Shown here piece by piece: positions 1 through 44,605 of a DNA stretch of 44,605 bases (position 1 is its first letter; the number at the start of each line of letters is the position of its first letter). Source of the stretch: an uncultured Nitrospiraceae bacterium. GTDB taxonomy: Bacteria; Nitrospirota; Thermodesulfovibrionia; Thermodesulfovibrionales; SM23-35. The stretch is from the NCBI GenBank assembly GCA_937138415.1, contig CAKZPA010000033.1:1-44605 (forward strand), in the 5' to 3' direction. A program made the translations under genes and the position numbers. The notes under the pieces were generated by a model, which worked only from the letters and a program-made list of their open reading frames with translations, was not told the DNA's origin and made no database searches.

Positions 1-156
1 TGCCGGTGCCGCACCCGATATCAAGAATCTTTTTGCCTGCAAAAGTAACTCCCCGCTTCTTCATGATGGCCACGACATCCTCTGTGCTTTTTAAAAGACC
101 GCCGTTATCGAAGGGCAATGGATATTTTTTGCCTTCATCTCCCAGAAATGCTTCAA
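1..156 (-). CDS. SAM-dependent methyltransferase, N-terminal part, cut by window edge and frame-broken
   Basis: The protein would be a class I SAM methyltransferase; motif I (KKILDIGCGTG) lies at the window edge. A TTG start at 156-154 follows a strong Shine-Dalgarno (GAGGGAGGA, 161-169). That frame reads LKHFWEMKAKN and then stops. The continuation YPLPFDNGG...motif I lies in the -1 frame, and the switch falls on a run of six A (125-130 on the plus strand). The two halves join into a typical FW..KAKNYP N-terminus, so one A is missing (error or mutation) or the A AAA AAT heptamer supports -1 slippage. An alternative is initiation at the ATG of MKKRGVTF inside the second frame. The gene lies downstream of FmdE and a TonB receptor, which suggests metal or metallophore handling. 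The substrate is unknown. Confidence 0.7.
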
Positions 157-200
157 TCTATCCTCCCTCGTCGAATCTGATGTTTTGCCTTCTTCCACAA

Positions 201-736
201 TCACCATCCCCTCGAATATTCCTTATAACAATCGAGACACAGCTTTTTCCCTCCTGCAGGCGTATCCTATGTTCGGATGCGCTTTCGCCGCATTGTTCGC
301 AAACAATAGTCTTTAAAATCTGAGCGTGGGAAGGTACTTCATAATTTGGCTCTTTGAAATCAAACAGATCCCCGGGTGGTGCATGAAGAATAAAGGCTTG
401 AAGCTTTTCCCAGTCCTGATTCTCATCGAATACGTTATTCCTGAGAACAATTCGGACTTTTTTCCCATTAGTTCGGTTAAAGAAACTGAAAGCCTGCTTG
501 CCGGTATCTCTGTATATCAGGTTCCCTTTTCCGATGCTGCAACCGGTAAGCACCTGAACGGCATCGACACCGCAGGCATCAGTCTCGGTCACACAGACAA
601 CATCTTCATCAGAAGAAAAGGCGAAGAGAAGTTTCTCCCTTGCCGCCTCGGCTACCTTATATCCTATGGCAAGTCCGGGACATGTGTGACCGTGAAAAAT
701 CACGCACCTCTCCCAATCGCTTATGGGTTTACACAC
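201..736 (-). CDS. FmdE-family protein (frame-broken at an A run)
   Basis: FmdE domain protein of about 178 aa, named after formylmethanofuran dehydrogenase subunit E. In bacteria its role is unclear and often metal- or molybdenum-linked. The start is a GTG at 736-734, eight bases after AAGGAGG and just clear of the receptor stop. The core motif HGHTCPG is at residues 15-21, followed by TDACGVDAVQ. The C-terminal zinc ribbon begins with CEQCGE. In the literal frame its second half is lost and the ORF runs on to 158. Adding one A to the run of five at 244-248 restores KKLCLDCYKEYSRGW and a stop at 201-203, completing a CxxC...CxxC ribbon. I therefore place the original stop at 201. A sequence error or a recent mutation are both possible. 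Confidence 0.8.
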
Positions 737-752
737 GGAAACGCCCTCCTTT

Positions 753-2888
753 TCAGAACATGATTTTTGCGGAAGCCCCGATAATTCTGCCGGGCAGAGG
801 ATAGCCGAAGCGTTCCTCGTATTTTTTGTTGAAAATATTCTCTGCATACAAGCCTATTTCGGCGTATTTCATCACGGGTATTTTCAGTTCAGTGTCGGCT
901 GTAACATATGAATCCAGCTTAACGAGCCTGAATTTTACGTCAGGCGGCCAGCCCCATCCGGAACTGTACGCATAAATGGTATGCCTCTCTCCGACATATT
1001 TAACGTTCGTCGTCAGCAAGGCTTTGTAGGGAAGACTGAATTCCAGACCGACGTTTCCCTTCCACTCGGGCAGGTAATCCAGTTCATCGGTCAGGTTCGC
1101 CGTATCGAAAGCATCCCCGTCCTTCTTGCTCTTCTGATAAGTAATGTTTGCTTTAGCAGAAAGCCAGTCAGTAATGCGCGCCCTGCCGTCAACAGAACCT
1201 CCCCACAGTTTGACGTTATCGATATTGTATGCGCCTCTCCAGTTCGGATCAAATCTGAGAACGATATAATCATCAATATTGTAATAATACAGGGTGAGTC
1301 GTCCGTAACTGCCCTTTCTGAAATCATGCTGATATGTCAGCTCGCCGGCGTTGTTCTTTTCCGCCTTCAGTGACGGGTTGCCGCCGGTCCTGCCGTAATA
1401 CCACCAGTAAACCTCCGGCATGCCCGGGGTGCGGAGAGCCTGATACACTGAAGCCGTGATTGTATCGGCAGCAGACGCCAGGTACGTAACGGTAAGCTTC
1501 GGGGTAACCGTATAATCTTTCAGATCAGGAGCGGTATTGCCGTGAATGGACTTTATCTTGTATATATCGTATCTCAATCCGGGAGTGAGCAGGAGTTTAT
1601 CCGTTATCTTCCAGTTGTCCTGAACAAAATATCCCCACATGATTCCCTCGTTGCTCGGCTTGAACCCTGCGTCAGGCTTTCCGTTATAGGTGCTGTCTAT
1701 GTACCTCAGTTTTGTATCCCCGTATGCAAGTACCTTATACTCGACGCCTGCCAGGATCTCATGGTTGGATAATGGTTTGACGACTTCCATACTCCCTCCG
1801 TAAGACCTGTCGGACCCGACCTTTCTGTCGAGCACGAGTATTCCATCCTCATAGGAAGAGTTAACGCTTGAATCCGAATAATTCTTTTCCTTTCTGTCCT
1901 CGATATTTTTATAGACCTTAAACGTAACGAGAGCATCTCCGACAGGCTGTTTGTAGCCGAAATCAAGATAGTACTTTGTCTTGTCCCATTCGGCGCCGGG
2001 TCCGGGAACATATGCGGTTCCCCATCCCGGAGCAATGGTCTCTCCAAAGGCAAGCGGATAACCGGATTTTTTCTTTTGATTGAAAGCGGAATTCTCCGGG
2101 TCGTCAGACATACGGTTTTTCCTTATGAAGCCTCTTCTCGTATTGGAGTATTGGAATCCAAGAAGCATCTCTCCATGCATCGGCATATCAACAGTGAAAA
2201 AAGAGGAGAAATTCAGCCCCTCGAAGTCATTATTCCAGAGGAACGGATCAGCCTTCTGATAGCTGCCTGCCAGTGAATATCCGAGAGGTCCCACTTTGTA
2301 CGTATGGGAGATCCGGTAATTCTGGATGTAATCGATGTCCCTTCCAGCGCCGTATGTGCCGTAGAGGGTGAGAGTGGGTTTTTCGGTGGGCTTTTTGGTG
2401 ACGACGTTGATGACACCCCCGAGGGCGTTATCACTGTATCGGACGGAACTGCCGCCTTTGATGATTTCTATCCGTTCGATATTGTCAAGAGGAATAGTTC
2501 CCCAGTCTATGTAATAGCCGCCAACCACACCCGATGCATTGACAGGCCTGTTATTGATATTCAGCATTATCCTGTTCCCGGACAGGCCTCTGATGGAGAG
2601 GATATCTGCTGTGTCCCCGACAACAGTCCTCCTGATGACATCGATATCCGGCTCGTATTTGAGCACGTCGGGGATTGTTATATTCTTTCCCTTTTCGATG
2701 GTCTTCACACCGACTACCGTCACAGTTGGTTCTGAAAACGCCCGATCTGTCACAATTATCTCTTCCATTGTGAGGTGCTTTACTGTTTCCGCCTCTCGTG
2801 ACGGGTCAGTTGAAGTCTCATCAGCATATGTAAATGCTGCAAGATTCAATAAGCTCAAGATAGTGAGAAACGTTAATAACAACCTCAT
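753..2888 (-). CDS. TonB-dependent outer-membrane receptor 1
   Basis: Outer-membrane beta-barrel receptor of 711 aa for energised uptake of a metal chelate or similar ligand. A signal peptide covers residues 1-22, a TonB box (EEIIVTD) is at 42-48, the plug domain runs roughly 55-170 (IRGLSGNRIMLNINNRPVN; GGVINVVTKKP), and the barrel ends in the aromatic-rich LPGRIIGASAKIMF with terminal Phe. The start ATG has GGAGGAAGGAG just upstream. It is a paralogue of receptor 2 at 6107-8197: plug segments GGYYIDWGTIPLDNIERIE and GGYFIDWTTIPLNNVERIE align. FmdE starts 16 bases downstream and the 66-aa HN protein lies 169 bases upstream, so they may share a transcript led by the RNA element at 3496-3600. 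Substrate specificity cannot be read from sequence; a zinc, nickel or cobalt metallophore is my inference. Confidence 0.92.
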   Translation of the reverse strand: MRLLLTFLTILSLLNLAAFTYADETSTDPSREAETVKHLTMEEIIVTDRAFSEPTVTVVGVKTIEKGKNITIPDVLKYEPDIDVIRRTVVGDTADILSIRGLSGNRIMLNINNRPVNASGVVGGYYIDWGTIPLDNIERIEIIKGGSSVRYSDNALGGVINVVTKKPTEKPTLTLYGTYGAGRDIDYIQNYRISHTYKVGPLGYSLAGSYQKADPFLWNNDFEGLNFSSFFTVDMPMHGEMLLGFQYSNTRRGFIRKNRMSDDPENSAFNQKKKSGYPLAFGETIAPGWGTAYVPGPGAEWDKTKYYLDFGYKQPVGDALVTFKVYKNIEDRKEKNYSDSSVNSSYEDGILVLDRKVGSDRSYGGSMEVVKPLSNHEILAGVEYKVLAYGDTKLRYIDSTYNGKPDAGFKPSNEGIMWGYFVQDNWKITDKLLLTPGLRYDIYKIKSIHGNTAPDLKDYTVTPKLTVTYLASAADTITASVYQALRTPGMPEVYWWYYGRTGGNPSLKAEKNNAGELTYQHDFRKGSYGRLTLYYYNIDDYIVLRFDPNWRGAYNIDNVKLWGGSVDGRARITDWLSAKANITYQKSKKDGDAFDTANLTDELDYLPEWKGNVGLEFSLPYKALLTTNVKYVGERHTIYAYSSGWGWPPDVKFRLVKLDSYVTADTELKIPVMKYAEIGLYAENIFNKKYEERFGYPLPGRIIGASAKIMF

Positions 2889-2964
2889 CTCCTTCCTCCT
2901 TTTCTCTCACCCCCTTTTTGTTAAAATGACAAGGGGACGTTGTGTTTCGCAGCGTTGCCCTCAC

Positions 2965-3001
2965 GGGGCAGGGGGTTCCCGCCACAGGTCATCCCTGCCC
3001 C
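2965..3001 (-). promoter_or_regulatory. 9-bp GC-rich hairpin in the leader of TonB receptor 1
   Basis: Perfect 9-bp inverted repeat GGGGCAGGG / CCCTGCCCC with a 19-nt loop, in the 169-base gap between the 66-aa protein gene and the receptor. No U tract follows in either direction, so it is more likely an RNA-stability or processing hairpin than a simple terminator. A second, weaker stem (CCCCTT/AAGGGG, about 2910-2938) lies just before the receptor ribosome-binding site. Confidence 0.5.
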
Positions 3002-3057
3002 GATTTATTTGTGAATCTTCACCGTCAGACCCTGCTCTTATTCACCCCCCTCCCCTT

Positions 3058-3258
3058 CTAACTACTCGCTTTCTTTGCGGCTTCAAGGAGCCTCTTCAAT
3101 CGTTTCGATTCAAGGTATATTCGTACCAGACTCCGCGATAACTCTTCATTGCCCGAAGCTTTAGCCGTCGCCGCCCACTCCATGCAGCTCTTCCCGTGCT
3201 CCTCATTGTGCCGAATCCAGTACTCGATCATGCTCCCGATTTTCGCTGTCTCTTCCAC
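3058..3258 (-). CDS. 66-aa helical HN-motif protein, copy 1
   Basis: A 66-residue, mostly helical soluble protein with no membrane segment. The GTG start is preceded by AAGGAAGGGG. It shares 42 of 66 residues with the product of 4155-4355. Conserved features are MEE.AKIG, YW..HNEE, M.WAA, GNEELSR.LVR.YLESKR and a terminal KASS. This copy has H17 and H21 in HNEEH plus C25, which could bind metal. It lies between a leader RNA (3496-3600) and TonB receptor 1, so it is probably the first gene of that operon. I recall similar small helical proteins near metal-uptake genes but cannot name the family with certainty. A metallochaperone or accessory role is inference. Confidence 0.75.
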   Translation of the reverse strand: MEETAKIGSMIEYWIRHNEEHGKSCMEWAATAKASGNEELSRSLVRIYLESKRLKRLLEAAKKASS

Positions 3259-3379
3259 ACCGTACCCCTTCCTTTCTCTTTCGCCCTTGCTGAGAAGGAG
3301 GTGAGTTTTCGTAAATTCCCTGCATATCCTTTACACAGAGAGGAGCACGCCGTTCGATGCTCCAGTTGACTTTCAATCA

Positions 3380-3405
3380 GGGTGCGGGTCTGGCATCCCG
3401 CACCC
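3380..3405 (-). promoter_or_regulatory. 9-bp hairpin in the 5' region of the 66-aa gene
   Basis: Perfect stem GGGTGCGGG / CCCGCACCC with an 8-nt loop (ATGCCAGA on the minus strand), about 90 bases after the U tract of the leader RNA and 120 bases before the GTG start of the 66-aa gene. No U tract follows. A longer reading frame covers this stretch (3228-3515) but lacks family features. I treat 3259-3495 as an untranslated leader. Confidence 0.45.
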
Positions 3406-3495
3406 CGCGTCCTCCGGAGGGTTAACACGTGTCCAGAGGAAAGTCGATATCGCGATTCCTCCTTGATCGCCAACACCATACCCCCTGCGCCCCAT

Positions 3496-3600
3496 AAAAA
3501 AACCACGACTGCCATTACCTTCTTGGTAGTAATAGCCTTCGTGGCTTGATACTTCAGATTACTGCTTCAGCTATGGATGCGCCGAACTTCGTATCCGGAC
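3496..3600 (-). ncRNA. Candidate leader RNA / attenuator, copy A
   Basis: Predicted to be transcribed from the promoter at 3607-3636. Hairpin I (3582-3598) begins about three bases after the expected +1: CCGGA / UUCGG stem, 7-nt loop UACGAAG. About 35 nt later comes hairpin II: outer stem CCACGA / UCGUGG, an AGGC internal loop, an inner stem around an AAGA-type loop, then seven U (3496-3502). The same plan recurs at 9158-9257 and 8948-9045, and hairpin II also at 3686-3774. The U tract makes hairpin II an intrinsic terminator, so the element could be a ligand-controlled attenuator for the 66-aa protein/TonB/FmdE genes. I do not recognise it as a known riboswitch class. The structure was drawn by eye. 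Confidence 0.6.
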
Positions 3601-3606
3601 ATACTA

Positions 3607-3636
3607 AGATTAGCGGAATCGGCAAAAAGAAGTCAA
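3607..3636 (-). promoter_or_regulatory. Sigma-70-type promoter for leader RNA copy A
   Basis: Minus-strand TTGACT (3631-3636), 18-bp spacer, TAATCT (3607-3612). The expected transcription start is near 3600, directly at the 5' edge of hairpin I of the leader. The promoter at 9264-9293 has the same geometry relative to its own leader, which supports both. Confidence 0.65.
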
Positions 3637-3685
3637 GGAAGGGATCGTATCATTCCTGACGTATGGTAGGTTCATTTTATGTTAT

Positions 3686-3774
3686 ATAAAAAGGGAAGCC
3701 ACGAATACCTCCCAAGTCTTCTGACCCAGTTTCAGCCTTCGTGGCTTGTTTCTTATAACTTATGGCTTCCCTTT
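3686..3774 (-). terminator. Terminator after the His-rich gene, related to the leader hairpins (copy B)
   Basis: Perfect 12-bp outer repeat AAAGGGAAGCCA (3763-3774) / TGGCTTCCCTTT (3690-3701), with further T residues. Nested and overlapping is the island-specific hairpin GCCACGA...TCGTGGC (3697-3745) with an AGAA-loop inner stem. The two pairings share GCCA/TGGC, so only one can form fully. It begins in the stop codon of the His-rich gene. No upstream hairpin I is evident in this copy. Confidence 0.65.
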
Positions 3775-3934
3775 AGTGGCAGCACGTGTGCTCGTGCTTG
3801 TGATGGTCATCATCATGCGTGTGCTCGTGCGTATGCTTCTGGGGCAGATGCTTGTGTTCATGCCCATCGTGAGTATGCGTCAGCTCCTTGTGCTCATGCT
3901 CGTGCTCATGCTTATCCTTGATATGGCAGCACAT
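3773..3934 (-). CDS. 53-aa histidine-rich metal-binding protein
   Basis: A small ORF, MCCHIKDKHEHEHEH... ending HEHTCCH: 53 residues with 19 His and 4 Cys, symmetrical CCH motifs at both ends, and repeated HEH/HTH blocks. The ATG at 3934-3932 has an upstream AGAGGTGATAAGGA ribosome-binding site, and an extended -10 promoter lies at 3961-3969. There is no signal peptide or membrane segment, so it is probably cytoplasmic. His-rich low-complexity proteins of this kind buffer or carry Ni, Zn or Co (compare the His-rich tails of HypB, SlyD or Hpn). The specific metal is not determinable. It sits between the two 66-aa paralogues, in the middle of the metal-uptake island. The opposite strand also has open frames here, but they are shadows of the HxH repeats. 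Confidence 0.85.
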   Translation of the reverse strand: MCCHIKDKHEHEHEHKELTHTHDGHEHKHLPQKHTHEHTHDDDHHKHEHTCCH

Positions 3935-3946
3935 TCCTTATCACCT

Positions 3947-3969
3947 CTCTTTCCGTTTCTATTATATCA
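3947..3969 (-). promoter_or_regulatory. Promoter of the His-rich gene with a direct repeat
   Basis: The minus strand carries an extended -10, TGATATAAT (TATAAT at 3961-3966). It overlaps two tandem copies of AAGTGATATA. Just downstream is AATAGAAACG, a 10-mer also found inside the Fur-type palindrome at 12448-12468. This suggests, but does not prove, control by the same Fur-family repressor. No good -35 box is present, consistent with an extended -10 promoter. Confidence 0.5.
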
Positions 3970-4154
3970 CTTATATCACTTCACATCTGTGCAAAATGGA
4001 TTTCAGCGTTTTCCTGTCCGATACATCCGCCCTCACAAATGTCCCGGCGGACGCTTTTCACCCTCAAAAGTTGGAGATACAGGGTCAGGTCTTGAAACAT
4101 CATAGACAGCGATATGGGGCAAGAATGACAAAAAACCTGACTTTATTGACAGAT

Positions 4155-4355
4155 CTAAGAACTCGCTTTCGGAGCCGATTGGAAAAGTCTGTTCATTCGT
4201 TTTGATTCGAGGTAGAGTCGGACGAGAATCCTCGATAACTCTTCATTGCCGGCGTTCGCAGCTTTCGCTGCCCATTTCATATAATCTTCTGCAAGCTCTT
4301 CATTGTGCTCCTTCCAGTACTTAATTACGTTACCGATCTTCGCGATCTCTTCCAT
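4155..4355 (-). CDS. 66-aa helical HN-motif protein, copy 2
   Basis: Paralogue of 3058-3258, identical in length (66 aa) and 64% identical by eye. I chose the ATG at 4355-4353 (GGAGG six bases upstream) because it matches the start of copy 1; the frame is open further upstream to 4424. The HNEE motif is kept but the second His and the Cys of copy 1 are replaced (HNEEL, DYM), so any metal site would be altered. It follows the terminator of the binding-protein operon and precedes the His-rich gene by about 220 bases. Function unknown. Confidence 0.75.
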   Translation of the reverse strand: MEEIAKIGNVIKYWKEHNEELAEDYMKWAAKAANAGNEELSRILVRLYLESKRMNRLFQSAPKASS

Positions 4356-4462
4356 GCTCTGCCTCCGTCCTCTTTGTTCGACCTTTCTCCGAACCGGGGA
4401 AATCTTTCTGACGTACAAAAACATTTTTCCAACAGAACACCTTCGGGCATTGCGATTCTTTT

Positions 4463-4497
4463 AAAAAAGTGGGTACGGGCTTGCCGTTCCATACCCG
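4463..4497 (-). terminator. Intrinsic terminator after the binding-protein operon
   Basis: On the minus strand GGGTATGG / CCGTACCC forms an 8-bp stem with one G-U pair, followed within two bases by TTTTTT (4463-4468). It lies 33 bases beyond the stop of the solute-binding protein and separates that operon from the 66-aa gene. Confidence 0.75.
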
Positions 4498-4529
4498 GCA
4501 ATCGAAAAAAAGTCCGATAGGGTTGTATT

Positions 4530-6101
4530 TCATTGCAGAATGCGCCATTCTGCAAGGTCATGGAGCATACCTGCAGGTGATGGAACGATTCCCTTGATCC
4601 TCCAATGGGTGACGAAGATGAGATCGGCATTGTAGAGGAACACACACGGCTGGTCTTCGGCAAGTAGTTCGTGAACTTTCGCGTATACCTCTCCCCTCTC
4701 CGCTCTGTCGACCGTGCGCCTCCCTTTTTCGAGGAGCGCATCGAGAGCGGGATTTCTGTAGGACATAATGTTCCACTGACCCTCCTTTGTCATGCTCGAA
4801 TGCCAGAGGTCGTAGATGTCCGGGTCCCAAAGATATGCACGCGACAGCACAATCGCTTCGAACTGATGCTTGGCGACCACTTCATGCCGGAATGTCTGCC
4901 ATTCGAGCGTGCGTACATCGGTTCGTATTCCCACTGCTTTGAGGTTGCTCTGGATGATCTGCGCGGTCTTGATATTGTCTCTGTTTTCGTAATTCGTGAG
5001 AATCGTAAAAGACATGGCGTGATCACCTTTCCTGTAAATCCCGTCCGTGCCCTTCTTCCACCCTGCGTCTTGGAGCAACTCCTCGGCCTTCGTAGGGTTG
5101 TATTCGAAATCCCGTGCGAGAGCACTTGCATACCACGCCTCAGGCGGATACGGACCGGTTGACTTGCTACCCAATCCCATGAGAACGACATCGATGATCG
5201 CTTTTTTGTCGATCGCGTGACTGATGGCCCGACGAACCCGCACATCCTGGAAACGTTCATCAAGCATGTTGAATCCGAGGAATCCGAGTCTGAAGGACCG
5301 AGCCCGGTGCTCGAGAAAGTGGGTAGCGAGCGTTCCGGATTGCGTCTCGAGTGCGTATTGAGAGGGGGTGAGTTCCATCACATCGACCCCGCCTGCCTTC
5401 AATTCCAGGAGCTGTGTCGAAGCGTCGGGAATGACCCGTATGAAAACATTCTTAATGCCAGGACGCCCACCGTAAAATCTATCGAAAGATTCAAGCCACA
5501 GCTTTTCACCACTCACCCATTGCTTGAGGCGGTATGGACCTGTTCCCACCGGAGCACGGTCGAAAGAAATGTCGCGAACGTCCCTGTTCAGGAAAATATG
5601 CTTCGGGATAATTCCGAACGTCCAGCTGTCGAGGGCTGATCCGTAAGGCTCCGAGTATAAGACAGATACGGAATACGTATCGGTCGCTCTCACCTCTTTC
5701 ACCGGACCGAAGTGACCGCTGTGGTGGGTCGCAGTCCAGGGGGACGTGGCGCTTCGGAAGGTGAATACCACATCGTCGGCAGTCAGTTCGACACCGTCGT
5801 GCCAGAGAATGCCTTTCTTCAGGCGAAAGCGAATCTCTCGTCCGCCGGGCAGGATTCTCCATGATTCCGCGAGATCCGGAACGATATTCATGTCCTTATC
5901 GAACTTCGTAAGGCCTCTGAAAATGAGCCCACTGATCGAATAGGAGATCATATCTGTGAGGAACAGTGGATTGAGGCGTTTCGGTTCCGCAGACACCGCG
6001 ATGGTCACCGTGTCGGAAGGACGCCCCTTTTCGTACCCTCCTTGGCAACCGGCGCATAGAATGATAGCAGCGAGGAGCGCAGTGCAAAGCTTCCTGAACA
6101 T
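4530..6101 (-). CDS. Family 5 extracellular solute-binding lipoprotein (peptide/nickel type)
   Basis: 523-aa periplasmic binding protein of the OppA/DppA/NikA family (SBP_bac_5). A lipoprotein signal covers residues 1-19 with a lipobox ending at Cys19 (ILCAGC). Family features are present: KRLNPLF, DLAESW, GILWHDGVELTADDVVFT and the AISHAIDKKAI region. It begins five bases after the stop of TonB receptor 2 and ends before a terminator, so methyltransferase-receptor-binding protein form one operon. No cognate permease or ATPase genes (OppBCDF type) occur in the window. It may deliver a metallophore, peptide or metal complex to a transporter encoded elsewhere. The assignment to the family is firm; the substrate is inference. 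Confidence 0.92.
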   Translation of the reverse strand: MFRKLCTALLAAIILCAGCQGGYEKGRPSDTVTIAVSAEPKRLNPLFLTDMISYSISGLIFRGLTKFDKDMNIVPDLAESWRILPGGREIRFRLKKGILWHDGVELTADDVVFTFRSATSPWTATHHSGHFGPVKEVRATDTYSVSVLYSEPYGSALDSWTFGIIPKHIFLNRDVRDISFDRAPVGTGPYRLKQWVSGEKLWLESFDRFYGGRPGIKNVFIRVIPDASTQLLELKAGGVDVMELTPSQYALETQSGTLATHFLEHRARSFRLGFLGFNMLDERFQDVRVRRAISHAIDKKAIIDVVLMGLGSKSTGPYPPEAWYASALARDFEYNPTKAEELLQDAGWKKGTDGIYRKGDHAMSFTILTNYENRDNIKTAQIIQSNLKAVGIRTDVRTLEWQTFRHEVVAKHQFEAIVLSRAYLWDPDIYDLWHSSMTKEGQWNIMSYRNPALDALLEKGRRTVDRAERGEVYAKVHELLAEDQPCVFLYNADLIFVTHWRIKGIVPSPAGMLHDLAEWRILQ

Positions 6102-6106
6102 ACGGG

Positions 6107-8197
6107 CTAAAAGACCGCCTTCACACCGAGGCCAGCATTCAGCCCCGCGGCGGGGAAACCGAAGCGCTCCTGATAGTCCCTGTCCAAGAGGTTATGGACA
6201 TAGCCCGTGATCTCGACATTCCTCGTCACCGGATAGGACGCTTCGATGTCGGCCGTCACGAAATCACCCTGCTCTCTCACCCTGAGTTCGGTATTGAAAA
6301 GTGTATTGTCGTTATAGATCACCTTTTGATCGGAGACGAAACGACCGTAGAGGGTTATCTTCTCTTTATTCCTTCCCTTGTACTGGAGGCCGAGATTTAT
6401 CTTGTGCGCAGGGAGGCCGGGTATCTCATCGAAGTCTCTGTTCTCGGGCACAACGAAATTGCTGACGAACGGGTCACCCTCGGTTTGGCTCTTCTGGTAT
6501 GTGTAGTTCGCAAAGATTGAAAAGCCTTTCCCTAACTGCTGCGCTACTTCCATCTCGACCCCGCACAAGGTCGCCTTGTCGATGTTGTACGAGACGAAAT
6601 TGATAAGATCGAACTGGATGTAATTGTCGATGCGATAGTAGTAAGGCGAAATCTCCATGCGCGTTTTCGAGGGAAACTCCGCCTTCCAGCCGCCCTGGAC
6701 CATGATCCCCTCCTCCTTCTCGAATGGGAGATTCGCGGTATTCACCCCCGCATCGGGCGAATAGTGCCAGTAGTGCTCGGGGGGGGTCGGCATCCGCAGG
6801 GCGCTGGCGACGCTCACATAGACCATGCCTGACGTATCGTAACGATACGTTGCCTTGAGTGACGGCGCGAGACCGCGCATCGAGATATCCGCGATCCCTT
6901 CGGCTTTCCCCGCCGGTCCCGCATTGCCGTCATACCACATATATCGCACTCCCGGCGTCAGGATAAACGTATCGGCAAGCGCGATGTCATCCATGACGTA
7001 GATCCCAACGTGCTCCGCGTTCACGTAGTTCCGGTTCCTGAAGGGAGATCTGAAATCGTCAGGGTAATTTTCGTCGCCGTCATCCTTGAATCTCTTATAA
7101 TCTCCGCCGATCGTAATCGTGTGCTTTCCCAAATACGCGGCGTAGTTCGTGTCCGCTCCATACGAGCGGTCGTCGAAGAAACGCTTGTGAAATACCCGAT
7201 TCAGCGATTTCCGCGTGTTGTACGCTTCTCTGTCGCCATGATTCCACCAGTAGTTGACCGTAAGAAGACTGTTGGGGAGTGCTTGCTCATACCCGACAGT
7301 TACGTAGTACTTCTCTTTCTCCCACCAGCTTCCCGGTTCCGGATACGCGCCCATCCCGCCGTACATGAACTCCCCGTCCGAAGCGGGATAGGAATTGTCG
7401 ATCGCCTCTCTATAGGCGGGATCATCGTAATCTTTCGACTGTCGGTTCGGCACGATGAAACCCTTTCGCACGCGAACATACTGGAGATCCCCCGTGATCT
7501 TCGCCTTCCAGGGGAGTTCGTAGCCGAGATCCAGATTGATATTCTTCAGCGAGAAATCGGCGTTCCTCAAATATCCATCGCTTTCGGAGAACCCGCCGCT
7601 CAATGCATATTCGAATGAGCCCGGTTTCCATGCATGGAAGAGGCTCGCGGTATACGTGCCGTAGCTCGCTCCGAGCCCCTGCATCTCGAAGACGCGTCTC
7701 TCAGAAGGTTTCTTCGTGACGAGATTGACGACCCCGCCGAGCGTATTTCCATACCGGGGGTCGCTCACGCCCTTCACGACCTCGATCCGTTCAACGTTAT
7801 TGAGCGGTATCGTCGTCCAGTCGATGAAATAGCCGCCGGCGGTTCCCGACGTGTTCATCGTCCTGCCGTCGATGGTGACGACGATCCGCCGCGACCCGAA
7901 TCCCCGGATCTTGATGGAATCGTCGTCGAGCGCAGCGCCCACTTCCTGCGGTCTCTGAACATCGATGCCCGGTTGGCGCACCAGAGCGGCATCGAGCGTG
8001 GAACCGATTCCCTGGAGCAACAATTCAGGAAAAACGACGGTCATGTTCGGGTTTTTCGTCTCCTTTTGGACGTCGCTTTCCGAAACGATCAGTTCGTCGA
8101 GTTGAAAAATCCTCACCCGTTCCGGCTGGCTCTCAGCGTACGTATAAACCGCCGAGACGATCAGCAGACAAATGCACGTTAACATTCCGACACGCAT
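6107..8197 (-). CDS. TonB-dependent outer-membrane receptor 2
   Basis: 696-aa outer-membrane receptor. A signal peptide covers residues 1-21, a TonB box-like DELIVSES is at 34-41, the plug contains IRGFGSRRIVVTIDGRTMN and GGVVNLVTKKPSERR, and the barrel ends in LNAGLGVKAVF. The ATG at 8197 has GGAGGGGAAGT upstream. It overlaps the 3' end of the methyltransferase gene by 65 bases. It is a paralogue of receptor 1 but the two barrels have diverged, so the pair may take up different forms of a ligand. The leader RNA pair at 8948-9257 precedes this operon. The ligand is unknown; the Zur/Znu neighbourhood favours a transition-metal chelate. Confidence 0.92.
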   Translation of the reverse strand: MRVGMLTCICLLIVSAVYTYAESQPERVRIFQLDELIVSESDVQKETKNPNMTVVFPELLLQGIGSTLDAALVRQPGIDVQRPQEVGAALDDDSIKIRGFGSRRIVVTIDGRTMNTSGTAGGYFIDWTTIPLNNVERIEVVKGVSDPRYGNTLGGVVNLVTKKPSERRVFEMQGLGASYGTYTASLFHAWKPGSFEYALSGGFSESDGYLRNADFSLKNINLDLGYELPWKAKITGDLQYVRVRKGFIVPNRQSKDYDDPAYREAIDNSYPASDGEFMYGGMGAYPEPGSWWEKEKYYVTVGYEQALPNSLLTVNYWWNHGDREAYNTRKSLNRVFHKRFFDDRSYGADTNYAAYLGKHTITIGGDYKRFKDDGDENYPDDFRSPFRNRNYVNAEHVGIYVMDDIALADTFILTPGVRYMWYDGNAGPAGKAEGIADISMRGLAPSLKATYRYDTSGMVYVSVASALRMPTPPEHYWHYSPDAGVNTANLPFEKEEGIMVQGGWKAEFPSKTRMEISPYYYRIDNYIQFDLINFVSYNIDKATLCGVEMEVAQQLGKGFSIFANYTYQKSQTEGDPFVSNFVVPENRDFDEIPGLPAHKINLGLQYKGRNKEKITLYGRFVSDQKVIYNDNTLFNTELRVREQGDFVTADIEASYPVTRNVEITGYVHNLLDRDYQERFGFPAAGLNAGLGVKAVF

Positions 8198-8933
8198 ACT
8201 TCCCCTCCTCCATGATTTCGCTCGAGTTCATACCCTCGCATCTCGACCACCAGTACATGCAGAGATGCGCAATCCCCTTACTCCAGAAATGCCCATCTTC
8301 ATAGGACAACGTCGCGACGATGCCGTGCTCCTCGTACGGTTCCGGAATGCGTTCATGCCTGAAAGACCAGTGTTCGATTGCATCCTCCAGACAGTGATAT
8401 GCGTAGGAGCTGTCGGTGCTCCACTGTTCTTCGAAACGGCGGGTGTACGCGCCGTACCTGTCATCCGGGAAACAGTCGAGAAACTGCTTTTCGGAAACGA
8501 TGAATACGTGGTGCGGTCTCGCGCGAAAGACCTTGTCGAGGGCAGAGGCGAAGCCGCTCTCCGTAAGATGGAGGCTGTTGGATGCGACAATGAGATCGAA
8601 TATCCCCAGCTCGCTCAACGGCACATCTTCCCATGTTCGGGTGTCGATAAGAAGCGACGAAACTCGCCTCCGTGTTCCTTCCTTTTCGAGCAAGGCTCTC
8701 ATGCAGGCAGACGGTTCGAGAGCCGTCACCGTGCACCCCATGGCGGCGAGAGGCAGGGAGAGAACCCCGCTGCCCGCGCCGATATCGAGGACAGCCCAAC
8801 CGGGTCTGACGAAAGCGCCGAGGACCTCGAGTGCTCTCCGATGGTACGCGTTGTGCTCCAGCCACAATTGGTACCATTTCGCGTTCCGATCCCAGTACTC
8901 CGCTGACATTGCCCTTCGTCGCTGTTTTTCCAT
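8133..8933 (-). CDS. Class I SAM-dependent methyltransferase
   Basis: 266-aa methyltransferase from the ATG at 8933-8931 (MEKQRR), which has GGAGGGG a few bases upstream. SAM-binding motif I is VLDIGAGSGVLSLPLA, followed by TALEPSACM, DLIVASNSLHL and a tail unlike housekeeping RNA methyltransferases. The N-terminal YWDRNAKWY resembles the FW..KAKNYP start of the edge methyltransferase at 1-156. It is the first gene of the operon with TonB receptor 2, directly behind the U tract of leader copy C. The last 65 bases overlap the receptor gene, a long overlap that could reflect an extended C-terminus (the receptor ribosome-binding site lies inside it). A role in modifying a metallophore or sensing a corrinoid/metal ligand is speculation. 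Confidence 0.85.
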   Translation of the reverse strand: MEKQRRRAMSAEYWDRNAKWYQLWLEHNAYHRRALEVLGAFVRPGWAVLDIGAGSGVLSLPLAAMGCTVTALEPSACMRALLEKEGTRRRVSSLLIDTRTWEDVPLSELGIFDLIVASNSLHLTESGFASALDKVFRARPHHVFIVSEKQFLDCFPDDRYGAYTRRFEEQWSTDSSYAYHCLEDAIEHWSFRHERIPEPYEEHGIVATLSYEDGHFWSKGIAHLCMYWWSRCEGMNSSEIMEEGKYACRNVNVHLSADRLGGLYVR

Positions 8934-8947
8934 GCACCCCTCCAAAC

Positions 8948-9045
8948 AAAAAAGCCACGAAAGCGATGCCTTCACGGCATATCAGCCTTCGTGGCTTTTG
9001 GATTCTCCGGCGACCCCCCGAATTGTCCGGAACTTCGTATTCCGA
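8948..9045 (-). ncRNA. Candidate leader RNA / attenuator, copy C (second of tandem)
   Basis: Hairpin I at 9026-9045 (UCGGAA / UUCCGA with loop UACGAAG, identical to the loop of copy A). Hairpin II at 8948-8998: GCCACGA / UCGUGGC outer stem, inner stem AUGCC / GGCAU around GUGAA, then six U. The methyltransferase ribosome-binding site GGAGGGG follows the U tract after a few bases. No convincing promoter lies directly upstream, so it is probably read from the promoter at 9264-9293, through copy D, giving a tandem arrangement. Hairpin II also has T residues on the plus strand and could terminate in both directions. Confidence 0.6.
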
Positions 9046-9157
9046 TCGGATCTCGGTGAAAGGTCAGCTATCGTGTCTTTTTGTGTCTATTGTCTATGCG
9101 CCGCTCTTCGGATCGAAACAGGTCCGCGCGTATCGTACGATCTCTTGCCGCATGCAC

Positions 9158-9257
9158 AAAAAAATGCCACGAGTACCCACCTTCTGGTGGCCGCCTTCGT
9201 GGCTTCTTGATCCTACGATCGTTTCCCGCTACAAATCCAAAACTTCCTGTTTCGAAC
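9158..9257 (-). ncRNA. Candidate leader RNA / attenuator, copy D (first of tandem)
   Basis: Expected to start at about 9257. Hairpin I (9236-9256) begins immediately: UUCGAAA / UUUUGGA stem, 7-nt loop CAGGAAG. Hairpin II: GCCACGA / UCGUGGC, internal loop, CCACC / GGUGG inner stem with AGAA loop, then seven U (9158-9164). Stem sequences differ from copies A and C while pairing is kept (CGAAA/UUUUG versus CCGGA/UUCGG), which is covariation-like support for a real RNA structure. It lies about 150 bases past the znuB stop and could also serve as the znuB terminator. Confidence 0.62.
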
Positions 9258-9263
9258 AATTCT

Positions 9264-9293
9264 ATGATAGCGAATGGTGCGGAACGATGTCAA
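9264..9293 (-). promoter_or_regulatory. Promoter for the leader D/C - methyltransferase - TonB - SBP operon
   Basis: Minus strand TTGACA (9288-9293), 18-bp spacer, TATCAT (9264-9269), a near-consensus sigma-70 promoter between znuB and leader copy D. The predicted +1 (about 9257) falls at the edge of hairpin I, exactly as at copy A. Confidence 0.7.
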
Positions 9294-9356
9294 GACGCTC
9301 CGGGAACCTTCTCGCATACGACGTGCGACTGCACCCCTCGGAGAACGATCGCCCGC

Positions 9357-10178
9357 TTATTTCGTCGATCCTCTTGTCAAACTTTTATAGGTAAATGCTG
9401 CGAGGAAAAGGAGAAAATTGAGGATCACGATCGTCGCTCCCGTGGGCAGATTCATCAAAAAAGATACGAAAATGCCTGCTACGACCGACGCGATCCCGCA
9501 GATCGCCGAGGTCGCCATCGTGCTCCTGAAGCTTCGTGCGACCTGGAGCGCCGTGACCGGAGGCAGGACGAGAAGAGAAGACGTGAGGAGGATGCCGACA
9601 ATCTTCATCGTGAGAACGACGGTCACGGCCGTCAAGAGAACGAGCAGAGCATTGATTCTTTCCGTATCGATCCCTGATACCTTCGCAAATTCTTCGTCGA
9701 AAGCGGTCGCAAAATTTTCATAGTAGAAGACCACGACGATCACGAGGACGACGATCGAAAGCAGGATGGAGGTGAGCACCTCTGCTTCGCTGATCGACAA
9801 GATGCTGCCGAAAAGGAAACTGAAAATATCGATGTTGAAGCCGCCGGCGACGCTCGCGATGAGCACCCCGAGCGCGATGCCGATGGAAGAGACAATACCG
9901 ATCGCCGCGTCTCCGTACAACCGCGCTTTTTCGACCAGCCTCAGGATGCCGAGCGAACTCGCCATGACGATCGGTATGGCAACATAAACGGGATGCTGTT
10001 TCAGAAAAAGACCGATCGCGACACCGCCGAACGTCACGTGGGCAAGCCCGTCACCGATCAAGGAAAGGCGCCTCAGGACGAGGAGAACGCCGAGAACCGC
10101 ACAGATGAGCGCCGTGAAAGAACCGGCGATCAACGCCCGCCACATGAATCCGTACTGAAAAAAACTCAGGATCTCCAT
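9357..10178 (-). CDS. znuB: Zinc ABC transporter permease ZnuB
   Basis: 273-aa inner-membrane permease of the ABC-3 (ZnuB/MntB/TroC) family with about eight or nine hydrophobic helices. Family landmarks are LVLRRLSLIGDGLAHVTFGG near residues 34-53, YGDAAIGI, and the loop with EEFAKVSGIDTERIN. It takes metal handed over by ZnuA across the inner membrane, powered by ZnuC. The start at 10178 lacks a close ribosome-binding site (AGGGAGG lies about 24 bases upstream), so the exact start is uncertain. It lies 88 bases downstream of znuC. Confidence 0.9.
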   Translation of the reverse strand: MEILSFFQYGFMWRALIAGSFTALICAVLGVLLVLRRLSLIGDGLAHVTFGGVAIGLFLKQHPVYVAIPIVMASSLGILRLVEKARLYGDAAIGIVSSIGIALGVLIASVAGGFNIDIFSFLFGSILSISEAEVLTSILLSIVVLVIVVVFYYENFATAFDEEFAKVSGIDTERINALLVLLTAVTVVLTMKIVGILLTSSLLVLPPVTALQVARSFRSTMATSAICGIASVVAGIFVSFLMNLPTGATIVILNFLLFLAAFTYKSLTRGSTK

Positions 10179-10266
10179 AGAAATCGATTGGCAGCGAAAG
10201 TGCCTCCCTAAAAAAGCGCACGGAACGATGACCGACTACCTCTCATGTCCCCGCGCGGGCCGCTCC

Positions 10267-11022
10267 TCACGAATCTCCGTGACGGTGGCAGATCAGGTGC
10301 TGCGTGAATTTTCCGAAGTACTTCGTCATTTTTTCCGACAGACAGAAATCCTCGAAGCTCCCGTAAAACACGACCTCCTTATCGAGGTAGAGAAGTTTCG
10401 AAGCGTATTTGCCGATGCCCGCGATGTCGTGCGTGACAAGGATGATTGTCACGTTCCTGGTGCGGTTCAGCTCCACCATCAGCGCGAAAAAGTTTTCCCT
10501 CGCTTCGGGGTCGAGCGCTGTCGTCGGCTCATCGAGGATGAGGAGTTCCGGGCGGTTGACAATCGATCGGGCGAGGAGAACACGCTGTTGCTGTCCGCCG
10601 GACAGTTGCCCGATCAACTCATGCTCGAGGTCGGTCACGTCCGTCACCCGCATCGCCTCATCCACGAGCGCTCTGTCTTCGCTTCGAATCCGTCTCGGGA
10701 ACTTTTTGGTCGAAAACAACCCGGAAGAGACGACTTCCCTCACCGTCGCGGGGAAATGCGGATTGAAATGAACGAGCTTCTGGGGAAGATAGCCGATACG
10801 ATGCCACTCCGTGAACTGCTGGACAGGTGCCCCGAAAAGGCATATCTTCCCGTTCGTCTGCTTTGCGAGCCCCAGGATAGCCTTTATGGCCGTGGTCTTT
10901 CCGGAACCGTTCGGCCCGACGAGCCCGATGAAATCTCCCGCACTCACATCGAACGAGATGTCACGCAGTACGTCGACCGAATTGTACCGGAACCTGAGAT
11001 GTTCAACGCTGATAATCGACAT
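10267..11022 (-). CDS. znuC: Zinc ABC transporter ATP-binding protein ZnuC
   Basis: 251-aa ABC ATPase. Walker A GPNGSGKTT, Q-loop YLPQK, signature LSGGQQQR, Walker B LLILDEP and switch His in VTHDIAG are all present. The C-terminus carries CHRHGDS. I start at the ATG of MSIISVEH (11022); a TTG three codons upstream is the alternative. Its start lies inside the 3' end of znuA (20-base overlap), showing translational coupling. It energises zinc (or Mn-type) import with ZnuA and ZnuB. Confidence 0.93.
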   Translation of the reverse strand: MSIISVEHLRFRYNSVDVLRDISFDVSAGDFIGLVGPNGSGKTTAIKAILGLAKQTNGKICLFGAPVQQFTEWHRIGYLPQKLVHFNPHFPATVREVVSSGLFSTKKFPRRIRSEDRALVDEAMRVTDVTDLEHELIGQLSGGQQQRVLLARSIVNRPELLILDEPTTALDPEARENFFALMVELNRTRNVTIILVTHDIAGIGKYASKLLYLDKEVVFYGSFEDFCLSEKMTKYFGKFTQHLICHRHGDS

Positions 11023-11992
11023 CGCACTCAAGCCCTGCGGCGAGATTTCTCAAATTGTTCTCCATCAGGGAGAGAAATGTCGCGTTCCCTTCCCACTCGC
11101 TTTTCGAAAGGTTGTGGGCGGCGTGGAGCAGAAGCAAACGCGCGCTCGTCTCGCGGGAAATCGTCTCTGCCACACTCGGCATGACCAGCTCCTCGATAAA
11201 AATGGATCGCAGCCGATATCGCTGCAAGGTCTTCACGATCTGAACAATATCCTGCGGACTCGGCTCCGCATTCGGCGAGAACCCTTTGAACGCCGAAACA
11301 TATCCCAGCCCGTATCTCCGGGCGAGATACCCGAAGGCGAAATGACCGCCGTGGACGATCGTCTTCTTCTTGCACGTGGCGAGGACATCACGAAACGTCC
11401 TGTCGAGACGACACAACTGCGAGATGTATATCTCGGCATTCTTTCGATAGGTCTCTCCATTGGCCGGATCCTTCGCGACGAAGCCTGCGAGAATTGTCCG
11501 GACCATCACTTCCGCATTGCCAAAATCGAGCCAGATGTGAGGGTCTTTCCCGATGTGCCCCCGATGATCCTCCCCCTTCACTGCGTCCCTTCCCACTCCG
11601 CCATGCGGCTCCGATTCGGTGCTATTGGCAAGCGGTATGCCGGCGCTCGCGTCCACGACGGATAACCGCTCATTTGAGATTCCTTTCAGCACGTCATCGA
11701 CCCAGGGCTCCATGAACCTCCCCGTATAGAGAAAAATATCTGCGTCGCTGATTGCGCGGATGTCGGCGGGCTTGGGCTCGAAGCTGTGCGGCTCCATCCC
11801 GGGCGACAGGAGGAGGTCGACCCGCGCGAGATCGCCTCCAACAGCGCGCGCAAAATCGTAGAGTGGAAAGAGGGTCGTCACAACGCGCACTCTCCTGTTG
11901 CCGCTCTCCCCCGGCTCCTTCTTCGCGCACGAACATGAATACGTCCAGAAGACGGCGCAGATGACGAGCAAGGCGAATGCCCTCTTCGTCAT
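11003..11992 (-). CDS. znuA: Zinc ABC transporter substrate-binding lipoprotein ZnuA
   Basis: 329-aa cluster A-I metal-binding protein. Signal peptide with Cys20/Cys22 (WTYSCSC) as probable lipid anchor. Metal-ligand regions: H69 in GMEPHSFEP, H152 in KDPHIWLD, H214/H217 in IVHGGHFAFGYLARRYG. A short His/Asp-rich loop (EPHGG...EDHRGH) at 128-146 is typical of zinc-specific members. The ATG at 11992 overlaps the Fur stop as ATGA, and AAGGGG sits eight bases upstream; a longer open frame to 12154 only shadows the fur gene. Fur-znuA-znuC-znuB is thus one transcription unit. Confidence 0.92.
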   Translation of the reverse strand: MTKRAFALLVICAVFWTYSCSCAKKEPGESGNRRVRVVTTLFPLYDFARAVGGDLARVDLLLSPGMEPHSFEPKPADIRAISDADIFLYTGRFMEPWVDDVLKGISNERLSVVDASAGIPLANSTESEPHGGVGRDAVKGEDHRGHIGKDPHIWLDFGNAEVMVRTILAGFVAKDPANGETYRKNAEIYISQLCRLDRTFRDVLATCKKKTIVHGGHFAFGYLARRYGLGYVSAFKGFSPNAEPSPQDIVQIVKTLQRYRLRSIFIEELVMPSVAETISRETSARLLLLHAAHNLSKSEWEGNATFLSLMENNLRNLAAGLECDVDYQR

Positions 11993-12432
11993 CTCCATGT
12001 CCCCTTGTAGTTCTTCTTCAGACAGTTCCTGCAGAGTCCGTTCACCTGGAGAAGGTGGGAGACGACCCGACCGCTCAGTTTTCTCCGCACCTCTTCCTGC
12101 AGGTCGCCAATGGCGCAGTATTCGATATCGTTCACGGCCCGACACGCCACGCAAACGAAATGATGGTGGTGAACGCTGTTACCGCAATAGAAATAGTAGA
12201 GTTGGCGATTCGGGTGGGTAATCCTGTATATGACCTTTCCATTGGCAAGTTCTTCGAGATTTCGATAGACTGTCGGCAAGCCGATCCGTGCGAACCGCTT
12301 CTTCATGCGGCGCCAGATTTCTTCCGGGCTCAGATACCCCGACTCTTTTTTGAGGATATCGATGATCGCCAGCCTCTTCGGCGTGACCTTCATGCGGAGC
12401 TGTCTCAGGTATTCCGCGACGTCACTGTCCAT
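11989..12432 (-). CDS. Fur-family metalloregulator (probable Zur)
   Basis: 147-aa Fur superfamily repressor. N-terminal winged helix with the recognition segment GLPTVYRNLEEL at 51-62. The dimerisation domain has a His cluster HHHH at 88-91, C94/C97 (CVAC) and a second CRNC at 134-137, the structural zinc site. The ATG at 12432 follows GGAGGGCGGG. It leads the znuA-znuC-znuB operon and has a palindromic operator over its own -10 region (12448-12468), so autoregulation is likely. Zinc sensing (Zur) is inferred from the linked ZnuACB; Fur-type iron sensing is not excluded. Confidence 0.9.
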   Translation of the reverse strand: MDSDVAEYLRQLRMKVTPKRLAIIDILKKESGYLSPEEIWRRMKKRFARIGLPTVYRNLEELANGKVIYRITHPNRQLYYFYCGNSVHHHHFVCVACRAVNDIEYCAIGDLQEEVRRKLSGRVVSHLLQVNGLCRNCLKKNYKGTWR

Positions 12433-12447
12433 GCCCGCCCTCCGCTC

Positions 12448-12494
12448 AAATAAAAATCGTTTCTATTTAATCAGCCGGCATTCTCAAAAGTCAA
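12448..12494 (-). promoter_or_regulatory. Promoter and Fur/Zur-type operator of the fur-znu operon
   Basis: Minus strand TTGACT (12489-12494), 18-bp spacer, TTAAAT (12465-12470). Overlapping and following the -10 is a near-perfect palindrome, 12448-12468: arms AAATAGAAA and TTTTTATTT around CGA, one mismatch. An A/T-rich palindrome of about 21 bp at -10 is the usual position for a Fur-family repressor site. Confidence 0.7.
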
Positions 12495-12550
12495 GGCGGC
12501 GAAGGGACGGGCGAACGGTCACAAGAGAGAAGCGCTCGGCGGGATGACGA

Positions 12551-14623
12551 CTATCGGCGAATCTCGCCGGATGTCAGTTCGAGGACATGCTCTACCAGTC
12601 TCTCGTGGAGATCTTCGACCTCTCCCTCCGTGAGCGTTCGCTCCATGGAACGGTAGACGATGTTGAATGCGAGACTCTTTTTGCCCGGTGGGATGCTTCC
12701 GCCTCTGAAGCAATCGAAGAGGGTCACCGTCTCGATCAGGTGCGTCGGAAACGACGCAATGATCTCCCGAATTCGCGACGACGGAATCTGTTCATCGACG
12801 ATGACGGCGATGTCGCGCTCGACCGACGGAAATTTCGGCAGCGGACTGAACCGCATCGAATCGGGCACGGCAGGCAGAAAACGATCGAGGTCGATTTCAA
12901 AGAGAACGATCTCCGGCCTATGCTTTTTTATCTCGAGACCGGCAACCACTCGCGGAGCGAGAACCCCGATGTACCCCACGCATGAACCGGAAACGACGAC
13001 ATCCGCCGATCGCCCCGCGTGGAGGAATGTCTCGGAACACGGGCGAAAATCGTACCCCCTTACGTTCAGTTCTTCAAAGAGCATTTCGATTGCTCCCTTT
13101 ACCAGATAAAAACCCTCAGCATCCTCTCTCCAGAGAGACGGCGCCTTCTCTTTGTACCAAATGCCGCCGAGTCGCCATTCTTCGTCAGGGAGCGTCTTCC
13201 CAGCGTCGATAAAGACGCGGGCGACCTCGAAGAGACGAACCTCACGCATACCTCTGTCGAGATTGAGACGCAAATTCGCGATAAGCGCGGGCACGACGGT
13301 GGTCCGCAAGAGACCCTCGTCCTGACTGAGCGGATTGCTTATCGCGATCGTCCGTCTCCGTCTGTCCGTCGGAGGGATACCGAGTGCATCCAGACTCGTT
13401 GAATTCATAAAACTATAGTTGATCGCAGCAGAAAAACCGGCTCTTCGCAAACTCTCGCGGATTTGCTGGATGATGCGCGCCCCCTTCCCCGAACGGCCCG
13501 ACGAGAGCGGGCTCCGCGGTATCGTGGTAGAAATCTTCTCGTAGCCGTAGATCCGCGCGACCTCTTCTGCAATGTCCCACATCTGCTTCAGATCGCGGCG
13601 GTTTGGCGGCGGAAGGACGACTATCTCGTCGCCATCCCCTTCCGCCGGGATCTGCAGTCGCCGCAGGATATCAGCCATTTCATCGCGAGACAGGTCGGTT
13701 CCCAGGATTCTATTGAGCCTCTCCGGCCTAACAACAACGCGATGCGAAACATAGCGCACCGGATACGCATCAACGATATCGTGCACCGTCCCCCCCGCGA
13801 GCTCCGCTATGAGCCCTGCCGCGCGGTCGAGAGCACGTTCGAGAAACTCGATATCCGTTCCGCGTTCGAAACGGTAAGACGACTCGCTGATCAAGCCCAG
13901 ACCCCGTGACGTCCTGCGAATGGAAGACGACTCGAAGTACGCGCTCTCGAGGAACACCGTTCGTGTGCCGCTCGTGACCTCGCTCTCTTGCCCCCCCATT
14001 ACGCCTGCGACAGCGATAGGCTTCTCCGCGTCCCAGATGAGGAGGGCATCGGGGGGCACGGAGCGCTCGACTCCGTCGAGCGTTCGTACCGCTATCGGTT
14101 CGTTCCGTCCGCGGACGGTCGCCGGCGTGCCGACCCTCACCTTCTTCCCGGCGAGCCGATCGGCATCGAATGCGTGGAGAGGGTGCCCCATCTCGAGAAG
14201 GACGTAGTTCGTCACGTCGACGACATTGTTGATGGATCGGATACCGCACTGTTCAAGCCTCTTTTTCATCCATTCGGGCGACGTGCCGACCGTGACGCCG
14301 CTGATCACACGCCCCGCGTACCGATTGCAGAGATCGGGATCAAGGATGTCCACGGAAAAACCCGCGTCGGGAAGGCTTCCGCTGATGCGGCAAGGAGGAA
14401 CTACAAGCGGCATCTGCGTAATCGCTGCCACTTCTCTCGCGATACCGAGCACGCTGAGACAGTCAGGACGGTTTGGCGTGACGCTCACGTCGAAGATCGC
14501 CTCGCCTTCGACGGAATCGACCCCCTCCACCTCGAAGCCCGCCATGGTGAGGCGATCGGCGACCTCCCCGGGGGAGACGCCGATTTCGACAAATTCCTTA
14601 AGCCACGTGAACGGTACTCGCAT
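12551..14623 (-). CDS. pheT: Phenylalanine-tRNA ligase beta subunit, short form
   Basis: 690-aa PheRS beta chain, against roughly 790-800 in most bacteria. The N-terminus MRVPFTWLKEFVEIG...TMAGFEVEGVDSVEGE runs straight into IFDVSVTPNRPDCLSVLGIAREV. The tRNA-binding OB-fold domain (about 110 residues, normally near 40-150) is absent. B3/B4 (NVVDVTNYVLLEMGHPLHAFD), B5, catalytic-like core and the C-terminal anticodon-binding FDX-ACB domain (KFPSVERDIAVIVDE...) are present. The frame is clean and the start follows pheS by 11 bases, so this is a genuine short form, not a broken gene. Confidence 0.93.
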   Translation of the reverse strand: MRVPFTWLKEFVEIGVSPGEVADRLTMAGFEVEGVDSVEGEAIFDVSVTPNRPDCLSVLGIAREVAAITQMPLVVPPCRISGSLPDAGFSVDILDPDLCNRYAGRVISGVTVGTSPEWMKKRLEQCGIRSINNVVDVTNYVLLEMGHPLHAFDADRLAGKKVRVGTPATVRGRNEPIAVRTLDGVERSVPPDALLIWDAEKPIAVAGVMGGQESEVTSGTRTVFLESAYFESSSIRRTSRGLGLISESSYRFERGTDIEFLERALDRAAGLIAELAGGTVHDIVDAYPVRYVSHRVVVRPERLNRILGTDLSRDEMADILRRLQIPAEGDGDEIVVLPPPNRRDLKQMWDIAEEVARIYGYEKISTTIPRSPLSSGRSGKGARIIQQIRESLRRAGFSAAINYSFMNSTSLDALGIPPTDRRRRTIAISNPLSQDEGLLRTTVVPALIANLRLNLDRGMREVRLFEVARVFIDAGKTLPDEEWRLGGIWYKEKAPSLWREDAEGFYLVKGAIEMLFEELNVRGYDFRPCSETFLHAGRSADVVVSGSCVGYIGVLAPRVVAGLEIKKHRPEIVLFEIDLDRFLPAVPDSMRFSPLPKFPSVERDIAVIVDEQIPSSRIREIIASFPTHLIETVTLFDCFRGGSIPPGKKSLAFNIVYRSMERTLTEGEVEDLHERLVEHVLELTSGEIRR

Positions 14624-14634
14624 GACGCTGCCTC

Positions 14635-15648
14635 TCAGAACTGCCGGAGAAACCGCAGATCGTTTTCGAAAAAGAGTCTGATGTCGTCGATGCCGTACTT
14701 GAGCATCGTGAGACGCTCGACACCCATACCGAACGCAAACCCGCTGAAGGTTTCCGGATCATAGCCTACGTACTCGAATACCTTCGGATGGATCATGCCT
14801 GCTCCGAGAATCTCGAGCCATCCACTCTGTTTGCACACGCGGCACCCGTTCCCCGAACAGAAGATGCAGCCGATATCGACCTCCGCGCTCGGCTCCGTGA
14901 AGGGGAAGAAACTCGGCCTGAACCTCACGGGTGTCCGCTCGCTGAACATCGTATGGATGAAGAGCTCGAGGACTCCTTTCAGGTCGCTGAAGGCAATGTC
15001 CGTGTCGACCATGAATCCCTCGACCTGGTGGAACATCGGCGTGTGGGAAACGTCGGCATCGCAGCGGTACACCTTGCCCGGAGCGATGACCTTTAAAGGC
15101 GGGGGCCTCATCTCCATGACCCTGATCTGCACCGGCGACGTATGCGTCCGAAGGACGACGTCGTCCGAAATGTAGAAGGTATCCTGCATGTCGCGCGCGG
15201 GATGGTTTTTCGGAATATTGAGCGCTTCGAAATTATAGTAATCAAGCTCGACTTCCGGACCTTCCCCGACCTCGAATCCCATGGAGGAAAAGATATCCGT
15301 AATCTCGGAGAGCACATGCTGGATGGGATGTTCCCTGCCCGGAGGCGTGTACTTGCCGGGCAGTGTGACGTCGAGCGCTTCGCTCAGGAGGCTCTTCCTG
15401 TACTCCTCTTCGCGGAGATGCGCTTCGATTCGCGCTATCTCGGCTTCGATGTACTGCTTGATCTCATTGACCGCCCTGCCGTAAGCCGGACGCTGCGCGG
15501 GGTCGACTGTCGGCAGCGCCTTCAATTTCTCGGTAACGATGCCTCTCTTCCCGAGATATTTGACGCGTAAAGCCTGGATGTCGTGCAGAGCACGCACTGA
15601 AGACGATTCCCTGAGAAATGACTCTTTGAGAGAGGGAAGGTCCTCCAC
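14635..15648 (-). CDS. pheS: Phenylalanine-tRNA ligase alpha subunit
   Basis: 337-aa class II synthetase catalytic subunit. N-terminal coiled coil (residues 1-85), then motif 2 region HTSPVQIRVM, YRCDADVSHTPMFHQVEGFMVD, and motif 3 GFAFGMGVERLTMLKYGIDDIR. A CxxC...CxxC-like cluster (CIFCSGNGCRVC) occurs in the catalytic domain. It forms the (alpha-beta)2 enzyme with PheT. It lies eight bases after rplT and just before pheT. Confidence 0.96.
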   Translation of the reverse strand: MEDLPSLKESFLRESSSVRALHDIQALRVKYLGKRGIVTEKLKALPTVDPAQRPAYGRAVNEIKQYIEAEIARIEAHLREEEYRKSLLSEALDVTLPGKYTPPGREHPIQHVLSEITDIFSSMGFEVGEGPEVELDYYNFEALNIPKNHPARDMQDTFYISDDVVLRTHTSPVQIRVMEMRPPPLKVIAPGKVYRCDADVSHTPMFHQVEGFMVDTDIAFSDLKGVLELFIHTMFSERTPVRFRPSFFPFTEPSAEVDIGCIFCSGNGCRVCKQSGWLEILGAGMIHPKVFEYVGYDPETFSGFAFGMGVERLTMLKYGIDDIRLFFENDLRFLRQF

Positions 15649-15656
15649 CGCTCACA

Positions 15657-16004
15657 TCAACTCTTTACTTTTTCGACGAGCCGATGAAATGCCTCCGTAT
15701 CCCGATACGCCATGTCGGCGAGCACCTTGCGGTTCAGCGCGACATTCGCCGCTTTCAGCCGGGCCGTGAACTGGCTGTAAGTCATCCCGACCGAGCGCAG
15801 GGCCGCATTGATCCGGACGATCCAGAGAGACCTGAAATCCCGCTTCTTTATTCGCCTGTCCCTGTAGGAATAGAGGAGCGCTTTGTCGACAGCTTCCGTT
15901 GCGATCCGGAAAAGCCGGCTCTTTGCGCCGTAATACCCCTTCGCGCGCTCGAGGACCTTTTTCCTCCTCCTCCGTGTCTTGAAACCACCCTTCGCTCTTG
16001 GCAT
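15657..16004 (-). CDS. rplT: 50S ribosomal protein L20
   Basis: 115-aa basic protein. [26 protein letters not shown]... and [16 protein letters not shown] are diagnostic of bL20. An early assembly protein for 23S rRNA, in many bacteria also a translational repressor of its own operon. A longer open frame upstream (to 16080) is not needed; the ATG here has an AGGAGGAGA-type ribosome-binding site. Confidence 0.97.
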
Positions 16005-16101
16005 ACAATTCTCCTCCTGAAACCGAACCGATTACCGATCGATCCGCTGCTCTCGACTCACGCCCCGAATCGCACTCCATCCCGGCCGGATCGTGCGTAT
16101 C

Positions 16102-16299
16102 CTAAAGATACGGCAGAAGTTTTCTCATTCTGTCGTATTCGCAGGGAGACACGAGCGATGCCTTTCTGAGGCGCCTCGTCCTCTTGGCCGCTTTCCCCGT
16201 GAGGAGATGGCTCTTGTGCCCGCTCCTCTTCTTGAGCTTTCCCGTGCCGGTCACTTTCAATCGCTTCGCCGCACCTCTGTGGGTTTTCAACTTAGGCAT
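16102..16299 (-). CDS. rpmI: 50S ribosomal protein L35
   Basis: 65-aa bL35. [21 protein letters not shown] and the [18 protein letters not shown] signature are clear. I start at the ATG 16299 (GGAGGGG just upstream), not at the longer open frame to 16350. The 125-base gap to infC upstream may contain the L20-type regulatory region, but I could not assign a structure. Confidence 0.96.
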
Positions 16300-16424
16300 T
16301 GTCCCCTCCGGAATATCGTCGATCTCTTTCGAGACGCTACGGGTTATCAAAAAAACTGAACCAATAGTATAGCAGATAAAACGAGAAGAGTAAAATAGGC
16401 GGAACGATAGGTACGGTCACCTCT

Positions 16425-16922
16425 TCACGACTTCGGCGTGACGACCATCGTGATGTGATTCCCCTCGAGTCTCGGTGCCTGCTCGACGTGGAACTTTCCC
16501 GTCAGCAGTTGCGTCATTTTTTCGAAGACCTTCATGCCGATTTCCGGTCTGATAATCTCTCGGCCTCGAAAATACATCGTCACTTTCGCCTTGTTCCCTT
16601 CGTCGAGAAAACGCCGAATGCTCTTCACCTTCAACCCAAGATCGTACTCGGTAATCTGCGGGCGTATCTTGATCTCCTTGATCCCCATGGACTTCTTCTG
16701 CGTCTGCTTCTTGCTCATCTGGTAGCGGTACTTCCCGAAATCGAGTATCTTGCAGACGGGGGGGACAACATTCGGCGCGACCTCCACGAGGTCGAGATCC
16801 CTCTCCTTCGCGATTTTCAATGCTTCGTATGTCGGCATGATGCCCAGTTGGCCTCCATCGACGTCGATCAACCTCACTTCTTTGGCCCGAATGTGCTGAT
16901 TGACCCTGATATCTTTGCTTAT
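16425..16922 (-). CDS. infC: Translation initiation factor IF-3, AUA start
   Basis: 165-aa IF-3. The N-domain begins SKDIRVNQHIRAKEVRLID and the C-domain contains KIRPQITEYDLGLKVKSIRRFLDEGNKAKVTMYFRGRE. The first conserved residues lie upstream of any ATG/GTG. An ATA codon at 16922-16920 sits seven bases after AGGAGG and is the evident start. IF-3 discriminates against such codons, so an AUA start implies the autoregulation known for infC (AUU in E. coli). The alternative GTG at 16877 would delete the first 15 residues of the conserved N-domain. It follows thrS by 20 bases. Confidence 0.95.
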   Translation of the reverse strand: MSKDIRVNQHIRAKEVRLIDVDGGQLGIMPTYEALKIAKERDLDLVEVAPNVVPPVCKILDFGKYRYQMSKKQTQKKSMGIKEIKIRPQITEYDLGLKVKSIRRFLDEGNKAKVTMYFRGREIIRPEIGMKVFEKMTQLLTGKFHVEQAPRLEGNHITMVVTPKS

Positions 16923-16942
16923 GCTCTCACCTCCTCAGATGC

Positions 16943-18694
16943 TCACAGTTCCAAAGACTTCTTATCGATTTTCTCCTTCACGACCCCGACGAACTCATCG
17001 ATCGACAATGGTCCGATATTCTCTCCGGACCGCTTCCTCACTGTCACGGAGCGATCCGACACCTCTTTGTCGCCTATTATAACCAAATAGGGAACTTTCA
17101 TCATAGTGGCGTGCCGTATCTTGTAGCCGATTTTCTCGTTCTCGATATCCGCTTCGACGCGTATGTCGTGCCCCGCAATCGTTCTCAAGAGGTGCATCGC
17201 GTAGTCGGCATGCCGCTCGGCAATCGTGAGGATCTTGACCTGCACCGGCGCGAGCCATACCGGGAACGCTCCCGCATAGTGTTCAATGAGGATTCCGAAA
17301 AACCGTTCGAGGGAGCCCATCAATGCCCGGTGGATCATGATCGGCCTGTGCTCGTTCCCGTCGCTCCCGCGATAGTCCAGTGCGAAGCGCTCGGGGTTAT
17401 TGAAATCCACCTGGATCGTGCTGCACTGCCATGGTCTGTTCAGGGAATCCTTCACTTTGATATCGATTTTCGGACCATAAAAGACGCCTTCCCCGGGATC
17501 GACGTCGAATGAGAGACCTTTTATTTCGAGCGCGCGTTTCAGCGCATTCGTCGCGCTCTCCCAGTGTTCGAGCGTCCCCACGTATTTCTCCGGCCTCGTC
17601 GAGAGGTGTATGTCATACCGCTCGAATCCGAAGGTCTTCAGGACGAAGAGCGTAAAATCGAGGACGGCGAGGATCTCGTCCTCGATCTGATCTTCCCGGC
17701 AGAAGATGTGCGCGTCGTCCTGCGTGAACCCTCTCACACGAAGAAGGCCGTGGAGGACCCCCGATCGTTCGTACCGATACACGGTTCCCAGTTCCGCAAA
17801 CCGCATCGGGAGCTCCTTGTAGCTCCGCAACGTATGCTTGTACACGTGAATATGGAAGGGACAGTTCATGGGCTTGATTTCATAGTCTACGCCCTCGATC
17901 TCCATCGGCGAGTACATGTTCTCGCGGTAAAAATCGAGGTGGCCGCTCGTCGCCCATAGATTGAGCTTGGCGATGTGGGGCGTGTAGAGGATCTTGTACC
18001 CCGCCCGGTGGTGTTCCCGCAACCAGAAATCTTCGATCGCCCTCCGAATCAGCGCCCCATTCGGATGCCAAATGACGAGTCCCGCGCCGATTTCGTCGCT
18101 CGTGCTGAAGAGATCGAGATCCTTGCCCAGCTTGCGGTGATCCCTCTTCTTCACTTCTTCGAGATAGGCGAGATAGTCCGAGAGGGCTTTCTTGTCGGGG
18201 AATGACGTCCCGTAAATCCTCTGGAGCATCCTGTTCTTCTCGTTCCCGCGCCAGTACGCCCCCGCGACGCTCAGGAGCTTGAACGCGACGATCTGGCCGG
18301 TGCTCCGTATGTGGGGCCCTCTGCAGAGATCCACGAAGCCGCCTTCTTCGTAGAGCGATACCTCTTCATCCGGTATCTCGCGGAGCAGCTCGACCTTGTA
18401 CGGCTCTCCGCTCCGCTCGAAAAAATCGATCGCTTCCTGGCGGGACACCACTTTTTTCACGAATGGCGTATTCTGCCGTACGATCTCGGACATCTTCTCT
18501 TCGATCAGGTGGAGATCCTCGGGAGAGAACGTCCTGTCGAGATCGAAATCGTAGTAGAAACCGTCTTCTGTTGCGGGACCGATCGCGAGCTTTGCCTCGG
18601 GGAAGAGCGCCTTTACGGCGTGCGCCATGACGTGAGACGTGCTGTGGCGGTAAATTTCTCTCTCTTCTTTCGTTTCGAATTGAACGGGTTCGAT
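16943..18694 (-). CDS. thrS: Threonine-tRNA ligase lacking the TGS domain, apparent AUC start
   Basis: Class II ThrRS. The editing domain with RHSTSHVMA, CRGPH, catalytic MNCPFH and the C-terminal anticodon-binding domain are intact. The usual N-terminal TGS domain (about 60 aa) is absent. The conserved YRHSTSH segment lies upstream of the first ATG (18628), so translation must start earlier, yet there is no ATG, GTG or TTG between it and an in-frame TAG (18695-18697). The best candidate is ATC at 18694-18692, nine bases after GGAGG (18704-18708), giving 583 aa. A promoter at 18741-18770 places the mRNA start near 18734, leaving no room for a TGS domain. An indel in the adjacent T7 run is the alternative. 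Confidence 0.88.
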   Translation of the reverse strand: MEPVQFETKEEREIYRHSTSHVMAHAVKALFPEAKLAIGPATEDGFYYDFDLDRTFSPEDLHLIEEKMSEIVRQNTPFVKKVVSRQEAIDFFERSGEPYKVELLREIPDEEVSLYEEGGFVDLCRGPHIRSTGQIVAFKLLSVAGAYWRGNEKNRMLQRIYGTSFPDKKALSDYLAYLEEVKKRDHRKLGKDLDLFSTSDEIGAGLVIWHPNGALIRRAIEDFWLREHHRAGYKILYTPHIAKLNLWATSGHLDFYRENMYSPMEIEGVDYEIKPMNCPFHIHVYKHTLRSYKELPMRFAELGTVYRYERSGVLHGLLRVRGFTQDDAHIFCREDQIEDEILAVLDFTLFVLKTFGFERYDIHLSTRPEKYVGTLEHWESATNALKRALEIKGLSFDVDPGEGVFYGPKIDIKVKDSLNRPWQCSTIQVDFNNPERFALDYRGSDGNEHRPIMIHRALMGSLERFFGILIEHYAGAFPVWLAPVQVKILTIAERHADYAMHLLRTIAGHDIRVEADIENEKIGYKIRHATMMKVPYLVIIGDKEVSDRSVTVRKRSGENIGPLSIDEFVGVVKEKIDKKSLEL

Positions 18695-18740
18695 CTAAAA
18701 AAACCTCCGGCCTGTATTGCTCGCGATTTTCAGTACACCG

Positions 18741-18770
18741 ATTTTACCCTGCGCGTGACGCGACCGTCAA
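18741..18770 (-). promoter_or_regulatory. Promoter of the thrS-infC-rpmI-rplT-pheST operon
   Basis: Minus strand TTGACG (18765-18770), 18-bp spacer, TAAAAT (18741-18746). Predicted 5' UTR of about 40 nt before the GGAGG-T7-AG-AUC region. It is divergent from def within a 128-base region. Confidence 0.65.
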
Positions 18771-18811
18771 GGAGATCTCGGCACCATCGGACGTCCGGAG
18801 GGAAAATGTTC

Positions 18812-18817
18812 TATAAT
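18812..18817 (+). promoter_or_regulatory. -10 box of def, possibly leaderless
   Basis: Perfect TATAAT five bases before the def ATG at 18823. The -35 region is poor. If used, the transcript would begin at or next to the ATG. The only GGAGG (18796-18800) is more than 20 bases from the ATG. Confidence 0.45.
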
Positions 18818-18822
18818 GATGC

Positions 18823-19341
18823 ATGGCGATTCTCGAGATAAAAAGGTACCCTGAGCGCATTCTCAAGCAAAAAACAGCGCCGGTCGGGACGATCAACGGC
18901 GCGACGCAAAAGCTCATCGATGATATGGTCGACACGATGCACGCTGCGCGCGGTGTCGGACTCGCTGCAAATCAGGTCGGCATACCGCAAAAACTCTGTG
19001 TCATCGATCTCAGCCTGAGGGGGGAAAAGGCGCCGCTCATCGTTCTCATCAATCCAATCATCCTCGAGAGAGAAGGCGTCATAGAGGCCGAGGAGGGATG
19101 CCTGAGCATTCCGGGTTATTTGACGGCAGTCAAACGAGCGGAACGGGTTTTCGTGAAAGGTCTCAATAGAGAAGGAAAAGAGATCTCGATCGAAGGGGAA
19201 GGTCTGCTCGCGAGGGCAATACAGCACGAGTTGGACCACCTCGACGGCCTCCTCCTCATCGATCGGATCAGTCCTCTCAAGCGGGAATTTTTCAAACGCC
19301 GCTACAAGAAACAGATGCAACATTCGAAAAGCGAGACATGA
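18823..19341 (+). CDS. def: Peptide deformylase
   Basis: 172-aa metallo-deformylase that removes the N-formyl group from new proteins. All three active-site motifs are present: GVGLAANQVG (44-53), EGCLS (91-95) and QHELDH (134-139), giving the Cys/His/His metal site and catalytic Glu. An in-frame TGA lies just upstream of the ATG, fixing the start. The gene pairs functionally with fmt, 131 bases downstream. No Shine-Dalgarno is visible at proper distance. Confidence 0.96.
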   Translation: MAILEIKRYPERILKQKTAPVGTINGATQKLIDDMVDTMHAARGVGLAANQVGIPQKLCVIDLSLRGEKAPLIVLINPIILEREGVIEAEEGCLSIPGYLTAVKRAERVFVKGLNREGKEISIEGEGLLARAIQHELDHLDGLLLIDRISPLKREFFKRRYKKQMQHSKSET

Positions 19342-19472
19342 GCGAACCGTATCGCGTCGGAGATCCGTCACAGCCGCTCGTCCGTCGTTTCGCCGAGGGC
19401 CGTCGCCCGGTCGATCCGGGCGCGCGACCGTGACGAGAAGCTCTCTACATGTAGTGTAACGGTTCTCACACC

Positions 19473-20396
19473 ATGCGCATCGCCTTTTTCGGAACCCCCT
19501 CGTTTGCCATCCCCTCACTCGTTGCCCTTCTCGAGTCGGATGAAGAGGTCGTCGCGGTCGTCACGCAACCCGACAAGAGAAGGGGGAGAGACCGCCTCCT
19601 CTCCCCCTCGCCGGTCAAGGAGCTCGCCCTGCGTCACAATCGCACAATTCTGCAGCCCCTCACGCTCAAAGATGCGTCGTTTCTCGATGAGCTCGCTTCC
19701 ACGAAACCCGACCTGATCGTTGTCGTCGCATACGGCAAGATATTGCCGCCTTCGATTCTCGCGCTGCCGCCAGGGGGATGCATCAATGTCCACGCTTCCC
19801 TGTTGCCGAAGTACCGGGGCGCGGCGCCCATTCAGTGGTCGCTCATCAATGGGGAAAAAACAACAGGCGTCACGACCATGTTCATGGATGAAGGGCTCGA
19901 TACCGGCGATATCTTGATGCAGGAAGAGGTTCCGATCGACGATGATGATACGGCGGAATCGCTCGGGAGTAAACTGGCCGAGCGTGGCGCTTCCCTGCTC
20001 ATCAGGACCTTGCAAAGACTGAAAGACGGTTCCATCGAGCGGACACCGCAGAGAGGAGCCCCGACGTACGCTCCCCCCATCAGGAAAGAAGATGGCCGCA
20101 TTCGATGGTCGAAGCCGGCGGTGGCCATATCGAACATGGTGCGCGGAATGTACCCGTGGCCCTGCGCGTATTGTTATCTCGGCGGGGAAAGGATTAAAAT
20201 CATGAGGGCAAGAGCAGTTGACGGATCCGGCACGCCCGGGAAAATTGAGCGGGCAGACCGGGAACTCGTGGTCGGCACCGGGGAAGGGCTCCTCCACATA
20301 ATCGAGCTGCAGCCGGAAGGCAAGCGGGTAATGAGTGCCGGCGAATTTCTTCGCGGGAGGAGTTTGCCCGAAGGCACGTTCTTCGATGAGCACTAG
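19473..20396 (+). CDS. fmt: Methionyl-tRNA formyltransferase
   Basis: 307 aa. N-terminal formyltransferase fold with MRIAFFGTPSFAIPSLVALL, the catalytic stretch INVHASLLPKYRGAAPIQW and MDEGLDTGDIL, and a C-terminal OB-like tRNA-binding domain (GAPTYAPPIRKEDGRI...). It formylates initiator Met-tRNA using 10-formyl-THF. It overlaps the next gene (DUF116) by 11 bases. No clear ribosome-binding site precedes the ATG. The 131-base gap from def contains no recognised feature. Confidence 0.96.
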   Translation: MRIAFFGTPSFAIPSLVALLESDEEVVAVVTQPDKRRGRDRLLSPSPVKELALRHNRTILQPLTLKDASFLDELASTKPDLIVVVAYGKILPPSILALPPGGCINVHASLLPKYRGAAPIQWSLINGEKTTGVTTMFMDEGLDTGDILMQEEVPIDDDDTAESLGSKLAERGASLLIRTLQRLKDGSIERTPQRGAPTYAPPIRKEDGRIRWSKPAVAISNMVRGMYPWPCAYCYLGGERIKIMRARAVDGSGTPGKIERADRELVVGTGEGLLHIIELQPEGKRVMSAGEFLRGRSLPEGTFFDEH

Positions 20397-20910
20397 GTGG
20401 AAGAGGGGCTTCGCGCTGAAAATTCTCTACCCGTTCCTCATGTTTCTCGGTTCGTTCATGAAGGGCAAGAAGCCGTCTTACCAACAATTCATTATACGTC
20501 TCAATAACAAACTGGTGAGAAAAGAGTCGCACAAGCCCGGGAATCTTCTCCTCCTGCTCCCCCACTGTCTCCAGATCGACGAGTGCGACGTGAGACTGAC
20601 ATACAATATCTACAACTGCAAACGGTGCGGGCGGTGCGAGATCAAGGATCTCATCTCCCTCGCCGAGGAAAACCACCTGAAGCTCTTCGTCGCAACCGGC
20701 GGCTCGCTCGCACGGAGGGTCATCACCGAGACCAAGCCGGATGCCGTCATCGCGGTGGCCTGTGAAAATGACCTCAGCAGCGGAATCGCGGATACCTATC
20801 CGCTCCCGATCCTCGGCATCACGAACCAGAGACCGTTCGGGCCGTGCCTCAATACGAGGGTCGACCTCTCGGAAGTGAAGGACGCGATCCTTTTCTTCGC
20901 GCGATCATGA
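20386..20910 (+). CDS. DUF116 family protein
   Basis: 174 aa from the ATG at 20386. A hydrophobic N-terminal segment (ILYPFLMFLGSFM) is followed by a Cys-containing domain: LPHCLQ, YNCKRCGRCEI, AVACENDL, GPCLNTRVD. The Cys pattern suggests a metal or Fe-S site. I recall DUF116 genes next to fmt in Nitrospirota, deltaproteobacteria and methanogens, but the function is not known. The overlap with fmt implies cotranscription. Confidence 0.85.
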   Translation: MSTRWKRGFALKILYPFLMFLGSFMKGKKPSYQQFIIRLNNKLVRKESHKPGNLLLLLPHCLQIDECDVRLTYNIYNCKRCGRCEIKDLISLAEENHLKLFVATGGSLARRVITETKPDAVIAVACENDLSSGIADTYPLPILGITNQRPFGPCLNTRVDLSEVKDAILFFARS

Positions 20911-20965
20911 GCGGGAAAAGCATCATGCTGTCTCACCGACGTAACGCACCGGCAGGGGGAGCCCC

Positions 20966-21658
20966 ATGAAGAAGACCATGAGCATGTTCATTCGCCTCCC
21001 CCTCTACATACTCGTCTTCGTGGTGCTCGGACTGACATTCGGCTACCTCACCTTCAAGGTCCTCAGCTTCAGCAGGACCGTCGAGGTCCCGAACCTTCAC
21101 GGAAAGAGTCTGCTCGAGGGGAACAAACTCCTCGCGAACAGTAACCTCTACCTCAAAATCGAAGGCGAAGATTATGACACCCTTGTGCCGGCGGGTCACA
21201 TCGTGAAACAAGATATGCCGGCGGGGAGCAAAGTGAAAGAACGTCGGGTCGTCAAAGTAATCATCAGCAAAGGACCTCGGGTCACGTCAATCCCCCTCCT
21301 CACGGATGAAACCCTCGCCAACGCCGAAGCCTTGCTGCTCCAGAAGGGACTGAGGATCGCACGGGTGATACCGGTTCACTCCGACGTCGTCGAAAAAGGC
21401 AGGATCATCGCGCAGAAACCGACGCCCGAGGACGAGGTGAGCGAAACGATCACCGTCCTTGTCAGCGTCGGTCCGCACGAGAAGAGGTACCTTTGCCCTG
21501 ATTTCAGGGGGATGTTGCTTTCAGAGGCATCCGACCTCGCTCGACAGATGAATCTCATCCTTTCGGCGGAGGGACAGGGGCAAACCGTCGCGAGTCAGAA
21601 GCCCGAGCCGGGCAAGGAGATCAGAGCGGGGGATACGATTCGCTTGCAGCTTCCGTGA
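20966..21658 (+). CDS. Membrane-anchored protein with three PASTA domains
   Basis: 230 aa: short cytoplasmic N-terminus, one membrane helix (about 9-31), then three PASTA repeats at roughly 36-98, 100-165 and 168-230 (VEVPNLHGKSLLEG; TSIPLLTDETLANAE; YLCPDFRGMLLSEAS). PASTA domains bind peptidoglycan or muropeptides. There is no kinase or penicillin-binding domain, so this is a stand-alone cell-wall-sensing or structural protein. GGGGGAG precedes the ATG. Confidence 0.9.
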   Translation: MKKTMSMFIRLPLYILVFVVLGLTFGYLTFKVLSFSRTVEVPNLHGKSLLEGNKLLANSNLYLKIEGEDYDTLVPAGHIVKQDMPAGSKVKERRVVKVIISKGPRVTSIPLLTDETLANAEALLLQKGLRIARVIPVHSDVVEKGRIIAQKPTPEDEVSETITVLVSVGPHEKRYLCPDFRGMLLSEASDLARQMNLILSAEGQGQTVASQKPEPGKEIRAGDTIRLQLP

Positions 21659-21705
21659 TTTCTTTATATCATATACCTCCGTAATCGTATCGTTTCACCA
21701 TCGTC

Positions 21706-22362
21706 ATGCGGAAAATCGCACCGTCAATACTCTCAGCGAACTTCCTGCGTCTCGGCGAAGAAATCAAGGCCGCCGAAGCTGCCGGGGCCGATCTTCTTCA
21801 CATCGACGTCATGGACGGTCATTTTGTTCCCAACATCACCATTGGTCCTGCGGTCGTGGAGGCCATTCGCGCAATAACGGTGCTCCCGCTCGATGTCCAT
21901 CTGATGATCGAAAAACCGGATCTCCTGCTCGACGATTTCATCGCGGCAGGCGCGGATTTCGTGACGGTTCACTACGAAGCGACGCCCCATCTTCACCGGA
22001 CGGTGCAACGGATAAAGGAAAAGGGCGTGAGGGCAGGTGTGTCACTCAACCCGGCCACTCCCGTTTGGTGCCTTGAAAACATCTTGCCGGACGCCGATCT
22101 CCTCTTGCTTATGTCTGTCAACCCGGGGTTCGGCGGACAGTCATTCATCCCCCTGGTGATCGACAAGATTAGGGCATTGAGACGACGCCTCGAGGAAAAG
22201 AGAGGTTCCGCCCTCCTCTCGGTAGACGGGGGTGTGAAGCTCGACAATTGTCGCGATATCGCTTCGGCCGGCGCAGATATTTTGGTCATGGGATCGGCAT
22301 TCTTCGGTTCGGAAAATTACGCGGCGGTCGTAAAGGCATTTCGTGAAATCACGAAAGAGTGA
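21706..22362 (+). CDS. rpe: Ribulose-phosphate 3-epimerase
   Basis: 218-aa TIM barrel. PSILSANFLRLGEEIKAAE, LLHIDVMDGHFVPN, LDVHLMIE, LLLLMSVNPGFGGQSFI and LSVDGGVK are all characteristic, including the metal-binding His/Asp residues. It interconverts ribulose-5-P and xylulose-5-P. The last 20 bases overlap the start of the TPR gene. No purine-rich ribosome-binding site is seen upstream of the ATG. Confidence 0.96.
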   Translation: MRKIAPSILSANFLRLGEEIKAAEAAGADLLHIDVMDGHFVPNITIGPAVVEAIRAITVLPLDVHLMIEKPDLLLDDFIAAGADFVTVHYEATPHLHRTVQRIKEKGVRAGVSLNPATPVWCLENILPDADLLLLMSVNPGFGGQSFIPLVIDKIRALRRRLEEKRGSALLSVDGGVKLDNCRDIASAGADILVMGSAFFGSENYAAVVKAFREITKE

Positions 22363-23488
22363 CGACCTCATCCGCGCAGCCGAAAGGTTGCGGAGACGCG
22401 CTCGCTACGGCACGGCCGTGAACGTGTTCCGAAAAGCGTTGACGGCGTGCCGCACGAGCGAAGACCGGAACGGGATGTACCACTGCCTGCGGTCCCTCGG
22501 GGATTTGTACCGTATGAAGGGCCAGTTCGCGCGCGCTGCGGCGAAGTACTCAGAGGCGATCGATCTTGCGCGAACGATGCGGTCTACGGATTTGGTGGCA
22601 GACGCTCGCATAGGGCTCGGCCTAACGTTCCGCGCGCTCGGCCAGTGGAAAAAAGCAGGTGAACTCATCCGAACCTCGCGTTCGCACTACGCAAAGAGGG
22701 GCGATCGCGAGGGGATCGCCTTCGCTCTCTGGGCGGAAGCCGGCACGCTGAGAATCAAGGGAGACGTACCAGGAGCACTGAAGACATTCCGGTCGGCCAG
22801 GAGACTTTTCCAATCGCTCGGCGACCGGGAGGGTGTGGCTTACTGTCTGTGCGGGCTCGGGGGCGCGTCGCGGGTCGCAGGGCACAGCAGGGCCTCTCTG
22901 CGTTACTATCGGGCTGCGGAGGGAATGTTCTCGGATTTGCGCGACACGTTCGGCAGGGCTTACTCCTTTTGTGGAATTGCGAATGCCCACAGGATGCTCG
23001 GCGAGTACCGCAAAGCCTTTTCTTTCTTCGGCAAGGCGACCCGTCTCTATCGGCGACTCGGTGATAGCGTGAGTTACGCATACACGTTGTGGGGACGTGC
23101 AACCGCCCACAAAATGATCGGCGAGTACAAGGAAGCACGGATCCACCTGAAGAACGCCATGCGACTGTTCAGGAAGACGAACGATCCGAGAGGGCTCGCG
23201 TATTGCACGCTCGGCTTGTCGGAGATCGCCGGCCTGACCGGCAAGAGAGCCACCGCGGGAAAATACGTTGGTGCCGCCTGGAAGACCGTCGTTGATCTTG
23301 ACCTGAGTTTAGAGAAATGCCATACGGCGACCGTGGCGGAACTCCTCGCGAAGCAGGACTTCAACGGCTCCCGATGGTTCGGTGATGAACTGAAGAGCGG
23401 CGCGCTCTCCACGGCATCGGCCAGAGGGTGCTACCGCCGCCTCGGCCTGAATCTTCGCTACCGCTCTCTGCCGCTCAACATCCCGTGA
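22343..23488 (+). CDS. Tetratricopeptide-repeat protein
   Basis: 381 aa starting with GTG inside the rpe 3' end. Seven or more TPR-like repeats of about 40 residues with the pattern LGD..G.AY.L.G.G...R..G....A...F..A...F occupy roughly residues 5-330. The protein is very rich in Arg, Gly and Ala and lacks a signal peptide or membrane helix, so it is a cytoplasmic scaffold. The regular spacing resembles TPR_12/Rapsyn-like arrays. The partner is unknown. Reading frame, length and operon position support a real gene. Confidence 0.8.
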   Translation: MKSRKSDDLIRAAERLRRRARYGTAVNVFRKALTACRTSEDRNGMYHCLRSLGDLYRMKGQFARAAAKYSEAIDLARTMRSTDLVADARIGLGLTFRALGQWKKAGELIRTSRSHYAKRGDREGIAFALWAEAGTLRIKGDVPGALKTFRSARRLFQSLGDREGVAYCLCGLGGASRVAGHSRASLRYYRAAEGMFSDLRDTFGRAYSFCGIANAHRMLGEYRKAFSFFGKATRLYRRLGDSVSYAYTLWGRATAHKMIGEYKEARIHLKNAMRLFRKTNDPRGLAYCTLGLSEIAGLTGKRATAGKYVGAAWKTVVDLDLSLEKCHTATVAELLAKQDFNGSRWFGDELKSGALSTASARGCYRRLGLNLRYRSLPLNIP

Positions 23489-23541
23489 CACCGCTTCGCA
23501 GGTACGTCGTGACACAGCGCAGACATGGAGAAAGGAGCGCC

Positions 23542-24081
23542 GTGGGGTCCCTGAATATACCGAACACGCTGACGATCCTGAGAATCGCTCTCATCCCGAT
23601 CTTCATAACGGCAATCATCTACGGGCGCTACTCTTACGCTCTCTACCTCTTCGCTATCGCCGCGATTACCGATGTGCTCGACGGTCTCATCGCACGCATG
23701 AAGAACCAGAAAACCAAGCTCGGAACATTCCTCGATCCGCTCGCCGACAAATTTCTCATCGTCACGTCTTTCATCGTCCTTTCGGTATACGGATGGATAC
23801 CGACATGGCTCGCGATTACGGTGATCAGCAGAGACGTCATCGTCGTGACCGGATGGTTTCTCCTCCACTTTGTCACGGGCACAGCGCGCGTCGAACCTTC
23901 CCCTCTCGGGAAAGCAACCATCTGGGTCGAGAGTCTGCTGATCGCGTTCATCCTGCTCGGTATCAATTTTCCGTCTCTGCCGGGCATCCCATATGCGTTC
24001 TTTATCGCGACAGCCGCCGTCAGTATCCTCTCCGCTCTCCAGTACATGTATCGAGGCTTGAGAATCGCCCATGGCGACTGA
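23542..24081 (+). CDS. pgsA: CDP-diacylglycerol-glycerol-3-phosphate phosphatidyltransferase
   Basis: 179-aa inner-membrane CDP-alcohol phosphatidyltransferase from the GTG at 23542 (AAAGGAG just upstream), giving the canonical MGSLNIPNTLTILRI start. The signature DG..AR........G...D...D appears as DVLDGLIARMKNQ and KLGTFLDPLADK. It makes phosphatidylglycerophosphate for anionic phospholipids. It overlaps the DUF512 gene by 11 bases. Confidence 0.93.
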   Translation: MGSLNIPNTLTILRIALIPIFITAIIYGRYSYALYLFAIAAITDVLDGLIARMKNQKTKLGTFLDPLADKFLIVTSFIVLSVYGWIPTWLAITVISRDVIVVTGWFLLHFVTGTARVEPSPLGKATIWVESLLIAFILLGINFPSLPGIPYAFFIATAAVSILSALQYMYRGLRIAHGD

Positions 24082-25366
24082 CGCCGGACTCCAAATAGCC
24101 TCCGTTCATCCAGGCAGCCTGGCGGAAGCGAGCGGATTGCGCGCAGGCGATATCGTGCGCACCGTGAATTCCCACAAAGTGCGTGATTTGATCGATTTCA
24201 TGTTCTATGACGCCGATGAAGAACTGAAAATAGAGGTGGAGAGACGCGGAAGGAGAACGACCCTCGCGATCAAGAAGGCCGAAGGAAGCGTCCTCGGGAT
24301 AGAATTCAAGCCCTTCACGATCAAGACGTGCAGGAACAACTGTATCTTCTGCTTCGTCAAACAGCTTCCCCGGGGGCTGCGGAAAACCCTCTACGTGAAG
24401 GACGAGGACTTCAGGATGTCCTTCCTCTACGGCAACTACCTTACCCTCACGAATCTGAGCGAAGAAGACAGGCACCGCATCGTCAGGCAACGGCTGATGC
24501 CGCTCTTCGTGTCCGTGCACACGACAAACAGAGCACTCCGCAACAGAATGCTCGGCAATCCGCGGGCTCCCGACGTCGTGAAAGAACTGCAGTTCCTCAG
24601 CAGCAACAAAATACGTTTCAACGCGCAGATTGTCCTCTGTCCCGGTTATAACGACGGGGACGAACTCCGTCGGACACTGAGCGACCTCTACAGGTTCTAT
24701 CCTTACCTCCTGTCCGTCGCCGTCGTGCCGGTGGGGCTGACGATTCACCGGAAACATGCCCTCAACCCGGTCGAGAAGGAGGACGCGCTCCGGGCCCTCG
24801 ACATCATCGACTCGTTCAGGAGGCGTTTTATTCACCGTCACGGCAACCCCATCGTCCATGGGGCGGACGAACTCTACCTCAAAGCAGGGAGAACGTTCCC
24901 GCCGGTCAGGCAATACGGTGAACGCCATCAGATCGGAAACGGCGTGGGAATGATCCCTCTTTTCCTCCACGAGAGCCGCAGACTCAAAATTCCCGCGGCT
25001 CTTCGGGGAGCGAGAAAATGTCTCACGTTTACCGGAACGGCCTTCTACCCATTCCTCAGGAAGTGGCTCGAGAAGTTGTCCGAAAAAGAACGTGTGACCA
25101 TCGACGTGCTGCCGGTCGAGAACCACTTTTTCGGATCCTCCGTGACCGTCGCGGGCCTGCTCACAGGGAGGGATGTGATCAGAGCGGCGCTCGACAAGAT
25201 TGACGGCCACGAACTGCTCCTCGTTCCGGATGTTGTGCTCGACGGAGAGAGGAGATTTCTCGACGACATCACCGTTGACAATCTCGAGGATGCACTCGGG
25301 ATCCCTGCGAGGATAGTACCGGCTTCTGCGGAAGGGCTCGTTAACGGTCTCCTCGAGGCCGCGTGA
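24071..25366 (+). CDS. DUF512 protein: PDZ plus radical-SAM-like Fe-S domain
   Basis: 431 aa. The N-terminal PDZ-like segment (IASVHPGSLAEASGLRAGDIV) is followed by a hallmark Cys motif CRNNCIFCFVKQLP and the continuation KTLYVKDEDFRMSFLYGNY. A long C-terminal DUF512 domain ends with LLVPDVVLDGERRFLDD. CxxxCxxC is a radical SAM [4Fe-4S] motif (C-R-N-N-C-I-F-C), although the fold is atypical. Function unproven. It forms a run with pgsA (overlap) and the transglycosylase downstream. Confidence 0.9.
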   Translation: MATDAGLQIASVHPGSLAEASGLRAGDIVRTVNSHKVRDLIDFMFYDADEELKIEVERRGRRTTLAIKKAEGSVLGIEFKPFTIKTCRNNCIFCFVKQLPRGLRKTLYVKDEDFRMSFLYGNYLTLTNLSEEDRHRIVRQRLMPLFVSVHTTNRALRNRMLGNPRAPDVVKELQFLSSNKIRFNAQIVLCPGYNDGDELRRTLSDLYRFYPYLLSVAVVPVGLTIHRKHALNPVEKEDALRALDIIDSFRRRFIHRHGNPIVHGADELYLKAGRTFPPVRQYGERHQIGNGVGMIPLFLHESRRLKIPAALRGARKCLTFTGTAFYPFLRKWLEKLSEKERVTIDVLPVENHFFGSSVTVAGLLTGRDVIRAALDKIDGHELLLVPDVVLDGERRFLDDITVDNLEDALGIPARIVPASAEGLVNGLLEAA

Positions 25367-25387
25367 GCAAGAGCGTGATTTCGATGA

Positions 25388-25416
25388 TTGACAGAGAGGA
25401 GGCCCGTGCATACAAT
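25388..25416 (+). promoter_or_regulatory. Near-consensus promoter, probably giving a leaderless mRNA
   Basis: TTGACA (25388-25393), 17-bp spacer, TACAAT (25411-25416), then six bases and the ATG at 25423. The expected +1 coincides with the A of ATG. The AGAGGAGG at 25394-25401 would lie upstream of the transcript. Confidence 0.65.
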
Positions 25417-25422
25417 TTTAGT

Positions 25423-26145
25423 ATGCGACGGATGGTCTTAGTGGTTGTTGCTCTCCTCGTCATGGCATCTGCGACGTCAGCAGACATTTACAGGTACGTC
25501 GACGAAGAGGGTGTCATCTGCTACACGGATGCACCGCGGGGCAAGAAGGCGGAAAAAATTTACCGTGGGACGACCCAGACGTTACCTCCTTCTGCCGCCG
25601 TCAGCGAGCGGGGGCCCACTGATGGCCACGCTCTCCCCGAGTACCATGAGATCGTTCATGAAAAAGCCTCCCAGTACGATCTCGATCCGACACTCATCAA
25701 AGCTGTCATCGCGACCGAGTCCAATTGGAATTCGCGGGCCGTTTCCAGAAAAGGCGCCATGGGGTTAATGCAGCTCATGCCCGCGACAGCGGTGGATATG
25801 AACGTCCGCGACCCATACGATCCTGCCGAGAACATCGAGGGCGGGACGAAGTACCTCAGATACCTGCTCGAACGATTCAACGGAGATCTCACGCTCGCGC
25901 TCGCGGCGTACAATGCGGGGCCAAAGACCGTCGAGAAGTTCGGATACGTGCCGCCGATCAGCGAAACGAAGAACTACGTCAATAAAGTGCTCGCACTCTA
26001 TCGCGGGCAAACGTCTTTCTCTTCGTCGCCGAGTGAACCCTCGTACAAGAAAAGGTACCAGCCGATTTACAAGGTTCTCCTCGACGACGGAAGCCTGCTT
26101 TTCACGAATTCATCCCTTTTAGCGAGAAACACTGTCAGGTTTTAG
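25423..26145 (+). CDS. Secreted lytic transglycosylase with DUF4124 domain
   Basis: 240 aa from the ATG 25423; the frame is open back to a GTG at 25363, but the signal peptide (MRRMVLVVVALLVMASATSA) begins here. A DUF4124-like N-terminal piece (DIYRYVDEEGVICYTDAPRG) is followed by an SLT domain: catalytic Glu in ATESNWNSRAVSRKGAMGLMQ, MPATA, and LALAAYNAGP. It cleaves peptidoglycan glycan strands in the periplasm. nadA begins at the base after its stop. Confidence 0.9.
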   Translation: MRRMVLVVVALLVMASATSADIYRYVDEEGVICYTDAPRGKKAEKIYRGTTQTLPPSAAVSERGPTDGHALPEYHEIVHEKASQYDLDPTLIKAVIATESNWNSRAVSRKGAMGLMQLMPATAVDMNVRDPYDPAENIEGGTKYLRYLLERFNGDLTLALAAYNAGPKTVEKFGYVPPISETKNYVNKVLALYRGQTSFSSSPSEPSYKKRYQPIYKVLLDDGSLLFTNSSLLARNTVRF

Positions 26146-27132
26146 ATGTCCCCTGAACAGATCCCCCTCCGGGAAAAGATCCTGCAGTTGAAGCGCGAGC
26201 GCCGCGCCATCATTCTCGCGCACAACTACCAGAGAGACGAGGTTCAAGAAATAGCCGACTTTACGGGCGATTCGCTCGAACTCTCGAGAACCGCGGCATC
26301 CCTGGACTGTGACGTCATCGTTTTCGCGGGTGTTCATTTTATGGCGGAAAGTGCCTCGATCCTCTGCCCCGACAAGACCGTCCTCCTCCCCGAAGCCGAG
26401 GCAGGATGCCCCATGGCGGACATGATCCGCGTCGGTTCCCCGAGAGAGGTGATCATGGCGTACCCGGGCTTTCCCGACCCGCCTCCGCTCGTTTTTCCGA
26501 CACACTTCAGTCTCGAAGCACTCAAACGACAGTACCCGGCCGCACCCGTCATCGCGTACGTGAACACGTCCGCGGAAGTTAAAGCGGCGAGCGACGTTTG
26601 CTGCACGTCGGCAAATGTCGTCCAGATCGTCGAATCGCTGCCGGACGCTGTGGTGATATCGGTCCCCGACAGGAATCTTTCCGCATGGGCGCAAAGACAC
26701 ACCACGAAAAAAGTCATTTCATGGGACGGTTACTGCCATGTCCATCAGAGAGCGGAACCGAGGGACCTCGAGAGGGCGAGGCACGCATACCCGCACGCGC
26801 TCGTCATGGCGCACCCGGAGTGCCGACTCGAGGTGCTCGAAATGGCAGATCATGTGACGAGCACATCGGGCATGCTCAGATTCGCGAAGGCGTCGTCCGC
26901 CAAAGAATTCGTTGTCGGCACCGAGCTTGGATTGCTCTATCGTCTGCGGAGAGAGAACCCGGGAAAGACCTTCTATCCCCTGCGTGAAGATATGGTCTGC
27001 CCCGACATGAAGAAGACGACGCTCGAAAGCATCTTCCGAGCCCTCCGGGATACGAGGCACGTCATCAGAGTCCCTGAAGAAATCCGCGTTCGCGCCAAGA
27101 AAGCCCTGGACAGAATGCTCTCGATCCGGTAA
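26146..27132 (+). CDS. nadA: Quinolinate synthase
   Basis: 328-aa NadA, a [4Fe-4S] enzyme condensing iminoaspartate and DHAP to quinolinate in NAD synthesis. Motifs include AIILAHNYQRDEVQEIADFTGDS, VHFMAESA, AYVNTSAEVKAASDVCCTSAN, the HPEC segment and EDMVCPDMKKTTLE. Three cluster cysteines are visible (LCP, SDVCC, MVCPDM). It abuts the transglycosylase stop without a gap. Confidence 0.96.
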   Translation: MSPEQIPLREKILQLKRERRAIILAHNYQRDEVQEIADFTGDSLELSRTAASLDCDVIVFAGVHFMAESASILCPDKTVLLPEAEAGCPMADMIRVGSPREVIMAYPGFPDPPPLVFPTHFSLEALKRQYPAAPVIAYVNTSAEVKAASDVCCTSANVVQIVESLPDAVVISVPDRNLSAWAQRHTTKKVISWDGYCHVHQRAEPRDLERARHAYPHALVMAHPECRLEVLEMADHVTSTSGMLRFAKASSAKEFVVGTELGLLYRLRRENPGKTFYPLREDMVCPDMKKTTLESIFRALRDTRHVIRVPEEIRVRAKKALDRMLSIR

Positions 27133-27141
27133 AAATACAGC

Positions 27142-27507
27142 ATGGACTGCTTCATGAAAATAGCGGAACGGCGGATCCGGGAGGCGCTCGAGAACGGAGA
27201 GTTCGATAACCTGAAGAACAAAGGGAAACCGATCGTTTTAGAAGATGAAACGTGGATCCCGGAAGACCTGAGGATGGCCTATCGCTTCCTGAAAAATGCC
27301 GGCTGTATCCCGCCCGAACTCGAATTGCGGAACGAAGTCGTGAACCTGTGCGCCCTCATGAATACCCTCGATGACGACAAGGAAAGGCTCAAGAAAATCC
27401 GGGAACTGAATTTTAAGCTGCTCAAATTGAATATCGGCCGCAAGAGGCCCCTCACGTTCGAAGATTTCCCGGAGTACGAGCAGAAGTGCATCGAGAAACT
27501 AACCTGA
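27142..27507 (+). CDS. DUF1992 protein (DnaJ-homologue C28-like domain)
   Basis: 121 aa. IAERRIREALENGEFDNLKNKGKPI, then ...DLRMAYRFLKNAGCIPPELELRNEV are typical of DUF1992. Function unknown; suggested chaperone-related from eukaryotic DNAJC28. The ATG is preceded by TGGACA-N17-TAAAAA and then six bases, so it may have its own leaderless promoter as well as readthrough from nadA. Its 3' end overlaps the convergent gene by nine bases. Confidence 0.85.
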   Translation: MDCFMKIAERRIREALENGEFDNLKNKGKPIVLEDETWIPEDLRMAYRFLKNAGCIPPELELRNEVVNLCALMNTLDDDKERLKKIRELNFKLLKLNIGRKRPLTFEDFPEYEQKCIEKLT

Positions 27508-27750
27508 TTCTCTCGCGAGCAAATACAGTGACTCGCTCAGCGGCATTTCCGGATATGCGATCGTCGCCCGGATGACATCCGCAAGCGGATAATCGACGAA
27601 AAAACCCTCCTGATACATGACCCGCACAAAACTCCTCTTCAGGATATAGCGCTTCTTCCGCTTTCCATTCTTGCCGAGGAAGGGGACGATGACGTGCTCT
27701 CCGTCATCTTCGAGGCCGTACTGTTCGATCAACGCATCCACGTCTCTCAT
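27499..27750 (-). CDS. Small uncharacterised protein
   Basis: 83 aa from the ATG at 27750 (MRDVDALIEQYGLEDDGEH...). The longer frame from GTG 27783 is disfavoured because an extended -10 (27784-27792) abuts it. There is no signal peptide, membrane helix or Cys. It has a basic patch GKNGKRKKRYILKRSF. I do not recognise the family. It is convergent with DUF1992. Confidence 0.6.
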   Translation of the reverse strand: MRDVDALIEQYGLEDDGEHVIVPFLGKNGKRKKRYILKRSFVRVMYQEGFFVDYPLADVIRATIAYPEMPLSESLYLLARESG

Positions 27751-27783
27751 ACGGTGGTGGTACTCCCCCGAAAGGCTGTCCAC

Positions 27784-27792
27784 ATTCTACCA
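27784..27792 (-). promoter_or_regulatory. Extended -10 promoter of the small gene
   Basis: Minus strand TGGTAGAAT. The transcription start is expected near 27777, so the GTG at 27783 would not be in the mRNA and the ATG at 27750 becomes the start (GGGGGAG about 12 bases before it). From 27793 to the riboswitch at 27928 I see nothing further. Confidence 0.4.
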
Positions 27793-27927
27793 GATTAACT
27801 CTTTCCGCCGTGTTCGCGTGCTTCCCCGCGGAAACCGTTATCCGGTGAGCCGCCCCGAGGCGACCGTTGAAAAAAATTCATTCCGTATGATATAAAGAAT
27901 TCGGCCTTCACATACTATTGAATCGAC

Positions 27928-28186
27928 GCTGGATGTCAGGGAAGTGGAGTGAGCCTCTACGGTAATTCTCCCGCTGCCCCGCAGCCGTGAAGGGAACGAA
28001 AGCCCAAACAACAGTGACAGGTGAAAAGTGACGAGCGAAGGAAAGGATTCGAAAAACTTCCAACGTGTTCTTTTCATCTTCATCTGTCAGGACAACCACT
28101 GGTGGTCTTAAGACCGCCGGGAAGGCGGGCGAGTAGGCGCCTCGGTATCGTTGTTGTGACGCCCTGAGCCGGAAGACCTATCCAGC
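27928..28186 (+). promoter_or_regulatory. Cobalamin riboswitch 1, with an inserted stem
   Basis: P1 pairs GCTGGAT (27928-27934) with ATCCAGC (28180-28186). Conserved pieces in order: CTGCCCCGCAGCCGTGAAGGG, GAACGAAAGCCC, CCACTG, GGGAAGGCG, and the B12 box GAGCCGGAAGACC. An extra stem-loop of about 78 nt is inserted at 28013-28090 (GTGACAG/CTGTCA and GTGAAAAG/CTTTTCAT arms) between GAACGAAAGCCC and CCACTG. It represses downstream expression when adenosylcobalamin binds. It precedes the BtuD-like gene. Confidence 0.9.
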
Positions 28187-28263
28187 CGTGTACGCGCTCC
28201 GTATTCAGAGCGGGTGCCGTTTGGCGCTCTGAAAGCGGGCGTACGTTCCCGAGGGAGGAAAAA

Positions 28264-28305
28264 ATGGGTATATTATCCCCGAACGTTCTCCTGCGCTTCG
28301 GATAG
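28264..28305 (+). CDS. 13-codon ORF behind riboswitch 1
   Basis: ATG with a strong ribosome-binding site (GAGGGAGGA, 28251-28259) encodes MGILSPNVLLRFG, then TAG, 11 bases before the GTG of the BtuD-like gene. It may be a leader peptide coupling the riboswitch to btuD, or a scar of a deleted BtuF/BtuC-type gene. No homology can be claimed for so short a peptide. Confidence 0.4.
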   Translation: MGILSPNVLLRFG

Positions 28306-28316
28306 AGGGGGAGAAC

Positions 28317-29084
28317 GTGCCAGTCGCATCCCAAAGCGCCATTCTCGACATCCGCGATATCGCGTTTTCGTACGATCGTTCGAGGGAATTCATTAAAGGC
28401 CTTTCCCTCGCTCTCGCACAGGGCGACTGCGTCGCGCTCCTCGGCGCAAATGCATCGGGAAAATCGACGCTCCTCAAGCTTGCGAGCGGCATCCTGAAAC
28501 CCTCTTCGGGTACGATCACCCTGTGGAACCGACCATTGGCGTCCTACATCCTGAGGGACAGAGCAAAATTGATAAGCTACCTTCCCCAGATCACGGACGT
28601 GCACGTGCCGTTCAAGGTGAAAGATGTCGTCAGTATGGGTGCGTATCCGTACGACATTCCCCCCTCGATGACGGTCGAAGAAGCGCTCCACACCGTCGGG
28701 CTTCACGAGAAAGCGGACGCGTTGATCACGGAACTGAGTGGCGGAGAAAAAAGGAGAGCGCTGATCGCCATGACCCTCGTGCAGGGCGCGGGGATTCTCC
28801 TCCTCGACGAGCCCCTCGCCAATCTCGACATCAAATATCAGATCGACCTGATCAGATTGCTCGCCCGTCTTCGGGAAGCAAAAAGGATCTCGATCATCAT
28901 GGCGCTCCACGACATCGGCATCGCGCGCGATTTCGGGACGGTCATTCTCTTGAAAGATGGGAAAATCCTCGCTATGGGGAACCCCACGGCGGTCATCACT
29001 CCGTCAACGATCAGAGAGGCTTTCGACGTTGACATCGATGTGTCCCGTCTCTGGGCGCACGAGAGGTTTCTCTGCCGGGGATGA
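28317..29084 (+). CDS. btuD: Cobalamin-type ABC transporter ATP-binding protein
   Basis: 255-aa ABC ATPase of the FecE/BtuD group. Walker A GANASGKST, Q-loop LPQ, signature LSGGEKRR, Walker B ILLLDEP, switch His in ALHDIG. GTG start with GGGGGAG upstream. The vitamin B12 role is inferred from the cobalamin riboswitch in front and the BtuB-like gene behind. The partner permease and binding protein (BtuC, BtuF), usually adjacent, are missing from the window. Confidence 0.85.
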   Translation: MPVASQSAILDIRDIAFSYDRSREFIKGLSLALAQGDCVALLGANASGKSTLLKLASGILKPSSGTITLWNRPLASYILRDRAKLISYLPQITDVHVPFKVKDVVSMGAYPYDIPPSMTVEEALHTVGLHEKADALITELSGGEKRRALIAMTLVQGAGILLLDEPLANLDIKYQIDLIRLLARLREAKRISIIMALHDIGIARDFGTVILLKDGKILAMGNPTAVITPSTIREAFDVDIDVSRLWAHERFLCRG

Positions 29085-29096
29085 TTTTTTTTGAAC

Positions 29097-29224
29097 GAGG
29101 GGAATCCCGTGAGATCCGGGAACTGCCCCGCAACTGTGAAGGGAACGAAAACCGAATGCCACTGTCCCACGAAGAGCGGGATGGGAAGGCCGGTGAGTAG
29201 GTCGCCCTGAGTCAGGATACCCTC
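29097..29224 (+). promoter_or_regulatory. Cobalamin riboswitch 2
   Basis: Compact canonical form. P1 GAGGG/CCCTC (29097-29101/29220-29224); then GGAATCCCGTGAGATCCGGG, ACTGCCCCGCAACTGTGAAGG, GAACGAAA, GCCACTG, GGGAAGGC and the B12 box GAGTCAGGATACC. It lies 12 bases past the btuD stop and controls the BtuB-like receptor. Downstream, ATGAC (29225-29229) can pair with GTCAT (29263-29267) next to AGGAGG, a plausible translation-control platform. Confidence 0.93.
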
Positions 29225-29268
29225 ATGACACTTTCTATTGATCCCTTCGAGGGAAGAGGAGGTCATCA

Positions 29269-29289
29269 TGAAACAGCCACTTCTCTGAC
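29269..29289 (+). CDS. Six-codon ORF behind riboswitch 2
   Basis: A GAGGAGG ribosome-binding site is followed by ATG and the peptide MKQPLL, then TGA. It is positioned where the riboswitch expression platform would control a start codon, yet the receptor starts about 200 bases later with its own AGGGAGG. The stretch 29290-29485 holds a CGTCTGC/GCAGACG stem and no other gene I can see. Confidence 0.3.
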
Positions 29290-29485
29290 ATAGACCGTCT
29301 GCGCACAATGTGTTTCTCGGGGGCAGACGCGGCATGAGTCTCGCCCAATCAGCGGATGCGGATACAACGAGGCGAACGCTCGATCTGCACAGAGCGGGCC
29401 CGTCTGATCAAAAGAGCAAACAATATCCAATGTGCTTGATCGGCATTCATGCGATCACTTTGCACAAGGAAGGGAGGTTCCTTTT

Positions 29486-31468
29486 ATGTGTAAGTCTCTA
29501 GCTCATGTGTGGTCACTGATCAGTATCTTCCTCGTCTTCCCTGTAGCGTTCCGTGCAAGTGCGGAACAGGTAATGCACATGGAAGAGGTTGTGGTCACGG
29601 CATCGCGGTACGAAGAAAGCGCGCCAGATGTGCCTGCACACGTGACCGTCATCACCAAAGAGAATATCGAACATTCTCCCTCGACAACGATTCCCGACCT
29701 CCTGAAGTTGTACGAGGGCATTTATGTCTCCGACATCGGCGGCAACGGCCGCAACGTCGTCGTGGACGTCAGGGGATTCGGAGAAACCGCACCGATGAAT
29801 ACACTCGTGCTGGTCGACGGCAGACGAGTCAACCAGCCGGATCTGAGCGGCGTCGACTGGTTCCAAATACCACTCGAGAGAGTAGAGAAAATAGAAATCG
29901 TGAGAGGCGGGAGAGGCAGTGTCCTCTACGGTGACAACGCGACGGGGGGCACCATCAACATCCTGACCAAAGAAGGAGAAAAACCGTCGCTCGACTGGGG
30001 CTTCTCGGGAGGAAGTTACGGGACCGTGCGCGGGACCGTCTCTGCAGGCGCGACGGGCGGAAATGCGTCCGCCTATCTCTCGGCGAGCGCAATGTCGACA
30101 GACGGGTACAGGAGTAACAGTGACGTGCGAGCGCACGACATTGGGATGAAGACAACGTTTCGGGGGAAAGACGTCAACGTCGACGTCAACGCCGGATACC
30201 ATAAAGACCGTGCGGGTCTTCCCGGGGCCCTGAAACTGAGCGACTTCGCGCGCGGCATGTCGAGAACGGACACGACACATCCGGACGATTCCACGGATAC
30301 CGAAGACTATTACTTCCAGATCGCCCCGGCATTCGCCTTGGGCAGCGATGACTATTTCACGATCGAAGCGTCGTACAGAAAGAGGGGGTTCCAATCAGTC
30401 GCCTCGGGCGACTGGGGCAACTTCTCGGCCAACAGCGAGATGAGGACCGTCGCGCTCTCCCCGCGCATTCTCCTGCGGAACACGTTCTCGGGATTCAAGA
30501 ACCATCTGATCGCCGGCATCGACTATCAAGAAAGCGATAACGAAATCACGAACGACTCCCTCTTTTACGATACTCGCTCGATCGCACGGTACGACCTCGG
30601 AAAAGCGAACGTCGGATTCTACATGCACGACGAACTGGTCCTGTCGCAACGATTGAGGCTCTCCGCCGGATATCGCCACGACAAAGCGACTTTTTCCTTC
30701 GAACCAAGTGCTCCGCGCAGTGTCCGCAGGAAGGTGGATGTCTATACCGCCGCCGCGAATTATGCCTTCGACACCAAGCTATCCGCGTACCTCAGCATTT
30801 CGCGAAGCTTCAGGTACCCCGTCCTCGACGAGTTCTACAGTTTCGTCACCAACGCCGTGGTTACCTCTCTTTCACCGCAGACATCGGATACCTATGAGGT
30901 AGGCATAAGATATGCCCTGTCGGATGCCATCTCGGGACACATCAATCTTTTCCGGACCGATACACGGGACGAACTCTTCTTCAACCCATTCGTTTTCCGG
31001 AACGAAAATCTGGACGGTGCGACACGCAGGGAGGGGTTCGCGGTTTCCCTCACCGCGAAAGCGTCGGGATCGACGCGGATCGAATGCGCCTATGCGTATC
31101 TCGACGCCAGGATCCGAGGGGGCGGGTTCAGCGGGAAAGTTATCCCGAACGTCCCCGAGCACAGCGCCTCATTCAGTGCCATTTACACACCAATAAAAGG
31201 CCTCTCCGTGGTACTCAATGGCACGTACGTCGGCGAGCGCCCTTTCATCAGCGACTTCGAGAACGCATTCGATACGCAGGAGAGCTACGTCGTCCTGAAC
31301 AGCAGGGTTCGCTACTCCTGGAGATCCCTGACGTTCTTCTTCGATGTCTATAACCTCGCGGACAAAACCTACTCGGGGTATGGCAGCGTGAGTTCTTTCC
31401 CGGCCGAACCCGCAGTCTATCCGTCCCCGAAGAGAAACTTTCTCGTGGGTGTCACGGCCGCTCTCTAA
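29486..31468 (+). CDS. btuB: TonB-dependent vitamin B12 receptor (BtuB-like)
   Basis: 660-aa outer-membrane receptor. Start ATG 29486 with AAGGGAGG eight bases before it; the frame is open further upstream but the signal peptide (residues 1-26) begins here. TonB box MEEVVVTAS at 32-40, plug with IPDLLKLYEGIYVSD and GNATGGTINILT-like GDNATGGTINILT, barrel end SPKRNFLVGVTAAL. Cobalamin specificity comes from riboswitch 2 just upstream; the protein alone would be called a generic TonB receptor. Confidence 0.9.
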   Translation: MCKSLAHVWSLISIFLVFPVAFRASAEQVMHMEEVVVTASRYEESAPDVPAHVTVITKENIEHSPSTTIPDLLKLYEGIYVSDIGGNGRNVVVDVRGFGETAPMNTLVLVDGRRVNQPDLSGVDWFQIPLERVEKIEIVRGGRGSVLYGDNATGGTINILTKEGEKPSLDWGFSGGSYGTVRGTVSAGATGGNASAYLSASAMSTDGYRSNSDVRAHDIGMKTTFRGKDVNVDVNAGYHKDRAGLPGALKLSDFARGMSRTDTTHPDDSTDTEDYYFQIAPAFALGSDDYFTIEASYRKRGFQSVASGDWGNFSANSEMRTVALSPRILLRNTFSGFKNHLIAGIDYQESDNEITNDSLFYDTRSIARYDLGKANVGFYMHDELVLSQRLRLSAGYRHDKATFSFEPSAPRSVRRKVDVYTAAANYAFDTKLSAYLSISRSFRYPVLDEFYSFVTNAVVTSLSPQTSDTYEVGIRYALSDAISGHINLFRTDTRDELFFNPFVFRNENLDGATRREGFAVSLTAKASGSTRIECAYAYLDARIRGGGFSGKVIPNVPEHSASFSAIYTPIKGLSVVLNGTYVGERPFISDFENAFDTQESYVVLNSRVRYSWRSLTFFFDVYNLADKTYSGYGSVSSFPAEPAVYPSPKRNFLVGVTAAL

Positions 31469-31503
31469 CGATGCAGCGAAGGTACGACAGGAGATCGAGG
31501 CAA

Positions 31504-31534
31504 GTGAACGGCTCTCCTCGTGAGAGCCGTTCAC
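31504..31534. terminator. Bidirectional hairpin between btuB and the convergent hydrolase
   Basis: Perfect 13-bp stem GTGAACGGCTCTC / GAGAGCCGTTCAC with a 5-nt loop. No U tract on either side. It overlaps the stop codon of the minus-strand hydrolase and probably terminates or protects both converging transcripts. Confidence 0.65.
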
Positions 31535-32469
31535 CCCATGTCACATCCCCGTTCACGCTGCTCCTCCTTCCGGATCGTTTCGGAAATCCTTTCCACTTCA
31601 GAAACCAGCGTTTTTCGCAAAGATTCATCGAACAGAATCTGCGCATGGTTGCACTCGCAAGCGAAATGTGCTTCCGCCCAGGGCATCTTTGAGCTCTCGA
31701 AGGATACCAGCCCGTCTCCCTTCCCCTGCTTCATCTCGTCCGGGAAAACCTCCTCCGGAATGATGCGCTCCAGAGCGCCGGGAAACGAGAAGAAGGAAAA
31801 CGTAAAAAGGTGAGGATCGGTTCCACCGGCGGAGACATAGGATACACCGGGAAGAGGTTCATCTCTCAGCGTCTCGAAGAATCGGGAATGCGGAAGAAGT
31901 TCTTGTAAGGCACGACTCTGCAAAAAGTCGCCGATCCTCTTCAGAGAATGTGCGAACGTTCGCCTTTCTGCGCGCGAAAGGAGAGGGGTAATCAGGGAGG
32001 CAACAGGTGCCAGATAGCTGGCGACTTTCGCGACGGCGCTCCCCTTGTGAGGCGTTGCGATGGTGACGAGGCCGCGCACCGCACTTTGATTTCTCGAGAT
32101 GAATGCCCGTGCGATGAGCCCTCCCCTGCTGTGCCCGACGAGGAGAATGCCGGTGCGGGACATGTTTTCCGCAACGCGACAAACAGTTTCGAGTTCAGGG
32201 ATGACCGACCGTATCGGGCCGGATACCCTCCGCTGGCTCCAGGCAATGACGGGAAAATCCCTCTCCCGCAGGTCATGGAAAAGGGTCCGGAGTTCACGTG
32301 GAGCCGCTGATTCAGTTTTGCCAATGAGGACCGTGAGCGGCAACATTCCACCGAGAATGCGTGAGTCGAAAGGTTCGACCCAAATGCTCTTGTCCATGCC
32401 CAAACCGTGGATGAAGACGACAGCCGGTTTTTCGGCCTTTCCTGCACAGGATACGATGTCAAGCGCCAT
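31531..32469 (-). CDS. Alpha/beta-hydrolase, lipase-like
   Basis: 312 aa. The oxyanion/Ser motifs VVFIHGLGMDKS and LVGHSRGG (nucleophile Ser) with IATPHKGS are typical of lipase/PGAP1-like hydrolases; the acid and His are probably in KGDGLVSFESSKMP and CNHAQILF. No signal peptide, so intracellular. The start overlaps the nagZ stop by 11 bases, suggesting cotranscription. Substrate unknown (acyl ester or lipid). Confidence 0.85.
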   Translation of the reverse strand: MALDIVSCAGKAEKPAVVFIHGLGMDKSIWVEPFDSRILGGMLPLTVLIGKTESAAPRELRTLFHDLRERDFPVIAWSQRRVSGPIRSVIPELETVCRVAENMSRTGILLVGHSRGGLIARAFISRNQSAVRGLVTIATPHKGSAVAKVASYLAPVASLITPLLSRAERRTFAHSLKRIGDFLQSRALQELLPHSRFFETLRDEPLPGVSYVSAGGTDPHLFTFSFFSFPGALERIIPEEVFPDEMKQGKGDGLVSFESSKMPWAEAHFACECNHAQILFDESLRKTLVSEVERISETIRKEEQRERGCDMG

Positions 32470-33982
32470 GACCCGCCACGCTCACCGGCAACCTGCCCGT
32501 CGGCGTCCGCGATCCTGTCAACCATTGAGCGACGCCGTGCTGCGCATTCTCCGTCCCTTCGTACGCGGCGATCAGTACGTCCGCTTCCGGAAAATGTCTC
32601 AATACGTAAGGACTACCGAACGATACAACGATAGACCGACGAGCGGTTCGTACAATGGAGCGGATACGGTGCTGTTCGACCGCATCGATGCCAGCGCTCC
32701 CTTTCCACGCAGCGATATGGGTGAAAATAGCGACGATCGCTACCTTCTCCCCGATGTCGTCAGTTGCAGGCGGACCTTCGAGTGTACCTATCTTCCCAGA
32801 AAGCGCGGCCAGAGAAGGATCGAGCGAGAAACCGTCCTCTCCGACAACGAAAATACAAATGTCCTCACGCCGCGTCAAAGGGATGACATCCGCTTCGCCT
32901 TTCACGATCGTGACGGATTTGCCCGCCACGGAGGATGCGAGATGGTGGTGACGGGGAAAATCGATGGCACCCATATCCTTCCTGACGAGCAATGCCTTTC
33001 GCCGAATGATTCTGGCGAGCGACGACTCGATACGCTCGTAGCTCAAATCTCCTGATACAACTTTTGCACGCATTTTTTCCACGATCTCATCCGGGTCCTC
33101 CGGATGTAACAGGATGTCCGAACCTGCGAGGAAGCAGCTCAGCTCGGCTTCAGGCACCTGGCAGAGCGCGTTCATCGTGAGCGCGTCGGTCATGACGATG
33201 CCCCTGAACCCCAGGTCGTTCCGCAACAACCGATGGATTCCCGGGGACAGAGTCGCAGGAGCAGGGTCGATCGCCGGCACGCTCAGATGCCCGACCATAA
33301 CGCTACTGACCCCGCCGGCGATTGCCTGACGGAATGGCATCACATCCGTCTCCATGAGATCGTCGAGAGACTTACCGATGACCGGAAGCGAGATGTGGGA
33401 ATCGACGGCTGTATCTCCGTGCCCCGGAAAATGCTTCGCGCAACTGACGAGTCCCTCTTCCTCGAGGACACGGACGTACATCATCCCAAAGCGAGCGACA
33501 GTATCCGGATCGTCCGAGAATGCCCGCGTGCAGATGATCGGGTTTCGGGGATTCCGATTCACATCGAGGACAGGGATAAGGGGCAGATTGATGCCCACGT
33601 ATCGGGCTTCGGATGCGATCGAACGCAACACCTCCGTCAGAAGCCCGACATCCTCATGACTCGCTCCGTCGATAGCTGCCGCCACAGCCATCTGGCAGGG
33701 GAAAAGGGTCGTCCCCCTCACCTGCTGGCCGACGCCGCGTTCGATATCTGCAGCAATGAAAAGAGGCGTCCGGGCCTCCGACTGGAGCTCCTCGAGGAAT
33801 TGCCGCACCTCGTCCCTCTCCCCGCCAAAGAGGACGAAACCGCCGATGCCGCTCCGAACGAGACGGCGTATTTCTTCGCGGTAATGTGGAGACGGGATAT
33901 CGTCACCGTTGAGCCGCGCGATAATAAATTGGTAGAGATTCCGTACCAAAAGATCGTTGTTGTTATGGGCGAAAGAAGACAT
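32459..33982 (-). CDS. nagZ: Beta-N-acetylhexosaminidase, GH3 (NagZ-like)
   Basis: 507 aa from ATG 33982 (MSSFAHNN). GH3 landmarks: GGFVLFGG, FIAADIERGVGQQVRG, LPLIPVLDVNRNPRNP, CAKHFPGHGDTAVDSH (the catalytic His/Asp dyad of NagZ) and VMTDALTMNAL. It is longer than the about 340-aa single-domain NagZ because of a C-terminal GH3_C-like domain (ATEDICIFVVGEDG-type strands, VVSFGSPYVLRHFPEAD). It recycles peptidoglycan sugars in the cytoplasm. A promoter five bases before the ATG suggests a leaderless mRNA. Confidence 0.9.
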   Translation of the reverse strand: MSSFAHNNNDLLVRNLYQFIIARLNGDDIPSPHYREEIRRLVRSGIGGFVLFGGERDEVRQFLEELQSEARTPLFIAADIERGVGQQVRGTTLFPCQMAVAAAIDGASHEDVGLLTEVLRSIASEARYVGINLPLIPVLDVNRNPRNPIICTRAFSDDPDTVARFGMMYVRVLEEEGLVSCAKHFPGHGDTAVDSHISLPVIGKSLDDLMETDVMPFRQAIAGGVSSVMVGHLSVPAIDPAPATLSPGIHRLLRNDLGFRGIVMTDALTMNALCQVPEAELSCFLAGSDILLHPEDPDEIVEKMRAKVVSGDLSYERIESSLARIIRRKALLVRKDMGAIDFPRHHHLASSVAGKSVTIVKGEADVIPLTRREDICIFVVGEDGFSLDPSLAALSGKIGTLEGPPATDDIGEKVAIVAIFTHIAAWKGSAGIDAVEQHRIRSIVRTARRSIVVSFGSPYVLRHFPEADVLIAAYEGTENAQHGVAQWLTGSRTPTGRLPVSVAGHGA

Positions 33983-33987
33983 AGTGG

Positions 33988-34016
33988 AGTCTATCAGATC
34001 GCCGTGCCCGTGACAA
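33988..34016 (-). promoter_or_regulatory. Promoter of nagZ, probably leaderless
   Basis: Minus strand TTGTCA (34011-34016), 17-bp spacer, TAGACT (33988-33993), five bases, ATG. An AGGAGG further upstream (34022-34027) serves only an out-of-frame 18-codon ORF and would lie outside the transcript. Confidence 0.6.
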
Positions 34017-34150
34017 CATGTCCTCCTCTCCACGGATCCCTCTATAAATTAGCTTCTACCGGGATTTGTGTGGATACATGTCCAGTTTCCTGGATAAGAT
34101 TAAGATTCCAGTGTTGATTTTGTTTCAGGTGTTACAGCGTCCGTAAGATT

Positions 34151-34178
34151 GTCATTCCAGGCCTGATCAGGAATCCAG
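34151..34178. repeat. REP-like repeat, left of the GIY-YIG remnant
   Basis: GTCATTCC...GGAATCCAG, imperfect inverted repeat. It is the inverse of the element at 34506-34532, so the two face each other across the GIY-YIG remnant. Confidence 0.55.
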
Positions 34179-34189
34179 CGACTCCTCCC

Positions 34190-34483
34190 TTACAGGATAT
34201 CTTCATAGACATCACGCCACTAAGGATTCACTGACTGGATTCATGCTGTTTTCCATCTGCGCTTCCACGCCGTTACCTGTCTCTCACGAATAACAGCATC
34301 TCTTCTATCCTCACCTCTTTCATAAGAAACCAGTATGGTCATCCCATATTGTTCCGTGACCCCGTCGACCAGTTTCTGCCTGCGCTCCTCAACTCTTTTA
34401 GCGAAATCAGTGGGATGCCACCCACCATAGAACGTTTCGTTCCTTCTCCGTGCAAGACTATAGACATAACCCTTATGCAGCAT
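34190..34483 (-). pseudogene. Decayed GIY-YIG endonuclease (YhbQ-like)
   Basis: The open part (80 codons from 34483) reads MLHKGYVYSLARRRNETFYG...KLVDGVTEQYG...AWKRRWKTA, a recognisable single-domain GIY-YIG nuclease. The YIG motif is degraded (FYGG). After KRRWKTA there is a TGA; the same frame then continues as IQSVNP, TAG, WRDVYEDIL, TAA. This matches the usual C-terminus NPEWRDLYEDIL, so two nonsense changes have truncated it. It is enclosed by inverted REP-like repeats, as mobile GIY-YIG/REP cassettes often are. The rest of 34034-34600 holds no other gene. Confidence 0.8.
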
Positions 34484-34505
34484 TACGGAGAGTCAAACGG
34501 CGACA

Positions 34506-34532
34506 CTGGATTCCGGCTTTCGCCGGAATGAC
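34506..34532. repeat. REP-like repeat, right of the GIY-YIG remnant
   Basis: CTGGATTCCGGC / GCCGGAATGAC, a strong stem with a 4-nt TTTC loop. The sequence is of the 'ATTCC-GGC-TTTC-GCC-GGAATGAC' type that is dispersed in many environmental bacterial genomes. Confidence 0.7.
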
Positions 34533-34604
34533 GGCCCACACTCATCCCAGAATATCCATAAATTAATATTTACTAAATTGCATCTTCTATGATATGTTTA
34601 AAGT

Positions 34605-35246
34605 GTGCTTGAACAAATCCACACCAATCCCACCAGAGACAAGATTATTTATCTCTTGAAGAAGAAGGGTCCCCTCTCTGTGGAGGAACTGGCACAGGAA
34701 CTGCGCATCACCTCGATGGGGATTCGGCAGCACCTCCTCTCGTTGGAAAAAAAGGGATATATCGACTATGTCCCCCGAAAACAAGGTATCGGAAGGCCCG
34801 CGTTTCTCTATCGGCTCACGAGCAAAGCGCAGAACCTCTTTCCGACGATGTACGACGAATTCCTCCTCGACGTCTTCCAGGATATCGAAGCATCCAATGG
34901 CCGACAGAAGATCGACGATCTCTTCGCCCGACATAAGGTGCGTTTTTTAAATTATTTTCAGGACGCACAGCTGGATGGAAAGCCGCTCCGCGAGCGCCTC
35001 ATGACGATTGCGGACGTCCTCAGTCGCAAGGGGTATCTCGCTGAACTCGTCGAATCGAACAATCACTTCTCGTTGAGAATTTTCAACTGCCCTCTCCTCC
35101 GGCTTTCCTCTGTTTACAAAGATGCCTGCCGGTACCATCTCGAGGTCTTCCGGGAGCTGATCGGCAAAGAGGTGAACCGCGAATCCTGTATTGTGGAAGG
35201 CGACACCTCCTGCACGTACGTCATACCGAAAAAGAGCTCGCCGTAA
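34605..35246 (+). CDS. HTH transcriptional regulator with C-terminal cysteines (SufR/COG2345-like)
   Basis: 213 aa from GTG 34605. N-terminal winged helix (residues 8-65: LLKKKGPLSVEELAQELRITSMGIRQHLLSLEKKGYI, given here in outline) and a C-terminal domain with FNCPLL, KDACRYH, RESCIVE and TSCTY. C-x12-C followed by two more Cys is the layout of Fe-S sensing SufR-like regulators. Redox or Fe-S sensing is inference; the target is unknown, as no suf genes are in the window. The leader is A/T-rich with TATGAT 11 bases before the GTG. Confidence 0.8.
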   Translation: MLEQIHTNPTRDKIIYLLKKKGPLSVEELAQELRITSMGIRQHLLSLEKKGYIDYVPRKQGIGRPAFLYRLTSKAQNLFPTMYDEFLLDVFQDIEASNGRQKIDDLFARHKVRFLNYFQDAQLDGKPLRERLMTIADVLSRKGYLAELVESNNHFSLRIFNCPLLRLSSVYKDACRYHLEVFRELIGKEVNRESCIVEGDTSCTYVIPKKSSP

Positions 35247-35362
35247 GTTGGACGTTCCCCGCCCGGCCTAACCCCTTTCCCCCTCTTGCCATAAAGCACG
35301 CTTTTTGTTTATTGTATTCCTAAGATTTCTTGATCACGAGCAAGGAGGTTAACCGTCGAATT

Positions 35363-35541
35363 GCCTACCCTGTTTGTGATAGGGAGAACATGTTGATCCG
35401 GCAAGTTAGATCTTTTGGGAGTCCGCGTAAAGAGTCGGTGTGCAGGCCCGGCTTGGATGCAGGGAAGCCTAAAGTCTCTTTCAGGACACCCACCTATTCT
35501 ATAGGCGGATCTAATTTCTTCCTACACGGCAGGGTGGGTTT
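35363..35541 (+). ncRNA. ssrS: 6S RNA
   Basis: About 179 nt. The terminal stem pairs CCTACCCTG (35364-35372) with CAGGGTGGG (35530-35538), one G-U. The 3' half contains GGGAAGCCTAAAGTCT...GGACACCCACCT, closely matching the E. coli 6S segment GAAGCCTTAAAACT...GACACATTCACCT. 6S RNA binds sigma-70 RNA polymerase in stationary phase. Its position before rny is the same as in deltaproteobacteria. The remaining parts of 35247-35778 hold a possible weak terminator near 35567-35590 and no ORF. Confidence 0.85.
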
Positions 35542-35778
35542 AGTATCCCGGGCAGGGTTATGATATCCATTCCTTTTTGGAGGATTTTACATAGATTACG
35601 ATGTGCTCGCGACCGATGGAGAAAAACCCTTCGTAATTAAGCACCTCCGTCCTCCAAGAATCTTTTTTCATTCATAAGCCCCAGCCCGAACAAAAAAAGA
35701 AAACAACGGGGGAAGCGTACGCTTCTCTCATCAATCCCTCGACCATCGGAGAAGGGAGAGGAAGGGGGTTCACGATAT

Positions 35779-37341
35779 ATGAATCAACTCGTATTTGTGC
35801 TTATTGCAGTTATCGCGGGGATCTTCGCCGGGCTCATTGTCGCCTACATCTCGCAGACGAAACTCAAGAACCAGAAGATTGCGCTCGAACAGGAACGGGC
35901 GCGGATCATCGAGGAAGCCCAGAAAGAAGCCGAGAGCATCAAGAAGGAAGCCCTTGTCGAAGCGAAAGACGTCGTTTACCAGGCAAAAGCGGACGTCGAG
36001 AAAGAGATCCGGGAACGTCGCACCGAGCTGAACCATCTCGATAAGAGATTGAGGCAGAAGGAAGAGACGATCGAGAGGAAATTCGAGCAGATTGACAAGA
36101 GGGAACAGGAGCTGACGAAACGCGAGAAGGAATATACCTCGCGGGAACGGTCGCTTCAGGAAAAGGAAAACACGATCAATAAAGTGTTGAAAGAGCAACT
36201 GGAGACGCTCGAGCGGATATCGGGCTTGAGCGCCGAGGCGGCCCGCGAGGAACTCCTGCAAAAGGTGGAGGAGGAATCCCGCTTCGAAGCGGCAAAGATC
36301 TACAAGCGGATCGAAGACGAGACGAAAGAGAATGCGGAGAAAAAAGCGAAAGAGATCATCGGCTTCGCGATCCAGCGGTACGCGAGCGATTACGTCGCCG
36401 ACTCGACCGTCTCGTCGGTCACCCTCCCCAACGACGAGATGAAAGGACGAATCATCGGGAGGGAGGGACGGAATATCAGGGCGCTCGAGGCGGCAACCGG
36501 TGTCGACCTGATCGTTGACGACACGCCGGAGACGGTCACTCTGTCCGCGTTCGATCCGGTGAGGCGTGAAATCGCGCGCATTTCCCTCGAGCGTCTCATC
36601 ACGGATGGGCGCATCCATCCATCGCGGATAGAAGAGATCGTCGAGAAGGTGAAAAAAGAGATCGAAGCGCATATCCGCGAGGAAGGGGAAAAAGCCGTCT
36701 TCGATTTCGGCCTGTCGGGGATCCACCCCGAACTTATTCGGTTGATCGGGAGGCTGAAGTACAGGACCTCATACGGGCAGAACATTCTCCAGCATTCTCG
36801 CGAAGTTGCTTATCTCGCGGGCATGATGGCCAGCGAACTGAAAATCGACGCGAAGCTGGCGAAGAGAGCGGGCATCCTCCACGATATCGGCAAGGCGGTC
36901 GATCACGAAATCGAGGGCTCCCATCAGGAAATCGGCGCGAATATCGCGAAAAAGTACGGAGAAAATCACAAGGTCGTCAACGCGATTCTCGTGCACCACG
37001 GAGAAGGCGATCCCTCGACCGTCGAGGCAGCGCTGGTCGCTGCCGCCGATGCACTCTCGGCGGCGCGTCCCGGGGTGAGGAAGGAGAGCATCGAAAATTA
37101 TCTGAAGCGTCTTGAGAAACTCGAGCAGATGGCCTTATCGTATCGCGGGGTCGAGAAGTGCTATGCAATCCAGGCGGGACGCGAAATCCGGATCATCGTG
37201 AAGCCGGAAGACGTGAGCGACGAGATCTCTTCGATGATCTCCCGCGAACTGGCACGGAAGATCGAATCGGAGATGACGTATCCCGGCCAGATAAAAGTTA
37301 CCGTCATTCGCGAATCGCGGTACGTCGAATATGCGAAATAG
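35779..37341 (+). CDS. rny: Ribonuclease Y
   Basis: 520-aa membrane-anchored endoribonuclease. N-terminal membrane helix (4-24), long Glu/Lys/Arg coiled coil (25-190), KH domain with [15 protein letters not shown], and HD domain with [13 protein letters not shown] and [10 protein letters not shown]. It initiates mRNA decay. The ATG follows AGGGGG by about ten bases. ymdB begins eight bases after the stop. Confidence 0.97.
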
Positions 37342-37349
37342 GCACGGGC

Positions 37350-38132
37350 GTGAAACTGCTCTTCATCGGTGACATTGTAGGGAAAATCGGGAGGAATGCG
37401 ACGAAAGCCCTCCTCCCCGCGGTCGCCGACAAATATAAGGTCGACTTCATTGTCGCCAACGGCGAGAATGCCGCTGGCGGTTTCGGTATCACCGATAAAA
37501 TCGTCTCCGAGCTTTACAGCTACGGCGTCCACGTCATCACGACCGGAAACCACGTCTGGGACAAGAAAGAATTCATCCCCCAGATCGCGAAGGAAGACAG
37601 GGTGCTGAGACCTCTCAACTATCCCCCGGGTGTGCCCGGATTCGGCAGCGTACTCTACCGCCTCCGCAACGGACTGAAAGTCGCCGTTGTCAATCTTTCG
37701 GGGCGAGTCTTCATGTCCAACATCGATTGCCCGTTCAGAATCGGCAAAACGGAGGTCGAGCGATTGCAGGCCGAAACCAGGGTCATCATCATCGATTTTC
37801 ATGCCGAGGCGACATCCGAAAAAATCGCCTTTGGCTACTTCATGGACGGAAAGGTGAGCGCCGTCATAGGCACTCATACCCACGTCCAGACGGCGGACGA
37901 GAAGATAATGCCTGCTGGGACGGCCTACATCACCGACGTCGGCATGACAGGACCCGCGGACTCCGTCATCGGTATCGAAAAAGAGCAGATCATCCAAAAA
38001 TTCCTCACGAACCTGCCCACGCGATTCGAAACAGCCAAAGGCGACGGGGTCTTTTCCGCGGTCGTCATCGAGATAGACGAAGAAAACGGAAAAGCGAGCG
38101 CCATCCAGCGACTGCAACTCCGCTACCCGTAG
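37350..38132 (+). CDS. ymdB: YmdB-type metallophosphoesterase
   Basis: 260 aa from GTG 37350 (MKLLFIGDIVGKIGRN). Motifs FIGDIVG, ANGENAAGG, TTGNHVWD, IDFHAEATSEK and VIGTHTHVQTAD place it in the YmdB/2',3'-cAMP phosphodiesterase family. The rny-ymdB pair is conserved in many bacteria. The longer open frame upstream only shadows rny. Confidence 0.94.
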   Translation: MKLLFIGDIVGKIGRNATKALLPAVADKYKVDFIVANGENAAGGFGITDKIVSELYSYGVHVITTGNHVWDKKEFIPQIAKEDRVLRPLNYPPGVPGFGSVLYRLRNGLKVAVVNLSGRVFMSNIDCPFRIGKTEVERLQAETRVIIIDFHAEATSEKIAFGYFMDGKVSAVIGTHTHVQTADEKIMPAGTAYITDVGMTGPADSVIGIEKEQIIQKFLTNLPTRFETAKGDGVFSAVVIEIDEENGKASAIQRLQLRYP

Positions 38133-38169
38133 ATTTCAGGGCCGAACAAAGAGAGGGGAAGGTCCTCCC

Positions 38170-38532
38170 CTACTTCGGCGGATTCTGCTGGGGTTCCTGC
38201 GCCGACCCCTGTTGCGGTGCCGGCTGTCGTGGCGCCTCGACAGGACCGTCCGTAGGCGATATGGGCTGCTGCTGCGAGGCGGGCGTCTTTGTGACCACCG
38301 AACCACCCCGCGATGTCAAAACGGCGAGAGTCAAGGACGTGAGCATGAAGATCACTGCGGCGACCGTGGTCATTTTGCTGAGGAACGAAGCAGCCCCGCG
38401 GCTCCCGAACAGGGTCTGGCTCGATCCGCCGAAGGCGGCACCCATTTCCGCCCCTTTCCCGCTCTGGAGTAGGACGACCGCGATCAAAAAGAAGCAGACG
38501 AGAACATGAATTATCGTCAAGAGTATGGTCAT
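38170..38532 (-). CDS. secG: Protein-export membrane protein SecG
   Basis: 120 aa: two membrane helices (about 3-24 and 52-75) joined by the SecG loop LLQSGKGAEMGAAFGGSSQTLFGSRGA (abbreviated: LLQSGKG...FGGSSQTLFG). A Pro/Gln-rich tail of about 40 residues is longer than usual. ATG at 38532 overlaps the tpiA TGA (ATGA), so tpiA-secG are coupled. Part of the SecYEG translocon. A small stem (GGGGA/TCCCC) lies in the 37-base gap to the convergent ymdB. Confidence 0.93.
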   Translation of the reverse strand: MTILLTIIHVLVCFFLIAVVLLQSGKGAEMGAAFGGSSQTLFGSRGAASFLSKMTTVAAVIFMLTSLTLAVLTSRGGSVVTKTPASQQQPISPTDGPVEAPRQPAPQQGSAQEPQQNPPK

Positions 38533-39278
38533 TTTTTTCTCCCGAACGTAACGATGCTGGCAAACTGCTCCGGTTTGAGGCTCGCTCCCCCTACGAGGGC
38601 GCCGTCCACATCCGGCTTCTCCATGAGAGAATCGATATTCTCCGGCGTCACGCTGCCGCCGTATAGTATACACAATCTCTCCGCCTCGTTTCCATAAAAG
38701 CCCCTCAGCTTCTCCCTTATAAATGCGTGGGCATCTTGCGCCTGCTGCGGCGAAGCCGTCCTTCCCGTGCCGATTGCCCAGATCGGTTCGTATGCGACGA
38801 CCAGCCCTCTCGGTGCGACTCCGTCCAACCCCCTCTCGATCTCCCGATGAATCACCTCGAATGTCTTTCCTTCCTCCCGCTCGGCGAGGGATTCGCCGAT
38901 GCAGAAGATAGCGCCGAGTCCGAATTTCTGGGCGGCCCTTGTTTTCTTGTTCACGACGTCGTCCGTTTCGAAAAAATACTGGCGACGTTCCGAATGCCCG
39001 ACAATAACATACGAACACCCGACATCGGCGAGCATAACCGGGGAAATTTCTCCCGTAAACGCCCCCTTTTCCTCAAAAAAAAGGTCCTGCGCGGCGATCC
39101 TGACGTTGCTTCCCCTCACCTCTTCGGAAACCCTCGCGAGTGCCGTGAAAGGCGGAGCAAGGACAATCGTCACGTCCGTTACGTCCTTCACCAAGGGGAG
39201 AAATGCCGAGAGAAAAGCGAGCGCCTCCGGAATCGTCTTGTGCATCTTCCAATTCGCCGCAATGAAGGGCTTTCGCAT
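38529..39278 (-). CDS. tpiA: Triosephosphate isomerase
   Basis: 249-aa TIM barrel. MRKPFIAANWKMHKT at the N-terminus, catalytic His in VGHSERR, catalytic Glu in VAYEPIWAIGTG, and LYGGSVTPEN. I start at ATG 39278 because the protein family begins here; a longer frame to 39350 exists. A promoter places the +1 at this ATG. Interconverts DHAP and glyceraldehyde-3-P. Confidence 0.96.
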   Translation of the reverse strand: MRKPFIAANWKMHKTIPEALAFLSAFLPLVKDVTDVTIVLAPPFTALARVSEEVRGSNVRIAAQDLFFEEKGAFTGEISPVMLADVGCSYVIVGHSERRQYFFETDDVVNKKTRAAQKFGLGAIFCIGESLAEREEGKTFEVIHREIERGLDGVAPRGLVVAYEPIWAIGTGRTASPQQAQDAHAFIREKLRGFYGNEAERLCILYGGSVTPENIDSLMEKPDVDGALVGGASLKPEQFASIVTFGRKK

Positions 39279-39283
39279 GCGAT

Positions 39284-39313
39284 ACTTTACTGTCGCCATC
39301 GAACCATTGTCAA
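39284..39313 (-). promoter_or_regulatory. Promoter of tpiA-secG, probably leaderless
   Basis: Minus strand TTGACA (39308-39313), 18-bp spacer, TAAAGT (39284-39289), five bases, ATG. No Shine-Dalgarno sequence lies between promoter and start. Transcription diverges from trpB. Confidence 0.6.
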
Positions 39314-39426
39314 GCGGGAGAACGGGGGTCATCGATGCCGTTCGCCACACCGGTGCTCTTTAAAAAACCATGCCTTAAGAGTAAAATATGCCCTACATGA
39401 AATCATGATCCGTAAAGGGGGCTACC

Positions 39427-40782
39427 GTGAAAAAAATCTTGCTGAACGAAAGAGACATTCCGAAAGAGTGGTATAACGTGCAGGCCGATATGCCGACTCC
39501 TGTGCCGCCACCGCTCAATCCGGCGACGGGACAGCCGATTTCGCCTGACATGCTCGCCGCGATCTTTCCGATGAACATCATCGAACAGGAGGTGAGCACG
39601 GAACGTTGGATATCGATACCCGGCGAAGTGCTCGAAAGATATCTCATTTGGCGGCCGACTCCCCTCCATCGTGCGTACGCGCTCGAGAAATTCCTCGGAA
39701 CACCCGCGCGCATTTACTTCAAGAATGAAGGGGTAAGTCCCCCGGGAAGTCATAAGCCGAACACGGCCGTCGCCCAGGCGTACTTTAACAAGGTCGCCGG
39801 TATCAAGAGACTCGCGACGGAGACGGGTGCGGGGCAATGGGGCAGTGCGCTCTCCTTCGCCTGTAACCAGTTCGGACTCGCGTGCAAAGTCTATATGGTC
39901 AGAATCAGCTATAACCAGAAACCCTATCGCAGGACTCTCATGGAGACATGGGGAGCGCAGTGCGTGCCGAGCCCGAGCCCGGATACGAACTCCGGCAGAA
40001 AATTCTATGAGGAGAATCCGGAGCACCCGGGCAGCCTGGGCATCGCCATCAGCGAGGCGGTCGAGGACGGCGCGACATCCAAGGACTCGAAATATTCGAT
40101 AGGGAGTGTCGCAAATCACGTGCTCTTGCACCAGACGATCATTGGCCTCGAGGCACAGAAACAGCTCGAGATGGCGGGGGATTACCCCGATGTCGTCATC
40201 GGTTGCGCGGGCGGCGGGAGTAATTTTTCAGGGCTTGCCCTTCCGTTCGTGCGGGACAAGATTCACGGGAAGCAGGTTCGGATAATCGCCTGCGAGCCGG
40301 CCTCCTGCCCGACGATGACGAAGGGTCCTTACGTCTATGATTTCGGTGACACAGCGGAGACCACGCCGCTCTTCGCGATGCACTCTCTCGGTCACAAGTT
40401 CATGCCCGCTCCGATCCATGCCGGCGGATTGCGGTACCACGGCATGGCCCCCATTGTCAGCCGCCTCCTGATGGATGGTTTGATCGAAGCGCGGGCGTAT
40501 GGCCAGCTCGAAACATTCGCAGCGGGGGTCACCTTCGCGAGGACAGAGGCATTCGTACCAGCGCCGGAGACGAACCACGCAATCGCCTGTGTGATCGAAG
40601 AAGCGAAGAAGGCAAAGGAAGAAGGCAAAGAAAAAGTGATCCTGATGAACTGGAGCGGTCACGGGATCATCGACCTCGCCGCGTACGACGCCTACTTGAG
40701 CGGAAAGCTCGACGATTACGTACTCCCCGACGAGGAAATCCAGAAGCTCCTGAAAGATTTGGAGAAATTTCCTAAACCGTGA
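39427..40782 (+). CDS. trpB: Tryptophan synthase beta chain, TrpB2 type
   Basis: 451-aa PLP enzyme. The Lys of [12 protein letters not shown] binds [18 protein letters not shown] and [16 protein letters not shown] (phosphate loop) follow. Length, the N-terminal WYNVQADMP...PPPLNP and the lack of neighbouring trpA mark the TrpB2 (TrpEb_2) branch, which acts as a stand-alone indole/serine condensing enzyme. GTG start at 39427 after AAAGGGGG. Confidence 0.93.
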
Positions 40783-40794
40783 GGATTTTCGGGT

Positions 40795-40811
40795 GGGGGC
40801 ATAGCGCCCCC
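40795..40811 (+). terminator. GC hairpin after trpB
   Basis: GGGGGC / GCCCCC stem with a 5-nt loop, 13 bases after the trpB stop. No U tract follows, so termination would be weak or Rho-assisted. Confidence 0.4.
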
Positions 40812-40855
40812 TCCCTTCGGAGCGAATCCCGCTCGCACGCGGAACCGCAGGCACT

Positions 40856-41113
40856 ATGGCGATGACAATTTACTGCAACCAACTCGGCATGCTCACCGCA
40901 TTTTCCTACTGCACAAGCGTCAACAATGGCATGCCCTGCCGAAACATTATCGGCTGCTGGAGGGCACGGTGCGACATTCTTGCTTTTCTCCGCAAACATT
41001 TCACGGATGACCAGCTCAGAGACGTGTTCAGCGGCATCCCAAGATCGCGGATCGATCGGATTATCGATGTCCTGCGGGAGAGCGGGAAATATCCTCCCCG
41101 TTCTCAGGACTGA
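40856..41113 (+). CDS. Small cysteine-containing conserved-type protein
   Basis: 85 aa. Cys-rich N-terminal half: YCNQLG, FSYCTSV, MPCRNIIGCW, RARCDI, then a helical C-terminal half (FLRKHFTDDQLRDVF...RIDRIIDVLRES). I recall short proteins with YC...LPCRKIIDCW in anaerobic deltaproteobacteria, function unknown. Five of its six Cys are in the first 44 residues and could bind a metal or Fe-S cluster. The 3' end overlaps convergent lolD by ten bases. Confidence 0.7.
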   Translation: MAMTIYCNQLGMLTAFSYCTSVNNGMPCRNIIGCWRARCDILAFLRKHFTDDQLRDVFSGIPRSRIDRIIDVLRESGKYPPRSQD

Positions 41114-41823
41114 GTCACCAGACGCCCATCCGCCATCCTGATGGTTCTGTGACAACGCCGGGCGAGGGACTCGTTGTGGGTCACGATCACGAACGTCACC
41201 CTTCTGCGCTCGTTGAGATCGGCCAAGGTGGCAAAGAGCTCTTCTCCGGTTTGCGTATCCAGATTCCCCGTCGGCTCGTCCGCGAGCACGACTTTCGGTT
41301 CGAGAATGAGTGCCCGCGCGACCGCGACACGCTGCTGTTCACCTCCCGAAAGCTCGCCAGGACGATGCTGCTTACGTTCCGATAACCCGAATTCCTCGAG
41401 GAGCCGCTCCGCCCGTTTCTTGATCTCATCGAAATGTTGTCCCTTTATGCCGCGCCGCTCCCCGATCCAGATGAGACCGGGCAGCAGGACGTTCTCGAGC
41501 GCGGAAAACTCCGGCAGAAGGTGGTGAAACTGGAAAACGAAGCCGATCGTCCTGTTCCTGAAAGAAGCGAGTGCATCCCTCCCGAGGGAAAAGATGTCAC
41601 TATCGCCGTAGAACACCCTGCCCGACGACGGGGCATCGAGCGCTCCCAGAATGTGGAGAAGTGTGCTCTTGCCCGCGCCTGAAGCACCGACGATGCCGAC
41701 CATTTCCCCTTCTTCGATCTCGAGCGTGATCCCCTTCAATACCTCGAGTCGGCCCGCGTCCGTCGCGAAAGACTTTCGCAGATTTTCTGTCGCGATGAGC
41801 GCACCTCTCCGGATCTTCGTCAT
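41104..41823 (-). CDS. lolD: Lipoprotein-releasing ABC transporter ATPase LolD
   Basis: 239 aa MacB/LolD-type ATPase. Walker A GASGAGKST, Q-loop FVFQFHHLLPEFSALENV (typical of LolD), signature LSGGEQQR, Walker B VVLADEPTGNLD, switch His VTHNES. It powers release of lipoproteins from the inner membrane with the LolC/E protein encoded upstream. ATG overlaps the stop of the small coiled-coil gene (ATGA). Confidence 0.94.
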   Translation of the reverse strand: MTKIRRGALIATENLRKSFATDAGRLEVLKGITLEIEEGEMVGIVGASGAGKSTLLHILGALDAPSSGRVFYGDSDIFSLGRDALASFRNRTIGFVFQFHHLLPEFSALENVLLPGLIWIGERRGIKGQHFDEIKKRAERLLEEFGLSERKQHRPGELSGGEQQRVAVARALILEPKVVLADEPTGNLDTQTGEELFATLADLNERRRVTFVIVTHNESLARRCHRTIRMADGRLVTQS

Positions 41824-42104
41824 TTATCGGCCTTCGTGCCGGTGAACTCCTTGAGAGTTTCGCCTGTCTTCTTCACTCCTTCGGTCACCTTCTTCGTCGT
41901 ATCTTGCACGGCGCCCACTTTCTCCTTCAGCTTGTCCGCTTCCTTTCCCAACTCTTCACTCTTCTCCTTCAGGAGTTCGCCCGCCCGCTCGGATTGTTGA
42001 CCGAGCCACCGAAAAGGATCGCCGCCCTTCCAGAGCGACAGCGCGAGGAAAATGATGACCGCGAGGACGAACAGACCGAGCACTTTGAAAAGCAATCTGA
42101 ACAT
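41820..42104 (-). CDS. Small membrane-anchored coiled-coil protein between lolC and lolD
   Basis: 94 aa: N-terminal membrane helix (about 4-24), short linker, then a Lys/Glu-rich amphipathic coiled coil to the end (KEKSEELGKEADKLKEKVG...). No Cys or lipobox. It is embedded in the lol operon (26 bases after lolC, 4-base overlap with lolD). I do not know a named family; a spacer or periplasmic accessory role is speculative. Confidence 0.75.
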   Translation of the reverse strand: MFRLLFKVLGLFVLAVIIFLALSLWKGGDPFRWLGQQSERAGELLKEKSEELGKEADKLKEKVGAVQDTTKKVTEGVKKTGETLKEFTGTKADK

Positions 42105-42130
42105 CTATCCCTCCATATCCATCCGGATGG

Positions 42131-43360
42131 TCACTCGTACCGCAACGGTTCGACCGGATTGATTCTCGCCGCCTGCCACGCAGGGTATATCGTCGCGAGA
42201 AAACTGATCGTGATCGCTGAAAGCGAGACGACCACGAAGTCGATCGCCTTCGTCTTCACGGGCAGACGGCTCAAATAGTACACATCGGCCGGGAGTTTGA
42301 TCACCTCGTAGGTATTCAGTATGTAGCAGAGAATGTACCCTCCGATGACGCCCACGATCGTCCCGGCGACGCCGATGAACAATCCCTGCAGCATGAAGAT
42401 GTGCATGATCCCCCGGTCCGTGGCACCCATCGCTTTGAGAATCGCGATCTCCTTCTTCTTCTCGATCACGTTCATGATGAGTCCACTGACGATGTTGAAC
42501 GATGCGACGAGAATGATGAGGATCAGGATCACGAACATCGCGAATTTCTCGAGTTTGAGGGCCGAGAACAGATTCCGGTTCATCTGCATCCAGTCCTTTG
42601 CGTAAAGGGGGAACCCGAACATCGCCTGGACCCGTTCCCTGACGCTCGACGCACGGTAGATATCCTCCAGTTTGAGTTGCACGCCGGTCACGGCGTCGCC
42701 CATTTCAAAAAAATCCTGCGCGGTTTTCAGATCCGTCAGGACGAGGTTCGCGTCATATTCGAACATGCCAACCTCGAAGATGCCGGCGATCCTGAACTGT
42801 CTCACCTTGGGCAACATGCCGAGAGGGCCGATCTTCCCCACCGGGGAGAGGACCGTGACCACATCGCCCATGAACACGCCGATACTGCTCGACAGTTCCC
42901 TTCCGACGACGATGCCGGGCAACCCATCTTTCGAGACGAGACCATCCAATCCTCCTTCTTTCATGAATGTCCCGATATCGGTCGCCTCCAATTCGGACGC
43001 CGGTTCGATGCCTCTCAGGAATACGCCCTGCGCCTTCTTGCCGGAGGATACCATCACCTGCCCCATGACGAACGGCGCCGACGCACGGATGTCTCTGTCA
43101 TCTTTTACGCGGTCGATCACGGTTCGGTATTCAGGCATAGCACCGCGGTAGTTCAGAACCACGACGTGGGCATTGACGCCGAGGATCTTCTTCTGGAGAT
43201 CCTCGTGGAACCCGCTCATGACGGAGAGAACCACGAGGAGGGCCATGACACCGACCGCGACACCCCCGATCGAGATGAGGGCATTGACCGAGATCCCCTT
43301 CTGTTTTTTCTTGGTTCTGAGATATCGGAGGGCGATGAAAAGACGGTAGCGAAGTATCAT
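42131..43360 (-). CDS. lolC: Lipoprotein-releasing system permease LolC/LolE
   Basis: 409 aa from ATG 43360 (MILRYRLFIALRYLRTKKKQ), the usual start; the frame is open to 43435. Four membrane helices with a large periplasmic domain between helices 1 and 2, and the C-terminal MacB/FtsX-like block (EKKKEIAILKAMGAT, YPAWQAARINPVEPLRYE). A single LolC/E protein suggests a LolCD-type complex with LolD. Upstream TATACC lies eight bases before the ATG; no ribosome-binding site is seen. Confidence 0.92.
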   Translation of the reverse strand: MILRYRLFIALRYLRTKKKQKGISVNALISIGGVAVGVMALLVVLSVMSGFHEDLQKKILGVNAHVVVLNYRGAMPEYRTVIDRVKDDRDIRASAPFVMGQVMVSSGKKAQGVFLRGIEPASELEATDIGTFMKEGGLDGLVSKDGLPGIVVGRELSSSIGVFMGDVVTVLSPVGKIGPLGMLPKVRQFRIAGIFEVGMFEYDANLVLTDLKTAQDFFEMGDAVTGVQLKLEDIYRASSVRERVQAMFGFPLYAKDWMQMNRNLFSALKLEKFAMFVILILIILVASFNIVSGLIMNVIEKKKEIAILKAMGATDRGIMHIFMLQGLFIGVAGTIVGVIGGYILCYILNTYEVIKLPADVYYLSRLPVKTKAIDFVVVSLSAITISFLATIYPAWQAARINPVEPLRYE

Positions 43361-43452
43361 GATTCGATGGTATACGCCGCGGGAAAGGGCAACCCGCCGC
43401 AGCAAAGCACAGGTGACCTGTTCACGTGCGGTCACTCTCGAGCGGCAGCCCG

Positions 43453-44605
43453 TCAGGATACATCGCTTCTCTGTTCGGGCTTCAGCTGAGGAAAGAGGAT
43501 CACGTCGCGTATCGATGGCGAATTGGTCAAGAGCATGACCAGCCTGTCGATACCGATGCCCTCTCCAGCCGCGGGGGGCATGCCGTACTCGAGCGCCCTG
43601 ATAAAATCCTCGTCCATGATGTGCGCCTCTTCGTCACCCTGTTCACGCGCCCTGACCTGCGCCAGGAACCGCTGTTTCTGGTCAAGCGGATCGTTGAGTT
43701 CGGAAAAAGCGTTCGCGATTTCCCGCCCGCAGATGAACAACTCGAACCGTTCGACGAGATCGGGGTTGTCCGCTTTTCTCCTCGCGAGGGGCGACAGCTC
43801 GACGGGATAATCAATGATGAAGGTCGGCTGTATCAGCTCCGGCTCGACCATTTCTTTGAAAATCTCATCGAGAAGTTTTCCGAGCGTCATCCCCCGCTCG
43901 ACAGCGATTCCCTCGCCTCCCGCCCACGCCGCCAATTTTTCACGGTCGGCCAGGGCTTCCCTCGGCACTCCTCTCCGGACGAGTGCCTCGAGCAGAGGTA
44001 CTCGCGGCCACGGGGGAGTAAAATCAATACTGCGTCCCTCGTACTCCACCGTCAGCGTCCCGAGAACCTTCAGGGCGACAGAAGAGATCAGTTCCTCCGT
44101 AAACGCCATGAGAAACGTGTAATCCCGGTATGCAATGTAGAATTCGAGCATCGTAAATTCCGGGTTGTGCTTTGTCGATATCCCCTCGTTACGGAAATTT
44201 CTGTTCAACTCGTAGACCCGCTCATACCCGCCAACGAGCAGCCGTTTCAAATAGAGTTCCGGCGCGACTCGCAGGAAGAGGTCGACGCCAAGGGCATTGT
44301 GATGCGTCTTGAACGGTTTCGCCGTCGCACCCCCGGGAATCGGCTGCATCATCGGCGTTTCGACCTCGATAAACCCGTACGACTCGAGGAAATCGCGTAC
44401 CGTCCTGATGATCATGCTCTTCTTCGCGAAGACCTCTCGCACCTCCGGATTCACGATAAGGTCGACATACCGCTGGCGATAGCGCGTCTCGATGTCGCGC
44501 AAGCCGTGCCATTTCTCCGGGAGTGGCCTCAGGGACTTCGTGAGAAGCGAAAACTCTTCGACTTCGACCGTCAATTCATTCGTCTTCGTCCTGAAGAGTT
44601 TTCCC
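43453..44605 (-). CDS. lysS: Lysine-tRNA ligase, class II (5' end outside window)
   Basis: The visible 383 codons hold motif 1 ([22 protein letters not shown]), motif 2 ([20 protein letters not shown]) and motif 3 ([20 protein letters not shown]) of class II LysRS. The frame stays open to the window edge, so the N-terminal OB-fold anticodon domain lies beyond 44605. lolC starts 92 bases after the stop. Confidence 0.96.

Follow-up and report, generated by a model that had tools for sequence, protein, structure and literature searches.

Conserved RNA hairpins that overlap the 5′ arm of a terminator are known from the LicT/SacY systems, in which the protein-bound hairpin (RAT) has a larger stem interrupted by internal loops. 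ANTAR proteins (EutV/NasR/AmiR) block termination via dual hexaloop hairpins (PMC3369931), and metal riboswitches such as NiCo/czcD and yybP-ykoY have been described (PMC9294342). NikR is a DNA-binding repressor whose regulons include NikMNQO, NikA-type transporters and TonB receptors. Among genomes that encode NikABCDE, less than half also have NikR, from which NikR-independent regulation has been inferred (Zhang et al. 2009, PMC2667541).

The leaders reported here were found in a 44,605-nt stretch of DNA from an uncultured Nitrospiraceae bacterium (the whole stretch analysed; hereafter the window) and in other genomes. As in RAT, a conserved hairpin overlaps the terminator 5′ arm, and as in ANTAR targets there are two small hairpins (P1 and P2) with conserved loops, the second forming the 5′ arm of an intrinsic terminator such that binding would block termination; the leader sequence AGCCAYGAAGGCU can be set against the eut consensus AGCAANGRRGCUY. 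However, ANTAR target loops are hexaloops with A1 and G4 whereas those of the leader are C-G-closed pentaloops (AYGAA/ANGAA), the ANTAR hairpins lie at a fixed short spacing whereas P1 is often missing and its spacing ranges from 5 to 105 nt, and ANTAR systems serve nitrogen use whereas the leader genes serve Ni/Co uptake. ANTAR proteins are encoded by 2 of 61 relatives and were found neither in this genome nor in its own family; with the protein absent and the loop different, identity with an ANTAR target RNA was rejected. The NiCo riboswitch (RF02683) is also an RNA leader tied to Ni/Co, but it precedes efflux genes whereas the leader precedes uptake genes. Cobalamin riboswitches (RF00174) likewise stand ahead of TonB/CbiM-type genes, but match the leaders in neither sequence nor structure. 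NikR shares kinds of targets with the leader, but leader-bearing genomes of Thermodesulfovibrionales lack it.

No Rfam 15 family scores at or above its gathering threshold at the leaders, a permissive search (E≤10) with copies A and B returned chance-level matches only, and the RF02683 covariance model has no match there. Nor does RF00174, whose only matches in the window (27914–28199 and 29099–29222, plus strand) flank a block of ABC ATPase and TonB receptor genes and are elements separate from the leaders. Searches of the open-licence PMC literature (by sequence, nickel riboswitch and NikR-less regulation) returned no description of the leader. The original prediction, made from the letters of the window, that no known riboswitch carries this signature agrees with the Rfam searches, and sequence comparison indicates that the leader is an uncatalogued family of leader RNAs, real and broad, and attached to Ni/Co uptake.

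Leaders and genes of the window

The minus strand carries copies A (3600–3496), C (9257–9158) and D (9045–8948), in each of which a 5′ hairpin with an ANGAA loop, P1, precedes a terminator hairpin with the 5′ arm AGCCA[C/U]GAAGGC. The promoter of leader A (3607–3636, minus strand) has a −35 TTGACT (3636–3631) and a −10 TAATCT (3612–3607) separated by N18, and is predicted to start transcription at ~3600. It is followed on the same strand by P1 (hairpin I; 3582–3598; CCGGAU[ACGAA]GUUCGG), by P2 (3534–3546; AGCC[ACGAA]GGCU), which constitutes the terminator 5′ arm and is predicted to be able to fold by itself while the 3′ arm is unmade, and by the terminator (hairpin II) with its inner hairpin P3 and seven U (3496–3549). 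Promoter, hairpin I and seven-U terminator are thus present where they had been predicted, and sequence comparison shows the layout TTGAC[A/T]-N17/18-TATNNT repeated 5′ of the relatives. The first gene 3′ of leader A is a 66-aa small ORF (3058–3258), and the TonB-dependent receptor (753–2888) predicted to be controlled by A is followed by a gene for an FmdE-family protein (158–847), all on the minus strand. Copy B (3692–3749, minus strand) is a family terminator hairpin that lacks P1 and lies 3′ of a His-rich mini-gene (53-aa ORF, 3773–3934, minus strand; putatively Ni-binding).

Leader C has the same promoter spacing and architecture as A, as anticipated for a second site near 9.2 kb. Its promoter (9264–9293, minus strand) comprises TTGACA (9293–9288), N18 and TATCAT (9269–9264), and is followed by P1 (9235–9257, minus strand; GUUCGAAAC[AGGAA]GUUUUGGAU) and by P2 with the terminator hairpin and U7 (9158–9207, minus strand). 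Leader D consists of P1 (9027–9045, minus strand; UCGGAAU[ACGAA]GUUCCGG) and P2 with a terminator hairpin and U-tract (8948–8999, minus strand), the terminator being directly 5′ of the Shine-Dalgarno sequence GGAGGGG (8943–8937). Because no good promoter of its own is evident in the sequence of D, C and D are read as tandem attenuators in one leader, and the downstream operon looks to be under both. It contains, all on the minus strand, a class I methyltransferase gene (8133–8933, with its true start at ATG 8933), a TonB-dependent receptor gene (6107–8197) and a gene for a NikA/Opp-like substrate-binding protein (SBP_bac_5; 4530–6101). The mechanically called GTG start of the methyltransferase gene (8975, minus strand) falls within leader D. 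Tandem leaders paired ahead of a single operon were also seen at L113, L119 and L038.

Folding z-scores against dinucleotide shuffles are about −5 for A, D and B and −2.5 for C. The compensating changes that had been noted in hairpin I are borne out, with P1 covarying among A, C, D and a further copy, E, G-U pairs included. Six exact copies of the 12-mer AGCCACGAAGGC are present in the 2.1-Mb genome, whereas its reversed control has none. Four of the six lie in the window, one is in coding sequence (contig C44) and one is copy E (C36:119111), which precedes another TonB receptor gene. Copy F (GGCCACGAAGGC, C36:109047) precedes a nickel/cobalt ECF operon of the order porin-DUF4198-CbiM-NikL-CbiQ-CbiO, whose NikL is an equivalog match above cut-off.

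Several other elements are located near the leaders. The small ORFs at 3058–3258 and 4155–4353 (minus strand) are paralogous (MEE..IG..IEYW..HNEE..), have no Pfam match and resemble ORFs that carry the motif ...WIEHN... and a His-rich tail in the operons of other leaders (L164, L172); they are possibly CooJ-like nickel chaperones. A znuABC set and a Fur-family gene neighbour the leader loci, a selenocysteine tRNA gene (L005, 1772–1869, minus strand) lies near leader E, and 6S RNA (RF00013) is at 35359–35544 (plus strand).

Distribution, gene context and NikR

The survey is limited by its use of metagenome-assembled genomes and by ascertainment on the 5′ arm. Strong enrichment of the exact 12-mer over its control was found in 60 relatives, with neighbours encoding CbiM/NikM, DUF4198, porin, TonB, ExbB/D, TonB receptors, methyltransferase and His-rich proteins. 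A covariance model (R1) searched across 176 genomes of Thermodesulfovibrionales matched 103 of them at E≤0.01 and 83 at E≤1e-5; one weak match (L120, in genome G142) was rejected as a chance terminator. A second model (R2) found matches in 66 of 147 sampled Desulfobacteria genomes (~45%). A genome-wide scan with a sequence pattern, in which genes were ignored, yielded Nitrospirota, Desulfobacterota, Clostridia, Phascolarctobacterium, Spirochaetia and Stahlbacteria among the matches listed, the Clostridia among these including Thermovorax, Fervidicola, Alkalibaculum and Clostridium. Cultured carriers include Desulfosarcina alkanivorans, Thermovorax subterraneus, Desulfoluna and Thermodesulfovibrio.

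The leader is located directly 5′ of CbiM/NikM-NikL-CbiQO, DUF4198/porin, TonB/ExbBD, TonB-receptor, NikA-like and methyltransferase genes, in the order general for attenuators (promoter, leader, intrinsic terminator and gene on the same strand). Where enough sequence was available downstream (87 model-found sites), Ni/Co-uptake or TonB genes follow on the same strand in 85, compared with 9 of 44 upstream flanks. For the pattern-found sites among the matches listed, reference genes are downstream on the same strand in 52 of 70 and in the upstream flank in 10 of 64; some of the other pattern-found sites, inspected by eye, precede apparent NicO, CobN-like, other methyltransferase or SBP genes. 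A dispersed or REP-type repeat was rejected, there being few copies per genome and nearly all of them at specific operons. The covariance-model search that had been proposed recovers covarying homologues ahead of TonB and metal genes, as expected for a leader class in front of metal-uptake operons, and the observation from the window is confirmed as real and larger than had been claimed.

Within the 176 Thermodesulfovibrionales genomes the leader is present in 83 (E≤1e-5) and NikR in 36, with both in none (Fisher p 2e-12, phylogeny ignored). Leader and NikR alternate within three families (f2, f3 and f13), so the exclusion does not reflect one old split. NikR is rare in Desulfobacteria (5 of 147), where the single overlap with the leader is a weak match, and it is present in 4 of 50 leader genomes, mostly of other phyla; the exclusion is therefore a strong tendency and not a law. 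Because all leader-bearing genomes of the order lack NikR, the leader probably provides the on/off control of nickel uptake in its Thermodesulfovibrionales carriers. Nickel is also the best guess for the metal sensed, given the association with NikL, DUF4198, NikA-like SBP, CooT and His-rich genes and the NikR exclusion; cobalt is possible, although the cobalamin riboswitches of the window are separate elements, and zinc is less likely despite the neighbouring znuABC and Fur-family genes.

The leader offers a concrete and testable answer to how nickel uptake might be regulated without NikR in Nitrospirota, Desulfobacterota and some Clostridia, and many anaerobes of these groups depend on Ni enzymes (CODH, hydrogenase). 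It may also serve as a marker by which TonB receptors and ABC transporters that are so far uncharacterised could be annotated as Ni-uptake genes.

P1, P2 and the terminator

A set of 149 non-redundant sites yielded 25 upstream hairpins with stems of 5 bp or longer and an RNRAA pentaloop closed by C/U-G, compared with 1.2±1.1 in dinucleotide shuffles; P1 was found upstream in 23 of the 149 sites, 5–105 nt from P2. The pentaloops are mostly AUGAA, AAGAA and ACGAA, with AGGAA and AUAAA also present, and the second loop base varies freely (A, C, G or U). The stems are unrelated in sequence (e.g. GUGCC/GGUGC, UCGCAAC/GUUGCGA, ACAUGGC/GCCGUGU). A gap-free alignment of 19 P1 hairpins, partly picked for pairing, has two-sided changes in 40 cells versus 12.9 when shuffled, and the shuffle enrichment of 25 versus 1.2 is the fairer test. 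Many leaders outside Nitrospirota have only P2, so the dual-hairpin site is not universal.

In the terminator stem the sole pattern-free position of the 5′ arm (C/U) covaries with its 3′ partner (p=1e-8; C-G 30, U-A 26, U-G 9, C-A 2), and does so in the model-found set too (p=2e-10). Of 148 sites, 136 have an inner hairpin P3, versus 76 shuffled; the P3 loop (AGNA/RUGAA) is conserved only in Nitrospirota. At model-found sites the 5′ arm is near-constant and its 3′ partners are mismatched in up to ~1/3 of sites (opposite 5′-arm A: U 54, C 18, A 4, G 4; opposite 5′-arm G: C 57, U 13, G 9, A 2). This is suggestive of constraint on the 5′ arm beyond pairing, and it is not a clean indication because the model had been built from exact 5′ arms.

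The 5′ arm GCC[AYGAA]GGC is self-complementary and can form a hairpin, P2, with a loop as in P1, mutually exclusive with the terminator. For RNA truncated ahead of the 3′ arm, folding predicts P2 at 140 of 148 sites, with a mean probability of 0.94; predicted energies are about −5 kcal/mol for P2 and −29 kcal/mol for the terminator. Outside GCC/GGC the P2 pairs do not covary significantly over all sites, and GCC/GGC itself scarcely varies, partly as set by the search pattern. Extension of the P2 stem by flanking bases (UAG/CUA, UUG/CAA) was rejected in a permutation test (z 1.3 overall), the z of ~3 in Nitrospirota alone possibly arising from relatedness. P2 thus stands as a supported hypothesis. 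Many CbiM-type leaders have a predicted start 0–15 nt before P2, and so would contain no upstream aptamer or leader peptide. In many CbiM-type leaders (L051–L057, L068) the U-tract is followed by GCCGCGGGAAAGGGG, which can pair with the 3′ arm CGCGGC; pairing of this arm with GCCGCGG past the U-tract was rejected as a general feature, being found in many CbiM leaders and not generally.

Proposed control of termination

With slightly better than even confidence, we read the leader as a cis-acting 5′ RNA that attenuates transcription of nickel (perhaps nickel/cobalt) uptake genes through a trans-acting factor on the ANGAA loops. Termination would be the default. While the 3′ arm is untranscribed P2 would form, and its persistence would decide between readthrough and termination. 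A trans-acting factor is invoked because the terminator (~−29 kcal/mol) far outweighs P2 (~−5 kcal/mol), and something active must stop termination because uptake genes need expression when the metal is scarce. Under nickel scarcity the putative factor, most likely an RNA-binding protein, would hold P2 (and P1) by their conserved loops, the obvious contact, and polymerase would pass; in nickel-replete cells its release would let the terminator close uptake. A wider proposal, that RNA-based nickel control replacing NikR is widespread in anaerobes and that a nickel-binding protein (CooT or another) reads the ANGAA hairpins and couples nickel to termination, is plausible but falls somewhat short of even likelihood. 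If true, metal sensing via RNA-protein antitermination would be an unusual form of metalloregulation, and the leader genes a new kind of metal-responsive antitermination regulon.

The main rival is direct metal sensing, with the RNA itself binding Ni2+ (or Co2+), the metal-bound form favouring termination and no protein involved. Consistent with a riboswitch are the compact, conserved nature of the RNA and its position ahead of metal-uptake genes in several phyla, the lack of a universal protein partner among those found and the precedent of NiCo/czcD and yybP-ykoY (PMC9294342). However, the many CbiM-type leaders predicted to start 0–15 nt before the terminator have no separate aptamer, P1 is dispensable and the inner loops are conserved only in Nitrospirota. 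Moreover, RNA alone should always terminate because the terminator is ~24 kcal/mol more stable than P2, and a ligand could then act only by blocking termination, which is opposite in sign to what uptake genes need; we regard this alternative as unlikely. That the hairpin does no more than keep basal expression low, as a terminator near the promoter or as a stabilising stem, with regulation elsewhere, is distinctly improbable: the terminator is strong, with its U-tract, and copy B follows a gene end, but this reading leaves aside the 5′-arm constraint beyond pairing, the conserved P1 loops, the regulon-like restriction of genes and the NikR exclusion. A palindrome near the promoter with a regulon-like distribution might also be bound as DNA by a repressor. 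The spacing of the halves differs by tens of bases, though, the U-tract is retained, and P1 and the stem contain G-U pairs and compensatory changes, with P1 stems unrelated in sequence, making a DNA operator very improbable.

The original prediction was that the P1 loop ACGAAG could compete for the terminator 3′ arm, and in A, D and E the loop does equal a segment of the 5′ arm. Complementarity to the 3′ arm is not kept among P1 loops such as AAGAA, AUGAA, AGGAA and AUAAA, whose second base is free; the AGGAA loop of C is unable to pair with its own 3′ arm, and many leaders lack P1, so that this switch has next to no likelihood. The hairpin II counterpart of the second P1 loop base covaries with the 3′ arm, and the better reading, on comparison of the two hairpins, is that the hairpin II 5′ arm may itself be an ANGAA-loop hairpin. 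The prediction was right about a leader RNA class and probably wrong about the loop/3′-arm switch.

CooT (COG1532, labelled ‘predicted RNA-binding’) is a candidate for the factor that would read the loops under the antitermination model. It is encoded in six leader operons from three phyla and in 43 of 50 leader genomes outside the first search set, but it is near-universal in Thermodesulfovibrionales, including NikR genomes without the leader, and was not detected in seven leader-bearing genomes, among them that of Phascolarctobacterium. This small protein binds one Ni per dimer with a Kd of 9 nM, and its function, described as unclear (PMC6006190), may be indicated by the leader. Its co-occurrence with the leader is not specific; CooT was rejected as the specific partner, and we consider it rather improbable as the factor. 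DUF3842 genes also recur beside leaders in several phyla (L123, L126, L127, L144, L158, L161 and L163), and a nickel-linked function is possible for DUF3842 from this context.
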